This document shows, piece after piece, positions 1 through 64,000 of a stretch of DNA of 64,000 nt. This stretch comes from a bacterium (lineage in GTDB: Bacteria; CAIWAD01): assembly GCA_030429345.1 (NCBI GenBank), contig JAUIFJ010000022.1:11230-75229 (forward strand), read 5' to 3'. Both the position numbers and the translations under genes were made by a program. Within the stretch, counting starts at the first letter, position 1. Each line of letters starts with the position of its first letter. The notes below the pieces were generated by a model, which worked only from the letters and a program-made list of their open reading frames with translations, did not search any database and was not told where the DNA came from.

Positions 1-1
1 G

Positions 2-1366
2 CCCCTCTGGAGCGTGATCCCCTTCGTGGGCATCCTGCTTTCGATCGCCCTCTTCCCGCTGCTGGCGGAGCATTTCTGGCATCACCATTTCGGCAAGATC
101 AGCGCGTTCTGGGCGATCCTCTTCGCCGTGCCCTTCGTCTTCGCCTATGGCTGGCATGACAGCCTGCACGCCATCCTGCACATCTACGTGGTCGATTACC
201 TGCCCTTCATCGTGCTGCTGGGATCGCTCTTCGTGATCGCCGGCGGCATTGCCGTCAAGGGCAGCATTGCGGGCACTCCGGCTGTCAATACCTTCATCCT
301 GCTGATCGGCACCATCCTCTCAAGCTGGATCGGCACCACGGGCAGTTCCATGCTGCTGATCCGGCCGATCCTGACCAGCAACGCCCACCGCAAGAACAAG
401 ACGCACATCGTCGTCTTCTTCATTTTCCTCGTCAGCAACATTGGCGGTTCGCTGACTCCGATCGGCGATCCTCCGCTCTTCCTGGGCTTTCTCCATGGCG
501 TCGACTTCTTCTGGACAATGAAGCTGCTGCCCGCCATGAGCTTCACCAGCGTGATCCTGCTGGCGCTCTTCTTCGCCCTGGATTCCTGGATGCTGAAGAA
601 GGAGAACCTGCCTCCCCAGGAGAAGGGCACGGAACCCCTGCGCATCGAGGGCGGCTTCAACTTCCTGCTGCTGATGGGCGTGGTGGCGGCCGTGATCCTT
701 TCCGGCGTCTACAATTCGCATCCCCTGTTCTACGACCAGGCGGCGCACCACGCCAAGGGCATCACCCTGATGGGCGGCGACCACCCGCTGATCATGCCCT
801 GGATCAACATCCTGCGCGACGCCTTCATGGTGCTGCTGACGCTGGCCTCGCTCAAGCTGACGCGCCAGGAAACGCGGGACGCCAACGAGTTCGACTGGTT
901 TCCGATCAAGGAAGTGGCCTTCCTCTTCGCCGGCATCTTCATGACGATCATTCCGGCGCTGGAAATCCTGAAGGCGGGGACGGAGGGGGCGATGGCCTTC
1001 ATCGTCAACCTGGTCAACAGCCCGGCGAGCTATTTCTGGGTCACGGGCGTGTTGAGCTCCTTCCTCGACAACGCGCCGACCTACCTGACCTTTTTCAACA
1101 CGGCCCTGGGCAGCCTGACGCCGGGCATGACGGAGGCGCAGGGCGTGCCCCTGCTGATGACCGAGTTCAGCCAGTACCTGCTGGCGATCAGCATGGGCGC
1201 GGTCTTCATGGGCGCCAACACCTACATCGGCAATGCCCCCAATTTCATGGTCAAGTCCATCGCCGAGCAGCGCGGGGTGAAGATGCCCAGCTTCTTCGGC
1301 TACATGGCCTGGTCTGGAGCGATCCTGATTCCGCTCTTCCTGTTGAACAGCTGGCTGTTCCTGTAG
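2..1366 (+). CDS. Sodium:proton antiporter, NhaD/CitMHS-like (5' partial)
   Basis: Polytopic inner-membrane transporter, most like the NhaD-type Na+/H+ antiporters of the ion transporter superfamily, which expel Na+ in exchange for protons. The frame is open from base 2 (residues PLWSVIPFVGILL) and runs off the left edge, so the GTG at 14 is probably internal. About 11-12 hydrophobic segments are visible. Family-like motifs include TTGSSMLLIRP, GDPPLFLGFLHG, SSFLDNAPTYLTFF and a C-terminal GANTYIGNAPNFMVKS, the repeated half-helix/Asn-Ala-Pro elements expected of the two inverted halves. The TAG stop (1364-1366) lies inside the left end of a GTAGGGG palindromic element, so the last codons may have been reshaped by that insertion. 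The substrate is inferred from family resemblance only. Confidence 0.85.
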   Translation, partial: PLWSVIPFVGILLSIALFPLLAEHFWHHHFGKISAFWAILFAVPFVFAYGWHDSLHAILHIYVVDYLPFIVLLGSLFVIAGGIAVKGSIAGTPAVNTFILLIGTILSSWIGTTGSSMLLIRPILTSNAHRKNKTHIVVFFIFLVSNIGGSLTPIGDPPLFLGFLHGVDFFWTMKLLPAMSFTSVILLALFFALDSWMLKKENLPPQEKGTEPLRIEGGFNFLLLMGVVAAVILSGVYNSHPLFYDQAAHHAKGITLMGGDHPLIMPWINILRDAFMVLLTLASLKLTRQETRDANEFDWFPIKEVAFLFAGIFMTIIPALEILKAGTEGAMAFIVNLVNSPASYFWVTGVLSSFLDNAPTYLTFFNTALGSLTPGMTEAQGVPLLMTEFSQYLLAISMGAVFMGANTYIGNAPNFMVKSIAEQRGVKMPSFFGYMAWSGAILIPLFLLNSWLFL

Positions 1367-1421
1367 GGGGTGCTCAGGGGCGATCGCGGGATCTCGATTC
1401 TGCGCGGCGATCGACCCCTAC
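1363..1421. repeat. GTAGGGG...CCCCTAC palindromic element, copy 1 (imperfect)
   Basis: The ends are GTAGGGG (1363-1369) and CCCCTAC (1415-1421), with a degenerate interior holding two GCGATCG words. The same terminal words bound the elements at 41542, 44811, 59890 and 63866. The left end overlaps the stop codon of the antiporter gene. Confidence 0.55.
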
Positions 1422-1455
1422 GAGAAGCGGAAGGGGAAAGTCTGTCAACCAATTC

Positions 1456-1488
1456 AATCCCGCGGCCACGGTCGCGGGATTTTCATTT
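1456..1488 (+). terminator. Rho-independent terminator after the antiporter gene
   Basis: Nine-bp perfect arms AATCCCGCG (1456-1464) and CGCGGGATT (1473-1481) around an 8-nt loop, followed by TTCATTTT. A second hairpin without a T-run follows, with arms ATCCCGTG (1503-1510) and CACGGGAT (1518-1525). Confidence 0.7.
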
Positions 1489-1560
1489 TGCCCACCGCCG
1501 TCATCCCGTGACTTGGCCACGGGATCCCGATTGGTATCACGGAGCGGTCGCATTTGTCCG

Positions 1561-1675
1561 CCGCGGGCTGACGACCGCGGCTATTCGCTTGAAAGCTTGT
1601 GGGCTTCGACATGGGCGGGTCTGAAAACGCAGTGTGTATCTCTTACAGTTTGCAGGCAAGCGATTCGCTGCGGTC
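1561..1675 (+). repeat. 115-bp direct repeat flanking the toxin-antitoxin module, left copy
   Basis: Matches 2683-2797 at a fixed offset of 1122 bases with 6 mismatches in 115 (about 95% identity), five of them transitions. Each copy begins with CCGCGG, a spacer of 8, then CCGCGG, so the outer end is itself an inverted repeat. From about 1676 to the toxin start at 1809 I see no further recognisable feature. Confidence 0.9.
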
Positions 1676-1808
1676 GGTAGACTGCAGCCCGGTTAAGGTT
1701 CAGATACGCTGGTCAGGGTTAAGCCAATCGAATCGAGGGGGCTTTCCATCCATTTTTGAGTCCTGGAAATCAGTTGCTAGCTATGGCACTGAGTGTCATA
1801 TTGGCCAT

Positions 1809-2180
1809 ATGCAGATCCTTTCAACCCGTACGTTCAACCGCTGGGCGAAGAAGAAGTTGACGTCTCGACAATTGCTGGATGCTGTCGATGATCTGATGGC
1901 AGGCAAGAGTGCCAGCAGTCTTGGTAGTCATCTCTGGAAAGTTCGCATTGCAAGAAAAGGAGCGGGTAAGTCTGGGGGGTACCGTACTGTCCTTGTTTAC
2001 GTTGAGGATCAGTATGCCGTGTTCCTCTACGGCTTCGGGAAGAATGAGACCGACAACATAGAGCTCGAAGAATTGGATCACCTGAAATCGGTCAGCAGGA
2101 CTATCGTAGCCTTGACTGCGGAGCAAATTCAAGCCCTGATTGATCAACAGGAGTTCTACGAACTGAAAGAGGAAGCATGA
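1809..2180 (+). CDS. Type II toxin, RelE superfamily (PF06296-like)
   Basis: Likely ribosome-dependent mRNA interferase of a type II toxin-antitoxin system, 123 aa. The sequence begins MQILSTRTFNRWAKK and has the basic middle stretch HLWKVRIARKGAGKSGGYRTV followed by VYVEDQYAVFLYGFGKNE, the pattern of the RelE family whose members pair with a downstream HTH antitoxin. The frame is open upstream to 1599, but that part is a translation of the direct repeat, and domain homology starts at the ATG at 1809. There is no strong Shine-Dalgarno. The stop overlaps the antitoxin start (ATGA), giving toxin-first order as in HigBA. Base composition is lower in G+C than neighbouring genes, consistent with horizontal acquisition. 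Toxicity is inferred from the family. Confidence 0.8.
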   Translation: MQILSTRTFNRWAKKKLTSRQLLDAVDDLMAGKSASSLGSHLWKVRIARKGAGKSGGYRTVLVYVEDQYAVFLYGFGKNETDNIELEELDHLKSVSRTIVALTAEQIQALIDQQEFYELKEEA

Positions 2181-2572
2181 GCCGCATCAAAAAGGAAATG
2201 GGGGAAACCCTGCTCGGCTTCATGAAGGCAGGGATTCAGCCGCCGTTGACGACGAAGGAACTCAAGGCGCTGGGCATAGAGATTCCCGTGCCCCGGATCA
2301 CCGTCGCGGAAATCAAGCGCTTGAGGAAAAAGCTGAATGCATCACAAGATGTCTTCGCCAGGATCCTCGGGACCTCCAAGTCCACGATCGTCCAGTGGGA
2401 ATCGGGCGCCAAGTCGCCCGGCGGTTCAGCGGCTGTGCTGCTCAAGACCATCCAGAACGATCCGAATGCGATCCGCTATCGCATTGCCTCAGCAAGAAGA
2501 GCCACACCGCAGAGGGTGATGGAGAAGACGGAAAAGCGATACACCTCTTCCAACAAAGGGACGAAGCGATAA
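2177..2572 (+). CDS. Antitoxin, XRE-family HTH (NadS/HigA-like)
   Basis: Predicted DNA-binding antitoxin of 131 aa that would neutralise the RelE-like toxin and repress the operon. Residues about 41-100 form an XRE helix-turn-helix: ITVAEIKRLRKKLNASQDVFARILGTS, then KSTIVQWESGAKSPGG, where WESG is the typical post-helix-3 signature. It is preceded by a helical 35-residue arm with a PLTTKELKALGIEIP segment, typical of NadS-like antitoxins, and followed by a basic tail. It overlaps the toxin by 4 bases, so the two are translationally coupled. The module sits between two 115-bp direct repeats. Confidence 0.85.
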   Translation: MSRIKKEMGETLLGFMKAGIQPPLTTKELKALGIEIPVPRITVAEIKRLRKKLNASQDVFARILGTSKSTIVQWESGAKSPGGSAAVLLKTIQNDPNAIRYRIASARRATPQRVMEKTEKRYTSSNKGTKR

Positions 2573-2950
2573 TACCCTATTGACGACCGCTTTCCAGCCC
2601 GTGTACTGATAGCACTGTGCGCTGAACTTCCTGCGTCACCTGCTTCTTCGACTGGCCGACGAATCCACTCAGCATTCTACTGCCGCGGGCTTACGACCGC
2701 GGCTATTCGCTTGAAAGCTTGCGGACTTCGATATGGGCGGGTCTGAAAACGCAGTGTGTATCTCTTACAGTTTGCAGGCAAGTGATTCGCTGCGATCCCG
2801 ATTCACCGCATCCTGCGGGATCCTCCCTCTCCCCATCCCGTTTATTAAGCTGTACGGTTCGACCGCGAGATGGAGCCCGCCCCCTGCGGCAGCCTCCAAT
2901 ACCAATAAAAACAGCAGTCCCGACCGGCGCCGTCGGTCCCCGGAGAGTCC
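2573..2950. other. Intergenic: right direct repeat and leader of the glycosylation cluster
   Basis: It holds the right 115-bp repeat (2683-2797). The remaining leader has no reading frame I trust. A GGAGAG Shine-Dalgarno lies just upstream of the ATG at 2951. I found no convincing -35/-10 pair. Confidence 0.5.
2683..2797 (+). repeat. 115-bp direct repeat flanking the toxin-antitoxin module, right copy
   Basis: Partner of 1561-1675, in the same orientation, with 6 mismatches. The unit from one copy to the next is 1122 bp, so recombination between the copies would excise the module and leave one repeat. Confidence 0.9.
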
Positions 2951-5731
2951 ATGTCCCATCCTGAACGCCTGCACCGGCTGACCGCCGGGCTGGTTTTTCT
3001 GTGCGCCTTCGTCCTTTACCTGTTGACGATGGCGCCGACCACCTCCTTCTGGGACTGCGGCGAGTTCATCGCCAGCTCCTACACCCTTTCGATCCCCCAC
3101 CCTCCGGGCGCGCCCTTCTACCTGCTGCTGGGCCGCATCTTCACCATGGTGCCCTTCCTGGCGGACATCGGGGCGCGGGTCAATTTCATCAGCGTGCTCT
3201 CCAGCGCCCTGACGGTGATGCTGCTCTACCTGAGCGTCATCCACCTGATCCGCTACTGGAAAAGCCGCGACAGGATGGGCTGGAGCGACTATGCCGGCGC
3301 GGCCATCGGCGCGCTGGTCTTCATGGCCTCGGACAGCTTCTGGTTCAACGCGGTGGAGGCGGAGGTCTACGCCATCAGCATGCTCTTCACCGCCCTGGTG
3401 GTCTGGCTGGCGCTGGTCTGGCATGCCCGCGTCGACAGCGGCACCCATGACGGCCGCCGCATCCTGCTGCTGATCTTCTACCTGGTGGGCCTGGCCATCG
3501 GCGTGCACCTGCTGAATGTGCTGGCCCTGCCCATGGTCTTCATGATCATGTACTTCCACGAGCGGCCGAACGACAAGCCCCTGGTCATGTGGGGCTGGCT
3601 GCTGCTCTGCACCCTGGCCATCCTGCCGATCTACCCGGGCATCGTGCAGCAGTTGCCCAAGCTGATCGAGGCCACCGGCGTCTGGATGCTCCCCGCGCTC
3701 TTCATCGGCATGGGCCTGGTCTACTGGCAGGGCCAGCGAACCGGCCACCCCTGGCTCAGCCTGGGCAGCGCGGCGGCGATCCTCGTCGTGCTGGGCTACC
3801 TGAGCTACATCGTCATCCTGCTGCGCAGCGGCCTCAATCCGCCGCTGGACGAGAACGATCCGGAAACGATCCAGGGCCTGATCGCCTACCTGGGCCGCGA
3901 GCAGTACGGCGTCAGCCAGGGCTTCTTCAACCAGTACTTCGAGCGTGTCGCCCCCTTCTGGGACTACCAGGTGCGCCACATGTACCTGCGCTACCTGGGC
4001 TGGAACTTCATCGGCCGCGACCATGTCACCGAAGCGGTCAGCTGGGGCGGCCTCTTCGGGCTGCCTCTTCTGCTGGGCCTCTGGGGCGTCGTGACGCATT
4101 TCGTCCGCGACTGGCGCAGAGCCCTGGTGATCCTGGCGCTCTTCTTCCTGACGGGCCTGGCCATCGTGTTGTATCTCAACCAGCCGGATCCGCAGCCCCG
4201 CGAGCGCGACTATTCCTACGTGGGCAGCTTCTTCGCCTTCTCGCTCTGGGTCGGCATCGGCGCCGCCGCCCTGCTCGAGGACCTGGCCAGCGCCGCCCGC
4301 AGGGCCGGCCGTGTGCTGGTGCCGCTGTTGGCCGTGCTGCTGCTGGTCGCCCTGCCCGCGCGCATGGTGGCGGTGGGGTATCACGTCCACGACCGCAGCG
4401 GCAACTATGTGGCGCACGACTACGCCCGCAACGCCCTCGAGATGCTCGAGCCCGACGCGATCCTTTTCACCAACGGCGACAACGACACCTTCCCGCTGTG
4501 GTACCTGCAGGAAGTCGAGGGAGTGCGCAAGGACGTGCGAGTGGTCAACCTGAGCCTGCTCAACACGGGCTGGTACATTCGCCAGCTGCGCGATGTCGAA
4601 CCCCGCGTGCCCTTGCACCCGCGCTTCACCGACGAGTTCATTGCCCGCCGCATCGACGGCGCCGGGGAAGACGCGCTGCTCTGGCGCTACTGGGGACCCC
4701 GCGTCTGGACGGATCGGGAAGGCAAGCCGCTGCCGCGGGAGGACTGGTACAAGGTCCCCCTGCGCGACTCGGAAGGAAACAGCTACCCGATCACCGTCGA
4801 GCCGACCCTCGGCATCTACATCGACGACAACGACCGCGACCGCAACCTGCTGCGCGTGCAGGACCGGATGATCATCGAGATCGTGCGCGCCGCCGAGTGG
4901 AAGCGTCCCGTATACTTCGCCGTCACCGTGGCCGGCAATTCCTTCGTCGGCCTGCGCGAGTACCTGCGCATGGACGGCCTGGCCTTCAAGGTGATGGATC
5001 ACAAGGTGCCGGGCAGCGGCATCGACCGCGCCGTGATCGACCGCAACCTGCAACTCTTCGAGCAGAACTTCCGCAACCTGGACGATCCCTCCGTGTACTA
5101 CACGGACAACATCCGCAAACTGGTGCAGAACTACCGCAGCTGCTACATCCAGCTGGCGCTCGAGCTGCAGGCCACGGAGCCGGAGGCGGCGCTGGCCTAC
5201 CTGCAGCGCATGGAACGCTTCCTGCCGGAAGAGGTCGCTCCCAGTTTCAGCCCCGACCTGGCGCTCAACGTGGGCGAACTGCTGGCCCGGCTGGGTGACA
5301 CGACGGCCCTGCGCCAGCGCCTGGACTTCGTCGGCCGCTGGCCCGGCGGCCTGGCTCCCGAACAGCGCTTTGCCCTGGCCTACGCCTGGCTGGATCACTT
5401 CGACGACGAAGAGCGCATGCTGGCCGAAATGGCCCCGCTGCTGGAGGCCGACCGCCGCGGCGACTGGCACCTGCAGACCGGCCTGGCCTTCGAGCAGGCG
5501 AACCGGCCGGCGGAGGCCATCGAATGGTACCGCCGCGTGCTGCAGATCGATTCCCAGGACCGCGACGCCATGGTGGCCCTTATCCGCGCCAGCGAACGCT
5601 CCGGCGACTACGAGACCGCGCTGAAGGTGCTGGACGACTGGATCGCCGCCAATCCCGGAGACACCAGCGCCCTCGAGCGCCGCGAGAGGGTGTTGGCCGG
5701 CCAGGAGGCGGCGCGGGACACGACGCCGTGA
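2951..5731 (+). CDS. DUF2723 membrane glycosyltransferase with TPR tail
   Basis: GT-C-type inner-membrane protein of 926 aa related to DUF2723 (TMEM260-like, protein O-mannosyltransferase-related). It probably moves a sugar from a polyprenyl-phosphate donor to an exported protein or glycan. The N-terminal signature TSFWDCGEFIAS followed by HPPGAPFYLLLGR is diagnostic, with the Asp/Glu pair presumed catalytic. About 12 membrane helices span residues 12-480. A soluble region follows (AILFTNGDNDTFPLWY, a DUF2723 hallmark), and the last 230 residues contain TPR-like helices such as PAEAIEWYRRVLQID. It opens a run of glycosyltransferase genes and its stop overlaps the next start. Sugar and acceptor are unknown. 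Confidence 0.85.
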   Translation: MSHPERLHRLTAGLVFLCAFVLYLLTMAPTTSFWDCGEFIASSYTLSIPHPPGAPFYLLLGRIFTMVPFLADIGARVNFISVLSSALTVMLLYLSVIHLIRYWKSRDRMGWSDYAGAAIGALVFMASDSFWFNAVEAEVYAISMLFTALVVWLALVWHARVDSGTHDGRRILLLIFYLVGLAIGVHLLNVLALPMVFMIMYFHERPNDKPLVMWGWLLLCTLAILPIYPGIVQQLPKLIEATGVWMLPALFIGMGLVYWQGQRTGHPWLSLGSAAAILVVLGYLSYIVILLRSGLNPPLDENDPETIQGLIAYLGREQYGVSQGFFNQYFERVAPFWDYQVRHMYLRYLGWNFIGRDHVTEAVSWGGLFGLPLLLGLWGVVTHFVRDWRRALVILALFFLTGLAIVLYLNQPDPQPRERDYSYVGSFFAFSLWVGIGAAALLEDLASAARRAGRVLVPLLAVLLLVALPARMVAVGYHVHDRSGNYVAHDYARNALEMLEPDAILFTNGDNDTFPLWYLQEVEGVRKDVRVVNLSLLNTGWYIRQLRDVEPRVPLHPRFTDEFIARRIDGAGEDALLWRYWGPRVWTDREGKPLPREDWYKVPLRDSEGNSYPITVEPTLGIYIDDNDRDRNLLRVQDRMIIEIVRAAEWKRPVYFAVTVAGNSFVGLREYLRMDGLAFKVMDHKVPGSGIDRAVIDRNLQLFEQNFRNLDDPSVYYTDNIRKLVQNYRSCYIQLALELQATEPEAALAYLQRMERFLPEEVAPSFSPDLALNVGELLARLGDTTALRQRLDFVGRWPGGLAPEQRFALAYAWLDHFDDEERMLAEMAPLLEADRRGDWHLQTGLAFEQANRPAEAIEWYRRVLQIDSQDRDAMVALIRASERSGDYETALKVLDDWIAANPGDTSALERRERVLAGQEAARDTTP

Positions 5732-6798
5732 CACAGGCCGACACGGTGGTCCTGATTCCCCATGCCGGGGGAGGGGAGATCCTGCTGGATTGCCTGAAGA
5801 GCCTGGAGGCCTCCCGCCAGCGGGCGCCCTTCCGGCTCTGGCTGATCGACAACCGCAGCCCCGACGACAGTGTCTCACAGGCCCTGAAGGCTTTTCCCTG
5901 GATCGAGGTCCTGTCCCAGGAAAGGAACCTGGGCTACGCCGGCGGTTGCAACGCGGGCCTGCGCGCCGCCCTGCGGGAAGAGGGCCTGGCTTTCGCCGTC
6001 CTGCTGAACAACGACACGGTGGTCGAGCCGGACTGGCTGGCGGAGTGCCGTACCGTGATGCATGCCGCCGGGGACATCGCCGCGGTGCAGCCGCGCCTGC
6101 TGTCGATCCCCTGGCCGGGCCAACTGGACTACAGCGGCGCCGCCGGGGGCCTGCTCGATGCCTGGGGCTACCCCTTCGCGCTGGGTCGGCTCTTCGACCG
6201 CATCGAGGAGGACGGGAGCAACTGGCTGCAGCCGCTGGAACTGGCCTGGACCTCCGGCACGGCGGCCCTCTTCCGCCTGGAGGCCCTGCAGCAGGTGGGC
6301 CTGCTGGAGGAGAGCTTCTTCATGCACATGGAGGAGATCGACCTCTGCTGGCGCCTGAGGAGCAAGGGCTGGCGCCTGGCCTCGGCGCCCGGGGCGCGGG
6401 TGCACCACCACAGCGGCTTCAGCCTGGCCGGAGGCAGTCCGCTCAAGGTGCGGCTCAACCATCGCAACAACCTGCGCATGGTGGCCCGCAACTGGCAGGG
6501 CGCCGAACTGGGCTGGCGCCTGCCCCTGCGTCTGCTGCTGGAGGGCGCGGCCATCGGGCAGTACCTGATCGGCGGTCGCCCCGCGGCGGCCTGGGCGGCC
6601 CTGCGCGGAGTGGCGGAATTCCTGGCAAGCCTCCCCGGTCTGCCGGCGGAGCGCAGAAGCCTGGCCGCGGCAGCGGGCAGGGGGACTTCCCGCGTCGTGG
6701 CAAGCACTTATCCGGGCTGCGTGGTGCTTGAACGCTACCTGCGCGGCCGGAAGTCGGTAGATGAACTGGGCTGGCTGCCGCCTTCGATCGAGGTCTAG
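5728..6798 (+). CDS. Glycosyltransferase family 2 (rhamnosyltransferase-like)
   Basis: Predicted inverting GT-A enzyme of 356 aa acting on the cytoplasmic face of the membrane. Visible elements are the N-terminal strand VVLIPHAGGGE, the nucleotide-binding LWLIDNRSPDDS, RNLGYAGGCNAGL, the metal-binding-type LLNNDTVVEPDW, and the late SFFMHMEEIDLCWRLRSKGW block typical of WbbL-like enzymes. The C-terminal 80 residues are amphipathic and probably membrane-associated. The GTG start at 5728 overlaps the TGA of the DUF2723 gene. The frame is open upstream, but homology begins at this GTG. Donor and acceptor cannot be read from sequence. Confidence 0.85.
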   Translation: MTQADTVVLIPHAGGGEILLDCLKSLEASRQRAPFRLWLIDNRSPDDSVSQALKAFPWIEVLSQERNLGYAGGCNAGLRAALREEGLAFAVLLNNDTVVEPDWLAECRTVMHAAGDIAAVQPRLLSIPWPGQLDYSGAAGGLLDAWGYPFALGRLFDRIEEDGSNWLQPLELAWTSGTAALFRLEALQQVGLLEESFFMHMEEIDLCWRLRSKGWRLASAPGARVHHHSGFSLAGGSPLKVRLNHRNNLRMVARNWQGAELGWRLPLRLLLEGAAIGQYLIGGRPAAAWAALRGVAEFLASLPGLPAERRSLAAAAGRGTSRVVASTYPGCVVLERYLRGRKSVDELGWLPPSIEV

Positions 6799-6878
6799 CG
6801 AAGCCCGCGCGCGGAAGAAACAGACGAAATCGGCGGGGTCGTTGCTGGCCTCCTGTTGTATCACAAGCCGGAAGAACC

Positions 6879-7628
6879 GTGGTCGAGATCGAACTCAGCG
6901 TCGTGATTCCCGCCTGGAACGAGGAGCGGCGGATCGTCCCCAGCCTGGAAGCGGCAGCTCCCGTGCTGCACCGGCTCGTGTCGGAACACGAGATCGTGGT
7001 CGTCGACGACGGCTCCACGGACCGCACGCTGGAAGCGGCGCGCGCCTGCTGCGAGGCGACGGGCCAGCGCTTCCGGGGCATTCGCCTGGAACGCAACACG
7101 GGAAAAGGCGGCGCGGTCCAGCGCGGCATGCTGGAAGCCTCGGGCCGGTATGCCCTTTTCTGCGACGCGGATCGCTCCACGCCCATGGAGGCCCTGGCCG
7201 ACTTCCTGCCTCACATGCAGGTTGACCTGCCCGTGCTGATCGGGACGCGCAAGAGCCGCGAGGCGCACATCGACCGGCACCAGCCCTGGCTGCGCGAGAC
7301 CATGGGCAAGGGCTTCACCGCGCTGGCGCAGGCCCTGATCGGCGTGCAGGTCACCGATTTCACCTGCGGCTTCAAGCTCTTCCGCCGCGACGCGGCCCAG
7401 CAGATCTTCATGCGGCAGACCGTGCACGACTGGAGCTTCGACGCCGAGATCCTCTTCCTTGCCGGCGCCCTGGGCTACCCCATTCGCGAGGTGCCGGTGA
7501 CCTGGACCAACGACGAGGACACCCGCGTGCGCCTGTTGCGTGACACATGGAACAGCCTCCAGGGCCTGCTGCGGATCCGGCGGCAGAAACGGGCCGGCAT
7601 CTACCGGCTCGGGAAGGGCGAAGGCTGA
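6879..7628 (+). CDS. Polyprenol-phosphate glucosyl/mannosyltransferase (ALG5-like GT2)
   Basis: 249-aa GT2 enzyme resembling dolichyl-phosphate beta-glucosyltransferase, expected to charge undecaprenyl phosphate with a hexose. Motifs in order: VVIPAWNEERRI, VVVDDGSTDRT, RNTGKGGAVQRGM, FCDADRSTP (the DxD-type metal site), TDFTCGFKLFRRDAA and WSFDAEILFLAGALGY. No membrane tail is visible, as in ALG5-type enzymes. The GTG start at 6879 lies 80 bases after the preceding gene. The stop overlaps the next ATG (TGATG), so it should be coupled to the GT39 gene that could consume its lipid-linked product. Confidence 0.85.
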   Translation: MVEIELSVVIPAWNEERRIVPSLEAAAPVLHRLVSEHEIVVVDDGSTDRTLEAARACCEATGQRFRGIRLERNTGKGGAVQRGMLEASGRYALFCDADRSTPMEALADFLPHMQVDLPVLIGTRKSREAHIDRHQPWLRETMGKGFTALAQALIGVQVTDFTCGFKLFRRDAAQQIFMRQTVHDWSFDAEILFLAGALGYPIREVPVTWTNDEDTRVRLLRDTWNSLQGLLRIRRQKRAGIYRLGKGEG

Positions 7629-9844
7629 TGGAACGTGATCCACTGCTGATCGACCTGAGCGCCGGGAAAGGCCGCCTGCGCCTTGACCTGGTGCTGCTGG
7701 CAGCCCTGCTGCTGGCGGTCGCCGGCCGTTTCAACGGCCTGGACTGGGGCTGGACGGACTTCAGCCCCCTCCCCGGGGCCGAAGCCCCGGCAATGAGCTT
7801 CTACGACTTCCACCCCGACGAGACCAGCAATGTCAAGGTGGCGCGCAATTTCACCGAAAGCGACAGCTGGCGCCCCACGGGCGAGCTCTACGGGCAGAAG
7901 CTGGACTACAGCCTCTACGGGGCGAGCACCGTCTACATCCACGTGGCGGCCGTCCGGCTGGCCGGGCTCTTCGGGGACTGGACTCCCTGGGACTTCGAGG
8001 ACCCGCTGTCGAAGAAGAACACCTACCTGGCCATCCGCTGGGCGACCCAGCTGCTGGGCCTGGCCTGCATCCTGCTGCTCTACGGGGCCGGGCTGCACTT
8101 CTTCGATCGTCGCACGGCGCGCTGGGCGGCCCTGCTGCTGGCCTGCGCCGCCTTCCACGCCCAGAGCGGCCGCTTCGGCACGGTCGACATTCCCATGGTC
8201 TTCTTCATGGTCTGGAGCCTGTATCACAGCGGACGGCTGTTCCGCTTCGGCCTCCGGCGCGACCTGCTGCTGGCGGCGCTGGCCGCCGGCCTGGCCCTGA
8301 GCACCAAGGTCAACGCGGTGCTGGTGGTGATCCCCCTGGTCGCCGCCGAGCTGGAGCTGGCCTTCCGCGACCGTGAGACAAGCGACTGGAAGGACCGCCT
8401 GGCGCACACGCTGAAGCAGCTCTTCGGGGCGAGGCTCTGGTCGGCGGCGGCGGTGACGGTCGGCGTCTTCTTCCTGCTCAATCCCTACGCCTTCCTCGAC
8501 TGGGAGAACTACCTGGGCGGCGATCACGCCTTCGCCCTGTTCCACATCATCCGCAATGTGCGCGGCGAGTTCTACTATCCCTTCCAGATCCAGTTCGAGC
8601 ACATCCAGCCCCACGCCTTCCTGCTGGGCAACGTGCTGCCCTGGGCCGCCGGCCATGTGCTGGCCTGGGTCGGGCTGGCCGGCATCGGCTTCATGTGCTG
8701 GAAGCGCGAAAGAGGGGACCTGGCGATCGCCGGCTGGTTCCTGGTCAGTTTCCTGATGACGGGCAGCGCCCAGGTGCTCTTCATGCGCTATTCGCTGCCC
8801 TTCCTGCCCATGCTGGCGCTGGGAGCGGCGCGCCTGGTCACGGGCCTGCCTCAGCATTTCCGCGCGCCACGCCCCGCCGGACTGGCGCTCGGCGTGCTGG
8901 TGCTGCTTCCTTCCGCCTTCTGGACGATGGCGCTGGCTTCCGTGCACAACCGCGAGGACAGCCGCATCCAGGCCGGGCGCTACCTGAAACAGGCGATTCC
9001 GGACGGCGCCGTCGTGCTGCACGAGCGCAGCGCCAACACGATCAAGCCCGTGATCCACCGTCCGCGCTTCTCGGCCAATCCCTGCATGGAGATCACCAGC
9101 GTCTACCGCTCGCCCTCGGCCAGCGCCGGCATGCAGCTGCAGGAACTGGAGAAGCGCCTGGAAGGCGTCGACTGGGCGGCGATCCTTGAAAGCAACCGCA
9201 AGCTCTGCTTCGACCGCAATGGCCGGTATCCGGCCATTTCCGGATTCTACCAGGCCCTCTTCGAGGGCCAGCTGGGCCTGGCGGTGGACACGGTCTTCAA
9301 GCCGCTGCCCCGCTTTCTAGGCATCTCCATTGACGACGAGCCCGCCGAGTTCTCGCTGCGCTACTACGACCACGAAGAGATCCACATCTTCCGCCGCGAC
9401 CCCGCGCAGGATGCCGCGGCGGCCTTCGAGCGCCTGCGGGCGAAGCTGGCGGATCCAGCCGACCGCCTGTTGGCCCGGGGAGAGGAAGCCCTGGCGCGCG
9501 GAGACCTGGCGGCGGCAAGGCAGGCGGCGGAGGAGGGGCTGAAAACCGGTCTCGCCGAAAGCCGTTTCTACGGGCTGCTGGGCCGTGTCTTCCGCCGGGC
9601 GGCGCTGCTCGACGGGGCGCCGAACAACCTGGAGTTTGCCGCCCAGTACCTGCAGCGCGCCGCCCAGAGCGAACCCTTCGAACGCGGCGCGGCGGTGGCC
9701 GGGTTCCTGGACCTGCTGATCGACATCGGCCAGGCGGGGCAGGCGGCCTCGATCTTCAGCCAGGTCCGTTCGCAGGGGCTGGAAGGACCGGAACTGGAGG
9801 CGATCGCCGCGCGACTGGCCTCCGGAGAAGGAGAGCTGCCATGA
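7628..9844 (+). CDS. GT39/ArnT-like membrane glycosyltransferase with TPR tail
   Basis: 738-aa GT-C fold transferase (PMT_2/ArnT superfamily) using polyprenyl-phosphate sugars. The first periplasmic loop carries FYDFHPDETSNVKVARNF, whose Asp-Glu pair matches the catalytic acid of the family. About 10-12 membrane helices follow up to residue 450, with HAQSGRFGTVDIPMVFF as a further conserved block. Residues 500-610 are soluble and 615-738 look TPR-like (RGEEALARGDLAAARQAAEEGL). It lies directly downstream of an ALG5-like synthase and overlaps the following lipoprotein gene by four bases. Protein O-glycosylation is the favoured role, but this is inference. Confidence 0.8.
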   Translation: MERDPLLIDLSAGKGRLRLDLVLLAALLLAVAGRFNGLDWGWTDFSPLPGAEAPAMSFYDFHPDETSNVKVARNFTESDSWRPTGELYGQKLDYSLYGASTVYIHVAAVRLAGLFGDWTPWDFEDPLSKKNTYLAIRWATQLLGLACILLLYGAGLHFFDRRTARWAALLLACAAFHAQSGRFGTVDIPMVFFMVWSLYHSGRLFRFGLRRDLLLAALAAGLALSTKVNAVLVVIPLVAAELELAFRDRETSDWKDRLAHTLKQLFGARLWSAAAVTVGVFFLLNPYAFLDWENYLGGDHAFALFHIIRNVRGEFYYPFQIQFEHIQPHAFLLGNVLPWAAGHVLAWVGLAGIGFMCWKRERGDLAIAGWFLVSFLMTGSAQVLFMRYSLPFLPMLALGAARLVTGLPQHFRAPRPAGLALGVLVLLPSAFWTMALASVHNREDSRIQAGRYLKQAIPDGAVVLHERSANTIKPVIHRPRFSANPCMEITSVYRSPSASAGMQLQELEKRLEGVDWAAILESNRKLCFDRNGRYPAISGFYQALFEGQLGLAVDTVFKPLPRFLGISIDDEPAEFSLRYYDHEEIHIFRRDPAQDAAAAFERLRAKLADPADRLLARGEEALARGDLAAARQAAEEGLKTGLAESRFYGLLGRVFRRAALLDGAPNNLEFAAQYLQRAAQSEPFERGAAVAGFLDLLIDIGQAGQAASIFSQVRSQGLEGPELEAIAARLASGEGELP

Positions 9845-10878
9845 ACGGTCGCAAGATCCTGATCCTGCTGCTGCCTCTCCTGGCCGGCCTGCTGTCCTGC
9901 GGCAAGCCCCGGGGCTGGGGAGAACTCTACCATGTCACCGTGCTGGCCGATTCCAGCGACTGGGAGCGCGCCGGGCAGGCCATCGAGGAGCTCTTCGCGC
10001 CGGAATGGATCGGCCCTCAGCCGGAAAGGATCCTCGAGTTCATCCAGGCGGACGGCAAGGCTCCGCAGGAGATTCTCAATCGCCGCAACCTGCTCATTTT
10101 CCGCGCCGGACCGGCCGAAGGTCCCACCGGCCGCATGCTGGACAAGCTGCTGAGCGCCGATGTGCGCGACCGCATCCAGCAGGAGGAGGGCTTTCTGTTC
10201 GCAAGAGAGGAAGCCTTCGCCCTGGAACAGCAGCTGGTGATCCTGGCCGCGCCCACGGCGCTGAGCTTCCTGCGCCAGACCCGGGAACGCGCCGCCGACA
10301 TTCGCGGCCTCTTCCTGGAGCACAGCCGCCGGCTGCAGCACGAAGGCCTCTACCGGCGCATGGAGCAGGAGGACCTGGCCGACAGCCTGCAGCAGGTCCA
10401 CGGCTGGAAGCTGCGCCTGCCCGTCGACTGGTTCCTGATCCAGGACGAGGAGCATCCGCGCTTCCTGCGCTTCCGGCGCCTGAACCCCGACAGGTGGATC
10501 ACCGTCCACTGGGTCGAGGGCGAGGACAGCCTGCGTCACAGCGAGGCCGGCCTGCGCCAGGTGCGCAATGGCCTGGGGCGTTTCTACAACGACAAGGAAG
10601 CCTGCGTGCCGGAGGTCGGCCGCTTCGGCCTGAGCCGCCTTGGAGAGCGCAGCGTGCAGCAGCTGGAGGGCCTGTGGGGGACGGACGCCTTCATCGGCGG
10701 AGGACCCTTCCTCTTCTGGTCCTGGTACGACCCGCTGGCCGGAGCGTCCGGGCGCACCTATTATATTGACGCGGTCGTGCTCAATCCCGGGGGCGACAAG
10801 GGACCCTTCCTGCATCAACTGCGCACCATCGCCTCCACTTTCCGTGGACACGTGGACGAATTCAAGCGAGAGGACTGA
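9841..10878 (+). CDS. DUF4837-like lipoprotein
   Basis: 345-aa secreted protein with a lipoprotein signal (residues 1-20, lipobox LAGLLSC). The mature part resembles DUF4837, a family of unknown function known mainly from Bacteroidota and relatives: a strand ending in VTVLADSSDWERAGQAIEELF, a RRNLLIFRAG block, a long helical centre, the WKLRLPVDWFLIQDEE repeat of the first half, and a C-terminal WYDPLAGASGRTYYIDAVVLNPGGDKG. The start overlaps the GT39 stop (ATGA). The family assignment is by eye and moderately secure. Confidence 0.65.
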   Translation: MNGRKILILLLPLLAGLLSCGKPRGWGELYHVTVLADSSDWERAGQAIEELFAPEWIGPQPERILEFIQADGKAPQEILNRRNLLIFRAGPAEGPTGRMLDKLLSADVRDRIQQEEGFLFAREEAFALEQQLVILAAPTALSFLRQTRERAADIRGLFLEHSRRLQHEGLYRRMEQEDLADSLQQVHGWKLRLPVDWFLIQDEEHPRFLRFRRLNPDRWITVHWVEGEDSLRHSEAGLRQVRNGLGRFYNDKEACVPEVGRFGLSRLGERSVQQLEGLWGTDAFIGGGPFLFWSWYDPLAGASGRTYYIDAVVLNPGGDKGPFLHQLRTIASTFRGHVDEFKRED

Positions 10879-10884
10879 ACGGTC

Positions 10885-11349
10885 ATGGCTCACAAGATCC
10901 TGATGCTGATCGGCTCGGAGAGCGATCGCAGCACCTTCGAAAACGCCGACAAGTACCTGGACTACTTCGGCATTCAGGGCGACCTGAAAGTCTCCAGCGC
11001 CCACCGCAACCCGAAGCAGACGGCGGAGCTGACCTCCGGGGCCCGCGCGGCCGGCTATTGCGCCATCGTCTGCGGCGCGGGCGTCGCGGCCCACCTGGCC
11101 GGCGTCACCGCCGCCCACAGCACCCTGCCCGTCTTCGGCGTCCCCCTGGGAGGCGGCGACCTCAACGGGATGGACGCCCTGCTTTCCACCGTGCAGATGC
11201 CCGCCGGCATTCCCGTGGCCACCCTGGCCATCGGCAAGGCCGGCGTGATCAATGCCGTGATCCAGGTGGCGCGCATGCTCTCCGTGAACGACAAGGCCAT
11301 GGAAGAGCGTCTCGAGCGCTTCATGAGCGAGGGAGCGCGCCTGAAGTGA
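10885..11349 (+). CDS. purE: 5-(carboxyamino)imidazole ribonucleotide mutase PurE
   Basis: Converts N5-CAIR to CAIR in de novo purine synthesis, cytoplasmic. 154 aa, the usual length for PurE. The active-site loop GSESDRSTFENADKYL replaces the more common GSxSDxPxM, and the second loop reads SSAHRNPKQ rather than SAHRTP. GAGVAAHLAGVTAA, the glycine-rich GVPLGGGDLNGMDALLSTVQMPAGIPVATLAIG and the C-terminal helix are all present. The Thr-to-Asn change in AHRNP leaves open a class II (direct CO2) variant. It is embedded in a glycosylation operon without a purK neighbour, and its stop overlaps the next gene (GTGA). Confidence 0.9.
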   Translation: MAHKILMLIGSESDRSTFENADKYLDYFGIQGDLKVSSAHRNPKQTAELTSGARAAGYCAIVCGAGVAAHLAGVTAAHSTLPVFGVPLGGGDLNGMDALLSTVQMPAGIPVATLAIGKAGVINAVIQVARMLSVNDKAMEERLERFMSEGARLK

Positions 11350-12257
11350 GGCAGCGCGTCCTTCTGCCGGGCTGTCACGGCCGGCTGGGGCAGCACCTGC
11401 TGCGCCTGCTGCTTCCGGACTGCGAGGTGCTCGGGCTGGACCGCCAGCCGGAGAGCTTCGTCGCGCACTCGAACTTCCGCTACCAGCAGATACAGGGTGT
11501 ATCACGCACCGCCCTGCGCGTCCCCTTCCGCGACTTCCAGCCCGACGCCGTGATCAACGCCGCGGCCTACACGGCGGTGGACAAGGCGGAAGAGGAGCGC
11601 GAAGCCTGCTGGCAGGCCAACGTGGACCTGGTGCGCAGCCTGGTCGAGCTCTGCCGCCCGCGCGGCATCTGGCTGGGGCATGTCTCGACGGACTATGTCT
11701 TCGACGGCGCCGACGGCCCCTACGAGGAGGACGCCCGTCCCGCCCCCTTGAATGTATACGGGCAGAGCAAGCTGGCCGGCGAGAACCTGGTGCGCGGCGC
11801 CGAGCTGCCGGCGGCCATCGTGCGCACGATCGTCGTATACGGCAAGGGCCATGCCCTGGCGCCCGACTTCTTCACCTGGCTGGAGGGCGAACTGCGCGCC
11901 GGGCGGGAAGTGGGCATCGTCACCGACCAGTGGGGCAACTGCATCTGGGCCATGGAGCTGGCCCGCGTACTCGCGCGGGCCATGGAACGGCGCGCCTCCG
12001 GGCTGTATCACGCCGGCTGTCCGGACCTGATGAGCCGCCACGAGATGGCCCTGGCCTTCGCCGGGGAGCTGGGCCTGGACGGCGACCTGGTGCGTCCGGT
12101 GGCCACGGCGCAGCTGGGCCAGGCCGCCGAGCGTCCGCTGCGCAGCGGCCTGGACTGCGAAAGGACATGCCGCGAGCTGGGCCTGTCGCTGCTCGGCTTC
12201 CGCGAGTCGATCCGCGCCTGGAGCGCCGACCGGCCCGAACTGTGGTCGATCAACTAG
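11346..12257 (+). CDS. rfbD: dTDP-4-dehydrorhamnose reductase (RmlD-like)
   Basis: NAD(P)H-dependent last step of dTDP-L-rhamnose synthesis, 303 aa. The Rossmann signature is present as LLPGCHGRLGQHLLRLL, followed by DAVINAAAYTAVDKAEEE, the STDYVFDG block, and the catalytic Y-x3-K in NVYGQSKLAGE. These are all hallmarks of the RmlD branch of extended SDRs. The GTG start at 11346 overlaps the purE stop. The presence of a rhamnosyltransferase-like GT2 nearby (5728-6798) fits rhamnose being one sugar handled by this cluster, although rmlA, rmlB and rmlC are not in the window. A general SDR acting on another deoxysugar is the main alternative. Confidence 0.8.
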   Translation: MRQRVLLPGCHGRLGQHLLRLLLPDCEVLGLDRQPESFVAHSNFRYQQIQGVSRTALRVPFRDFQPDAVINAAAYTAVDKAEEEREACWQANVDLVRSLVELCRPRGIWLGHVSTDYVFDGADGPYEEDARPAPLNVYGQSKLAGENLVRGAELPAAIVRTIVVYGKGHALAPDFFTWLEGELRAGREVGIVTDQWGNCIWAMELARVLARAMERRASGLYHAGCPDLMSRHEMALAFAGELGLDGDLVRPVATAQLGQAAERPLRSGLDCERTCRELGLSLLGFRESIRAWSADRPELWSIN

Positions 12258-12265
12258 GGAACCGC

Positions 12266-12982
12266 ATGGAATCGATGCTCGTCATTGTGCCGACCTACAA
12301 CGAGGCCGAGAACCTGGAGAAGCTGAGCGGGCAGATCCTGGCCCAGGATCCGCGCATCCAGGTGCTGGTCGTGGACGACAACAGCCCCGACGGCACGGGA
12401 CGCATCGCCGACGCGCTTAGCGCCGCCGAGCCGCGGATCCATGTGATCCATCGCGAAGGGAAGCTGGGGCTGGGCACGGCCTATGTGGCGGGCTTCAAGT
12501 GGGCCATCGGGCAGGGCATGGACTATGTCTGCGAGATGGACGCCGACTTCAGCCATGACCCCGGCGTGCTGAAGGACTTCCTGGCGACCATTCCGGAGGT
12601 CGACCTGGTGATCGGCAGCCGCTACATCACCGGCGTCAACGTGGTCAACTGGCCTCTTTCCCGCCTGCTGCTTTCCTACGGCGCAAGCCTGTATACGCGC
12701 ATCATCACCGGCATGCCGGTCAAGGACCCGACGGGCGGCTTCAAGTGCTTCCGCCGCTCGACCCTGGAGGCGCTGGACCTGGACGCGATCCACAGCGGCG
12801 GCTACAGCTTCCAGATCGAGGTCAATTTCAAGGTCTGGCGCAAGGGCTTGCGCATTCGCGAGATCCCGATCATCTTCGTCGACCGGGCCGAGGGAAGCAG
12901 CAAGATGTCCAAGGCCATCGTCCGCGAGGCGATCTGGATGGTCTGGAAACTGAAGGCGATGGCGCTTTTCGGGCGTCTGTAA
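12266..12982 (+). CDS. Polyprenol monophosphomannose synthase (DPM1-like GT2)
   Basis: 238-aa cytoplasmic GT2 enzyme expected to transfer mannose (or another hexose) from GDP/UDP sugar to polyprenyl phosphate. Motifs: [60 protein letters not shown] (DAD metal site), [27 protein letters not shown] and [16 protein letters not shown], all conserved in the DPM1 family. It has no C-terminal membrane domain, so it is the single-domain form. It begins 8 bases after rmlD and ends the glycosylation run. With the ALG5-like enzyme at 6879 it gives two lipid-linked sugar donors for the GT-C enzymes here. Confidence 0.88.
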
Positions 12983-12995
12983 TACAGGAGCAGCT

Positions 12996-13958
12996 ATGGC
13001 GATCCAGACCGCCCTCGATTTCGAGCAGCCGATCGTCGAGATCGAGCGCAAGCTGGGCGAGATGCGCGCCCTTTCCGACGGCACGGGCCTCAAGGCCGAC
13101 GGCGAGATCGCCCGCCTGGAGAAGAAGCTCGAACAGGTCCGCGAGCAGACTTTCTCGAAACTCAGCGGCTGGCAGACCGTGCAGCTGGCGCGCCACCCCC
13201 GGCGCCCCTACACCCTGGACTACATCGAACGGCTGATGCCGGATTTCGTCGAACTGCACGGGGACCGGGCCTACGGGGACGATCACAGCATCGTCGCCGG
13301 GCTGGGACGCATCGGCGGCGTGCACGCGGCGCTGATCGGGCACCAGAAGGGGCGTGATACAAAGGACAACATCTACCGCAACTTCGGCATGCCGCAGCCG
13401 GAAGGCTACCGCAAGGCCCTTCGCGTGATGCAGACCGCCGAGCGCTTCGGCCTGCCCGTGATCACGCTGGTCGACACGCCGGGCGCCTTCCCCGGCCTGG
13501 GCGCCGAGGCCCGCGGCCAGGCCGAGGCCATTGCGCGCAATCTCTTCGAGATGGCGCGGCTGAAAGTGCCGGTCGTCAGCGTGGTCATCGGCGAGGGCGG
13601 GAGCGGCGGCGCGCTGGCCCTGGCCGTCGCCGATCGCGTGCTGATGCTGCGACACGCCATCTACAGTGTGATCAGTCCCGAGGGCTGCGCCTCGATCCTC
13701 TTCCGTGACGCCTCCCGCGCCCAGGACGCCGCCGAGGCCCTCAAGCTGACCGCCGGCTCGCTGAGCGAACTGGGGATCATCGACGCCATCGTGGACGAGC
13801 CCCTGGGCGGCGCCCACCGGGACTGGGACGGCGCGGCCTCCAGCCTGGAGAAGGCGGTTCTTTCGGCCCTGGAGGAGCTGCTGGGCCAGGACCCGCAGGA
13901 ACGGGTCGCCGCCCGCATCGCCAAGTTCGAGCGCATGGGCATTTTCGATGCCGACTGA
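12996..13958 (+). CDS. accA: Acetyl-CoA carboxylase carboxyltransferase subunit alpha
   Basis: Alpha half of the carboxyltransferase that makes malonyl-CoA for fatty acid synthesis; it partners AccD in an A2D2 complex. 320 aa, the usual length. The N-terminal helical segment ([20 protein letters not shown]) and the crotonase-like core are complete: [89 protein letters not shown] and [17 protein letters not shown] Shine-Dalgarno precedes the ATG. The last 11 bases overlap the thioesterase gene, so the two are coupled. accD is not in the window. Confidence 0.95.
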
Positions 13959-14364
13959 GCACTTCGTCCCCTTGCAGGAAGTGCGCGTGCGCTATTCCGA
14001 AACGGATGCGATGGGCTTCGCCTACTACGGCCACGCCGCCGCCTGGTTCGAGATGGCGCGCACGGAACTGATCCGTCAGCGAGGCATCTCCTATGCGCGC
14101 ATGGAGCAAGAGCGCGGCTTGTGGCTTCCGGTGCTCAAGCTGGAAGTGAGCTACCACCAAAGCGCCCATTACGACGACTTGCTACAGCTGCACGCCAGCT
14201 GGCGCGAACGCGGGCGGGCCCGCTTCACCATCGGCTACCGGATCACGCGTGGCGAGGAGCTGCTGATCAGCGGCAGCACCCAGCACTGCCTGCTGGATGC
14301 CGCCAGCGGCCGGCCGCGAGTCCTGCCGCAGTGGTTCCTGTCGCAAATGGAAGCCCCGGCATGA
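13948..14364 (+). CDS. Acyl-CoA thioesterase, YbgC-like hotdog fold
   Basis: 138-aa hotdog-fold thioesterase of the 4HBT/YbgC group, predicted to hydrolyse acyl-CoA in the cytoplasm. The diagnostic N-terminal block [29 protein letters not shown] contains the catalytic Asp in the ETDAMG(F/V) motif. [13 protein letters not shown] and the final strands complete the domain. The gene begins inside accA (11-base overlap) and ends in an ATGA overlap with the Trm112-like gene. Coupling with accA suggests a role in fatty acid or CoA-pool housekeeping; the chain-length preference is unknown. Confidence 0.88.
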
Positions 14365-14543
14365 AGCTTTCCGCAGACTGGCTCGAGGTGCTGCGCTGCC
14401 CCCACTGCCGCGGCCTCTTCCGCGAAGAGAAGCAGGCGCTTTGCTGCCTGTCCTGCGGACGCCGCTACCCTGTGCGCGAGGGTCTTCCCGACCTGGTGCC
14501 GGAATCGGGAAAGCTGCCCGGGCGCCGACATCCCGATCACTGA
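14361..14543 (+). CDS. Trm112-family zinc-binding protein
   Basis: Small 60-aa protein with the bacterial YcaR/Trm112 pattern: LEVLRCPHCRGLF, then ALCCLSCGRRYPVREGLPDLVPE. The two CxxC pairs (RCPHC and CLSC) form a single zinc knuckle, and YPVRxGLPDLVP is the conserved C-terminal strand. Homologues act as stabilising partners of methyltransferases or sit in lipid and cell-wall operons with unknown function. The ATG overlaps the thioesterase stop. Its length is typical and its composition matches its neighbours. Confidence 0.85.
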   Translation: MKLSADWLEVLRCPHCRGLFREEKQALCCLSCGRRYPVREGLPDLVPESGKLPGRRHPDH

Positions 14544-14619
14544 ACGTGGTGGCGGACTTGATCTGGATCCAGCGTCGGGCGGGCCGTTTGTGCTAACTCT
14601 TGCTCGGTTTGTTTGCCCT

Positions 14620-14640
14620 GCCCCGCCGCCGGCGGGGCTT
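14620..14640 (+). terminator. GC-rich hairpin, possible terminator
   Basis: Arms GCCCCGCC (14620-14627) and GGCGGGGC (14631-14638) with a 3-nt loop, but only two T residues follow. It lies about 75 bases after the Trm112-like gene and is the best candidate for the end of that operon. Confidence 0.35.
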
Positions 14641-14792
14641 CGCGCGCGGATCCCCATTCCCGCAGGCGCGCTGCCGGGCAGACTGGCCCACAGGTCGCCT
14701 GTCGGTCTTCCCTGATTCTTTCCTCCGATTTGCTGCAGCGGACCGGCCTCAACTTGCGTGATGCAATCCCTTCTGTGTCAAGGAGTCCACTC

Positions 14793-16463
14793 ATGAGGAT
14801 GCTGCTTGCCCTCGCCCTGCTGCTTGTTGCCTCACTCAGTCTTGCCGCCAATGTGGTTCGTGAGCTGAGTGATGCATTCAACGCCGAAGAGCGCTTCGTC
14901 CGTGCCGCCTGCCCGCTGGTGCCCGAGCTCTTTTTCGAGGATACCGACCCGCCTTTCACCCTGCAGATTCCACGCAAGTTGGCCCGCCTGCGCGACGAGG
15001 GAGTCTGTATGCGGCTTGACAAGGTCTACACGAAGAAGCATCGCGTCTACCTGCGGCTGGAGACGGCGACCGGAGCCGACCTCGAACTGGTGGCTCTGCC
15101 CGGTGCACGGGACACGCGCCGCAGTCTGCTGGACCTGGAGGGCCCCCCGAAGACCGAACGCCCTGATCTGGACCGGCGCGCCGAGATCGCGCGGCTTGTG
15201 CTTGAGGAACTCTTCGACTTCGGTCCCGCCGAGCTGCCGGATCCCTACTGCGGCAATCTCCTCAGCCGCAGACTGCATCTGAGCCGTTGCAACCACCTGC
15301 CCGCAGTCGGCAACCGCCTGTACTTCGCGGATCATCGCATGGCGGAAGAGCAGGGCTACCGCAACTGTAATGTCTGCATGGAGCGCGACGAGCGCGTTCT
15401 GCAGGACTCTTATATCCGCGCCCGCCGCCGGGCCGTCGAGCAGGCACGCCGTTTTGAGATTGTCCACCCGCCGTGGGGCAATACGCCTGCACAGGACCAG
15501 GTGCAGCGTCTCGGCTCGGAGCTGGTGCGCGCCTTTCCGGCGGATCTGCCGGACTACGACTACCGCTTCCGAATCGTCGAATCCGAGTACAGCAACGCGC
15601 TTAGTTTTCCGACAGGTTTCGTCTACCTGAGCCGAGCGCTCTACGAGGCCATCGAGGATTCTTGTGAACTGGAGTTCATACTGGCGCACGAACTGATGCA
15701 CAACGCCTTCCACCAGCTGTATTACGAAGAGCCTGGACCGGTCCAGGTCACACCAATCGCCTACACCGACTTTCTCTCCTCGCAGCGCTCCTACGAGAAG
15801 GAGGCGGACGTGCTGGCGCTCTACCTCTGCGCCATGCGTCACGGCGGCGAACGGGCGCGCCAGGCGGCCCGGCAGGTCCTGAAAAAGCTCCATGTGCTCA
15901 ATTGGGACCGCAATCTGGACCAGAAGGACTACAAGTTCCTGACCCATCCGGCACTCGAACAGCGGGTGGCCTACATGGATTCCCTGCTGCTGCTCAACGA
16001 AAGCCAGCGGTATTTTGAAGGCCGGGACGAAGATGGCCATCTGCTGGCGCGGCTCACGCCGATCGGCCTGTTGATAAATGAGAGCAGCACTCAGCTTTGC
16101 TGTCTCTGTTCCTTCAGCGACCTGATTGAGGAAGATCGGTTGCAGCGGCTGGTAAGCGGTTCCCGCAACGGGAGCTCGTTCAGCGGAAGCGCTTTCGGCG
16201 TGCAGACCGGCAACACTGACATCCGCCTGGTTCTCGCCGACGGCAAAGAGCTGAAATTCAACCTGCCCGGCGCGCTGTATGCGCATCGCCAGCGCATGAT
16301 CGAACTTATCTTCGCCAAGGAGCAACTGATCCGTCCCGGCGTCTGGCTGCCGCTGATTTTCTCGAACACCTCGCACGCGCGGGACTTATCCTCTCTGGAG
16401 CAGGTGCAGTCGGCGGAGCTCGATATCCCGGGAGTGCAGCTGACCTGGACGACTCGCCCCTGA
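14793..16463 (+). CDS. Secreted M48-family metalloprotease with Ada-like Zn knuckle
   Basis: 556-aa exported protein with a signal peptide (residues 1-18, ending SLSLAA) and an AAGGAG Shine-Dalgarno eight bases before the ATG. The zinc protease site is H299-E-L-M-H303, with the third ligand in the SYEKEADVLALYL block (E335/E337), the arrangement of M48/Oma1-like enzymes. Before it, residues about 150-200 contain H162-x3-C166, NRLYFADHRMAEEQGYRNC and C192-x2-C195. This closely follows the pattern of the Ada-type metal-binding fold (HxxxC, then V-x-F, GYRPCxxC). The C-terminal 120 residues are unassigned. No membrane segments other than the signal are seen. The substrate is unknown. Confidence 0.75.
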   Translation: MRMLLALALLLVASLSLAANVVRELSDAFNAEERFVRAACPLVPELFFEDTDPPFTLQIPRKLARLRDEGVCMRLDKVYTKKHRVYLRLETATGADLELVALPGARDTRRSLLDLEGPPKTERPDLDRRAEIARLVLEELFDFGPAELPDPYCGNLLSRRLHLSRCNHLPAVGNRLYFADHRMAEEQGYRNCNVCMERDERVLQDSYIRARRRAVEQARRFEIVHPPWGNTPAQDQVQRLGSELVRAFPADLPDYDYRFRIVESEYSNALSFPTGFVYLSRALYEAIEDSCELEFILAHELMHNAFHQLYYEEPGPVQVTPIAYTDFLSSQRSYEKEADVLALYLCAMRHGGERARQAARQVLKKLHVLNWDRNLDQKDYKFLTHPALEQRVAYMDSLLLLNESQRYFEGRDEDGHLLARLTPIGLLINESSTQLCCLCSFSDLIEEDRLQRLVSGSRNGSSFSGSAFGVQTGNTDIRLVLADGKELKFNLPGALYAHRQRMIELIFAKEQLIRPGVWLPLIFSNTSHARDLSSLEQVQSAELDIPGVQLTWTTRP

Positions 16464-16524
16464 GGTCCGCCTCGGTCCATGCTCGGGTCGTGCCCGCGCC
16501 GCCAGCGGCCGGCGTCGTGAAATC

Positions 16525-16573
16525 GTCGGCGAATCCCGCTAAGGAGGTTCGAAACCTTCGCCGGCAATTTTTT
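16525..16573 (+). terminator. Rho-independent terminator after the M48 gene
   Basis: Outer arms GTCGGCGAA (16525-16533) and TTCGCCGGC (16557-16565), pairing with one G-T wobble, enclose an inner AGGTT/AACCT hairpin (16545-16557). A run of six T follows at 16568-16573. Confidence 0.6.
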
Positions 16574-16623
16574 AGTTTTCAGCATTATCCATCCCCCCCA
16601 AGGGAGTATCCAGAGAGGAAGCA

Positions 16624-16911
16624 ATGAGTGTACTTGCCCAGGCTGCCGGAGGCGGCGGCTTGATGGGGTTCATGCCCTTCATCGTGATGATCGCGATCTT
16701 CTACTTCCTGATCATCCGACCGCAAATGAAGCGGCAAAAGGAACACCAGGAGATGCAGAACAGTTTGAGCCAGGGTGACCGGGTGGTTTCCAACGGCGGA
16801 GTGCATGGCGTGATCAAGGCCATTCGCGACGACGGAGTGCTCAGCGTCAAGATTGCCGAGAACACGGTGGTGGAGATGGATCGCGCCGCCGTCGCCCGCA
16901 AGAAAAGCTAG
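16624..16911 (+). CDS. yajC: Preprotein translocase subunit YajC
   Basis: 95-aa single-span membrane accessory of the Sec translocon (SecDF-YajC). A glycine-rich N-terminus precedes one transmembrane helix (FMPFIVMIAIFYFLIIRPQ, residues about 17-36) ending in the family-typical RPQMKRQKEHQ. The cytoplasmic domain follows, with LSQGDRVVSNGGVHGVIKAI and VEMDRAAVARKKS. The length is normal. It begins a run with def and fmt. secD and secF, the usual neighbours, are not in the window. Confidence 0.92.
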   Translation: MSVLAQAAGGGGLMGFMPFIVMIAIFYFLIIRPQMKRQKEHQEMQNSLSQGDRVVSNGGVHGVIKAIRDDGVLSVKIAENTVVEMDRAAVARKKS

Positions 16912-16920
16912 GTCCCTCAT

Positions 16921-17439
16921 ATGGACATGAGCCTGCGCATCATCGGAGATCCGGTCCTTCGCCGCGAGTGCCCCGCCGTCAGCGCCTTTGACGAGGAGCT
17001 GCAGGAGCGCATCCAGTCCATGTACCAGTGCATGGTGGAAGAAGAGGGAATCGGCCTGGCGGCTCCCCAGGTGGGCAACCTGGAACAGCTGCTGGTGATC
17101 GGCATTCCCCAGGACGACGACAGCCTGCGCCTCAAGGCCTTCCTGAATCCGGAGATCCTCGCCGTCCGCGGCGAATGCGTGATGGAGGAAGGCTGCCTCA
17201 GCATTCCCGGCATTCGCGCCGACGTCAGCCGGCCGGCGCGCATCCAGCTCAAGTGGCAGGAACCCGACGGCAGCGAGGCCAAGGCCTGGTTCGAGGACCT
17301 GGAAGCCCGGGTGCTGCAGCACGAGATCGATCACCTGAAGGGCATTCTCTTCATAGATCGGCTGAGTCCGGAAGAACGGACCCAGCTGCAGCCCGCGATC
17401 CGCCGGCTGCAGGAACAGCACGGCACCCTCGATGCCTGA
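16921..17439 (+). CDS. def: Peptide deformylase
   Basis: Removes the N-formyl group from nascent proteins; iron/zinc metalloenzyme, 172 aa. All three motifs are intact: GIGLAAPQVG (motif 1), EEGCLSIPG (motif 2, metal-ligand Cys) and QHEIDHLKGILFIDRL (motif 3, HExxH). It starts 9 bases after yajC, and its end overlaps the fmt start by 8 bases. The def-fmt pairing is the common bacterial arrangement coupling deformylation with formylation of Met-tRNA. Confidence 0.95.
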   Translation: MDMSLRIIGDPVLRRECPAVSAFDEELQERIQSMYQCMVEEEGIGLAAPQVGNLEQLLVIGIPQDDDSLRLKAFLNPEILAVRGECVMEEGCLSIPGIRADVSRPARIQLKWQEPDGSEAKAWFEDLEARVLQHEIDHLKGILFIDRLSPEERTQLQPAIRRLQEQHGTLDA

Positions 17440-18415
17440 TCGCCATGCCCCGGATCGACCGGGGCGTCTTGTTTTCATGGGGAGCCCGGAGTTTGCCGTG
17501 CCCTCCCTGGACGCGCTGCTGGACGCCGGCTTCAAGGTGCCGCTGGTGCTGAGCCAGCCGCCGCGCCGGGCCGGACGAGGCCGCAAGGAAAGGCCGACTG
17601 CCGTTTCCGCCCGCGCCCTGGAGCGGGGCCTTCCCCTGCGCACGCCGGTTGAACTGCTGGATCCGGCTCTCCTGGAGGAATTGCGCGCCGCGCAGGCCGA
17701 CTGGTTCGTGGTGGTGGCCTACCGGCTGCTGCCGCCGGAGCTGCTGCGGATTCCGGCGGGCGGATCGATCAACCTGCACGCCAGCCTGCTGCCGGCCTAC
17801 CGCGGCGCCGCGCCCATTCAGCGCGCGCTGATGCGGGGGGAAGAGCGCAGCGGCCTGAGCACCTTCCTGCTGCGGGCCGGAGTCGATGACGGCCCCCTGC
17901 TGCTGCAGCAGGAACTGGAGATCGCGCCGGAGGAGAACGCCGGCTCCCTGCACGACCGCATGATGGCCGCAGGCGCGGAACTGCTGCGCCGAACCATGAC
18001 GGGGCTTTCCGCCGGCAGCCTGGTCGAACGGCCCCAGCCTTCGGCGGAGGGATTGCCGCGAGCGCCCAAGCTGAATGCGCGCACGCGCCTGCTGCGCTTT
18101 TCACGCAGCAGCCGGCAGCTGCATGACCGGATCCGCGCCCTGGCGCCAATGCCCGGCGCTCGCTGTCGTTTCCGCGACAAGGGCCTGCAGATCCTGGCCA
18201 GCCGGTCCCTGCACACGCCGGCGCCGCCGACCAGCCGTCCAGGGGAAATCCTGGACCTGGCCGCGGAAGGCCTGCGCATCGCCTGCGGCGAAGGCCAGCT
18301 GCTGATACGCGAACTGAAACCGGAGGGGCGCCCCGCGCTCTCTGTCTCAGACTGGATCAACGGGCATTCCCCCAGGGTGGGCGAGTGCTTCACCGAGGAG
18401 AACCTGGAACGATGA
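17432..18415 (+). CDS. fmt: Methionyl-tRNA formyltransferase
   Basis: Formylates initiator Met-tRNA using 10-formyl-tetrahydrofolate; 327 aa, normal length. The N-terminal Rossmann domain starts LVFMGSPEFAVPSLDALL. The catalytic region reads GGSINLHASLLPAYRGAAPIQRAL, with Asn and His in the NLHxSLLPxYRG signature, and GVDDGPLLLQ supplies the catalytic Asp. The C-terminal tRNA-binding domain (residues about 210-320) is present and somewhat divergent. The start overlaps def and the stop overlaps the following barrel-protein gene (ATGA). Confidence 0.93.
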   Translation: MPDRHAPDRPGRLVFMGSPEFAVPSLDALLDAGFKVPLVLSQPPRRAGRGRKERPTAVSARALERGLPLRTPVELLDPALLEELRAAQADWFVVVAYRLLPPELLRIPAGGSINLHASLLPAYRGAAPIQRALMRGEERSGLSTFLLRAGVDDGPLLLQQELEIAPEENAGSLHDRMMAAGAELLRRTMTGLSAGSLVERPQPSAEGLPRAPKLNARTRLLRFSRSSRQLHDRIRALAPMPGARCRFRDKGLQILASRSLHTPAPPTSRPGEILDLAAEGLRIACGEGQLLIRELKPEGRPALSVSDWINGHSPRVGECFTEENLER

Positions 18416-19197
18416 AGCTGTACCATGCCCTGCTGGGCCTTTCCCTCTTTGCGCCCGCCCTGCTGGCCCAGAGTTTTGACGAGATCCTGGCCGACTACCG
18501 CAACGAGAACGAGGCCCAGCGCGAGGCCTATTTCATGCCCCTGGCCGAGGTCAGCGGCCTGCTGGCCAGCTCGGCCACCTTCCACAACGGCAAGAGCCAC
18601 GGCATTGCCGGCTTCGACGTGGGCCTGCGCCTGCCGCTGCTGATGTTCGACAACGAGACAGGCACCATCCTTGACGAGAACACCACCGAGGTCAGCACCA
18701 TCGGCATGCCGATGCTGGTCGCCAGCAAGGGCCTGCCCAAGGGCTTCCAGCTGAGCGCGCGCTTCATGCAGATCGAGCTCTCCGAGGACGTCGGCGAGCT
18801 GGGCCTGCTCGGCGCCGGCCTGCGCTGGCATGTCAACGAGCTCTTCAACATTCCCCTGGTCATGCCCCAGTTCGCCCTGCAGGCCAACTGGTCGAAGCTG
18901 AGCCTGGGCGAGTCGATTGAAAGCTCGGGCATGACCTTCGACCTGGCGGTCTCCAAGAAGCTGCTGCTGCTGGAAGTCTACGGCGGCTACACCACCGGTT
19001 CCATGACCTCGACCTTCGACTACAGCTACGAAGTGGCGGGCAACCGGGTGAGCGTCAACGACGAACTGGACAGCGACGTGAGCCGCTTGAGCCTGGGGCT
19101 GAACTGGACCCTGCTGCCGACCCTGCGCATCAACGCGGAATACGGCCTGGCGGAAAGCAACAGCCTGACCTTCGGCCTGATCATGAGCGTGCTCTAG
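18412..19197 (+). CDS. Predicted outer-membrane beta-barrel protein
   Basis: 261-aa secreted protein with a clear signal peptide (MKLYHALLGLSLFAPALLAQ, cleaved after LLA). The mature chain is a series of alternating amphipathic strands (GFDVGLRLPLLMF, GFQLSARFMQIEL, LGAGLRWHVNEL) ending in a strand-like ITFGL-type C-terminus (LTFGLIMSVL), as expected of a 10-12 strand outer-membrane barrel. It resembles the DUF6588-type group, but the match is weak. It is coupled to fmt by ATGA and is followed immediately by dxr. The function is not known. Confidence 0.6.
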   Translation: MKLYHALLGLSLFAPALLAQSFDEILADYRNENEAQREAYFMPLAEVSGLLASSATFHNGKSHGIAGFDVGLRLPLLMFDNETGTILDENTTEVSTIGMPMLVASKGLPKGFQLSARFMQIELSEDVGELGLLGAGLRWHVNELFNIPLVMPQFALQANWSKLSLGESIESSGMTFDLAVSKKLLLLEVYGGYTTGSMTSTFDYSYEVAGNRVSVNDELDSDVSRLSLGLNWTLLPTLRINAEYGLAESNSLTFGLIMSVL

Positions 19198-20421
19198 GTG
19201 ACCTCTCCTGAAGACAGGGAGGGCGCCCAGGGCCTGCTGCTGATCGGCTCGACGGGCTCGATCGGGGAAAGCACCATCGACGTGGTGCGCCGGCATCCGG
19301 AGCGCTTCCGGCTGGTGGGCTTAAGCGCCCATACGCGCTGGCAGCGCCTGGTGGAGCAGGCCCTGGAATTTCGTCCGGCCTTCGTCCATGTGGGCGAGGC
19401 CTGCCTCGGGGAATGCCGCGAAGCCCTTGCCGGCAGCGGCATCGAGGTGCTCAGTGGCCGGCAGGCCCTGGTCGATCTTCCGCTTCGGGACGGAGTCGAC
19501 ACCCTGGTCTCGGCGATTGTCGGCACGCGGGGCCTGGAGCCGATGGTTCGCGCGATCCGCGCCGGACGCCGTATTGCCTTCGCCAACAAGGAACCCCTGG
19601 TCACCGCCGGCGGACCGATCATGGAGGAAGTGCGCCGCCACGGGGTGAGCTGCCTGCCCATCGACAGCGAGCACAGCGCCATTCTGCAGTGCCTTCGCGG
19701 CGAGAAGCCGGAAGACCTGAGCCGCATTTTCCTGACCGCCAGCGGCGGACCCTTTCGAGGCTGGAGCCGCGACAGGCTGCAGCAGGTGAGCCGCGAACAG
19801 GCGCTGAAGCACCCGACCTGGAGCATGGGGGCCAAGATCACCACCGACAGCGCCACCCTGATGAACAAGGCACTGGAGGTCATCGAGGCCTATTGGCTCT
19901 ATGACCTGGGGGAAGAGGCCATCGAGGTGCTGGTGCATCCGGAATCGATCATTCATTCGATGGTCGAATTCCGCGATCGCAGCGTCAAGGCCCAGCTTGG
20001 ACTCCCCGATATGAGAATACCGATCCAGTACGCTCTCAGTTATCCGGATCATCTGCCCCTGCAAATGGAGCCGGTGGATTGGCTGAAGCTGGGCAGCCTC
20101 CATTTCGAAGCACTGGATGAGGACGTCTTTCCTGCCATTCGCCTGGCTCGCGCGGCCCTGCGACAGGGGGGAGGGGCGCCCTGCGTGCTCAATGCGGCCA
20201 ATGAGGCGGCCGTGGAGTCCTTTCTGGAAGGCGCGTTGCCCTTCCACCGGATCAGCGAGACCGTGGAAAGAGCGCTGGAAGCCTTCGCCGGTCACTCGGG
20301 TGAAAGCCTGGAGGAGCTGATCGCCCTGGATCGTGAAGTGCGTCAACGAGCGGGATCCGGCGACTGGCCGGCGATCCGCGCCACGCGGGACGCGAAACCC
20401 CGTCAAAGTGGAAACCTCTAG
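19198..20421 (+). CDS. dxr: 1-deoxy-D-xylulose 5-phosphate reductoisomerase
   Basis: NADPH-dependent second step of the MEP isoprenoid pathway, 407 aa. Signatures present: NADPH-binding LLIGSTGSIGESTIDVV, the metal/substrate site CLPIDSEHSAILQCL, LTASGGPFRGWS, HPTWSMGAKITTDSATLMNKALEVIEAYWL and HPESIIHSMVEFRD. The conserved ANKE(S/T)LV loop reads ANKEPLV here, an unusual Pro. The GTG start at 19198 directly follows the barrel-gene TAG. It is followed by rseP, and dxr-rseP is a common pair. Its product ultimately feeds the polyprenyl phosphate used by the glycosylation genes in this window. Confidence 0.95.
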   Translation: MTSPEDREGAQGLLLIGSTGSIGESTIDVVRRHPERFRLVGLSAHTRWQRLVEQALEFRPAFVHVGEACLGECREALAGSGIEVLSGRQALVDLPLRDGVDTLVSAIVGTRGLEPMVRAIRAGRRIAFANKEPLVTAGGPIMEEVRRHGVSCLPIDSEHSAILQCLRGEKPEDLSRIFLTASGGPFRGWSRDRLQQVSREQALKHPTWSMGAKITTDSATLMNKALEVIEAYWLYDLGEEAIEVLVHPESIIHSMVEFRDRSVKAQLGLPDMRIPIQYALSYPDHLPLQMEPVDWLKLGSLHFEALDEDVFPAIRLARAALRQGGGAPCVLNAANEAAVESFLEGALPFHRISETVERALEAFAGHSGESLEELIALDREVRQRAGSGDWPAIRATRDAKPRQSGNL

Positions 20422-20425
20422 CGGT

Positions 20426-21541
20426 ATGCTGACCCTGCTATCCTTCCTGGTGGTCATTGCAGTGATCATCCTCGTCCACGAGGCGGGGCATTTCATTGCG
20501 GCGCGCCTCTGCGGCATCCGCGTGGAAACCTTTTCCGTGGGCTTCGGACCTTCCATCCGCAGCTTCCACTGGAAGGGCACGGAGTTCATCCTGGCCTGGA
20601 TTCCGCTGGGCGGCTACGTCAAGATGGCGGGCATCGTCGACGAGAACTTCGACGGCGAGAGCAGCCTGACGGGCGCCGACGACGAGTTCATGTCCAAGAA
20701 CACCCTGCAGAAGGCCTTCGTGATCAGCGCCGGAGTGATCATGAACATGCTGCTGGCGGTGGTGATCTACAGCGGCATCTTCGCCGTCTGGGGGCAGCAG
20801 GTGCCGCTGGACACGCCGACGGTCGGGCCGGTGCAGGTCGACGGCCCCGCGGACCAGGCCGGTCTGCAATCGGGAGACCTTGTCACGCGCATCGACGGCG
20901 AGGCGGTCGACAGCTGGGCGGAAATGGAGCGGCTGATCCGCGTGCGCAGCGGGCAGGAGACCGAACTGGTCATTCTGCGCGAGGGGCAGGAGCTGGTGCT
21001 TCCGGTCACGCCCCGCGAGCTGCTGGATCCCGAACTGGGGCCGGTGGGACGCATCGGCATTCAGCGGGCCCTGGAGCGCCAGTCCATCGGGCCGATCGCC
21101 GCGGCCGGCCAGGGCATCCGCATGACCGGGCAAGTGATCCAGATGGCCTGGGACACCCTGGGCGCCCTGCTCAGCGGACGGGCCAGCCTGCGCGAAGTGG
21201 GCGGGCCGATCTTCATTGCCCAGATGTCGGGCACGGTGGCGCGCAGCGGCCTGGAATCCTTCCTGAGCTTCATCGCCTTCATCAGCGTGCACATCGGCTT
21301 CATGAACATCCTGCCTTTTCCCGTGCTGGACGGCGGCCACCTGGTCTTCATCTTCTGCGAGGCCGTGCTGGGCCGTCCGATCCCGACGCGCATCAAGCTC
21401 TGGATCAACCAGGCCGGAGTGCTGCTGCTCCTGTTGCTGATGGTCTTCATCATGAAGAACGATGTCCAACGCCTGATGGACCGGGACAGCATGCTTCCGC
21501 CGGCGCCCGTCAGCGAGGAGAGCCAGGACTCTCTCCCGTGA
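20426..21541 (+). CDS. rseP: RIP metalloprotease RseP
   Basis: Inner-membrane site-2 protease that cleaves transmembrane anti-sigma factors and signal-peptide remnants, 371 aa. The zinc site is VHEAGHFIAARL in the first helix and NILPFPVLDGGHLVF near the end (the LDG motif). A single PDZ domain lies around residues 115-190 (PADQAGLQSGDLVTRIDGEAV), against two in E. coli RseP. The frame is open upstream to 20333, inside dxr, but domain homology and the membrane start put the ATG at 20426, 4 bases after dxr. The stop overlaps the GTG of the TPR gene. Confidence 0.93.
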   Translation: MLTLLSFLVVIAVIILVHEAGHFIAARLCGIRVETFSVGFGPSIRSFHWKGTEFILAWIPLGGYVKMAGIVDENFDGESSLTGADDEFMSKNTLQKAFVISAGVIMNMLLAVVIYSGIFAVWGQQVPLDTPTVGPVQVDGPADQAGLQSGDLVTRIDGEAVDSWAEMERLIRVRSGQETELVILREGQELVLPVTPRELLDPELGPVGRIGIQRALERQSIGPIAAAGQGIRMTGQVIQMAWDTLGALLSGRASLREVGGPIFIAQMSGTVARSGLESFLSFIAFISVHIGFMNILPFPVLDGGHLVFIFCEAVLGRPIPTRIKLWINQAGVLLLLLLMVFIMKNDVQRLMDRDSMLPPAPVSEESQDSLP

Positions 21542-22917
21542 TCGCGCTGCTGCTTCTCCTGCCCCTGCTCGCCTTCGCTGACAAGCCCGCTGCGGATACC
21601 CTGTGGAGCCCGGACTGGAACCATCGTCCGGACCGCCTGGCCATGGCGGCCATCCTTGCCGAGACTCGCGGCCAGCTGGACCTGGCCGTGAGACGCTATG
21701 CCCGGCTGCTGGAAGAGGATCCCCGGAAAGAGTTCGCCTACACCGCCCTGCGCGAACTGGCCCTCGTTGAGGGCCGCAGCGACGCCTTGACCCGCCTGGC
21801 GCCCTGGGTCCAGCAGCAGCGGCCCGAGGACAGGGTGCTGCTCCGTGCCTGGTTCGACCTGCTGCTGGAAGAAGCGCGGGGGGCAGAGCTTGGTGCGGCC
21901 CTGGAGCGGGAAAAGGAAAAGGACTGGCTCCCCTGGCGGGCCGCCCTGGCCCTGCAGGACGGACGCCAGGAGGCCGCGTGGCAGGCGCTGGAGCTTCAGC
22001 TCCTGCAGCCGATCCAGCAGGAAGAAGACCTGGACTGGAGCCTGGACCTGCTGCTGGTCTGGGTCGACCGGCAGCAGGACGGGGAGGCCGGCCGCACCCG
22101 GGGCGCCCGGCAGGCCCTCGACCTGCTGCAGGACAGTCCCCATCTGCCCCTGCCCGTGACACGCGTCTGCCAGGCGCGCCTCTTCTGGCTGCTGGAGTGG
22201 GACCAGGAGGCCCTGGTCTCCCTGGACCGGGCACTGTCCCAGGACAGTTTGCACGTGGAGGCGCGCATGCTGGCCGGCCGCATCCACTTGGGGCGCCAGG
22301 AATGGGCCCTGGCGGCCGCCGAACTGGAACAGGCCGCCCGCCTGCTGCCGGGACGCGCCGAGGTGCTGGATCCGCTGGCCTGGTGTCTCACACGACTGGG
22401 CCGACTCGACGAGGCGCTGGGCATTCGCCGGTTCCTGGTCGAGGCCTACCCTGGCGAGCAGGCCTTCTGGATCGATTTCAGCAACCTCCTGCAGGAAAGC
22501 GGCCGGCTGGAGGAGAGCCTGCGGGTCGGCCGCAAGGCGATCGAGGTCTTCGGCGAAAGCGCCAATCCCTCCCTGCTCAACAACACGGCCTACCTGCTCG
22601 CCGACCTGGAGCGGGACCTGGACGTGGCACACGGATACGTCGAACAGGCCCTGCGCTCCGATCCGCAGAGCCCCTACTACCTGGATACCATGGGCTGGAT
22701 CCTCTTCCGCCAGGGAGAGCCGGCGGACGCCCTGGAGTACCTGAGGCAGGCGAAGAACCTCTCCCCGGGCGACGCGGAGATCCTGGATCACATGGGCCAT
22801 GTCCTGCGCAGCATGGGCCGCTACGAGGAAGCCCGCCGCAACTGGGAAGAAGCCCTGGAGCTGGATCCCGGCAACGAGGTGCTGCGCCTGCTGCTGGGCA
22901 CCCTGCCCGCGCCCTGA
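21538..22917 (+). CDS. Secreted TPR-repeat protein
   Basis: 459-aa protein with a short signal sequence (MIALLLLLPLLAFA) followed almost wholly by tetratricopeptide-type helix pairs: GQLDLAVRRYARLLEEDP near the start, AAAELEQAARLLPGRAEVLDPLAWCLTRLGRLDEAL in the middle, and DALEYLRQAKNLSPGDAEILDHMGHVLRSMGRYEEARRNWEEALELDPGN at the end. Probably a periplasmic scaffold. The GTG start overlaps the rseP stop and a TldE-like gene follows. No enzymatic domain is seen. Confidence 0.75.
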   Translation: MIALLLLLPLLAFADKPAADTLWSPDWNHRPDRLAMAAILAETRGQLDLAVRRYARLLEEDPRKEFAYTALRELALVEGRSDALTRLAPWVQQQRPEDRVLLRAWFDLLLEEARGAELGAALEREKEKDWLPWRAALALQDGRQEAAWQALELQLLQPIQQEEDLDWSLDLLLVWVDRQQDGEAGRTRGARQALDLLQDSPHLPLPVTRVCQARLFWLLEWDQEALVSLDRALSQDSLHVEARMLAGRIHLGRQEWALAAAELEQAARLLPGRAEVLDPLAWCLTRLGRLDEALGIRRFLVEAYPGEQAFWIDFSNLLQESGRLEESLRVGRKAIEVFGESANPSLLNNTAYLLADLERDLDVAHGYVEQALRSDPQSPYYLDTMGWILFRQGEPADALEYLRQAKNLSPGDAEILDHMGHVLRSMGRYEEARRNWEEALELDPGNEVLRLLLGTLPAP

Positions 22918-22937
22918 AGAAAGGAAGGTCGTCCATC

Positions 22938-24272
22938 GTGGAATCCCTGGAACCCCTCTTCGAGAAATGCCTGTCCCTGGCCGGTCCCGGCCGCCACGTG
23001 GAGCTGGTCTACAGCGAGGCCGAAGAGCGCCTGTCGCGCTTCGCCAATAACGGGATCCAGCAGAACCTGGCGACGGAGAACGCCTCGCTGCGCCTGCTCC
23101 TGGGCGAGGACGGCCGGCTGGGCGCGGCCAGCAGCAACCGCCTCGGAGACGAGGGGCTGAAGCACATGGTCGAGACGGCGCGCGCCGCGGCGAGGAACAG
23201 CGCCCCCGTCGACATGATGCCCGAACTGCGCTCCTCCTGTGATACACCTGATCACCGCAACCTGGACGCGGCGACGGCCGACCACTCCCCGGAGCACAAG
23301 GCGGCCGCGCTGGCGCAGGTTTTCGAACGCGCCCGCGGCGCGAAGCTGCAGGCCAGTGGCATCCTGGCCACCGCGCGCTCGCGGCGGGCCCTGGCCAACA
23401 GCGCCGGCCTGCGCTGCCAGGGGCAGCACAGCCTGGCCCGCTTCTCGACGACCTTCGAGACCCCGCGGGGTTCGGGCTGGAGTTCGGCCACCTGCCACCG
23501 TGTCGCCGACCTGGACACGCAGGCGCTGGCCGCCCAGGCGGAAGACATTGCCCTGCGCGCCCAGGACCCGGGCAATGTGGAAGCCGGGCGCTGGACCGTC
23601 GTCCTGCCGCCGGCCGCCGTCATCGATTTCCTGCAGTTCCTCGGCTGGATGGCGCTCGGCGCCCGCTCGGTGCTCGACGGGACCGGGGCCTTCAGCGGGA
23701 AGGCGGGCGAACAGGTCTTCGGCGAGAACATCACCCTGCGCGAGGACGCGGCGCACCCGCTGATCGCCGGCTGCCCCTGGGACTGGGAAGGCGTGTCACG
23801 CAGGAGCCTGGCGCTGATCGAGAAGGGCGTCTTCCGCCAGCCCGTATACGACCTGCAGACCGCGAGGGAGGCGGGTGCCGAGAGCACGGGCAATGCCCTG
23901 CCGCGTCCCAACGGCTACGGCCCCATGCCCGCCCACCTGGTGCTCGAGCCGGGGGAGGAAAGCCTGCAGGAGCTGGTCGCCGGCACGGAGAAGGGCCTTT
24001 TCGTGACACAGTTCCACTATACGAACATCCAGAACGCCCGCGAGCTGGAGCTGACCGGCATGACCCGCGACGGCGTCTTCCTCATCGAGAACGGCCGGAT
24101 CACGAAGCCTGTGCGCAACCTGCGCTACACGGTCAGTCTCTTCGACCTCTTCCGCAAGGTGGACGGCATCAGCCGGGAACAGAAGCTGCAGGCCGCCCTG
24201 GGCGGTGGCGGCTGCCTGGCGCCCGGCCTGCGCGTGAGAGACTTCAACTTCAGCAGCGTCAGCTCTTTCTAG
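22938..24272 (+). CDS. pmbA: TldE/PmbA-family protease subunit
   Basis: 444-aa member of the TldD/PmbA family. In the known heterodimer TldE lacks catalytic residues and TldD carries the metal site, acting on unfolded peptides. Here there is no HExxxH, consistent with the PmbA/TldE role. The family C-terminal pattern is clear (GCPWDWEGVSRRSLALIEKGV, TGNALPRPNGYGP, HYTNIQNARELELTGMTRDGVFLIENGRI). The GTG start at 22938 follows an AAGGAAGG-type ribosome-binding site; the frame is open far upstream as an antisense-like shadow of the TPR gene. tldD follows after 13 bases. Confidence 0.85.
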   Translation: MESLEPLFEKCLSLAGPGRHVELVYSEAEERLSRFANNGIQQNLATENASLRLLLGEDGRLGAASSNRLGDEGLKHMVETARAAARNSAPVDMMPELRSSCDTPDHRNLDAATADHSPEHKAAALAQVFERARGAKLQASGILATARSRRALANSAGLRCQGQHSLARFSTTFETPRGSGWSSATCHRVADLDTQALAAQAEDIALRAQDPGNVEAGRWTVVLPPAAVIDFLQFLGWMALGARSVLDGTGAFSGKAGEQVFGENITLREDAAHPLIAGCPWDWEGVSRRSLALIEKGVFRQPVYDLQTAREAGAESTGNALPRPNGYGPMPAHLVLEPGEESLQELVAGTEKGLFVTQFHYTNIQNARELELTGMTRDGVFLIENGRITKPVRNLRYTVSLFDLFRKVDGISREQKLQAALGGGGCLAPGLRVRDFNFSSVSSF

Positions 24273-24285
24273 GAACCCACTTCCC

Positions 24286-25728
24286 ATGATCGATCTTTGC
24301 CGTCAAGCCCTGAACGCCGCCCAGCTGGCGGGAGCCGACTATGCCGACGCGCGCGGGGTCCAGGCCCGCCGCCAGGGCCTGGAAATGCGCAATGGCGCCC
24401 TGGGCAGCCTGTACGACAACGAGGACGAGGGCCTGGGAATCCGCGTGCTCGCCGGAGCAGCCTGGGGCTTCGCGGCGACCAGCCGGCTGGACCGGGACAG
24501 CCTGGCCGCCTGCGCGCGCCAGGCGGTGGCCATTGCCCGGGCCAGCGCCTCGGTCAACCGGGAGCAGGTCCGGCTGGCTCCGGAGCCCGGCTGGCGGGAC
24601 TTCTGGCAGACGCCCGTGGCCCGGGACCCCTTCTCGGTTCCCCTGGAGCAGAAGCTGGCCCTGCTGCAGGCCTGCGACGACGAACTGCGCCGGGACCCGC
24701 GCGTCAAGGTGGCGCTGGGCAGCCTGCGCTGCGTGCGCGAAAGGATCACGCTGTGTTCCAGCGAAGGACTGGCCATCGAGCAGCTGCTGGTCCGCAGCGG
24801 AGCCGGCATACACGCCACCGCCAGCGACGGCCGGCGCAGCCAGACGCGCAGCTATCCCATGTCACACGGCGGCCAATGGACCGGCCAGGGCTGGGAACTG
24901 GTCGAGGGCCTGCGACTGGAAGAGAACGCTCCCCGCGTGGCGGAGGAGGCGATCGCCCTGCTGTCCGCCGAGCCCTGTCCGAAGGGACGGCTGGACGTGG
25001 TGCTCAAGCCGGGGCAGCTCGTGCTGCAGATCCACGAGTCCGTGGGACACGCCACGGAGCTGGACCGCGTGCTGGGCTTCGAGGCGAACTATGCCGGCAC
25101 CAGCTTCGCCACCACGGAGAAGCTGGGAAGCTTCCGCTACGGTTCGCCGCTGGTCAACCTGGTGGCCGACGGCACCCTGCCCGGCGGCCTGGCGACCCGC
25201 GGCTATGACGACGACGGCGTGAGACAGCAGCGCTGGCACATCGTGCGGGAGGGTGTGCTGAGCGGATACATGACCAACCGCGAGCTGGCCCACGCGATCG
25301 ACGAGGAAGGCAGCCGCGGCTGCAATCGCGCCGAGACCTGGGGCGACATTCCGATCACGCGCATCAACAACCTGAGCCTGATGCCCGGCACGAGCAGCTT
25401 CGAGGAGCTGGTGGAGGGCATCGACGACGGCCTGGTGATGGACACCAACCGCAGCTGGTCCATTGACCAGCGCCGGCTCAACTTCCAGTTCGGCTGCGAG
25501 ATCGGCTGGCGGGTGAAGAAGGGGAAGGTCACCGGCCTGGTCCGCGACCCGAACTACCAGAGCATGACCCCCGACTTCTGGGCCAGCTGCGACGGAATCG
25601 CCGGTCCGGAGGAATGGGAACTGGTGGGAGTGGCCAATTGCGGAAAAGGCCAGCCGGGACAGACCAGCCACATGACCCACGGCTCGAGCCCCGCGCGCTT
25701 CCGCAATCTCCAGGTCGGCATCAAATAG
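24286..25728 (+). CDS. tldD: TldD metalloprotease subunit
   Basis: 480-aa catalytic partner of the PmbA-like protein upstream. The metal-binding helix reads QIHESVGHATELDRVLGFEANYAG (HExxxH). Other conserved blocks are MRNGALGSLYDNEDEGLGIRVL, FATTEKLGSFRYGSPLVNLV, and the C-terminal MTRE-like GYMTNRELAHAIDEEGSRGCNRA. Both genes are intact and adjacent, as usual for this two-component protease, whose known roles include maturation or degradation of ribosomally made peptides. No peptide precursor gene is evident beside them. Confidence 0.92.
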   Translation: MIDLCRQALNAAQLAGADYADARGVQARRQGLEMRNGALGSLYDNEDEGLGIRVLAGAAWGFAATSRLDRDSLAACARQAVAIARASASVNREQVRLAPEPGWRDFWQTPVARDPFSVPLEQKLALLQACDDELRRDPRVKVALGSLRCVRERITLCSSEGLAIEQLLVRSGAGIHATASDGRRSQTRSYPMSHGGQWTGQGWELVEGLRLEENAPRVAEEAIALLSAEPCPKGRLDVVLKPGQLVLQIHESVGHATELDRVLGFEANYAGTSFATTEKLGSFRYGSPLVNLVADGTLPGGLATRGYDDDGVRQQRWHIVREGVLSGYMTNRELAHAIDEEGSRGCNRAETWGDIPITRINNLSLMPGTSSFEELVEGIDDGLVMDTNRSWSIDQRRLNFQFGCEIGWRVKKGKVTGLVRDPNYQSMTPDFWASCDGIAGPEEWELVGVANCGKGQPGQTSHMTHGSSPARFRNLQVGIK

Positions 25729-25732
25729 AACG

Positions 25733-25749
25733 GGCCGCCTTCGGCGGCC
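25733..25749 (+). terminator. Hairpin after tldD, weak terminator
   Basis: Perfect 7-bp arms GGCCGCC (25733-25739) and GGCGGCC (25743-25749) around TTC, five bases after the tldD stop. There is no T-run, so termination is uncertain. The rest of 25750-25925 is leader for the chemoreceptor gene. Confidence 0.35.
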
Positions 25750-25925
25750 GCTTCCGCTCGCTGTTCCTGGACATCGCGATGAAGTCGCGCAAAGTGCAGG
25801 ACATGCTTCCTTGCAAAAGGTTCCCCGTCGGCTAAATCCGGAATTCTGTTTACCGATCTACATGCATGTGTTTCCCTGCGCGACAGTTTTGTGCGGGGAG
25901 AAGGAAACAGATCTCTGGAGGACCC

Positions 25926-27884
25926 ATGAGCGTGGCAAGCGGACTTTGGTCGAAGCGCCGGCAGGACCGGAAGAGCGGAGAAGCCGGAAAGGTCCTGACG
26001 CAGGAACTGGCGGACTTGCGCGCAACGATGGAGGCGATCCACGCTTCCCAGGCGGTGATCGAGTTCGACATGGACGGCACGATCCTTTCCGCCAACAGCA
26101 ATTTCCTGCAGACCCTGGGCTATCGCCTGGAAGAGATCCTGGGGCGTCACCATTCCCTCTTTGTCGACGAGGCCTATGCGGCCAGTCCGGCCTATGAGCA
26201 GTTCTGGAATCGCCTGCGCGGCGGGCACTTTGTCTCCGAGGAGTTTCGCCGGCTGGGCAAGGGAGCACGCGAGGTCTGGATCCGCGCCAGCTACAACCCC
26301 GTCAAGGACGAGCACGGACAGGTGGTCAAGGTGATCAAGGTGGCCACGGATGTCACACAGGACAAGCTGCGGGCCTCCGAAGCCGAGGGCCAGCTCAAGG
26401 CGATCGGCGTCTCGCACGCCGTCATCGAGTTCGAGCTGGACGGCACCATCCTCTTTGCCAATGACAATTTCCTGTCCGTCGTGGGCTACACTCTCGATGA
26501 AATCAAGGGCAAGCACCACAGCCTCTTTGTCGACGAACAGACCCGCAACAGCGCGGCCTATGACGCGTTCTGGGACGCGCTGCGCGCCGGCAAGCACCAG
26601 ACCGCCGAGTTCCGCCGGCTGGGCAAGGGGGGACGGGAAGTCTGGATCCAGGCTTCCTACAACCCGATCCTCGGGCTGGACGGCAAGCCGGTCAAGGTGG
26701 TCAAGTACGCCTCGGACATCACCGAGGCCACACAGACTGCCAATGACCGCAAGAGCCAGATCGAGGCGATCCAGCGCTCCCAGGCCGTGATCGAGTTCGA
26801 CCTGCAGGGCACCGTGCTGCACGCCAACGACAATTTCCTGCAGGTCATGGGCTACGAGCTGGAGGAAATCCGCGGAGCGCATCACAGCCTTTTCGTCGAC
26901 CCGGACTACCGCGACAGCCCGTCCTACAAGGCCTTCTGGGAGGACCTGCGTCAGGGCAAGTTCTTCAGCGACGAGTTCATGCGCATCGGCAAGGGCGGCC
27001 GCAAGGTCTGGATCCAGGCGACCTACAATCCGATCCGCGACCTGCAGGGCAGGCCCTACAAGGTGGTCAAGTTCGCCAGCGATGTGACACAGGCCCGCCT
27101 GACGGCCGAGCGTGTGACGGCCCAGCTGGAGGATTCGGTCAATTCGCTGAACGCGGTGGCCCAGCAGATGGCGGCCGGCGCGACCCAGACCTCCCAGCGG
27201 GCGCAGAGCGCGGCAGACACATCCGGACAGATCAAGGAGAACGTGAGCTCCGTGGCCGGCGCCACCGAGGAACTGAACGCGACGGTCAAGGAGATCGCCC
27301 AGAACACCGGCGAGACCGCGCGCACGGCCCGCGAGGCAAGGGAGCAGGTGCAGGTGGCGCGCACGACCATGCAGTCGCTGAACTCCGGCGTGGAGCAGAT
27401 CGGCGAGATCACCAAGGTGATCTCGGCCATCGCGGGCCAGACCAACCTGCTGGCGCTCAACGCGACCATCGAGTCGGCACGCGCCGGCGAGGCCGGAAAA
27501 GGCTTTGCCGTCGTGGCCAACGAGGTCAAGGAGCTGGCTGTGCAGACCGCGCGCGCCACCGAGGAGATCGCCAGCCGGATCGAGGCCTTCCAGCGTGATA
27601 CAGCGGCCAGCGTCAACTCGACCGAGAGCATCGTCCGCATCATCGAGCGCATCGACGACCTGTCGAGTTCGGTGGCCGCGTCGGTGGAGGAACAGTCGGT
27701 GACGGTCAACGACATCGCCCAGAACGTGGGATCCGTTTCCAGCGGAGTGCAGTCGGTGGCAAACACGATTCACGAAGTCAGCGAAGCGGCCAGCGAGAAC
27801 GAACGGGCCGCCGGGGAGACCCAGCGCGCCACCGAACAGATCATCGCCGTCAACCAGGAGATCTCGGCCCTCTTCAAGAAGTAG
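25926..27884 (+). CDS. Soluble methyl-accepting chemotaxis protein with three PAS domains
   Basis: 652-aa cytoplasmic chemoreceptor with no transmembrane segment. Three tandem PAS domains repeat with a period of 122 residues (starting near 41, 163 and 285). Each begins S(Q/H)AVIEF and carries the unusual HHSLFVD motif and a W-I-x-A-(S/T)YNP block. PAS domains of this type often bind haem or flavin, so redox or oxygen sensing is likely. The C-terminal signalling domain has the canonical hairpin tip [34 protein letters not shown] and long coiled coils. The ATG at 25926 follows a GGAGG Shine-Dalgarno. No che genes are in the window. Confidence 0.92.
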
Positions 27885-27913
27885 CCGTCTACAGCTCACA
27901 CACCCCCCCCACC

Positions 27914-27952
27914 CGCCCCCGCCAGGAATCTTCCACAAGCGGGGGCGTTTCT
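27914..27952 (+). terminator. Rho-independent terminator after the chemoreceptor gene
   Basis: Perfect arms CGCCCCCGC (27914-27922) and GCGGGGGCG (27939-27947), a 16-nt loop, then TTTCTT. Confidence 0.75.
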
Positions 27953-27955
27953 TAT

Positions 27956-28027
27956 CTATCGCTATCGCTATCGCTATCGCTATCGCTATCGCTATCGCTA
28001 TCGCTATCGCTATCGCTATCGCTATCG
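27956..28027. repeat. Hexanucleotide satellite (CTATCG)12
   Basis: Twelve uninterrupted perfect copies of CTATCG, 72 bases. It lies between the chemoreceptor terminator and the SSS symporter start 150 bases downstream. Copy-number change would move any promoter element relative to the gene. Coding potential is improbable, although the minus strand reads as an Ile-Ala repeat. Confidence 0.97.
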
Positions 28028-28177
28028 CCGCAATCCCTGCCCACTCACACCGACACACTGTATCCCATTCCGCAGCCCAGGACTGCAAGCGGATTTCCCA
28101 CCCGCTGAAACTGTCTGCCGGGCTCCTCCTCGCCTTTCCCATATTGCCCGCCGACACCGATCCAACCCGGACTCTGC

Positions 28178-29962
28178 ATGGCCCTCGTCGACTGGCTGAT
28201 CGTACTTGCCTACATCCTCTTCGCCCTTGGGCTGGGAGTCGCCCTGCGCCGCCGCAGCGGAGGCTCGACCAGCGAGTTCTTCCTGGCCGGCCGCAGCCTG
28301 CCCTGGTGGATCGTCGGCACGAGCATGGTCGCCACCACCTTCGCCGCGGATACGCCGCTGGCAATTACGGAAATGGTGCGCGGGGCCGGCATCTGGAAGA
28401 ACTGGTGGTGGTGGAACATCGCCCTGGGCGGCCTGCTGGGAGTGTTCCTCTTCAGCCGCCTCTGGCGCAGGGCCCAGGTGCTGACCGACAACGAGCTGAT
28501 CGAGCTGCGCTACTCGGGACGGCCGGCGGCCTTCCTGAGGGGCTTCAAGGCCTGCTGGTTCGCCATCGTATACAATTTCATCGTCATGGGCTGGGTCATC
28601 AAGGGCATGAGCACGGTGATCGAGGTCCTGACCGGCCTTCCGCCGGGGCCCGTGACCTGGACGCTGGTCTGCATCGCCGTCCTGTATACGGTGCTCGCCG
28701 GCTTCCGCGGAGTGGTAATGACCGACCTGGTGCAGTTCATCCTGGCCATGGGCGGCAGCATCGCGCTGGCCTGGATCGCCGTCGGGCGGGTCGGCGGCCT
28801 GGAAGCGCTGCGCGAGAAGCTGGCCCAGCTGCCCTCCGCCCCCGAGCACGCCACGGCCATGGTGCCCCCGGTGACCGTCGCGCCCCTCGCCGAGGGCTTC
28901 GCCGCCACTCCCTTCTTCAGCTTCCTCGTCTTCGTCACCGTCATGTGGTGGTCCAGCCACAACGCCGACGGCGGCGGCTACATCATCCAGCGCATGAGTT
29001 CCTGCCGCAACGAGGATGAGGCCCTGAAGGCCACCCTGTGGTTCAACATCGCCAACTACGCGCTGCGTGTCTGGCCCTGGATCCTGGTGGCCCTGGTCTC
29101 GCTGGTGCTCTACCCGGCGCTGATGGATCACAAGGCCGCCTACCCCATGGTGCTCAACGAGGTGCTCGGGCCGGGACTGAAGGGAGTCCTGGTCACCAGC
29201 TTCCTGGCGGCCTTCATGTCGACCATCGACACGCACCTCAACTGGGGCGCGAGCTACCTGGTGAACGATGTATACAAGCGCTTCCTCGTGCGACAGGCAG
29301 AGGAGCGGCACTATGTTCTCGTCAGCCGGCTCTGCATCGTCGGGCTGATCGCCGCCGCCGCCGGGCTCAGTTTCTACCTGAGCAGCATCGAGAAGGCCTG
29401 GGTCTTCGTCTGGGCCGCGGGGGCGGGCATCGGCCTGGTGCTGATCCTGCGCTGGTTCTGGTGGCGCGTCAACGCCTGGTCGGAACTGAGCGCGCTCGGG
29501 ACCTCGATCCTGGTGACCATCGGCCTGGAGATCCTGGCCTGGAGCCAGAGCCTGCCGGGCAGCTACCGGCTCTTCGCCACCGCGCCGGTGCTCTTCGGGC
29601 AGGAGCTGGGCAGCGCCCACAAGGCCCTGGTCGTCGTGCCTTCCGCGATCCTGGTCTGGATCACGGTGACCCTGCTGACCCCGCCGGAGCCGCGCGAGGT
29701 GCTGGAGGCCTTCGTGCGACGCGTGCGCCCGGGTGGCTGGTGGGGACCGCTGGCGGATCCGGCGACGGGGGCCGACAGTCCGCTGAGGGGCTTCCTGGGC
29801 AACTGGCTGGGCGGAGCTCTGCTGATCTACGGCCTGACCTTCGGCATCGGCGCGGCGCTCCTGGGACAGGGAACGGCCCTGGCCCTCAATCTGCTGGCCT
29901 TCGCCCTGGGCCTGCTGCTCCTGCGCCGCGGCATGGCGGCGGGGCGCGTGGAAGGAGGATGA
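28178..29962 (+). CDS. Sodium:solute symporter family protein
   Basis: 594-aa inner-membrane symporter of the SSS family (LeuT-fold), driving solute uptake with Na+. About 13-14 hydrophobic helices are visible. Family features include the N-terminal SEFFLAGRSLPWWIVGTSMVATTFAADTPL in helix 1, GFRGVVMTDLVQFILAMGG, and the FLAAFMSTIDTHLNWGASYLVNDVYKRF Na2-site block in helix 8. A tryptophan-rich stretch KNWWWWNIALGG follows helix 1. The substrate is not predictable. It is followed by, and nearly joined to, two small genes in the same direction. The hexanucleotide satellite lies in its leader. Confidence 0.92.
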   Translation: MALVDWLIVLAYILFALGLGVALRRRSGGSTSEFFLAGRSLPWWIVGTSMVATTFAADTPLAITEMVRGAGIWKNWWWWNIALGGLLGVFLFSRLWRRAQVLTDNELIELRYSGRPAAFLRGFKACWFAIVYNFIVMGWVIKGMSTVIEVLTGLPPGPVTWTLVCIAVLYTVLAGFRGVVMTDLVQFILAMGGSIALAWIAVGRVGGLEALREKLAQLPSAPEHATAMVPPVTVAPLAEGFAATPFFSFLVFVTVMWWSSHNADGGGYIIQRMSSCRNEDEALKATLWFNIANYALRVWPWILVALVSLVLYPALMDHKAAYPMVLNEVLGPGLKGVLVTSFLAAFMSTIDTHLNWGASYLVNDVYKRFLVRQAEERHYVLVSRLCIVGLIAAAAGLSFYLSSIEKAWVFVWAAGAGIGLVLILRWFWWRVNAWSELSALGTSILVTIGLEILAWSQSLPGSYRLFATAPVLFGQELGSAHKALVVVPSAILVWITVTLLTPPEPREVLEAFVRRVRPGGWWGPLADPATGADSPLRGFLGNWLGGALLIYGLTFGIGAALLGQGTALALNLLAFALGLLLLRRGMAAGRVEGG

Positions 29963-29963
29963 G

Positions 29964-30308
29964 ATGAACCTGCACAAGACCCGTGATCCGGAGATGCGTG
30001 TCATACAAAGCGGCATCGAGCGCAGCCACTTCGAGCAGAGCGACCTGCGCGAGTGCCGCTTCCGCTCCTGCGACCTGCGGGATGTCCGCATCGAGGACTG
30101 CAACACGGAAGGCCTGCGCGTCGATGGCGTCCTGCTCAGCGACCTGCTGGCCCTGTGGCGCGGGCAGTCCTCCCCGCCCGCCCCGAAGCCGCGAGGCGGA
30201 AGGCGGCGCAAGGGCATCGAACCGGAGCAGGATCCCCGTGATCCGGGGACGCCTCCGCCGGGCGACCTCTTCGCCGGTGGAGAGGGCGGCGGGGATCCCG
30301 TCGCGTGA
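29964..30308 (+). CDS. Short pentapeptide-repeat protein
   Basis: 114-aa protein whose first 60 residues follow a five-residue period (SHFEQSDLRECRFRSCDLRD), a short pentapeptide beta-helix. It closes with the VDGVLLSDLLALW cap seen in small pentapeptide proteins of unknown function. The C-terminal 50 residues are Pro/Gly/Arg-rich and probably disordered. The ATG lies one base after the symporter stop, preceded by GGAGG inside that gene's end. The stop overlaps the CYTH gene (GTGA). Confidence 0.65.
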   Translation: MNLHKTRDPEMRVIQSGIERSHFEQSDLRECRFRSCDLRDVRIEDCNTEGLRVDGVLLSDLLALWRGQSSPPAPKPRGGRRRKGIEPEQDPRDPGTPPPGDLFAGGEGGGDPVA

Positions 30309-30895
30309 GCCGCAGCGAGAGGGAATACCGTTTCCGCGTGAGACGCGCCCGGCTGCGGGACTGGCTGCGGACGGAAGGACCGGCCCGCCTGTACTCGATC
30401 CGCCAGGGATACCTCTGCGCCGAAGCGGGGAAGACCGTCCGCGTGAGACTGCTGGAGGACCTGCCGCCGGAGCACTTCGCGCTGCAGCTGGAAAGCGTCG
30501 CCCCGCTGGCCTGTGATACGACGAAGGCGCGCGGGGAGTTCTGCGTCAAGGGGGCTTCCCGGATGTCGGGGGAGGCCCTGCAGCGTCCGGAATGGGAGTG
30601 GCCGCTTCAGGCCGGCGAGGCGGAGGAGATGCTGGGGCTCTGCGGCAGGCTTGTTCTGCACAAGCTCCGCGCCGTCTTCCCCCTGCGGGCCGGCGACTGG
30701 GAGGTCGATCTGTATACGGGCGGGCTCTACCCCCTGCTGCTGGCCGAACTGGAGAGCGAAGCCCATCTGGCTGCGGCCGACCATCCGCCCTGGCTTGGGA
30801 CTTCCATTGCCGGGGATCCGCGTTTCAGCAACGCCATGCTCGCCCGGGTGCTGGCCGGCGATGCCAACCCTCCTTTCGCCGCCGACGAAGAGTAA
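30305..30895 (+). CDS. CYTH-domain protein (triphosphate tunnel enzyme family)
   Basis: 196-aa protein with a divergent CYTH fold. The N-terminal signature is SEREYRFRV (canonical ExExK with the Lys position changed), followed by IRQGYL, KTVRVRLL, a LHKLRAVFPL strand, DWEVDLYTGGLYPLLLAELESE matching WEVDxF...LxLAEIEL, and DPRFSNAMLAR. CYTH enzymes hydrolyse inorganic or thiamine triphosphate or cyclise ATP, with acidic and basic residues lining a tunnel. The altered ExExK leaves activity uncertain. The GTG start overlaps the pentapeptide gene, and it converges with the minus-strand peptidase 24 bases on. Confidence 0.75.
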   Translation: MSRSEREYRFRVRRARLRDWLRTEGPARLYSIRQGYLCAEAGKTVRVRLLEDLPPEHFALQLESVAPLACDTTKARGEFCVKGASRMSGEALQRPEWEWPLQAGEAEEMLGLCGRLVLHKLRAVFPLRAGDWEVDLYTGGLYPLLLAELESEAHLAAADHPPWLGTSIAGDPRFSNAMLARVLAGDANPPFAADEE

Positions 30896-30919
30896 AGCCC
30901 GCCAGGGCCTGGCGGCGTG

Positions 30920-31678
30920 CTACCGCAAGGAGCGTTCAAAGGCCGCGACGGATTCGTCGAGGAAGAGCCCCGAAGGCTTTTCCAGGCCGGACAGCCAGGC
31001 TTTCGCGCTCAAGGGATGCTCCTTGGCCGTCGGCCCCCAAAGCAGCCACTGCAGCCGGAAATTCGCGGCTTCTGCATCCCCCTCCGGCGAGTCGGGCGAT
31101 GATTCCCGGCCGACCCCTATCCGGGCCTGCATGCGCAAGGCCGTGCGACGCCTTGCGCGGCAGAGCAGGGCGGCCCTCTTTCCCTTTTCTCTGTGCTCGA
31201 AGAGTCCCGGCCAGTGCCGAAGGCTAAGGAGCACCAGGGCATCGGCGCTCCATTCCGCGTGGGCGGGGTGGATCTGCCCGGCCGGCCGGCCCTTTGCGCT
31301 CCAGGAGAGGGCCTGCAGGGCGTGCCCCATTTCGTGGAGCAGCCGCGGCAGGTCTTCCCAGTCGCCGCGCCGCCTCACGACGACTCGCGGCCAGCCATGT
31401 GCAGCCTCGGCCTCGCAATAGCTTCCTGCCGGATCGCCGGTCCTCGGATCCAGCTCGAGCAGGCCCAGGCGCCCTAGCTGCCGGGGCAGTTCCTCCAGGC
31501 CGGGCAAGACCTTGCGCAGGCCCTCCTCGCAGGCATCCAGCAGGTCCTGCGGAGCCCGCGGCGCCGCGATGCGCGGCAGAGGGTCCTGCGCCCCTGCCGT
31601 TTCCAGCAGCGCCAGGCAGCGCGCGGCCGCATCCGGCGGGATCCTGCCCGGCCCGGGAGCCGGGGAGTCCTGGTTCAC
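30920..31678 (-). CDS. Small M3-like (gluzincin) metallopeptidase
   Basis: 252-aa protein with a zinc site H115-E-M-G-H119 (LLHEMGHALQALSWSA), like the HE(F/M)GHAL helix of M3 oligopeptidases, and a candidate third ligand at E142 in HAEWSADALVLL. It is less than half the length of a full M3 enzyme and lacks a signal peptide. The frame is open upstream to 31867, but that part is low-complexity and overlaps the divergent fliL promoter. I chose the GTG at 31678 because homology-like sequence starts there; an ATG at 31810 is possible. It converges with the CYTH gene. Confidence 0.6.
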   Translation of the reverse strand: MNQDSPAPGPGRIPPDAAARCLALLETAGAQDPLPRIAAPRAPQDLLDACEEGLRKVLPGLEELPRQLGRLGLLELDPRTGDPAGSYCEAEAAHGWPRVVVRRRGDWEDLPRLLHEMGHALQALSWSAKGRPAGQIHPAHAEWSADALVLLSLRHWPGLFEHREKGKRAALLCRARRRTALRMQARIGVGRESSPDSPEGDAEAANFRLQWLLWGPTAKEHPLSAKAWLSGLEKPSGLFLDESVAAFERSLR

Positions 31679-31838
31679 CGCCGGGGTGCGATGCTCGATC
31701 GATCGTGGCTGGGGAAGTCGGAACAGTTGGCCTCCTGGATCCTTGCGACGCGGATTCTGCCGCGTGAAAATGAAACTTTTTGAGCAACCTGCCGATGTAT
31801 AGGGGAGCATTGCCGATCCGCCACCTGAAGAGGACCCG

Positions 31839-32324
31839 ATGAAACGATTCATGATGATCCTGGGCATTCTGCTTGTCTTTCTCGTGCAGGTTGCTCTCTC
31901 CTACCTGATCATGGATCATTTTTTCAGCGGTCCGCCGACGGCTGAGCAGGACCTAGCCGAGGAAGTGGTGGACGAGGAGAGCGGCAAGGACAAGGGGCCC
32001 CGGCCGAATGTGGACTACGAGTTCGGGGCGACCCACAACATCGGGGACCTGATCCTGAATCCCCGTGGGGGCCGCAGGATCTTCAAGATCAGCCTGGCCC
32101 TGGAGTACGATCCGGAAAAGAGCGGGATCGGCGATGAGCTGGTCGCCAAAGACTTGTTCCTGCGGGACTTCCTGCTGGATTACCTGAGCAATGTCCATGC
32201 CGACACCCTGGGGGACATCCGCTTCCGCAACGCCCTGCGCGACAGCCTGGCCTATCGCCTGAGCGGCTTCCTCGACGAGGGCTACGTAGACCGGGTCTTA
32301 TTCCTTGATTTTATTCGCCAGTAG
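31839..32324 (+). CDS. fliL: FliL-like basal-body-associated protein
   Basis: 161-aa single-pass membrane protein matching FliL: an N-terminal helix (MKRFMMILGILLVFLVQVALSYLIMD), an acidic linker (residues 30-55), then the periplasmic domain with NIGDLILNPRGGRRIFKISLALEYD, LRDFLLDYLSNVHADTLGD and a C-terminal VDRVLFLDFIRQ. In flagellated bacteria FliL supports stator function. No other flagellar gene is in the window, so this is an isolated FliL or FliL-like protein. It is divergent from the M3-like peptidase. Confidence 0.8.
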   Translation: MKRFMMILGILLVFLVQVALSYLIMDHFFSGPPTAEQDLAEEVVDEESGKDKGPRPNVDYEFGATHNIGDLILNPRGGRRIFKISLALEYDPEKSGIGDELVAKDLFLRDFLLDYLSNVHADTLGDIRFRNALRDSLAYRLSGFLDEGYVDRVLFLDFIRQ

Positions 32325-32394
32325 CTCCATCCAGAAGGCCGAAGCCTATTCACTCTGCTATATTTGCCGTCTGCGCGGCCCGGGTGCAGTCGGA

Positions 32395-32420
32395 GCCTGT
32401 CACGGCCCACGGTGACAGGC
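32395..32420. promoter_or_regulatory. Inverted repeat in the leader of the 32542 gene (operator candidate)
   Basis: Perfect 9-bp arms GCCTGTCAC (32395-32403) and GTGACAGGC (32412-32420) around 8 bases, with no T-run. The symmetric TGTCAC-N-GTGACA pattern resembles a dimeric regulator site more than a terminator. Confidence 0.4.
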
Positions 32421-32489
32421 CACACACCGCCGCGCCCTCCGGCGTCACGCCGGGTCTGCTTGAATCCTGTAGCTTAGCCCCCGACTGAA

Positions 32490-32512
32490 GGAATCCCGAG
32501 AGGCGGGATTCC
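32490..32512 (+). promoter_or_regulatory. Leader hairpin 30 bases before the 32542 start
   Basis: Perfect 9-bp arms GGAATCCCG (32490-32498) and CGGGATTCC (32504-32512) with a 5-nt loop AGAGG. It is not followed by T residues. It could protect the 5' end of the transcript or act as an operator. Confidence 0.35.
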
Positions 32513-32541
32513 ACGGCCGACGCAGTAGAAAGGGATCCACC

Positions 32542-33648
32542 ATGAAGAACCTCTGCACCATCGCCCTGGGACTGCTGCTGGCGGGAACAGCCGGGGCCAT
32601 CACCGTGAACCTCAATTACCCGACCCTGGACATTTTCTACCTGGGCGACCTGGATCCGCTCGCCGAAGGCTCCCAGGTGGACAATTTCACCGTCACCTTC
32701 GGTGTAGGCGGTGACGAGGGCGGGGACTACGACGTCGACATCGCCTTCGAGTACTTCGGCGCGGCCGGCACGGTCCAGATCCTGGTGACGGACCTGCTGA
32801 TCGAGAATGTCCAGCCTGGCACCCACACCTACTCCCTGAGCGATTTCCGTTCCAACAACGCCAACTTCGGGGGCTTCGTCCATTCCAGCGACACGGACTT
32901 CGACGAGGACGTGCTGGAAGACATCAACTTCACCGGGAACTCGCTGCCTTCGGGCACCTACCGCTTCACCTTGATCCATACCCGCGGCCAGTACATCAAC
33001 GGCTTCTTCACGCCCGGCGGCCCGCCGGTGATCGCGGATCCCGCCGAGCTGGTGATCAGCGAACCCCTGAGCATCAGCCTGCAGATGCCCTGGGACGGCA
33101 GCGCCATCGCCAACGCCTTCCCGACCTTCACCTGGAGCGGCCGCGCCCGCGCCTACAATCTGCGCGTGGCCGAGTTCAATCCGCTGGTGCACGGCTCGCA
33201 TCTGGAAGCCCTCGAGAGCGAAGCCATGTGGGAAGTCAGCGTCGGGGATGTCTACGGCATGGGCCTGGCGCCGACCACCATCAGCTACGGCGAGGAAGGG
33301 CATTTCCGGCCGCTGGTGGATGGGCGGACCTATGTCTGGAACGTCGAGGCGGTACTCAACACCACCTCCGGTCTCGAGACCCGACCCAGCCCGATCTGGA
33401 GCTTCGTCTACGACACGGACGGCGACCAGCCGATCTTCGGCGGCAATGCCACCTATGAAGAACTGCTCGATTTCCTGAGCGGCTTCCTGGGCGGCCAGGC
33501 CGACGAGATCCTCGCCCTGCTGCAGGGAATGGAACTGGCCGGGCCGATCACCATCGACGGCCGGGAAGTGGACGCCGAGGAACTGGCCCGCATTTTCAAC
33601 CAGATTGCATCTGGTGAGCTGAACCTCGCCAGCCTGTACTTCGAATAG
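32542..33648 (+). CDS. Secreted protein of unknown function, fibronectin-like middle domain
   Basis: 368-aa exported protein with a signal peptide (MKNLCTIALGLLLAGTAGA). Residues 20-170 are beta-rich and include an Asp/Gly-rich stretch (FGVGGDEGGDYDVDIAFEYFG). Residues about 180-300 look like a fibronectin-type fold, with the typical PTFTWSGRARAYNLRVAEF and GRTYVWNVEAVL strands. The end is a short helical segment (DGREVDAEELARIFNQIASGEL). It is followed 9 bases later by the FecR-domain gene. I do not recognise a specific family. Location and order suggest it works at the cell surface with the downstream FecR protein and barrel. Confidence 0.7.
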   Translation: MKNLCTIALGLLLAGTAGAITVNLNYPTLDIFYLGDLDPLAEGSQVDNFTVTFGVGGDEGGDYDVDIAFEYFGAAGTVQILVTDLLIENVQPGTHTYSLSDFRSNNANFGGFVHSSDTDFDEDVLEDINFTGNSLPSGTYRFTLIHTRGQYINGFFTPGGPPVIADPAELVISEPLSISLQMPWDGSAIANAFPTFTWSGRARAYNLRVAEFNPLVHGSHLEALESEAMWEVSVGDVYGMGLAPTTISYGEEGHFRPLVDGRTYVWNVEAVLNTTSGLETRPSPIWSFVYDTDGDQPIFGGNATYEELLDFLSGFLGGQADEILALLQGMELAGPITIDGREVDAEELARIFNQIASGELNLASLYFE

Positions 33649-33657
33649 GAGAGACCC

Positions 33658-34332
33658 ATGAACTGGCGTATCACCCGAGGATGGCTGGCGAGCCTGGCGC
33701 TGGGCCTGCTTCTGGCGGCATCCGCGCAGGCTGCCAACGAAAGCATCGCCCTGGTCATCAAGGCCACCGGCGATGCCCAGCGGATGCTGGACACGGGAGC
33801 CGAGGACCTGAAGAGCGGCATGCGGCTCAATGACGGCGACCGCCTGCGCACCGGCGAAGACGGCCGCGCCGTGGTGATCTTCACCGACGACAAAAGTCAG
33901 CTCAAGCTGGTGCCCGGCACGGAACTGGTGCTCTACGGCAAGCGCCAGGGCCGCCAGGTGGAAAAGGAAGTCGAAATGGACGTGGGCACGCTGTGGACCA
34001 AGGTCAGCCGCGGACATGGCGGTCTGCGCATCGCCACCCCGACCAGCGTGGCCTCCGTGAAGGGAACGGCCTGGTGGACCAAGGTCCTCGAGGGCGGCTT
34101 GACCCAGGTGATCACGGAAGAAGGCATCGTCAACCTGCTGAGCCGCGAGTCCGGCAAGAACCAGGACGTGCACCTGGGACAGACCGGTACCTCGAACAGC
34201 GAGGATGTCAGTGTCCGCTCGACCAACGAGGAAGACCAGGAAGGCCTGGAACGCGGACAATTGCGCCGCATCTCGATTCCGGTGATGGAGGACGGCGAGG
34301 CCCGCACCCTGATCATCGAGTATTACGAATAG
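33658..34332 (+). CDS. Secreted FecR-domain protein
   Basis: 224-aa protein with a signal peptide (residues 1-25, ending ASAQAA) and a FecR domain: AQRMLDTGAEDLKSGMRLNDGDRLRTGEDGRAVVIFTDDKSQLKLVPGTEL, then LWTKVSRGHGGLRIATPTSVASVKGTAWW. The AVRGT-like motif appears as ASVKGT. It lacks the N-terminal cytoplasmic anti-sigma tail and membrane helix of true FecR regulators, so it is a free periplasmic FecR-fold protein rather than an anti-sigma factor. It lies between a secreted beta-rich protein and a large barrel and is followed by a terminator. Confidence 0.85.
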   Translation: MNWRITRGWLASLALGLLLAASAQAANESIALVIKATGDAQRMLDTGAEDLKSGMRLNDGDRLRTGEDGRAVVIFTDDKSQLKLVPGTELVLYGKRQGRQVEKEVEMDVGTLWTKVSRGHGGLRIATPTSVASVKGTAWWTKVLEGGLTQVITEEGIVNLLSRESGKNQDVHLGQTGTSNSEDVSVRSTNEEDQEGLERGQLRRISIPVMEDGEARTLIIEYYE

Positions 34333-34337
34333 AATGC

Positions 34338-34369
34338 AAGGGGTCCTCCTGACGGGGAGGGCCCCTTTT
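34338..34369 (+). terminator. Rho-independent terminator after the FecR gene
   Basis: Arms AAGGGGTCCTCC (34338-34349) and GGGAGGGCCCCTT pair with one G-T, followed by TTTT (34366-34369). It may only attenuate, because the barrel gene continues in the same direction 73 bases on. Confidence 0.6.
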
Positions 34370-34441
34370 CCAGTTTGAGGCCTCCTGCAATGAAGGCCCT
34401 GGATCCCGCGCCCAAGGGATCTCCAGACGGAAAGGATTCCC

Positions 34442-36820
34442 ATGAAGAACCGCCTCTTCCTTCTTCTGTTCGCCTTGTGGACCGGACTGGCCTGGGGCCA
34501 GGACTGGCAGCATCTGCCGCCGGGGCAGGCGCAGGCCGGCAGTTCCCTGGACCTGGACTTCAGCCGTGTCGCGGGGAGCGAGACCCCAAGCGCGGCAATT
34601 CTGTTTCTGGAACTCGACGGCGAGGGCGGTCCCTCGCTGGACGCCGTCTACATGGACGCCAACACCCTGGAGTTCCGCGTTCCCGCCGACCGCACGCAGG
34701 GCACCCGCCTCAGCTACTGGGTCGAGATCGATCTGCCCGGCGGAGCGCTGCGCCTGCCGGAAAGCGGCCGCTACGAAGTCAACCTGGTGCCGGCGACCCT
34801 CGGGGGGGATGTCTTCCTTTTGCTGAGCGCCGAGGAAACCCTTCCCGGCGGCCCCGTCCTGCTGGCCTTCGCGCCCCAGCTGGAGGACCTGGGCGGGTTG
34901 CAGCTGCTGATCAATGGGGAAGACCGCAGCGAAGGCCTGGAAAGCGATCCCTGGCTGATCACCTGGCTGGGCGACCTGGGCCCCGGGGATCACACCATTG
35001 TATTGAGCGCCACCGACGGCTCCGGCGCTTCCGTCGGCAGCCAGAGTTTCCGCATTCAGCCCAGCGCGCCGGAAGTGGCGGCCCGGCCTCGCGCGCCGCG
35101 CAGCTGGTCCCTGGACGCCTTCCAGGAATTCAACATGCAGCGCGTCGATTCCCGCGCCGAGCAGTGGGCCCGTTATCATTCCGCCGGCCTGCGCGCCCGC
35201 GGCAAGCTGGGGACCTTCCGCTGGAAGGGGCGACTGCTGCTCTCGGCCCTGGACCGGGAAAGCGAGATCCTGCAGCCCCAGTCGCGCTTCGAGCTGCAGC
35301 TGAGTCACAAATACCTTGAACTGGGCGTCGGCGACCGGCAGCCCCAGTTCGGCAAGCTGGTCCTCAGCGGCACCCGCGTGCGCGGCCTCGACCTGGCGCT
35401 GAAAAGCCCGGTGGCTCGTCTGCGCTTCGTCAGCGGCAAGACCAAGGAGTCCCTGGATCCCCTGGCAGGCCAGGGTTTCGGCGGCACTTTCCAGCGCGAC
35501 CTGACCGGCTTCGACCTGGGCTTCGGCATGGAGGACGCCTTTTCCGGCAGCCTGAGCCTGTTGACCGTGCGCGACGATGTCGGGAGTATCACGGCGCAGA
35601 CCACGACCGCCAAGCCCGTGGACAACCTGGTGCTGGGCACACGCTTCCGGCAGCAGTTCGCCAGAGGCAAGTTCTGGCTGACCCAGGAAGCGGCCTTCAG
35701 CCTCTACAACTCGAACATCACCGGGGGCGTGGTCGACGGCTCGCTGCTGGAAGACAGCCTGGGCCTGGCCCTGGATCCGGGGGATTTCGAGGACCTGATC
35801 ATCATCAATGAGTACCTGAGCCCGCTGGACATCGCCGAGAATCCGCTTTCTTCCGTGGCCCTCGACGCGGGCATGGGCCTGCGTGTCGGCAAGAACGAAC
35901 TGCGCGCCGACTTCCAGCGCGTCGGACCCAACTACAACTCGCTGGGCAATGCCTTCCTCGACAACGACCGCCAGCGCATCACGATCCGCGACCGTGTCCG
36001 TCTGGCTCAGAACCAGGTCTACCTGGACCTGGGGCTGGGGCTATCCAGCGACAACCTGGAAGGGCAGTATGACAACGGCCCGGGCACGACCTCGACCAGC
36101 GAATACAACCTGGGCCTCGGCTGGTATCCGCGCCAGACGGATTTCAAGGCCAACCTGGGCTTCAGCCTGGTCGGCGAGGAGAACGATCCGGCAAAGGACG
36201 GAGCAGGCAACCTGCTGCGCCCCGCCGACGAGCTGAGCGCCAGCCTGCAGCAGCTGACCATCGGCCTGAGCAAGGACCTGCAGTTCCTGGAGCGCGACCA
36301 CCGCGCCAGTCTCACCGTGCAGAACCAGACCAAGGGAGACGACATCGGGCAGATCGACGGCGCGGACGCCGGCAATCCCCTGCGCCGGGACCTGGGCTTC
36401 AACAGTTTCCAGGCCACGCTGGGCCTGCGCAGCCAGATCGACGCCCGCATGCGCAGCCGGCTCACCGTAGGCATGTATACGCACGAGTACAACGACGATG
36501 TGCTCGGCGAGCGCTCCTGGTGGAACCTGCGCGCCTCCCTTGAGCGCGACTGGATTCCCGACGAACTGAGCACCAGTTTCCGTTTCGCCTTTCAGGGACT
36601 GGGCAGCAAGGTGGACGAATGGAACGGCTTCACCTTCGACGAGGTCGAGGACGACTATTCGCGCCTGGACCTGGGCGCCCAGGCCAGCTGGGTGCCCTTG
36701 CCGAACCTGCGCCTTGAATCACGCCTCGATTTCCAGTTCTACAGCGGCGAGCGCGGGGGCGAAGACCTGAGCGACACGGACATGCACATTGTGCTACGCC
36801 TGATCCAGACGCTGAAGTAG
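34442..36820 (+). CDS. Large outer-membrane beta-barrel protein
   Basis: 792-aa exported protein with a signal peptide (MKNRLFLLLFALWTGLAWGQ). Residues about 25-210 are an immunoglobulin-like periplasmic or surface region (FLELDGEGGPSLDAVYMDANTLEFRVP; GPGDHTIVLSATDGSG). From about 220 to the end, repeated alternating strands (ARGKLGTFRWKGRLLLSALD, RQQFARGKFWLTQEAAFSLY, LRLESRLDFQFYSG) form a barrel of roughly 26-30 strands, closing with an LRLIQTL-type terminal strand. It is the last gene of the cluster with the FecR protein and the secreted protein upstream. It could be an exporter or a surface scaffold; no named family is recognised. Confidence 0.7.
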   Translation: MKNRLFLLLFALWTGLAWGQDWQHLPPGQAQAGSSLDLDFSRVAGSETPSAAILFLELDGEGGPSLDAVYMDANTLEFRVPADRTQGTRLSYWVEIDLPGGALRLPESGRYEVNLVPATLGGDVFLLLSAEETLPGGPVLLAFAPQLEDLGGLQLLINGEDRSEGLESDPWLITWLGDLGPGDHTIVLSATDGSGASVGSQSFRIQPSAPEVAARPRAPRSWSLDAFQEFNMQRVDSRAEQWARYHSAGLRARGKLGTFRWKGRLLLSALDRESEILQPQSRFELQLSHKYLELGVGDRQPQFGKLVLSGTRVRGLDLALKSPVARLRFVSGKTKESLDPLAGQGFGGTFQRDLTGFDLGFGMEDAFSGSLSLLTVRDDVGSITAQTTTAKPVDNLVLGTRFRQQFARGKFWLTQEAAFSLYNSNITGGVVDGSLLEDSLGLALDPGDFEDLIIINEYLSPLDIAENPLSSVALDAGMGLRVGKNELRADFQRVGPNYNSLGNAFLDNDRQRITIRDRVRLAQNQVYLDLGLGLSSDNLEGQYDNGPGTTSTSEYNLGLGWYPRQTDFKANLGFSLVGEENDPAKDGAGNLLRPADELSASLQQLTIGLSKDLQFLERDHRASLTVQNQTKGDDIGQIDGADAGNPLRRDLGFNSFQATLGLRSQIDARMRSRLTVGMYTHEYNDDVLGERSWWNLRASLERDWIPDELSTSFRFAFQGLGSKVDEWNGFTFDEVEDDYSRLDLGAQASWVPLPNLRLESRLDFQFYSGERGGEDLSDTDMHIVLRLIQTLK

Positions 36821-36845
36821 ACGGGCATCCTGTATCGAACCGACC

Positions 36846-36874
36846 ACGGGGCGCATGCGATGCGCCCCGTTTTC
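36846..36874 (+). terminator. Rho-independent terminator after the barrel gene
   Basis: Perfect 11-bp arms ACGGGGCGCAT (36846-36856) and ATGCGCCCCGT (36860-36870) with loop GCG, then TTTTC. A strong terminator. Confidence 0.9.
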
Positions 36875-36952
36875 ATTCTACTTTGAGACCGGGGAACGAC
36901 GGGAGAGGTCGAGATCGCAATCGACCGCTGCAGAGCGGGAAAGGGACGGGAC

Positions 36953-37459
36953 ATGGACAGGATCTGGGCGCCCTGGCGCATGGCCTACTTGAGCGGCGAA
37001 GAGAAACCCCGTCGCGAAGGCTGCATTTTCTGCTGGAAGCCCCTGGAAGGGGAGGACGAGGCCAACCTGATCCTCGAGCGGCGCGAGCACTGCTTCACCC
37101 TGATGAACCTCTACCCCTACAGCAATTCGCACCTGATGGTGGTGCCCTACCGTCACACGGCGGACTTCACCTCCCTTTCCGCCGGGGAGCTGCTCGATTG
37201 CCAGCAGGGCATTGTCCGCGTGATCCAGGTGCTGAAGGACTCGGTGGATCCCCAGGGCTTCAATGTGGGCATGAACATGGGCCAGGCCGGCGGCGCCGGC
37301 ATTGCGGCCCACCTGCACTGGCATGTGGTGCCCCGCTGGAATGGCGACACCAATTTTATGCCTGTCACCGGCGGCACGAAGGTGATTTCCGAGTCGATCC
37401 AGGAAGGCTACCAGCGTCTCAAGGCCGCCTGGCACGGCAAGGACCGGGACGAAGGCTAG
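36953..37459 (+). CDS. HIT-family nucleotide hydrolase/phosphorylase
   Basis: 168-aa histidine-triad protein with the catalytic HLHWHVVPRW motif near residue 120. The N-terminal MDRIWAPWRMAYLSG and the CIFCWKP zinc-type pair mark the Ap4A-phosphorylase-like bacterial group, and NSHLMVVPYRHTADF is the conserved strand before the active site. Likely substrates are dinucleoside polyphosphates or adenylylated metabolites. It lies after a strong terminator, and its leader includes GGGACGG upstream of the ATG. It precedes the selenoprotein operon by about 100 bases. Confidence 0.9.
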   Translation: MDRIWAPWRMAYLSGEEKPRREGCIFCWKPLEGEDEANLILERREHCFTLMNLYPYSNSHLMVVPYRHTADFTSLSAGELLDCQQGIVRVIQVLKDSVDPQGFNVGMNMGQAGGAGIAAHLHWHVVPRWNGDTNFMPVTGGTKVISESIQEGYQRLKAAWHGKDRDEG

Positions 37460-37568
37460 CCCTGTCGGACAAAGGCGATCGTCCGCCCGGATCTCCTTAC
37501 ATTCTGCTCATACTCGTAGTGGCGGCCCGCCTCTGGCCGCCGATTCGGCAGGAACCAGGAGGATGTCC

Positions 37569-38606
37569 ATGATGTTTCGACCCCGCCTTGGTCGGGCCCT
37601 GACCGCTCTGATCTGTTTGAGCTCGTCGGCCCTGGCCTTCGACTGGCAGGAGCACGGTTTTACCGACAATGCCGAGCAGGCCCTGGCCCGCGCTTCTTCC
37701 GAACAGAAACTGCTCTTTGTCGATTTCCAGACCGAATGGTGAAGCTGGTGTCGTCGGCTGGAAGCCGATGTCTTCGCCACCGAAGCCTTCCGCGAAGGAG
37801 CCTCCGACTGGGTGCTGCTCAGCCTGGACGCGGAGAAAAGCGCCCTGGGGCCCGAATGGGCCCGAAAATTCAACGTGCGCGGATTTCCGACCTCGATCCT
37901 GCTCAATCCCGACGGCACGGAGATCGATCGCGTTTCCGGCTACGCTCCCATGCCGCGCTTCCTGGAGGTCTTCCAGGGCTACGCCCGCGGCGAAGGCACC
38001 CTGGACGCCCTGCAGGAAGAGCTGGCCGCGTCGCCGGATGACCTGGAGCTGAGTTTCCATGTGGTCAACAAGCTCGAGGCCCGCGGGGCCGATGGCTGGC
38101 AGGAGCTGGCCCGCGACATTCTGCGCCGCGACCCCGGCAACGAGAGCGGTTTCGCCAGTTCGGCGGACGCCCTGCTGGTGCAGGCGGCCTATCGCGCCGA
38201 TTCGGACCCCGCGCACCTGGAAGGGCTCTGCGAGCGCTGGCCGGGCAGCGAGGAAAGCCTGAATGCCCACAATCGCCTGGTCACCGTCTACCGCCGCGCG
38301 GAGAATCCCGAAAAGGCCCGTGAGCATCTGAAGGCGATCTACGCGGGCTTTGGCGACAATGCCCAGGCCCTCAACAGCTTCGCCTGGATCTGCGGAGAAA
38401 TGGACTGGAACCTGAAAGAAGCGCTGCGCGCCGCCCACGAGGCCGTGCGCCTGGTGCCCGGCGACGCCAATGTCCTGGACACCCTGGCCGAGCTGCAATG
38501 GAAGAACGGGCAGAAGGAGAAAGCGCTGGCGACCATCGGACAGGCCCTCGAGCTGGATCCTGCCAACGACTACCTCAAAGAGCAGCAGAAGAAATTCAGG
38601 GAGTAG
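37569..38606 (+). CDS. Thioredoxin-fold selenoprotein (in-frame TGA = Sec58) with TPR tail
   Basis: 345-residue exported thioredoxin-like protein. An AGGAGG site (37557-37562) sits six bases before the ATG at 37569. The signal peptide ends at ALA (residue 23). The thioredoxin fold begins EQALARASSEQKLLFVDFQTEW, then comes an in-frame TGA at 37740-37742 (position 58), then SWCRRLEADVF. The site therefore reads W-U58-S-W-C61, exactly where relatives have WCGWCK. The fold continues with FNVRGFPTSILLNPDGTE, and TPR-like repeats occupy about residues 150-340. The frame stays open for 288 codons after the TGA, and a hairpin follows the codon. TGA is a stop for many other genes here, so context-dependent selenocysteine is the best reading. 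A nonsense mutation is the alternative. DUF3467, FadL and GDSL genes follow. Confidence 0.8.
37747..37781 (+). promoter_or_regulatory. Candidate bacterial SECIS hairpin
   Basis: Counting the T of TGA as 1, the apical stem is TCGGCT (15-20) with AGCCGA (24-29) around loop GGA (21-23). An outer stem GGTG (8-11) can pair with CACC (39-42). The apical loop lies about 21 nucleotides from the codon and contains G residues, within the spacing known for SelB-binding elements. It is predicted by eye and energies were not computed. Confidence 0.55.
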
Positions 38607-38608
38607 GC

Positions 38609-38941
38609 ATGCAACGCGGACCGCAGATCAACATCAGCCTCGAGGACGACGTGGCCATGGGCAGCTACGCCAATCTGGGGCTGGTCAATTTCAGCGCCGC
38701 CGAGTTCGTGCTCGATTTTGCCCGGGTCATGCCGGGCACGCCGCGAGCGCGCATCCTGGATCGCGTCATCATGACGCCGGCGCACGCCAAGGCCCTGCAG
38801 CGCAACCTGGAGGACGCCCTCAAGCGCTACGAGGCCGCCCACGGGGAGATCCGCGTGGGAGGCCAGCCGGCCGAGGAGAAGTATTTCGGCTTTCGCACTC
38901 CCATGGATGAGGGCGAAGCTTCAGCAGAGGAGAAGCGATGA
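38609..38941 (+). CDS. DUF3467-family protein
   Basis: 110-aa cytoplasmic protein with the DUF3467 pattern: INISLEDDVAMGSYANLGLVNFSAAEFVLDFARVMPGTPRARILDRVIMTPAHAKALQRNLEDALKRYEAAHGEI. The domain fills residues 5-80; the rest is an acidic tail. The function is unknown; homologues are widespread in FCB bacteria and proteobacteria. It begins 2 bases after the selenoprotein stop and ends in an ATGA overlap with the FadL-type gene, so all three should be co-translated. Confidence 0.8.
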   Translation: MQRGPQINISLEDDVAMGSYANLGLVNFSAAEFVLDFARVMPGTPRARILDRVIMTPAHAKALQRNLEDALKRYEAAHGEIRVGGQPAEEKYFGFRTPMDEGEASAEEKR

Positions 38942-40185
38942 ACAGCAGAATCACCGGGTCGATCCTTTGTGTGACGGCCCTGGCTTCGTCGGCCCTGTCG
39001 GCCGGCTTCGCCATTTCCGAGCAGTCGCCCGCCGCCATGGGCACGGCCGGAGCCTACAGCGCGGCGCAGTCCGCCTCGTCCATCTACTACAATCCCGCGG
39101 GCATCGCCGGCCTCTCCGGCCGCAATTTCGAGGGCGATGTACACATCCTGATGCCGAGCACGGACCTGACCGGTCCCACCAACCGGCCGGGCTACCGCAC
39201 GGAGTCGATGGAAAGCGAGACCTTCGTCGTCCCGGGCTTGTTCTACGCCCACGAACTGAGCGGCGGCCACACCATGGGGCTCGGCGTCTTCGCCTATATG
39301 GGCCTGGGCGTCACCTGGGAGGAGGACTGGGTCGGCCGCGAGGAGATCGAGGAGATCGGCCTGCAGGCGATCACGGTCAATCCCACCTGGGGATACCGCC
39401 TGAAGGACAACCTGCGCGTCGGGGCGGGACTTTCCGTGACACACGGGGACGTGCATCTCAGCCGTGACACATACAGCGGCGGCGCCTTCAACACCTATAT
39501 CGACGCCGACATGGAAGGCGCGGGCTGGGCCTTCGGCTACAACCTGGGCTTGCAGTACGACATGGACGAGAAGACCACCTTCGCCCTCAGCTGGCGCAGC
39601 CCGATCACGCTGGCCGGGGAAGGCGAGGCCGAGTTCAGCTGGCCCGAACTGGACAATCCGACCCAGCAGGGCCTGCTCAGCGCCCAGTTCCCGACCACGG
39701 ACCTGAACCTGGACGTGGAGATGCCCGGCATCCTGATGGCCGGCGTGAGCCACAAGCTGAACCCCCAGCTGGTGCTGCGCGGCGATTTCGTCCTCTCCAC
39801 CTGGAGCGCCTACGAGGAGCTCTACTTCGATTTCGAGACCGAGACCAGCCTGCTGCAGGACAGCCGCAGTCCCAAGGAATACGAGGACACCATGGCCCTG
39901 CGCCTGGGCGGCGAGTGGCAGATGAACCCGGCGACCATCCTGCGGTTCGGCTATTATTACGAGGAAGAGGCGGTCAAGGACGAGCTGGTCGAGCCCAGCC
40001 TGCCCGACGGCGCCCGCAACGGCTTCTCCGTGGGCATGGGCTACGCCCTGAAGGGCAACCAGATGCTGGATGTCTACTTCCTGCTGGTCAGCCTGCAGGC
40101 CCGCGAGAGCACCTTCGCCTCCTTCCCCGGCGTATACGAGACGAGCATTCCCATCCTCGGACTGGGCTGGTCCAAGAGCTTCTAG
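38938..40185 (+). CDS. OmpP1/FadL-family outer-membrane transporter
   Basis: 415-aa outer-membrane channel for hydrophobic compounds. The signal peptide ends at SALSA, and the mature N-terminus GFAISEQSPAAMGTAGAYSAAQSASSIYYNPAGIAGL is the classic FadL hatch with the NPA motif. Alternating barrel strands run to the end, with an aromatic final residue (LGLGWSKSF, C-terminal Phe), the BAM recognition signal. It is coupled to DUF3467 by ATGA and followed 9 bases later by a GDSL lipoprotein. This suggests uptake and hydrolysis of a lipid or ester, which is inference. Confidence 0.92.
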   Translation: MNSRITGSILCVTALASSALSAGFAISEQSPAAMGTAGAYSAAQSASSIYYNPAGIAGLSGRNFEGDVHILMPSTDLTGPTNRPGYRTESMESETFVVPGLFYAHELSGGHTMGLGVFAYMGLGVTWEEDWVGREEIEEIGLQAITVNPTWGYRLKDNLRVGAGLSVTHGDVHLSRDTYSGGAFNTYIDADMEGAGWAFGYNLGLQYDMDEKTTFALSWRSPITLAGEGEAEFSWPELDNPTQQGLLSAQFPTTDLNLDVEMPGILMAGVSHKLNPQLVLRGDFVLSTWSAYEELYFDFETETSLLQDSRSPKEYEDTMALRLGGEWQMNPATILRFGYYYEEEAVKDELVEPSLPDGARNGFSVGMGYALKGNQMLDVYFLLVSLQARESTFASFPGVYETSIPILGLGWSKSF

Positions 40186-40194
40186 GAGACTTCC

Positions 40195-41517
40195 ATGAGT
40201 CGCATTCGACTGCATCACATTGCCCTGGTCGGCCTGCTCTTCGCCTGGGGCTGCGGGGACGAGGACAGCATTCCCTCCATCCCCAACTACGAGAACCCGG
40301 CAAGCTCGGCGCAGGATTTCGGCGCCTACGCGGCCATCGGCAACAGCCTGACGGCCGGCTTCCAGAGCGGCGCCTGGGGCAATCCGGATCACATCGAGTA
40401 CAGCTTCCCCAACCAGCTGGCGCGGGCCCTGGGGATCGAGAACTTCGACCAGGTCGCGCTGGGCGGCACGGGCCTGGCCAGTGTCACAGTCGACGGGGCG
40501 CCCGTCGGCAACCAGGTGCTCAACTTCGACGCCAGCGGGAACTCCAGCGTGTCCTATTCGCCCATCGATTCGCTGGCCCTCTTCACCCTGCAGACTGTCG
40601 GCGCGGACATCTCCTTTGCCGCGCCGCGCAATTTCGGCATTCCCGGCATCACGCTGCTCGGCGCGACCCAGCCGCTGACGGCGGTGCAGCCGCTGATCCC
40701 CTACGCCGGCGCCTACATGAATGCCACCAGCGCTTCCCTGAGCCAGATCGACCTGGTGGCCCAGCAGGCCAACGCGGATTTCATCACGCTCTGGCTGGGC
40801 AACAACGATGTGCTCGGTTTCGTGACCGCGGGCGGCGTGCCGGCGGCCTTCGGCGGCCAGGACATCAGCGACGCCACCCTCTTCAGCGGCGCCTATGCCT
40901 ACGCGCTCAATGCCTTCGCGACCACGGAGTACATTGTCGCGCTGAACATTCCCGACATCAATTCGATTCCCTACGTGACCTATCCCAACGCGGTCCTTGG
41001 CAGCCTGGGGGTCACACAGCTGATGGGCACGGACCTGGCGGGCAACACGGTGCCGGTCGACCTGTCCCAGGACTTCGTGCTGCTGAGCGCCCTTTCCACC
41101 CTGCAGGCGGACCTGCTGGACAACGGCGCGCAGGACACACCCCTGGGACCGCAGTATGTGCTCGACGCGAGCGAAGCCGCCGCCGCCCAGGCCGCCGTCG
41201 ACGAGTTCAACACGCGCATCGCCGCGACCATCGACCAGTTCAACACCGGTCGCCAGGGCAACCAGTCGCCGATCCTGCTGGTGGACATGAACAGCTTTTT
41301 CAGCGAGGTCACACAGAACGGCGTGATGGCCGGAGGCAACACATTGACCACCACCTACGCCACCGGCGGGCTCTTCAGCCTGGACGGCATCCATCCCAGT
41401 TCCCTGGGCTATGCCGTCGTCGCCAACAAGGTCATCGAGACGATGAACGAAGGCTGGGGCCGCAGCATCGAGCCCATCGACCTAGAAAGCCTCTTCGGCG
41501 TCGCGCCGGGAATGTAG
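40195..41517 (+). CDS. SGNH/GDSL hydrolase lipoprotein
   Basis: 440-aa surface or periplasmic lipoprotein (lipobox FAWGC, Cys20). Block I reads AAIGNSLTAGFQ (catalytic Ser). An oxyanion Gly in QVALGGTGLASV, the block III Asn in TLWLGNNDVLGF, and the block V Asp-His in DGIHPSSLGYAVVANK complete the SGNH set. It probably hydrolyses esters or lipids. It pairs with the FadL-type channel directly upstream, a combination seen elsewhere in FCB genomes. A palindromic GTAGGGG element with a T-run follows 25 bases after the stop and may serve as the terminator. Confidence 0.88.
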   Translation: MSRIRLHHIALVGLLFAWGCGDEDSIPSIPNYENPASSAQDFGAYAAIGNSLTAGFQSGAWGNPDHIEYSFPNQLARALGIENFDQVALGGTGLASVTVDGAPVGNQVLNFDASGNSSVSYSPIDSLALFTLQTVGADISFAAPRNFGIPGITLLGATQPLTAVQPLIPYAGAYMNATSASLSQIDLVAQQANADFITLWLGNNDVLGFVTAGGVPAAFGGQDISDATLFSGAYAYALNAFATTEYIVALNIPDINSIPYVTYPNAVLGSLGVTQLMGTDLAGNTVPVDLSQDFVLLSALSTLQADLLDNGAQDTPLGPQYVLDASEAAAAQAAVDEFNTRIAATIDQFNTGRQGNQSPILLVDMNSFFSEVTQNGVMAGGNTLTTTYATGGLFSLDGIHPSSLGYAVVANKVIETMNEGWGRSIEPIDLESLFGVAPGM

Positions 41518-41541
41518 GGGACCTTGGCAAATCCGAATCCG

Positions 41542-41569
41542 GTAGGGGCCGTTCGCGAACGGCCCCTAC
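41542..41569. repeat. GTAGGGG...CCCCTAC palindromic element, copy 2 (perfect, 28 bp)
   Basis: Perfect palindrome with 14-base arms beginning GTAGGGGCCGTTCG, then TTTTG on the plus strand. It lies between the GDSL gene and gltX and could double as a terminator. Confidence 0.9.
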
Positions 41570-41591
41570 TTTTGTTTCCGAAGGGAATGAC

Positions 41592-43061
41592 ATGTCACAC
41601 GTATACCGTTTCGCCCCCAGTCCGACGGGCTACCTGCACATCGGCGGGGCGCGCACGGCACTCTTCAACTGGCTGATGGCGCGCAAGCATGGCGGCCAGT
41701 TCCGCCTGCGCATCGAGGACACGGACAAGGCCCGCAACCAGCAGGAAATGGTCGAAGGCATCCTGCAGGGCCTCGAGTGGCTCGGCCTCGACATCGACGG
41801 CCCCGTCGAGTACCAGGCCGATCACGCCGGCGAACACGCCGAGGCGGCGCAGGCCCTGCTCGAGACGGGCGCCGCCTATCGCTGCTTCTGCACTCCGGAG
41901 GAGCTGGCGCGGATCCGCGAGAAGGCCCGCGAGGCGAAAGCGCGGCTGAGCTACGACAAGAGCGGGCTCAAGCTGTCACAAGACGAGATCGAGGCCAACC
42001 TGGCCGCCGGCAAGCCCTTCGTGCTGCGCTTCAACGTGGAACCCGACACGGTGATCGAGTGGGAAGACCATGTATACGGCCCGCAGAAATGGGCCGGCCG
42101 CGACATCGAGGATTTCGTGATCCAGCGCAGCGACGGCAGTCCGCTCTACAACCTGGGCGTGACCTGCGACGACCATCGCATGGGCGTGACGACCATCCTG
42201 CGCGGCCAGGAGCACCTGCCGAACACGCCGAAGCAGATCCTGCTCTACCGCGCCCTCGGCTGGCCGGTCCCCGAATTCGGCCACTTGCCGCTGATCATGG
42301 CGCCCGGAAAGAAGAAGCTCAGCAAGCGCGTGCACGGCCCGGTGGTCAGCATGGAGACCTATCGGGACCGCGGTTTCCTGCCGGAGGCCTTCCGCAACTT
42401 CCTGGCCCTGCTGGGCTGGCACCCGGGCGGCGACCGCGAGCTCTTTCCGCAAAAGGAGCTGATCGAGCTCTTCGACAGCCATCGCATCAACAAGGCCAAC
42501 GCCATTGTCAACTTCCGCGAGGACAACGAGCGCGAGTGGACGGACAAGAAGGCCCTGCACCTGAACAACCAGTACATCCGCGAAAGCGAGGACGCGGATC
42601 TGCTGCCCCTGGTGCGCGAACGGCTGCTGTCACACACGGCTCCCGGTCCCGAGGCCCTGGCCGACGAGGCCCGCCTGCAGCGGCTGATCGGCGCGGTCAA
42701 GGAGCGCTGTTTCCTGCTGGAGGATTTCGACCGTACCCTGCCGGCCTACCTGGGCGATGTCTTCGAGATCGACGAGAAGGCCCGGGCGAAGCATCTGCTC
42801 AAGCGCCCCGAGCTGAAGGAGCAGCTCCCCGAACTGGCGGAGGCCTTCGCCGCCCTGCCGGACTGGACTGCGGATGCCCTGGAGACCTGCCTGCGCGCCT
42901 TCGCCGAGGAGCGGGAGATCAAGCCGGGCCAGCTGATCAACGGCAGCCGCATCGCGATCACGGGACAGGGCGTCGGGCCGGGCATCTTCGAGGTATACGA
43001 ACTCGCCGGCCGTGAGCGCACCCTGGCCCGGCTACGAAATATGGCGGGCTTGTTCGAGTAA
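41592..43061 (+). CDS. gltX: Glutamyl-tRNA synthetase
   Basis: Class I aminoacyl-tRNA synthetase of 489 aa, normal length. The HIGH motif occurs as SPTGYLHIGGARTALFNWL and the KMSKS loop as KKKLSKRVHG. Also present are RIEDTDKARN, YRCFCTPEEL, DFVIQRSDGSPLYNLGVTCDDHRMGVTTILRGQEHL and the C-terminal anticodon-binding helical domain. The frame extends upstream as a shadow, but the ATG at 41592 begins the domain. It stands alone, flanked by two repeat elements. Confidence 0.96.
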   Translation: MSHVYRFAPSPTGYLHIGGARTALFNWLMARKHGGQFRLRIEDTDKARNQQEMVEGILQGLEWLGLDIDGPVEYQADHAGEHAEAAQALLETGAAYRCFCTPEELARIREKAREAKARLSYDKSGLKLSQDEIEANLAAGKPFVLRFNVEPDTVIEWEDHVYGPQKWAGRDIEDFVIQRSDGSPLYNLGVTCDDHRMGVTTILRGQEHLPNTPKQILLYRALGWPVPEFGHLPLIMAPGKKKLSKRVHGPVVSMETYRDRGFLPEAFRNFLALLGWHPGGDRELFPQKELIELFDSHRINKANAIVNFREDNEREWTDKKALHLNNQYIRESEDADLLPLVRERLLSHTAPGPEALADEARLQRLIGAVKERCFLLEDFDRTLPAYLGDVFEIDEKARAKHLLKRPELKEQLPELAEAFAALPDWTADALETCLRAFAEEREIKPGQLINGSRIAITGQGVGPGIFEVYELAGRERTLARLRNMAGLFE

Positions 43062-43064
43062 GAG

Positions 43065-43202
43065 CTCGCACGGAGGGCGCGGAGAAGACGGAGGGCACGG
43101 AGAAGAGGGAGGCAGGTACTTGTTTGCTGTCGCCTTTTCGACCTGCAAGACCCTGCATCCGATCCTCCGTGAGCTCTGTCTTCTCCGTGATCTCCGTGCG
43201 AG
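43065..43202. repeat. Inverted-repeat element with CACGGAG-rich 38-bp ends
   Basis: The left arm 43065-43102 and the right arm 43165-43202 are inverted copies, 32 of 38 positions matching. They are built from iterated (G)CACGGAG words such as CTCGCACGGAG and GGAGAAGAC. The 62-base centre has no gene. The element fills the space between the convergent gltX and the minus-strand GT-C gene. Confidence 0.85.
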
Positions 43203-43230
43203 ACGGCTGTTCTGGAAGTTGCTTCGCATT

Positions 43231-45318
43231 CTACGGCCCCAGCATTTGTAGCAGGCGCTGGTAGCCCTGGCCGCGGTAGGTGGTTTGGCGGATTTCCGTA
43301 AGACGATCGCGGGCCGCCGTCGTGTCCCCGGCTTCCGCCTCGCGCAGGCCGAGGCTTGCCAGGGCCAGGCCCAGGTTCCAGCGGGCGTCCTGCAGGCCGG
43401 GGCGCAGGGCCAGGGCCTGGCGGAAGCGTGTCACGGCGGCCTCCTCCTGGCCGCTGCGCAGGTAGAGGCCGCCCAGGTTGTTCAGCGCCTTGGCCGAGGA
43501 GGGGTCGATCTCCAGTTCGCCGATGTAGTGCGCCATGGCCTCCTGCAGCCGGCCCGCCTGCTGGGCCAGGATGCCCAGGTTCAGCCGCACCTCGCGCAGT
43601 TCCGGTTCCAGCCGAATGGCCGCCAGCAGGCTGGACTCGGCCTTTTCCGCTTCCTCCAGCCTCAGCCAGGCATTGCCTTCCATGAAGGCCTGGCGGGCGA
43701 ATTCGTGATTCATCCGCTCTTCGCTGCGCGCGATGGTGTAGGGATTGGCTTCCATCAGGACCAGGGCCATCGCCAAAGCCGCCAGGCGACGGGGGTGCCT
43801 GTGGATCGGCCGGCTGAGCCAGTGGAAGAGCGCCGCGGCAAGTCCAGGCAGGGCCAGCAATGGCGCTGGAGTGCCGAGCAGGCCTGCGGCGATCAGCAGC
43901 CAGCCTCCGCCGTGCAGGATCGCCTCCGGAACCCAGCCACGCTGGTCCTTCTTCAGCAGGCGCAGCCCGAGCAGCGGCAGCACCAGCAGCAGGGGCTGCC
44001 CGAAAAGCAGGGTGGCAAGGGCCAGCGACAACGCGTAGACCGCCGTGAGACGCCCCGGGCGTTGCAGCTCATCCCCGGCAGCAGCGAGCCAGCAGGCGGC
44101 GGGCAGCAGCAGGAAGGGCACGAAGATCATGCGGAAGCGCGTGTTGACGAAGAAGGCCACCAGCAGCAGGGCCTGCAGCAGCAGGACCCAGAGAATCCAG
44201 CGCCGTGATGCATCACGGCGGGGATAGCCCTCGATCAATGCGCCCAGCCCCAGGAAGAGCAGCAGCGGCCAGCCCAGGGCGAAGGCCAGGCCCAGGCCCG
44301 GACTGCCGCGCACCGTGGCCGGAATGGCCGTGTTGTTGTTCAGGGGCTGGCTCTCGAAGAGCAGGAAGGCCTTGCGCAGCCAGAGCGCCGCGGCGGTCAG
44401 CGGTTCCGTCGTGATCCACTCCAGGGCGCGCTGCGTATACCAGCGGCTTTCCGCGCCGGCGCCCTCGACGCCGGCCTCGTAGGCCTCGCGGGCCGTGTCC
44501 TCCCGTTCCCAGGCCGCGCCGGCGCCGGGCAGGCTGGCGCTGATGCCGTCGGCCAGGGGATTGTTGCCGATCCAGAAATTGACGCCCCCCTGGCTGGCGA
44601 TCAGCACCCCGCTGGCCGGCCAGCCATTCCGCAGCACCACCGGGGCCAGCGGCAGCAGGAAACAAAGCAGGAACAGCACCCCCCGTTTCCAGGAGAATCC
44701 CCCTCCCGCGGCAGATCGCCCCACCAGCCACAAAGCCGGCAGGACCAGGGGCAGCACCGTTGGCCGCGCAATCCCCGCCATCCCCAATGCAATCCCGCCG
44801 ATCCAAATCCCGTAGGGGCGGCCCGCGGCCGCCCTCCCCGCGGCCGCCCCCCCATCCATCTTCGCCATCGCCCCGCAAAGCATCCACGAGGCCAACCCCA
44901 CCAGCGTCAGCAACAGTGTCGGAATCAGTAGCAGCGGCGCGAAATACACCAGCCCCGCCTCGACCGCCCCCAGCAGCCAGAGCCAGAGCCGCGCCCCCCT
45001 GCCGCCTTCTTCCCTGGCCCATTGCCCCAGCACGAAGAGCGTCAGCAGGCTCAGGGCCAGGCCCGCCAGCCTCACTCCGCTCAGGCCGAGGTCAGCCAGC
45101 AGGCCGAGCATCCAGGGGTAGAGGGGTGCGCGGAAATAGGGCCGGGCCATGTCTTCGCCGGCGGCCAACTGCTGCGCCCAGGCCCAGTGCTGTCCCTCGT
45201 CGATGGCCGGACTGTGGAAAAGAGGGCTGGCCGAGTGGACCAGGTACCAGTCCAGCCTGAAGGCCAGGGCGAGCAGTACAAGGGCCAGCAGGGGCAGATG
45301 TCGGTGTATGGATTTCAA
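43231..45318 (-). CDS. GT39-type membrane glycosyltransferase with TPR tail
   Basis: 695-aa GT-C enzyme with about 12 membrane helices. The first loop carries the catalytic-type acid pair in FHSPAIDEGQHWAWAQQL, followed by the hallmark YFRAPLYPWMLGLL, both typical of PMT_2/ArnT-like polyprenyl-phosphate-sugar transferases. NGVNFWIGNNP-like and TRFRMIFVPFLLLPAA blocks follow. Residues about 545-690 are TPR repeats (EAEKAESSLLAAIRLEPELREVRLNLGIL; ALNNLGGLYLRSGQEEAAVTRF). A GTAGGGG palindrome is embedded in frame, giving GGAAAGRAAAGRPYG in the loop near residues 156-170. It is probably a third O-glycosylation enzyme. Confidence 0.82.
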   Translation of the reverse strand: MKSIHRHLPLLALVLLALAFRLDWYLVHSASPLFHSPAIDEGQHWAWAQQLAAGEDMARPYFRAPLYPWMLGLLADLGLSGVRLAGLALSLLTLFVLGQWAREEGGRGARLWLWLLGAVEAGLVYFAPLLLIPTLLLTLVGLASWMLCGAMAKMDGGAAAGRAAAGRPYGIWIGGIALGMAGIARPTVLPLVLPALWLVGRSAAGGGFSWKRGVLFLLCFLLPLAPVVLRNGWPASGVLIASQGGVNFWIGNNPLADGISASLPGAGAAWEREDTAREAYEAGVEGAGAESRWYTQRALEWITTEPLTAAALWLRKAFLLFESQPLNNNTAIPATVRGSPGLGLAFALGWPLLLFLGLGALIEGYPRRDASRRWILWVLLLQALLLVAFFVNTRFRMIFVPFLLLPAACWLAAAGDELQRPGRLTAVYALSLALATLLFGQPLLLVLPLLGLRLLKKDQRGWVPEAILHGGGWLLIAAGLLGTPAPLLALPGLAAALFHWLSRPIHRHPRRLAALAMALVLMEANPYTIARSEERMNHEFARQAFMEGNAWLRLEEAEKAESSLLAAIRLEPELREVRLNLGILAQQAGRLQEAMAHYIGELEIDPSSAKALNNLGGLYLRSGQEEAAVTRFRQALALRPGLQDARWNLGLALASLGLREAEAGDTTAARDRLTEIRQTTYRGQGYQRLLQMLGP
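44811..44850. repeat. GTAGGGG palindromic element, copy 3, inside a coding sequence
   Basis: CGTAGGGGCGG at 44811 begins a hairpin with arms GGGCGGCC (44816-44823) and GGCCGCCC (44827-44834) and loop CGC, followed by a second CGCGGCCGCCC block. It is read in frame within the minus-strand glycosyltransferase as an Ala/Gly/Arg-rich insert. Confidence 0.75.
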
Positions 45319-45635
45319 GATGGGGAGCCCCTGCGCTTGTCATTCGTGTGAAGGCCTTCACCGGCAAAGGCTGCACTCCTGCACCCTTCGTGCCGATGGA
45401 TGAAGAAGTCGAAACCTGGAAAGGCCGAAAACTGCGTCGAAAGCTACCATTTCCAGGGTCCTGGCGTCGAATGCTGTCAAGCGGCTGCTTCTGGTTTGAT
45501 TCTTGCAGTGTTCGGGTAAGGCATCAACCAATACCCTACATTCAGGGCTTGCCGGACGGAGCCCCGCAGACGCTTCGCACGCAATCCTGCCGAGCAGAGC
45601 AAAAGACACGTAGAATAAAGCTAGACGAGGAACTC
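45319..45635. other. Divergent intergenic region, no feature recognised
   Basis: 317 bases between the minus-strand GT-C gene and the plus-strand subtilase. The subtilase frame is open back to 45348 without plausible protein sequence. A GAGG site at 45627-45630 supports the ATG at 45636. I found no convincing promoter pair, hairpin or repeat. Confidence 0.4.
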
Positions 45636-48353
45636 ATGCGAACCCTCTCCTTCGCCTCTCTTGCCGCCTGTGCGCTCATGGGAGGCCTGCTGGCGCAGCC
45701 GGCGCATGCCGTATTCGGCGACGACTACATTCCCGGCCGGCTGTCCGTCCGCTTCCACGACCACCCGGAGATCCTGCGCACGGGGCAGGAAGTCCTGTTG
45801 GGCTGGAAGGACCTGGACGAGATCAACGCCAGCGTGGCCGGTCTCGAGTCGATCCGCCACACCAGCCTCAATCCCTATCGCGGCGGCCTGCCGGACATCA
45901 GCCTGAACTACCTGCTGGAATTCGACGACAGCGTCGACATGGAGAAGATGGCCCAGCTCTACGAGGCCAGCGGCCTGGTGGAATATGCCGAACCGGATTA
46001 CCTGCGCCCGCTCTACCGCATGCCCGACGATCCCCTGATCGACAACCAGTGGTACCTCAATCCCCTGGATGCCGAGGAAGCCTGGGACGAGCTGCCGGCT
46101 ACTCCCGACAACCCGGACATGATCGTTGCCATCATCGATTCGGGCGTGGACTGGAATCACCCCGACCTGATCGACATTCTGTGGCACAACCCGGACGAGG
46201 ACCTGGACGGCGACCAGGTGGTGCCCGGGGGCAGCACGCCCGGCGAGGCCGCCGAACGCAACAGCATCGACGACGGCAGCAACGGCTATGTGGATGACTT
46301 CTACGGCTGGGACTGGGTCGTCACCAGCGGCTGCGCCGGCGGCGAGGACTGCTCGACGCCCGACAACGATCCCATGGATTTCAACGGCCACGGCACCCAC
46401 TGTTCGGGCATTGCCGTCGGCGACACGGACAACGGCACGGGCACGGCTTCCGTGGTCTGGAACGGCCGGCTGATGTCCCTGCGCGCCGGCTACCAGGCCA
46501 GCGACGGCAATGGCTATGTAATCCAGAGCGCCGCGGCCAACGCGGTGCAGTACGCCATCGACAACGGGGCCAAGATCATCAGCATGAGCTTCGGCGGCAG
46601 CAACACGGTCCGTACCTATGCCACCCTGGCCTACAACAGCGGCCTGCTCTGCTTCCACGCGGCCGGAAACGACAACGTGGACAATGATGACGGCCTGGAC
46701 CGCGCCTCGGGCATGATTTCCGTGGCCGCCACCAACAGCGGCGACTGCAAGGCCGACTTCAGCAACTACGGGGACTGGGTCGACATCAGCGCCCCCGGCA
46801 CGGCAATCTTCGCGCCGATCTTCAACAACAACTACACCAACCTGCAGGGCACTTCCATGGCCTGCCCGCTGGCCGCCAGCGTCGCCGCCCTGATCTGGAA
46901 CCACAATCCGGACTACAGCAACCTGGACGTGCGCGCCCAGCTGCTGGCCACCTGCGACGACATCTACCACCTGAACTGCAACCAGGAATTCGCCGAGGAC
47001 CGAGAGCTGGGCGCCGGTCGCGTCAACGCCCGCAAGGCGATCCTCAACATTCGCGAGACCACCATCGAGATCGCCGAGGCCCAGGTCACGGACGACAGCG
47101 GCGATGGCCGCTTCATGCCCGGCGAGGGTCTCGCCATCGGGCTCGAAGTCTGCAACACGGGCCCCAACCCGACCGAGACCGTCGAGATCAGCGTCGCCAC
47201 CACCGATCCCGACGTCAGCTTCCCGGAAGGCGCCACCATGCAGATGAGCGCCATTCCCGACGCCTTCTGCCTGGACACCTTCGGCGACGCCCTGCCGGTG
47301 ATGATCGCCGGCGGCAGCGCGGCCCGCTTCATTCCCTTCGAGGTCACGGTGGCGACGGACAACGCCCCGGAACCGGCCGTCTACGAATTCGAGATCATGG
47401 TCGGCGAGAGCGACCTGCTGCTCTACGACGACGGCGCCGCCGACAACCCGATCTACAACGCGTACTACAACGCCTTCAAGGACATGGGGCGCGTCTTCGA
47501 CTGGTACAGCACCGACGAGGGCGGCTTCCCGCAGTTCCCCGGCCGAGACCTGAACCTCTCCGACTATGCCCTGGTGGTCTACGCCTCGGGCTTGAACGAG
47601 AGCACCCTGGACGAGACCGAGCAGGGCCTCTTCAGCAGCTATGAAGGAACGGGCGACCTGATCTTCAGCAGCCAGAACGCGGACCAGGATATTGGCGGCA
47701 CGGCCTTCTTCAGCGATGTCCTGCGCGCCACCACCGGCGACGGCACCACACCCGTGCGCGGCGCCAAGGGCGTCGAGGGCGACGAAATGGCCGGCGGCCT
47801 GACCATGATCCTGACCGGAGCCAACGGCGCCAACAACCAGGGCGTTCCGGTGACGGAAGTCAACGCCACGGACACGCCCGGCACCGAGGCCTGTTTCACC
47901 GACTACAATCTGCAGTTCAACACCGGCGTGCGTCACAGCGACGGCGGGCATCACATGGTCTACTGCAATTTCGCCCTGGAAGCGGCCCACGGCACGGCGG
48001 CCACCGCCGGCCTGACGGAAGCCCTCGGCGCGATCATGGGCTGGATGGGACAGGTGGACGTTGCGCCGCGTCCGCTGGCGCTGCCCAGCGAGCTCAGCCT
48101 GAGCCCGGCCTGGCCCAATCCCTTCAACCCGACGACGAACCTGGCCTTCACCCTGCCCCGCGCGGCGGATGTGCGCCTGGCCGTATACGACCTGACGGGC
48201 GCCCGCGTCAGCGTGCTCGCCGAGGGCCCGCTGCCGGCCGGCGAACACCGCGTCGTCTTCGAGGCCTCGCGCCTGGCCAGCGGCCTCTACTTCGCCCGCC
48301 TGACGGCGGACGGCGTTCCCGCGCAGCCGGTGAAGATGATCCTCGCCCGCTAG
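45636..48353 (+). CDS. Secreted subtilase (S8) with C-terminal sorting domain
   Basis: 905-aa exported serine protease. The signal peptide ends at AHA (residues 1-25), and an N-terminal propeptide-like region precedes the catalytic domain. The triad is visible: D168 in AIIDSGVDWNHPDL, H252 in NGHGTHCSGIA and S407 in LQGTSMACPLAAS. Beyond residue 470 come beta-sandwich regions. The last 85 residues, starting LSPAWPNPFNPTTNLAF and ending LASGLYFARL...KMILAR, form a FlgD-Ig/type-A sorting domain as used for secretion in FCB bacteria. A strong terminator follows. It is probably an extracellular or cell-surface protease. Confidence 0.92.
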   Translation: MRTLSFASLAACALMGGLLAQPAHAVFGDDYIPGRLSVRFHDHPEILRTGQEVLLGWKDLDEINASVAGLESIRHTSLNPYRGGLPDISLNYLLEFDDSVDMEKMAQLYEASGLVEYAEPDYLRPLYRMPDDPLIDNQWYLNPLDAEEAWDELPATPDNPDMIVAIIDSGVDWNHPDLIDILWHNPDEDLDGDQVVPGGSTPGEAAERNSIDDGSNGYVDDFYGWDWVVTSGCAGGEDCSTPDNDPMDFNGHGTHCSGIAVGDTDNGTGTASVVWNGRLMSLRAGYQASDGNGYVIQSAAANAVQYAIDNGAKIISMSFGGSNTVRTYATLAYNSGLLCFHAAGNDNVDNDDGLDRASGMISVAATNSGDCKADFSNYGDWVDISAPGTAIFAPIFNNNYTNLQGTSMACPLAASVAALIWNHNPDYSNLDVRAQLLATCDDIYHLNCNQEFAEDRELGAGRVNARKAILNIRETTIEIAEAQVTDDSGDGRFMPGEGLAIGLEVCNTGPNPTETVEISVATTDPDVSFPEGATMQMSAIPDAFCLDTFGDALPVMIAGGSAARFIPFEVTVATDNAPEPAVYEFEIMVGESDLLLYDDGAADNPIYNAYYNAFKDMGRVFDWYSTDEGGFPQFPGRDLNLSDYALVVYASGLNESTLDETEQGLFSSYEGTGDLIFSSQNADQDIGGTAFFSDVLRATTGDGTTPVRGAKGVEGDEMAGGLTMILTGANGANNQGVPVTEVNATDTPGTEACFTDYNLQFNTGVRHSDGGHHMVYCNFALEAAHGTAATAGLTEALGAIMGWMGQVDVAPRPLALPSELSLSPAWPNPFNPTTNLAFTLPRAADVRLAVYDLTGARVSVLAEGPLPAGEHRVVFEASRLASGLYFARLTADGVPAQPVKMILAR

Positions 48354-48376
48354 CCGCGAATTTTGCATCACACAAG

Positions 48377-48412
48377 AAGCCCGGCGTTCCTCGAGAGCGC
48401 CGGGCTTTTTTG
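48377..48412 (+). terminator. Rho-independent terminator after the subtilase gene
   Basis: Arms AAGCCCGGCG and CGCCGGGCT (48398-48406) with an 11-nt loop, followed by TTTTTG. A strong terminator. Confidence 0.9.
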
Positions 48413-48414
48413 TT

Positions 48415-48525
48415 CTCGCGCAGCGACGCAGAGACGCAAAGGAACAAGGACCACTTCAGCCGACCTTGTCTACAAGCGCATCCCTTCGAGAGACCCCCCT
48501 CCGCGCCTCCGCGTCTCTGCGTGAG
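48415..48525. repeat. Inverted-repeat element with CGCAGAGACGC ends
   Basis: The left arm 48415-48442 (CTCGCGCAGCGACGCAGAG...) and right arm 48498-48525 (...GCGTCTCTGCGTGAG) match in inverted orientation at 22 of 28 positions, with a 55-base centre. Its architecture resembles the 43065 element, but the sequence is different. Confidence 0.8.
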
Positions 48526-48678
48526 TCTCTTCTCCAGGGGCCGACCCCAACAAGCGGCAAGTTCTCTTGTCCGGGAAATGTCATTGACCCCGCCCGTGGC
48601 TTTTGCTTCCTTGCCGATCCCCCAACCGCAAACGCACAGAATCCATGGGAGTGAAGCTCCCCCCTACGCGAGGAATGC

Positions 48679-51600
48679 ATGTCTATTCGTGCCTGCGCCT
48701 GGATCACTCCGGCGCTTCTGGCCCTGACGGCCGTTGATTGTCACGCCCTGCTGGAACTGGAAACCCTGACCAGCTCGGTTTCCGGAGCCGTATTCGCCAC
48801 TTCGCCCCCCGGCGACACGGAGCGCTTCTTCGTCGTCGAGCAGGCGGGGCGGATCCGCATTGTCGACCTGGCGACGGGGCAGGTCAATGCCAGCGCTTTC
48901 CTGGATATCGACGCCCTGGTCGGCTCCGGCGGAGAGCGCGGCCTGCTGGGCCTGGCCTTCCACCCGGACTACGACAGCACGGGCTGGTTCTTCGTCAACT
49001 ACACCAACAACAGCGGCGACACGGTGGTCGCCCGCTACTCGGTCGGGCCGGATCCGGATCTCGCCGATGCCGGTTCGGCGCTGGTGCTGAAGACCTATGA
49101 CCAGCCCTATTCGAACCACAACGGCGGCTGGATCGGCTTCGGCCCCGACGGCATGCTCTATGTCTCGCTGGGCGACGGCGGCAGCGCCAACGACCCCGGC
49201 AACCGCGCGCTCAACCTGAACAACCCCATGGGCAAGATGATGCGCCTGGATGTGGACGGCGCCGCACCCTGGGTGCCGGCGGACAATCCCTTCATCGGCC
49301 AAAGCGTCTACGAGGAGATCTGGGCCTACGGCCTGCGCAATGCCTGGCGCTGCTCCTTCGACCGTCTCACGGGCGATCTCTGGATGGCCGACGTGGGACA
49401 GAACGCCTGGGAAGAGATCAGCTTCCAGCCCGCGGCCTCGGCCGGCGGCGAGAACTACGGCTGGGCCTGCCGCGAGGGCTTCGTCTGCACGGGCCTGCAC
49501 AGCTGCGGGAGCTGCAACGGTTTCCAGTCCGTCGATCCGGTGCATGTATACAACCACAGCGGCGGCCGCTGCTCGATCACCGGGGGCTATGTCTACCGCG
49601 GCTCGATCGGAGCGATCCAGGGCGAGTACTTTTTCGCCGACTACTGCAGCCATGATGTCTACAGCCTGAGCTGGGACGGCAACACGGCGACGGTCACCGA
49701 CCGCACCAGCGAGCTGGATCCCTTCTCGACCATTCTCTCCTTCGCCGAGGACGAGAACGGCGAGCTCTACATCCTCACCGGCGGCACCGTCTACCGCATC
49801 GTCAGCGACGAGTGCGGCAGCGGCGGCGACTGCAACGAGAACGGCACTCCGGACGATTGCGACATCCAGGAGGGCACCAGCGAGGACTGCAACGGCAACG
49901 GCATTCCCGACGAGTGCGACATCGCCGACGGCACCAGCCTGGACGCCAACCTGGACGGGATTCCCGACGAGTGCGTGGATGTCGGCGCGAACGACTGCGA
50001 GAACGCCCCCTGGATCCTCAGCGGGGACTGGACCTTCGACACCTCGACCGCGACCACCGACGGCGTGGCGCACGCCTCCTGCCAGTTCGACGGGCAGTGC
50101 TACAACGACATCTGGATGAAATGGCTCGCTCCCTGCACGGGCACCCTGGAGATCACGCTCTGCGGATCGGGCTACGACACGGACCTGGTGGTCTACGAGG
50201 GCGCCGACTGCCCTTTTGACGATGCGGACCTGGTCGGCTGCAACGATGACGGCTGCCCGGGCAGCGGCAGCCCCAGCTGGCGCTCGCAGTTGAGCGTGGC
50301 CGTCGAGCAGGGGACAACGTATACGATCCGCATCGGCGGCTGGGGCGAGTCATCGGCCGGCGAGGGCGTGCTCAGCCTTTCGTGTGACGGCGTCGTCGGC
50401 TGCGGCAACGGCATCGACTGCAACAGCAACGGCGAATGGGACGACTGCGACATCGAAGCGGGCACCAGCCAGGACTGCAACGAAAACGGTATTCCCGACG
50501 AGTGTGACATCGCCTCCGGCAGCAGCCTGGACACGGACCAGAACGGCGTGCCCGACGAATGCGAGGTGCCCGGCTTCTGGACCAGCGAGCACTTCGTCAG
50601 CGGGACGGCCTGCGCCCAGTGTCACAACCAGGGCGAGGGCATCTACGACGACGGCGGGGAAGACAGCTCCCCCTTCGAGAGCTGGCAGGCGACGATGATG
50701 GCCAACAGCGCACGGGACCCCTACTGGCGCGCCAAGGTCCAGGTGGAGATCGACCAGTTCGCCAGCGAAGCCCTGCGCGAGCAGCTGCAGCAAATCTGCC
50801 TGCAGTGCCACGCGCCGATGGGCGTGCTGGAAAGCCAGTTCGCGGGAGAGAGCGACTACCTGCTCAGCGACCTGGCCGGGGATCCCCCGGGCCTGGAAGG
50901 GGTCAGCTGCACCCTGTGTCACCAGCAGGAACCGATCGACCCGATGGACCCGCTGAACTGGAGCGGCCAGTTCACGGTCAACACGGAACAGCAGATCTAC
51001 GGTCCCTTCAATGATGTGACGACGCCCAACATGGAGGATGTCACCGGCTACGCCCCGGCCTACGGGGAACACCTGGGCGAGAGCTCGGCCTGCGTCAGCT
51101 GTCACACGCTGCTCACACCCTCGCTGGATGCCTCGGGCACCCAGGTGGGCGTCTTTCCGGAACAGGTGCCCTGGCTGGAGCAGTTGAACAGCGACTTCGC
51201 CGCCGAGACCTGCCAGTCCTGCCACATGGCCGAGCGCCCCGACGCAAGGCCGATCTCGACGATTCCCTCCGGCCTGACGCCTCGCGCGCCGCGCGCGGAT
51301 CACGCCGTCGTCGGCGGCAACACGGTGATGCTGCGGCTGATGGCGGCCAACACGGAAGCCCTCAACACCCTGGCCGATTCGGCCGACTTTGCCGCCATGG
51401 CGGAGAAGAGCGCCGCCTTCCTGCAGACCGCCGCCCAGCTCGAGGCCTGGCGCGAGGACAGCCTGCTGGCCGTCCAGGTGCGCAACCTCACCGGACACAA
51501 GCTGCCGACGGGCATTCCCGTAAGACGCCTCTGGCTGGAGGTGCAGGCCTTCGACGCCGCCGAGCAGACGGTCTTCCACAGCGGCGCCCCCCTGGCCGAC

Positions 51601-52248
51601 GGCACCATCGCCGGCCAGGACGGCAGCGTGGAACCGCATCACGCGTTGATCGTCGACGAGGCCGATGTCCAGGTCTGGGAAGGCCGCATGGAGGACGACA
51701 CGGGCACACCCACCTGGAGCCTGCTGCGCGCCAACGGCTGGGCCAAGGACAACCGCCTGCTCCCCGCCGGCTGGTCGGCCAGCGGTCCCTGGGTCAGCCT
51801 GACGGCCCCGGTGGGCGACTGCGTGACGGACAGCTCGTATCACGCCGCCGATTCGGGCGCCGACCGCACACGCTACCATCTGCCGGAAAGCGCCGTCCGC
51901 GCCGAAGTGCGCCTGCTGTTCCAGGGCGTGAATCCCCGAGTCGTACAGGCCATGGAGGGCAGCACTCACCCGGAAGTACTCGAGTTCCTCGCCATGTGGA
52001 ACGCCAACGACCCCGCGCCGGAGCTGGTGGCCAGTGCCACCGTCTACCTGGGTGAGATGCCCGAGCTGCTGATCGACCGCTCTGCCTCGAACATCCTGCT
52101 GAGCTGGGAGGGCGGGGAAGAGCTGGAAGTGCTGCGCCGCGTGGAAGGCGGAGCCTGGACCACTCTGGGCCTGCAAAGCAGCCCCTTCACGGACAGCGGA
52201 GCGGTGGGGCTGTATCACCTGGCGGAGTACCGGCTGCAGCGGCCCTAG
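48679..52248 (+). CDS. Fusion: PQQ-type sugar dehydrogenase, dockerin-like repeats, pentahaem cytochrome
   Basis: 1189-aa exported protein. The signal peptide ends near residue 23 (VDCHA). Residues about 25-375 form a glucose/sorbosone dehydrogenase beta-propeller (RGLLGLAFHPDY, GNRALNLNNPMGKMMRLDVDG, IWAYGLRNAWRCSFD). Two calcium-type segments with DCNENGTPDDCD and GNGIPDECD repeats (about 375-435 and 575-630) bracket a beta-sandwich. The C-terminal half contains five CxxCH haem sites, at C645, C707, C744, C805 and C845, embedded in c554-like sequence. Electrons from sugar oxidation could pass directly to the haems. I know of no standard family with this order. It lies alone downstream of an inverted-repeat element. 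Confidence 0.85.
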   Translation: MSIRACAWITPALLALTAVDCHALLELETLTSSVSGAVFATSPPGDTERFFVVEQAGRIRIVDLATGQVNASAFLDIDALVGSGGERGLLGLAFHPDYDSTGWFFVNYTNNSGDTVVARYSVGPDPDLADAGSALVLKTYDQPYSNHNGGWIGFGPDGMLYVSLGDGGSANDPGNRALNLNNPMGKMMRLDVDGAAPWVPADNPFIGQSVYEEIWAYGLRNAWRCSFDRLTGDLWMADVGQNAWEEISFQPAASAGGENYGWACREGFVCTGLHSCGSCNGFQSVDPVHVYNHSGGRCSITGGYVYRGSIGAIQGEYFFADYCSHDVYSLSWDGNTATVTDRTSELDPFSTILSFAEDENGELYILTGGTVYRIVSDECGSGGDCNENGTPDDCDIQEGTSEDCNGNGIPDECDIADGTSLDANLDGIPDECVDVGANDCENAPWILSGDWTFDTSTATTDGVAHASCQFDGQCYNDIWMKWLAPCTGTLEITLCGSGYDTDLVVYEGADCPFDDADLVGCNDDGCPGSGSPSWRSQLSVAVEQGTTYTIRIGGWGESSAGEGVLSLSCDGVVGCGNGIDCNSNGEWDDCDIEAGTSQDCNENGIPDECDIASGSSLDTDQNGVPDECEVPGFWTSEHFVSGTACAQCHNQGEGIYDDGGEDSSPFESWQATMMANSARDPYWRAKVQVEIDQFASEALREQLQQICLQCHAPMGVLESQFAGESDYLLSDLAGDPPGLEGVSCTLCHQQEPIDPMDPLNWSGQFTVNTEQQIYGPFNDVTTPNMEDVTGYAPAYGEHLGESSACVSCHTLLTPSLDASGTQVGVFPEQVPWLEQLNSDFAAETCQSCHMAERPDARPISTIPSGLTPRAPRADHAVVGGNTVMLRLMAANTEALNTLADSADFAAMAEKSAAFLQTAAQLEAWREDSLLAVQVRNLTGHKLPTGIPVRRLWLEVQAFDAAEQTVFHSGAPLADGTIAGQDGSVEPHHALIVDEADVQVWEGRMEDDTGTPTWSLLRANGWAKDNRLLPAGWSASGPWVSLTAPVGDCVTDSSYHAADSGADRTRYHLPESAVRAEVRLLFQGVNPRVVQAMEGSTHPEVLEFLAMWNANDPAPELVASATVYLGEMPELLIDRSASNILLSWEGGEELEVLRRVEGGAWTTLGLQSSPFTDSGAVGLYHLAEYRLQRP

Positions 52249-52343
52249 GCTCGTTGGACCACAACTGGCCCTTGATTCGCCAATGCAAGTGAACAATCTT
52301 TCGTGCCGGATCGAGCAGGCATTTGCTTCAACCCGGTACTGCA

Positions 52344-54905
52344 ATGTCAAAGGGTTCACCACTTCAGTCCAGGTGTAGACCGGCTTCAGAGTGCTGGCTG
52401 AACTTCTATAGGTATCATCTCCTTGTGGCCACTCTGCTACTTGCAGGGTGGTCACCCTGTATATCTGCAATTCTGGAAATCCCGGCTGAGTATCTACTGA
52501 TCCAGTCGGCCGTTGACAGCTGCGCCAGCGGGGATACCCTACGGATCGCTCCGGGTGTTTACGTGGAGCATCTGGTCATACCGAACAAAAGCATCTTCCT
52601 TGCCTCTCACTTTGCTTGGAGTGGTGATTCAAGTAGAATCGAAGACACGGTCTTGGATGGTGATTCCTCAGGGACAGTCTTGACCTTGTTCTCAAAAGGG
52701 GAACAATGGTTTCGCCTGCAGGGATTGACAGTTCGCAATGGACTCGGAACTCGTGAGGGAAACTACCAGATCGGAGGTGGTATCGCTTGCCGAGATAGTG
52801 TGAATCTGGAGATACGTGACTGCACTTTCATGGGTAATCACTCGTATTATTCAGGTGCAGCTATTACTTCTAGCGCAGGCATTCAAGGTGCTTGGGGGTT
52901 GTCTCGCATTCAAATGCTCAACGTACGATTCTTGGATAATTACTCGGTTCTTCAGGCGCGCTGGGTAACTATCGCAGCCGAACGATCTGCAGTTCTTCGT
53001 GGTCTCGAGTTCGACGGCGACAACGAACCACAAGTGGCCCTGTTGGCGTCTGCAGCCGATACTCTATTGGTTGAAGATCTTCAAGTGTATGATTTTGACG
53101 GCAGTCCAAGGATGTGTGTGTCACTTTTCTCATTAGCAACGCATGACGGCGAGGGATTTGTCAATGTTCGAGACGTATGCGTAAGGAACTGCACACAGTC
53201 GGCTGAAGGCGCTATTGCTATTGGTTCCCATATGGCGAGGGTTGTTGTTCAAAACCTGATCGTGGAGGACAATGTATTCACAGAGAATGCTAACTCCTTT
53301 CAATCGCCGATTAGCATCAGTGGGCTAGAACTGGAGTGCGACAGCCTCTTCTTCCGCCGCAACACCTCCACCAGCGAGCTGAGTGTGGGACGCATCAAGA
53401 GCGAGCTGACCGGCGCCGGCAGCGTCGTGCGCCATATGGTGCTGGAAAACAACATCTCCGGCGGCGTCTACGGCGGAGCCGCAACCGAGAACGGCCGCCA
53501 CCTGGAAGTGCAGAACGTATCCCTGGAAGACTGCATTTTTATCGGCAACGAATCTCATCTGGCGGAGAACCCGGCAGATCCGGGAGAGAATGTCCTGGCG
53601 CGTGGCGGACTGGTCCACTTTTATTCCTCCGTTTCCGGAACACCCCCGGGCGACAGCCTCTACATTCGCAATTGCCAGTTCATCGACAACTACATGAACG
53701 ACCACAACGACTACGATTATCCCGGCATAAGCCAGACGGCGAACTATGGCCGCGCCCTGTTCATCGACCTGAACGACTACCAGTACCTGGAACTGAGCGA
53801 CTGCATCTTCACCGGGAACCGCCAACCGAATGTTGCCCGTGATGTCACCTTCGAGAGCATCGGGAATCTCGTCTTCGCCATCGACTACGGCGTGCAACCC
53901 CCGGAAGAAGAACCCCGCACCATGGTGGTCAAGAACTGCGTCTTCGACACCAACGACGAAGGCGGCCTGCACCTGCAGTGGATGGAACACGTCCGACTGG
54001 AGAACGTGCAGATCCGCAATTCCACCCGAAAGGGCGTCTGGATCAGCACGCGCTCGGCGGAGATCCACAATGTCTGGGTGGACAGTCTGGTGGCCATCGA
54101 GCCCGCCTGGCAGCATTCGACCCAGGTGCCCTTTCTGTTGTACAACACGGACCTTGACCGCCCGAGCCGCGTCAGCAACCTGAGCATCACCAATTGCGTC
54201 TCGCCCTATGTGATCACCGGTAACTACGAGGACGAGAGCTTCCCCCAAAGCCGGGTCCTGAACAGCCTGTTCTGGAACAATAGCTTCCAGCTCTTCGAGG
54301 GCACGCCCATCTGGCCCGAGGAGCCGCGGCCGATCCGCTTCGAGCATTGCCTGGTGCCGGGCACGGTCCAGGACGGGGCCAATAATCTGGAAGGCTTAAA
54401 CCCGCTCTTCGACGGGGAGCTGGGCGCGCCCTGGCTCTCGCCGGCCTCCCCCTGCATCGACGCGGGAGATCCGGATCCCGTCTACAACGACCGGGAGGAT
54501 CTGGCCCAACCCGGCTTCGCCCAATGGCCTTCGCAGGGCGGGCTGCGAAACGACATCGGATTCAGCGGCGGCCCGGGCGCGGGGACGCTGGAGCACCTGG
54601 TGGGCATCGATGGGCCATCACCGGAAGTGCCGGAGGTACCTTCCGGAATCCGCCTGGAACCGCCGTTCCCGAATCCCTTCAATCCAAGTACAAGGATCCG
54701 CATCGAACTGCAGAAGCCGGAAAGGGCGAGTTTGCGGGTATACAATCTGCGTGGTCAGCGTGTGCGCACCCTAGTCGACCAGCCTCTGGTCGCCGGAATG
54801 CACGAATACACTCTGCATGCGCCGGGACTGGCGAGCGGCGTATACATTGTGCGCCTGGAAACGGCCGGCCAGGCGCGAACGAGGAAACTCCTCTTGCTGA
54901 AATAG
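52344..54905 (+). CDS. Secreted right-handed beta-helix protein with sorting domain
   Basis: 853-aa exported protein. After an N-terminal basic stretch, a hydrophobic signal (YHLLVATLLLAGWSPCISA) precedes repeated parallel beta-helix coils (LLIQSAVDSCASGDTLRIAPGVYVEHLVI; VNLEIRDCTFMGN; YIRNCQFIDNYMND; VVKNCVFDTNDEGGLHL), like pectate-lyase-fold surface proteins. The last 85 residues (LEPPFPNPFNPSTRIRI...GVYIVRL...KLLLLK) are a FlgD-Ig-type sorting domain. Bases up to about 53330 are markedly poorer in G+C than the remainder, suggesting a mosaic gene. The ATG at 52344 was chosen over an upstream TTG. No catalytic residues are identifiable; adhesion or polysaccharide binding is possible. Confidence 0.85.
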   Translation: MSKGSPLQSRCRPASECWLNFYRYHLLVATLLLAGWSPCISAILEIPAEYLLIQSAVDSCASGDTLRIAPGVYVEHLVIPNKSIFLASHFAWSGDSSRIEDTVLDGDSSGTVLTLFSKGEQWFRLQGLTVRNGLGTREGNYQIGGGIACRDSVNLEIRDCTFMGNHSYYSGAAITSSAGIQGAWGLSRIQMLNVRFLDNYSVLQARWVTIAAERSAVLRGLEFDGDNEPQVALLASAADTLLVEDLQVYDFDGSPRMCVSLFSLATHDGEGFVNVRDVCVRNCTQSAEGAIAIGSHMARVVVQNLIVEDNVFTENANSFQSPISISGLELECDSLFFRRNTSTSELSVGRIKSELTGAGSVVRHMVLENNISGGVYGGAATENGRHLEVQNVSLEDCIFIGNESHLAENPADPGENVLARGGLVHFYSSVSGTPPGDSLYIRNCQFIDNYMNDHNDYDYPGISQTANYGRALFIDLNDYQYLELSDCIFTGNRQPNVARDVTFESIGNLVFAIDYGVQPPEEEPRTMVVKNCVFDTNDEGGLHLQWMEHVRLENVQIRNSTRKGVWISTRSAEIHNVWVDSLVAIEPAWQHSTQVPFLLYNTDLDRPSRVSNLSITNCVSPYVITGNYEDESFPQSRVLNSLFWNNSFQLFEGTPIWPEEPRPIRFEHCLVPGTVQDGANNLEGLNPLFDGELGAPWLSPASPCIDAGDPDPVYNDREDLAQPGFAQWPSQGGLRNDIGFSGGPGAGTLEHLVGIDGPSPEVPEVPSGIRLEPPFPNPFNPSTRIRIELQKPERASLRVYNLRGQRVRTLVDQPLVAGMHEYTLHAPGLASGVYIVRLETAGQARTRKLLLLK

Positions 54906-54934
54906 GCAGGTCCTGTCACTTGCAGAAAGCAAAG

Positions 54935-54969
54935 AGCCCCCCGAGATCCATGGATCACGGGGGGCTTTT
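54935..54969. terminator. Bidirectional terminator between convergent genes
   Basis: Arms AGCCCCCCG (54935-54943) and CGGGGGGCT (54958-54966) around a self-complementary GATCCATGGATC, with TTTTC on the plus side. It serves the beta-helix gene and, in reverse, the M1 peptidase gene. Confidence 0.9.
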
Positions 54970-55000
54970 CTGTTGTCTTCGCTACAGAATCGGAGTAGGC

Positions 55001-57175
55001 CTACCAGCTGCCGAAGCGGACTTCCAGGGGGCTGCCCACGGGCTGTGCGTTGCCCTTCAGCTGGTTCACGCCGCGGTCGTCGAAGTCGAGGATGCTGTAC
55101 TTGCCGTAGTGCGGCACCTTGCGTGCCAGGAAGCCCAGGTTGTCCAGGCTGGAGGGGGCGAAGAGCAGGGCGCCCTTGCGCGGGTTCTTGACGGACTTCA
55201 GCGCCAGCACCAGGTTGCCGCCTTCGCGTTGGCCCTGCCAGTTCTCGTAGCGCCAGTCCTGCGGCCCATAGGCCAGGCTGCCGGCCTGCAGGCCTTCCGG
55301 AATCGTCGGCGGGGAGACGAAGACCACGCTGCGCCCGGCCAGCAGGCTCGAGTCATAGCCGCCCCAGTTGAGCAGCTCGACTTCTTCCTCGAAGAGCTTG
55401 TTGCCGAAGACCTGCAGGGCCTCGCGCTGCGCGGGATCGAGCAGCATCTCGCCGGGAGCCACCAGCAGGGGCTGCTCCTCGGCCAGCATCTGGCTGATGA
55501 CCGCCTCGATCTCGCCCTCGTGCATGCGGCGGAAGAGGCGGGCGTCCGGGTCGACGCTCAGGCGGCGCGGCTCGGGGCATTCGATCTCGAAGCCGGCGCG
55601 CGCGCTGTCCATGTAGACCAGGGGCTGGATCACGCTGCCGTCGTGACACTCGATGCGCAGGCTGACATCGATCTCGTAGGGAGTGTCCAGGGCGCCGGGC
55701 TGGATCTGGCGCAGCTCGCCGCGCAGCAGGCCCTCGTCCCAGGCCACTTCGCCCAGTTCCAGGTTCGGCGCTCCGGCGCGCGTGATCCACTGCTCGGCGA
55801 AGCGCGAGAGGTCGACCCGGCCACGCGCCTCGCAGGCGGCGATGATGTCGGACCAGGCGGCCTCGCGGCCCATGAAGTCCTGCGCCAGGTCGCGCAGGGC
55901 CAGTTCGAGGATTTCCTTCGAAAGGATGTCCTCGAGCATCACGAAGACCATCAGGCTCTTGCCGTAGCCCACGGCGCGGGTCGCCCCGTCGTGGCGGCTG
56001 CGGAAATCGCGCAGGGGCAGGTCCTCGCTGCCCAGGGTGTAGTTGAGCCAGGACTTGAGCACGTCGCGGCGGTAGGCGCGGGCCTTGTCCGCCCCTTCCT
56101 GCTCCTTGTAGCGGTAGTCGGCCTGGTAGACGGTCAGGCCCTCGCACCAGTTGCCCTCGCTGTTGTCGACGAGCACGCCGTTGCCCCACCAGTTGTGCAG
56201 CAGCTCGTGCCCCAGGCTGGTGTAGGGCAGGTAGGGCATGCGGATCACGTGCTCGCCGAGCAGGGTCCAGCCGGGCATGCCGTAGCCGCTGGGGAAGAAG
56301 CTTTCCACGATGCTGAAGCGATCGAAGGGGTAGGGGCCGACGAGATCCGTATACATGTCCATGTAGTAGTTGCTCATGCGGTGCAGCGTATTGCGCACCT
56401 CCTCGTCGTCGACGGGCTCGCCGTGCATGCCCATCAGCGGCTCTTCCCGTTCGAAGAACCAGGTCTCGATGGAGACACCCTCGTGCAGTTCGCGGCGCAC
56501 GTCGTAGGGACCGGCGATCATGTCCGGGAAGTGGCCCGGCAGGGAATTCTGCCAGGTCATCGTGCGGCGTCCGCGCACGGTCTCTTCCGCGATCAGCTCG
56601 CCGTTGCTCAGGGCCGCCCACTCCTCGGGCAGGTCGAAACGGATCCGTGTCGGCAGGCCCTCGCTGCCGGCCCTCGGGAGCACGCCGGCGCTTCCGCTCA
56701 GCCAAAGGCCTTCCGGCCCGACCGTGGCGCGCAGTTCCTGGCCGACTTTCTCGTGGCCGAAGGTCATGGCGCGCGGATCCTGCCAGAGCTCGCCTTCCAG
56801 GTGGATCACGGCGAAGCGGGCCTCCGGCGGGCGTTTGCAGAGCTGCACATTGACAAGGTCGCCGGATTCGGCGGCGGCGTAGCGCAGCTGCTTCTGCGGA
56901 AAGCGCTTGCCGCCGATCACCAGCTTGTCGACGACCAGGTCCTTGTGGACCTGGAAGCGGCTGAAGCTGCCCTCGTAGAACAGGGTGTCGACGACTTCCA
57001 GCCGGTTGTGTTCGGGGTCGACCTGGATCATGGCGCTGTGCGACAGGGGCGTGAAGCTCTCGGCATCCTCGCCGGAGGGGACCTGGTGCAGCTTGCACCA
57101 GCTGCCCTTGCCGCAGCCCAGGGCGAGCGGCAGCAGGCAGAGCGGAAGCAGGTGCATGGAAAATCGGCGGCTCAT
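55001..57175 (-). CDS. M1-family metallopeptidase lipoprotein
   Basis: 724-aa gluzincin peptidase exported as a lipoprotein (lipobox PLALGC, Cys21). The zinc site is H323-E-L-L-H327 in LGHELLHNWWGNG, with E345 in GNWCEGLTVY as third ligand, spaced 17 residues after the second His as in the HNWWGN subgroup (18 in classical M1). The N-terminal beta domain and the helical C-terminal part (ALRDLAQDFMG, RFAEQWITRAGAPNLEL) are present. It is probably an aminopeptidase acting outside the cytoplasm. The M16 gene lies 30 bases upstream in the same direction, forming a two-peptidase operon. Confidence 0.9.
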   Translation of the reverse strand: MSRRFSMHLLPLCLLPLALGCGKGSWCKLHQVPSGEDAESFTPLSHSAMIQVDPEHNRLEVVDTLFYEGSFSRFQVHKDLVVDKLVIGGKRFPQKQLRYAAAESGDLVNVQLCKRPPEARFAVIHLEGELWQDPRAMTFGHEKVGQELRATVGPEGLWLSGSAGVLPRAGSEGLPTRIRFDLPEEWAALSNGELIAEETVRGRRTMTWQNSLPGHFPDMIAGPYDVRRELHEGVSIETWFFEREEPLMGMHGEPVDDEEVRNTLHRMSNYYMDMYTDLVGPYPFDRFSIVESFFPSGYGMPGWTLLGEHVIRMPYLPYTSLGHELLHNWWGNGVLVDNSEGNWCEGLTVYQADYRYKEQEGADKARAYRRDVLKSWLNYTLGSEDLPLRDFRSRHDGATRAVGYGKSLMVFVMLEDILSKEILELALRDLAQDFMGREAAWSDIIAACEARGRVDLSRFAEQWITRAGAPNLELGEVAWDEGLLRGELRQIQPGALDTPYEIDVSLRIECHDGSVIQPLVYMDSARAGFEIECPEPRRLSVDPDARLFRRMHEGEIEAVISQMLAEEQPLLVAPGEMLLDPAQREALQVFGNKLFEEEVELLNWGGYDSSLLAGRSVVFVSPPTIPEGLQAGSLAYGPQDWRYENWQGQREGGNLVLALKSVKNPRKGALLFAPSSLDNLGFLARKVPHYGKYSILDFDDRGVNQLKGNAQPVGSPLEVRFGSW

Positions 57176-57205
57176 GGCATCTCCCTTGCGGGCCTGGGGG
57201 CCCGG

Positions 57206-59839
57206 CTATTCGACGATCACGGTGATCCAGTTCAACTCGGGCAGTGTCTCACGGGCCAGGCGGCGCAGGTCCTCCAGGCGCACGTCGGCCAGGCCGGGCG
57301 GCTTTTCTTCGGAATCGCCGTCGCCCAGCAGGGCCGTGGCGCGGTACCAGCACTGGTTGACCGAGCTCATGCGGCGCATGCGATCCCGCCCCTGCAGGCT
57401 GTTGACCGTGCGCTGCAGTTCCTCTTCGCTCAGCTCGCGGACCTTGAAGTCCTGCAAGTGGCGCTTCATGCCTTTCAAGGCGGCCTCCAGGTTTTCCGGG
57501 CGCGTGCCCATGGCCGCGGTCGCCGAGCTGACGCCCTTGCGGCTCGAGATTCCGGCCCCGATGCTGTAGGCCCAACCTTCCGTCTCACGCAGATCGAAGG
57601 CCATGCGATCGGAAAGGATGGAGAAGAGCACGCGCAGGGCCGCGGCATCCTCGGGGCGGCTCTCGAAGCGTGTCACGAGGCGCAGCGAGGCCTGGGCGCT
57701 GCCCAGCTGCCTGCGGATCTCCCTTTCCGTGGTGCTGCGGGGCGCATCGGCCTTCCGCGGGCTCCAGCAGCTGTCCTGCTCGCGCAGGTCGATCGACAGT
57801 CCTCGCAGGTGTGCAAGAACGTCCTCGTCCAGGGACGAGGAGGGCAACTGTTTCTCGAGCAGGCCGCGTGTGTCACCCAGGCTATGCGGCGTGTTGAGCG
57901 CCAGCACCAGGTTGCCCGGCTGCAGCAGGGCGGCGCGCAGGGCCAACAGATCCTGCACATTTGTCGCCTCGATGCCTTCGCGGCTTCCCTCCGCATGGCG
58001 CGCGGAGGGCGAGGGCGCCAGCAGGGCCTCGCCGGCCAGGCGCCGCGAGAGGGCGGAGGCCTTGGCCTCGCGCTGCATCAGCCGTCGCAGGGCTTTCTGC
58101 TTTTGCTCCTCCAGGGCCTCTTCCTCGATATCTGTATCACGCAGCATGCGGAAGAGCAGCCCGATCGCCTCTTCGGATCGCTCAGCCAGCACTTCAAGCC
58201 GGACAAAGGAGAAGAGGGGGCTGGTGCGGTAGTCGTCGTAGGGAATGAAGGCCTGGTCGTGCAGGTCGAGAGTCGCGCCCAGGGCCTGCAGCTCGCGCAT
58301 GGCGGGGCTGTCGGCCCACAGCCGGTGCAGCAGGTCGATGGCCCCGCTGCGGCTCTCGCCTTCCCAGGCGTTGCGGTCGCGCAGCAGCAGGGCGAGGCTG
58401 AAGACCTCGCTTTCCGTGTTGCAGCGCAGGCTGAGCCGTGCGCCGCTGTCCAGCGTGAACTCCGCGAGTTCGCCATCGGCGGACGCTGCGGGACCTTTTT
58501 GCCCGCGCGCCGGAAGGGCCAGGCGCTGCGCCGGTTCTGCCGCCAGCCAGTCGGCGGCCGTTTCCTGGACCTCTTGCACCTGCATGCTGGCCAGGCGGCG
58601 ATCCAGCTGCAGCAGGGGATCGATGCCGCCCTGCACCAGGTCGGCGGCGTGAGACATGCCGAAGTAGTGCGGCTTTTCGCGCAGCAGGGCTTCCGAGCTG
58701 CGCTGGGCCAGCACCCAGCGGGGCAGGAGTTCCTCCCCCGGATCCAGTTCCGAACAGAGCCGCAGGGCTGCGATCAGGCCTTGGGCCGCATCCTCGGGCG
58801 CAAGGCCCAGCGGAATCTCGGCTTCCACTTCCAGGCGGCCGGCACCCAGGCTGGCGTGATGCTGCACCTGCAGCCGCGCGAAGGGCGGCAGGCCCTGCAT
58901 GAAGAGTGCCTGCGAGAGCAGGCCCATTTCCGGGTGGGCCAGGGCTTCGGCGAAGGCGCGCGCCTCCAGGTGGGCGGCATGACCGCGATCCGGGAATTCC
59001 CAGGCCAGCCAGAGCACGGGTGCGTCGATCTGCGCCAGCCGGCTGCTGCGCTCGCCAAGTGGCAGACGGGCCTCGAGAGGCTCGAAGGCGGGCAGGGGAC
59101 CGGGCAAAGCGCGGCCGTAGGTTCTCTGCAGGGCGTCGATGGCGCTGTCGAACTCGATCGGCCCCATGACCGTCAAGACGGCGTTGTTGGGGCGGTACCA
59201 ATCCTTGTAGAATGAGTAGACCTGGTCGCGGGTGATGGCGTGGATCGTCTGCGGTGTGCCGATGGTCGGCAGCTCGTGGGAACTGCCCGCCAGCAGGGTC
59301 CGCCGCCAGTCGGAGCGCATGCGGTCGAGATCCGTCAGGCCGTCGCGGCCCTGGGCGATCTCTTCCAGCACGATGCCCCGTTCCTTATCGAACTTTTCCG
59401 GCGGCAGAGTGCTGAAGAAAAGCATGTCGGACTGGATGTCCATGCCCTGTTCCAGGTGTTCGGGCGGCACCAGCATCATGTAGTTGGTGAACCAGTCGCT
59501 GGTGTGGGCATTGTTGTAGCCGCCCAGGCGATCCACTTCGTCGTAGAGTTCCTTCTGCGTGCGGTGTTCCGTGCCGTTGAAGAGCAGGTGCTCGAGCATG
59601 TGCGACATGCCGCTGGTCGACCAGTCTTCCATCACGCTGCCCACGCGGACCTGGGTGCTCAGGCCGACCAGTGGAACCGAAGGCAGGCGGATCAGCAGCA
59701 CGTCCAGGCCATTGTCGAGTTGGAGCTGACGTACATTCTCAGGAGGGCGGTCAAAAGCGGGAGCGGAAACAGCAAGGGCGCTGCCGGCAGACAGGAAAAG
59801 GGCGCAGCCCGTCAGCAGCGCCGGATGGAATGGATTCAA
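57206..59839 (-). CDS. M16-family (insulinase) zinc peptidase, two-domain
   Basis: 877-aa exported peptidase with inverted zinc motif HxxEH in MSHMLEHLLFNGTEHR, followed by the family block FDKERGIVLEEIAQGRD. A second, inactive M16-like half begins around residue 460. I place the start at a TTG at 59839 (59837-59839 on the minus strand), preceded by GAGGA and giving a clean signal peptide (NPFHPALLTGCALFLSAGSALA). The longer frame to 59959 is only a translation of the palindromic element. The downstream gene is an M1 peptidase, so both probably digest extracytoplasmic peptides. Confidence 0.88.
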   Translation of the reverse strand: MNPFHPALLTGCALFLSAGSALAVSAPAFDRPPENVRQLQLDNGLDVLLIRLPSVPLVGLSTQVRVGSVMEDWSTSGMSHMLEHLLFNGTEHRTQKELYDEVDRLGGYNNAHTSDWFTNYMMLVPPEHLEQGMDIQSDMLFFSTLPPEKFDKERGIVLEEIAQGRDGLTDLDRMRSDWRRTLLAGSSHELPTIGTPQTIHAITRDQVYSFYKDWYRPNNAVLTVMGPIEFDSAIDALQRTYGRALPGPLPAFEPLEARLPLGERSSRLAQIDAPVLWLAWEFPDRGHAAHLEARAFAEALAHPEMGLLSQALFMQGLPPFARLQVQHHASLGAGRLEVEAEIPLGLAPEDAAQGLIAALRLCSELDPGEELLPRWVLAQRSSEALLREKPHYFGMSHAADLVQGGIDPLLQLDRRLASMQVQEVQETAADWLAAEPAQRLALPARGQKGPAASADGELAEFTLDSGARLSLRCNTESEVFSLALLLRDRNAWEGESRSGAIDLLHRLWADSPAMRELQALGATLDLHDQAFIPYDDYRTSPLFSFVRLEVLAERSEEAIGLLFRMLRDTDIEEEALEEQKQKALRRLMQREAKASALSRRLAGEALLAPSPSARHAEGSREGIEATNVQDLLALRAALLQPGNLVLALNTPHSLGDTRGLLEKQLPSSSLDEDVLAHLRGLSIDLREQDSCWSPRKADAPRSTTEREIRRQLGSAQASLRLVTRFESRPEDAAALRVLFSILSDRMAFDLRETEGWAYSIGAGISSRKGVSSATAAMGTRPENLEAALKGMKRHLQDFKVRELSEEELQRTVNSLQGRDRMRRMSSVNQCWYRATALLGDGDSEEKPPGLADVRLEDLRRLARETLPELNWITVIVE

Positions 59840-59889
59840 GAGTGGTTCCTCGATTCGTACCGTTCCATGAATATAGGGGTTGAACAAGC

Positions 59890-59915
59890 AGGGGCGGCCT
59901 GCGGCCGCCCCTACG
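59890..59915. repeat. GTAGGGG-type palindromic element, copy 4
   Basis: Perfect 10-bp arms AGGGGCGGCC (59890-59899) and GGCCGCCCCT (59903-59912) with loop TGC, then ACG. It lies between the M16 start and the ccsA stop, five bases from the latter. Confidence 0.85.
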
Positions 59916-59919
59916 TGAA

Positions 59920-61524
59920 TCAGGCAAGTTCGAGTCGCCGCTTGCCTGCCCGGAAGCACCAGACCACGAAGGCGGTCTCAGCCAGCAGGTAGACGATCAG
60001 CTTGAGCGGAACCGGGTCCGGATTGCCGGTGGCGTAGCTGTGGAGCCCGCTCAGGTAGTAGTTGACGCCGAAGTAGGTCATCAGCACGGCGGCGAAGCCG
60101 GCCACGTTGCAGACGGCGGTGGTCAGGCGCGTGGCCCAGCCATTCAGGCGGCCATGGATCACGGCCAGGTAGAGCAGCAGGGTGATCAGCGACCAGGTCT
60201 CCTTGGGATCCCAGCCCCAGTAGCGACCCCAGCTCTCATTGGCCCAGACGGCTCCCAGGATCACGCCGGCTGTCAGGAGCAGCACGCCGATTTGCAGGCT
60301 GCGCAGGCCGAGCAGGTCGACCTTGTTCAGGTAGGCTGTATCACGCGGCGCCTTGCGGTAGCGGAAGAGGTAGACATGCCCCAGGCCCGCCGCCAGGGCG
60401 AAAGCGCCGTAGCTGGCGGTGATGATGGTCACGTGGATGTTCAGCCAGTAGCTGCGCAGCACGGGAACCAGCGGATTGATCGAGATGTCGATGGTCGAAT
60501 CGAGAGCGTAGAACATGCTCAGGCCGCCGAGCACGCCGGCGATGATCAGCAGGTACTGCTCCTTGCGGTTGAAGATGTAGAACAAGCCGGTGAAAAAGAT
60601 CATCGTCCAGGCGATGAAGACCATGGACTCGAAGAGGTTCGAGACCGGTGCGCGCCCCGTGATCACGGTGATGTAATACAAACCGGCGGTGTGGAAGAGG
60701 AAGCTGGCCGCCAGCAGCAGACGACCCAGCCAGAGGACAGGGGGCTTCGACCAGACGACCGCCAGGATGCCCACCAGGATCAGCAGCAGGTAGACCTGCA
60801 GGGCCTTGTGGAAGGGTTGGATCGAATTATAGGCCAGCTCGTTGCGGATGGTCCCGCTGGCGGGAATGTTTTCCACATCCGCCTGCATGGCCTCGAAGGC
60901 CGCCACGTGACTGCGGAAGGCGGCTTCGTCGCCGGTCCGCCAGGCGACCAGCATGTCGACCCAGCCGGTCTTGATGTCCTGGGGAGCTTCCATGGGACTG
61001 ACCCAGCGTTCCCCGTTGGGCACCAGATGGAAGCCGTAGCCGGAGAGCAGGTTGTCCAGCAGGCTCAGGCGGCCGTAGAGCATCTCGGTTTCGCGGGTCA
61101 GCTTGGTCGATTCTTCCGGGCGACCGGAAACCTCGCGGGCCTTCTGCACCAGTTCCTGCAGGCCCTCGGCTTTGCTCAATTCATTGTAGCTGAAGAACTT
61201 GTGGTGCTCGGTGAGCCCCAACTCCTGCTTCAGTTCCAGGTAGTCCACGCGCAGCATGGCGGTGTCGGCCCACTTCATGGGTTCGGCGGCCATGCTCATT
61301 ACCAGGTCCCGCGGTTCCCACTTGTCGCCGTCGGCATCCTTGTAGTGGCTCTTGCCGTAGATGCTGCGGATGCTTTCCCAGGCGAAACTGTCCAGCGGCT
61401 TGTAGCGGCCGCCTTCGAGGACCAGCAGCTCGCCTGCCGGGTTCTCGGGCAGCGGGGCGGTTTTGGCCGCCAGTTCGGAATACCCCTGGAAAATCAGGGC
61501 CAGAAAGACAATCAAGCGGATCAT
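59920..61524 (-). CDS. ccsA: Cytochrome c biogenesis protein CcsA with periplasmic N-terminal domain
   Basis: 534-aa membrane protein of the system II haem export/ligation complex. A first hydrophobic helix (MIRLIVFLALIFQGY) is followed by about 230 soluble residues (GGRYKPLDSFAWESIRSIYGKSHY). Then come eight or so membrane helices with the haem-handling WWD-type motif WGRYWGWDPKETWSLITLLLYLAVI and conserved histidines (GLYYITVITGRAP, HVTIITASYGAF). The ATG at 61524 follows GGAGG by five bases, which rules out the longer frame to 61779. No separate ResB gene is seen nearby. It would serve the five-haem fusion protein in this window, among others. Confidence 0.9.
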   Translation of the reverse strand: MIRLIVFLALIFQGYSELAAKTAPLPENPAGELLVLEGGRYKPLDSFAWESIRSIYGKSHYKDADGDKWEPRDLVMSMAAEPMKWADTAMLRVDYLELKQELGLTEHHKFFSYNELSKAEGLQELVQKAREVSGRPEESTKLTRETEMLYGRLSLLDNLLSGYGFHLVPNGERWVSPMEAPQDIKTGWVDMLVAWRTGDEAAFRSHVAAFEAMQADVENIPASGTIRNELAYNSIQPFHKALQVYLLLILVGILAVVWSKPPVLWLGRLLLAASFLFHTAGLYYITVITGRAPVSNLFESMVFIAWTMIFFTGLFYIFNRKEQYLLIIAGVLGGLSMFYALDSTIDISINPLVPVLRSYWLNIHVTIITASYGAFALAAGLGHVYLFRYRKAPRDTAYLNKVDLLGLRSLQIGVLLLTAGVILGAVWANESWGRYWGWDPKETWSLITLLLYLAVIHGRLNGWATRLTTAVCNVAGFAAVLMTYFGVNYYLSGLHSYATGNPDPVPLKLIVYLLAETAFVVWCFRAGKRRLELA

Positions 61525-61694
61525 GAAACCTCCAGGTTGACCGCGTTCGGGGCCACCGCCTTGCTGCGGGCGCCTCGCCGACTCCGGCAAGCCAAACATC
61601 TCCAGTTCAAGCTCCTGCATTGTCAAGTAATTGTAAGACAAGGCGGGATCCCTGCTTGCCGGAAACAAGTTGGCCCTCTTTTTTGTTGTGCCAC

Positions 61695-61723
61695 TTGACT
61701 CAGATCTGCACAGATCGTTATTT
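61695..61723 (+). promoter_or_regulatory. Sigma70-type promoter of groESL
   Basis: -35 TTGACT (61695-61700), 17-base spacer, -10-like TTATTT (61718-61723), placed directly upstream of the CIRCE operator. The -10 is imperfect, so the assignment is moderate. Confidence 0.45.
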
Positions 61724-61730
61724 ACCGCTG

Positions 61731-61757
61731 CTGGCACTCGCCAAAGTTGAGTGCTAA
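61731..61757. promoter_or_regulatory. CIRCE operator (HrcA binding site)
   Basis: Half-sites CTGGCACTC (61731-61739) and GAGTGCTAA (61749-61757) separated by exactly nine bases. The right half matches the consensus GAGTGCTAA perfectly; the left has two changes from TTAGCACTC. It is located 50 bases before groES, so the operon should be repressed by HrcA and induced by heat. hrcA is not in the window. Confidence 0.92.
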
Positions 61758-61806
61758 CAAGATGGACACAGTCTTTCAAGTATACATCCTAACCCAGGAG
61801 GACCCC

Positions 61807-62097
61807 ATGGCTTTGAAGCCCCTTGATGATCGCGTCGTCGTGAAGCGACTGGACGAGGCCGACGAGAAGAGCGCCGGAGGCATCATCATTCCGGATACGG
61901 CCAAGGAAAAGCCCCAGATGGGCAAGGTGATCGCTGTCGGAAACGACGCCCCCGAAGGCCGCACACCGCTGCAGGAGCTGGTCAAGGAAGGCGACACGGT
62001 CGTTTTCGCCAAGTACGGCTCCACCGAGGTCAAGCTGGACGGCGAGACCTTCCTGATTCTCTCCCGCGGCGACATTCTGGCCACGGTGAGCAACTAA
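61807..62097 (+). CDS. groES: Co-chaperonin GroES
   Basis: 96-aa lid of the GroEL folding chamber. It contains [43 protein letters not shown] (mobile loop included) and the C-terminal [28 protein letters not shown]. The ATG at 61807 follows AGGAGG with five-base spacing; the longer frame starting at 61747 overlaps CIRCE and is not used. groEL follows after 30 bases. Confidence 0.97.
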
Positions 62098-62127
62098 CTC
62101 TTTTCCTGAACGCAAAAGGAGCATTCC

Positions 62128-63780
<1,653 letters not shown>

Positions 63781-63810
63781 TCTGCCCCCTGTCACACACC
63801 GCGACAGCAC

Positions 63811-63844
63811 AAACGCCCCGTCTCGCAAGAGACGGGGCGTTTTC
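63811..63844 (+). terminator. Rho-independent terminator of the groESL operon
   Basis: Perfect 14-bp arms AAACGCCCCGTCTC (63811-63824) and GAGACGGGGCGTTT (63829-63842) with tetraloop GCAA, then TTCTC. Confidence 0.93.
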
Positions 63845-63865
63845 TCTCCTGGTTGAATGAACCGG

Positions 63866-63895
63866 CGTAGGGGTCGATCGCGATCGACCCCTACG
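63866..63895. repeat. GTAGGGG...CCCCTAC palindromic element, copy 5 (perfect, 30 bp)
   Basis: Perfect palindrome with 15-base arms, beginning CGTAGGGGTCGATCG and continuing straight into its complement. It lies 22 bases after the groESL terminator. Confidence 0.92.
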
Positions 63896-63914
63896 AAGGG
63901 GTGGAACAGGGCGA

Positions 63915-63998
63915 GGTGCCAGGGACGGTGCCAGGCACGGTGCCAGGGACGGTGCCACGCACGGTGCCAGGGACGGTGCCAGGGATGGTGCCAGGGAC
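63915..63998. repeat. 12-bp minisatellite, seven units, cut by the window edge
   Basis: Seven consecutive units of GGTGCCAGGGAC or close variants (GGCAC, CGCAC, GGGAT endings). The next two bases, AG, end the window, so the array may continue. There is no gene in it. Confidence 0.93.
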
Positions 63999-64000
63999 AG

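Follow-up and report, generated by a model that had tools for sequence, protein, structure and literature searches.

The gene at positions 37569 to 38606 on the forward strand of the window, the 64,000-nucleotide stretch of DNA that was analysed, very probably encodes a selenoprotein in which the UGA at 37740 to 37742 is read as selenocysteine (Sec). The predicted product, 345 residues including U58, is a putatively exported protein that joins a thioredoxin fold with a UxxC motif to a TPR tail. Comparison with relatives shows the recoding site together with the co-occurring Sec machinery, and statistical tests support a role for a SECIS-like hairpin downstream of the UGA.

The frame contains a single internal stop, the TGA at codon 58, in the context W-TGA-S-W-C. 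This agrees with the original prediction that the TGA falls exactly on the first cysteine of a CxxC motif, and alignment with homologues likewise assigns U58 to the first position of UxxC (U58-S-W-C61), with C61 as the resolving cysteine. The 57 codons counted upstream of the TGA stand, and the 288 given for the downstream portion are corrected to 287 sense codons. A Shine-Dalgarno-like AGGAGG (37557 to 37562) precedes the ATG by 6 nt, and the hydrophobic stretch and ALA end of the first ~24 residues, MMFRPRLGRALTALICLSSSALA (37569 to 37640), suggest by eye an N-terminal signal peptide; these residues are modelled with low confidence. The thioredoxin domain (37662 to 37975) is DsbD-gamma-like and matches Pfam Thioredoxin_2 (44.5 bits against a curated cut-off of 27) and Thioredoxin_7 (40.8 bits). 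The TPR tail was also borne out, with matches to TPR_14 and TPR_2 over residues 232 to 333 (38260 to 38600) and a modelled helical array running from residue 130 through the C-terminus (pLDDT of 84.8 for the thioredoxin and TPR model). The codon-position bias in G+C is maintained both 5' and 3' of the TGA. The coding status of the frame beyond the TGA is taken from homology, since a long open frame is poor evidence at 65.6% G+C. A truncated product might in theory arise from initiation at a GTG at 37812.

The gene lies between a HIT-domain gene upstream (36953 to 37459) and, downstream, genes for a DUF3467 protein (38609 to 38941), a FadL/TodX outer-membrane transporter (38938 to 40185) and a GDSL lipase/esterase (40195 to 41517), all on the forward strand; the three downstream neighbors had been named in the original prediction, to which the HIT gene is added. 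The order HIT, Trx-TPR, FadL, GDSL is conserved in two genomes of the same family (G002 and G003). When compared with these two, only the window's genome carries a DUF3467 gene between the selenoprotein gene and FadL.

Recurrence of the UGA and the selenocysteine machinery

The two same-family genomes encode full-length orthologues with 44 to 47% identity on both sides of the Sec site, and both orthologues read WCGWC, with TGC as the cysteine codon. Both genomes also carry selA, so that relatives able to decode Sec include both Cys and Sec forms. A same-family MAG, sequence L039 (DYSB01000100.1), is titled Acetofilamentum (Bacteroidota) and is grouped in a small phylum of five genomes, so the name is perhaps doubtful.

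A first scan of genome contigs with a single sequence returned no match, and a scan of viral contigs returned no relatives. A profile built from the three orthologues and searched against 290 genomes recovered full-length relatives in other phyla, nine of which have TGA exactly at the first cysteine of CxxC and an intact frame beyond it, ending in a normal stop in every case except L076, which runs to a contig edge. Among eight of these Sec homologues scanned for domains, all eight matched thioredoxin models; TPR matches were clear in five and weak or absent in three, although the tail aligns nonetheless. A wider profile search found the family in 127 of the 132 sampled genomes of one phylum (that of G013), despite which gene callers that take UGA only as a stop would truncate or miss it. 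Of the approximately 155 matches listed for this phylum, about 90 have exactly one TGA, and none has TAA or TAG.

Across 107 distinct aligned homologues, the column of residue 58 holds 80 TGA codons, 26 cysteines and 1 serine, a TGA:Cys ratio that is biased by the preferential fetching of TGA-bearing matches, which leaves the positional concordance unaffected. No other TGA was found within the aligned spans of these homologues, and in a 12-row family alignment U/C58, C61 and P107 are invariant. The lone TAG counted in the alignment belongs to the locus of the window gene; given that the frame from 37569 to 38606 has no internal stop besides the TGA, this TAG is consistent with the gene's terminal stop at 38604 to 38606. 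The presence of the same UGA at the same position in relatives from many bacterial groups points to a genuine selenoprotein family.

The window's genome (4.24 Mb in 92 contigs, a draft that is 98% complete) contains the four components whose presence was to be checked. Its tRNA-Sec (selC) scores above the Rfam cut-off and has the anticodon tca, SelB is full length, and SelA is encoded on the same contig as SelB, approximately 1 kb away. SelD (contig C46, 5003 to 5920, minus strand) is itself a selenoprotein candidate, having an in-frame TGA at the catalytic cysteine position (CG-TGA-AAK(F)) and a hairpin whose loop, GGTC, lies 17 nt past the TGA, matching the spacing in the window gene. Selenoprotein forms of SelD are common, with the motif UxxK (PMC13188914). 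Among the genomes of the nine TGA-bearing relatives, SelA occurs in all nine and tRNA-Sec in eight; in the first ten TGA-bearing genomes, both were found in nine and SelA only in the tenth. An array of ~16 copies of the 12-bp unit TCCCTGGCACCG (1673 to 1863) lies some 75 bases away from the tRNA-Sec gene of the window's genome (L001, 1500 to 1597), and a similar repeat-like string occurs at the far end of L026, past the DsbD gene.

A single premature TGA without any further defect has the appearance of a young nonsense mutation, and the gene might thus be a pseudogene, otherwise intact, whose catalytic cysteine codon was recently lost. This is extremely improbable: a TGA stands at this codon in 79 more homologues, Sec machinery is complete in the genome, and the frame is intact, with codon-position bias on both of its sides. 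The recurrence of TGA at one column and the complete machinery support the earlier judgment that selenocysteine is likelier than a random nonsense mutation. A metagenome-type assembly, here a draft in 92 contigs, could conceivably show TGA in place of a true TGC, but the same error would have to be repeated at one codon in scores of independent assemblies, including the single-contig genomes G061, G406 and G407, and its probability is just as negligible.

Because the reading rests on DNA alone, UGA could also be decoded in some other manner, through general read-through or through reassignment to, for example, tryptophan or glycine. The residue aligned with the UGA, however, is cysteine and in one case serine, never tryptophan or glycine, and the genome encodes tRNA-Sec, SelA, SelB and SelD. 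Moreover, the absence of TGA elsewhere in the aligned family frames indicates that it does not serve as a sense codon in general, in keeping with the original view that genome-wide recoding is unlikely, and such decoding is only marginally less improbable than a mutation or an assembly error. Because 80 sequences share the TGA at a single column, we rejected a pseudogene, an assembly error and general UGA reassignment alike.

The hairpin downstream of the UGA

A SECIS-like hairpin spans positions 37746 to 37779 of the forward strand, with an upper stem of CGTCGGCT and AGCCGATG, a GGA loop and a lower stem of TGGTG and CGCCA. The original prediction of a hairpin with a G-containing loop thus stands, but its distance of ~21 nt does not: the loop starts 17 nt after the TGA. 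This places the apical loop within the 16 to 37 nt from the UGA that define a SECIS, with G among its first bases. A loose form of the SECIS rule is satisfied by 472 of the 1,463 TGAs in the window (32%), and the hairpin alone was therefore rejected as proof of Sec.

A strict form, with a stem of 8 bp and a G-containing loop at 16 to 25 nt, occurs at 16 of the 1,463 TGAs and in ~1.2% of synonymous recodings. Relative to such recodings of the window gene, a stem of equal length at the same distance arises in 1.2% and an equal energy in 4 to 10%; by size of the segment considered, the values are 1 to 4% of recodings for 41 nt and, for energy, 10% for 45 nt. The hairpin of the window gene is, on its own, moderately unusual.

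Across the family, hairpins of -5 kcal/mol or below, located 16 to 24 nt downstream and with a G as the first or second base of the loop, were present in 74 of the 80 Sec genes versus 10 of the 27 non-Sec homologues. Hairpin energies of the Sec genes surpassed those of synonymous recodings (Wilcoxon test, P = 4e-13, a value that overstates independence because the rows are related), and the non-Sec homologues displayed no such excess (P = 0.54, n = 27). The SECIS check thus returned a hairpin at SECIS distance in the window gene and, family-wide, structures that exceed codon-matched controls in the TGA-bearing genes only. Of the two Cys orthologues, L018 has a mismatch (A opposite A, as read by eye) that interrupts the stem of the window hairpin at one pair, and L017 can adopt a different stable fold with its loop at 16 nt.

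Known relatives and predicted function

Selenoproteins with a thioredoxin fold and a UxxC motif have long been known; what we have not found described is the fusion to TPR repeats and the spread of the family. The closest are the UxxC "thiol:disulfide interchange protein" selenoproteins (Trx-like 2; PF13098/cd02953), which appear in Table 1 of PMC13188914, in Table 2 of PMC2398784 and in PMC1794560, and of which few sequences had been listed (3 in 2006 and 22 in the GOS ocean samples). Like the window protein, these have a DsbD-gamma-like thioredoxin domain, Sec at the first position of UxxC and Cys homologues, but no TPR tail is mentioned for them (reference sequence WP_011366075) in the published texts searched. 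The suggestion that the setting of the window protein is singular was not upheld: the protein is one member of a broadly distributed family, and selenoproteins with this kind of thioredoxin domain are already on record.

Among NCBIfam models, none reached its cut-off for 11 members, comprising the window protein, two Cys orthologues and eight Sec homologues. The best matches included TsoB (NF045694), a selenoprotein resembling a rhodanese/DsbD fusion, whose C-terminal DsbD-like thioredoxin domain is the only part matched, at no more than 66 bits against a cut-off of 805; its Sec motif is listed as UxxxxU and no TPR is reported, in contrast to the UxxC and TPR of the present family. The Trx7/PDZ (seleno)protein NF041199 also joins Thioredoxin_7 to another domain, but has a CxxU motif and PDZ instead of TPR, and it gave a weak partial match in one Cys homologue (20.5 bits, cut-off 300). 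A search for published Trx-TPR selenoproteins found none in the literature covered, which includes few subscription journals, and the family apparently lacks an entry of its own in current catalogues.

In a fold search with the structure model, the first match was E. coli YbbN/CnoX (PDB 3qou), in which TPR repeats likewise follow a thioredoxin domain at the N-terminus, and the nearest thioredoxin domain, in both fold and sequence, was DsbD gamma. DsbD gamma is part of a membrane electron conduit, whereas the domain in the window protein is free-standing and linked to TPR. CnoX is cytosolic, probably unlike the window protein, and has SxxC or CxxC, with no Sec form mentioned (PMC6282202), and its domain arrangement in the overlay is unlike that of the window protein; the resemblance is one of layout and not of demonstrated kinship.

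The window protein is likely to act as a periplasmic disulfide reductase or isomerase with a layout analogous to that of cytosolic CnoX. At the UGA, SelB would supply the ribosome with Sec-tRNA-Sec, aided by the hairpin ~17 nt downstream, leading to insertion of Sec at residue 58, and the signal-peptide-like N-terminus would direct the protein out of the cytosol; by eye, its relatives L064 and L074 have lipobox-like ends. U58 would then serve as the nucleophile, C61 would resolve, and Pro107 would be the cis-proline. The targets may be disulfides, to be reduced or isomerized, or oxidized thiols, in envelope proteins held by the TPR tail, and the protein may be recharged by DsbD, a full homologue of which is encoded on contig C75 of the same genome. 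For the functional steps, namely export, the redox chemistry, the source of electrons and the holding of substrates by the TPR tail, this proposal is about as likely to be right as wrong.

A less probable alternative keeps the selenoprotein but assigns it a tentative role as a redox-regulated holdase or chaperone, resembling a chaperedoxin, or in the reduction of peroxides or metal(loid)s. Its Trx-TPR layout is that of CnoX, the top PDB match, and the Caulobacter form of CnoX is both a holdase and a reductase (PMC6282202). CnoX, however, passes its substrates to GroEL and DnaK in the cytosol (PMC6282202) but the window protein looks exported, and the whole-chain overlay on YbbN is poor (rmsd of 19.7, TM of 0.25). 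Returning to an exported disulfide reductase or isomerase, selenium use would extend to an envelope protein with a binding tail of its own. With moderate confidence, we regard the family as an uncatalogued exported thioredoxin-TPR family in which Sec is the usual state in numerous families of one or more bacterial phyla and repeatedly swaps with Cys elsewhere, and which may constitute a selenium-dependent, chaperedoxin-like redox system of the envelope.

Exchange of selenocysteine and cysteine

Sec and Cys have been swapped at least three times within the family. A tree of 21 members, built with the trait column masked and containing many poorly supported branches, requires six changes between the Sec and Cys states, at least three of which are forced by starred branches. 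A single clade or origin of Sec was rejected on the same 21-member tree (AU test, P = 1.8e-35). Close relatives with Sec and with Cys, some sharing a genome or a family, offer a natural test of what Sec contributes to a thioredoxin active site.

Other members depart from the common motif. In L095 (contig C282 of G210), serine replaces Sec or Cys (W-S-YSC), and the same genome contains a TGA-bearing member, L097. Two Trx-TPR genes stand in tandem in a Planctomycetota genome (L040, 5839 to 8479), and the second of them has lost the first cysteine of CxxC (TEGSDACR). A second TGA-bearing sub-group (L131, L141, L147 to L149, L151 and others) has the motif [DGE]-U-E-[YF]-C instead of W-U-x-W-C; its matches often extend longer into the tail, and in some genomes its members occur beside those with W-U-x-W-C.
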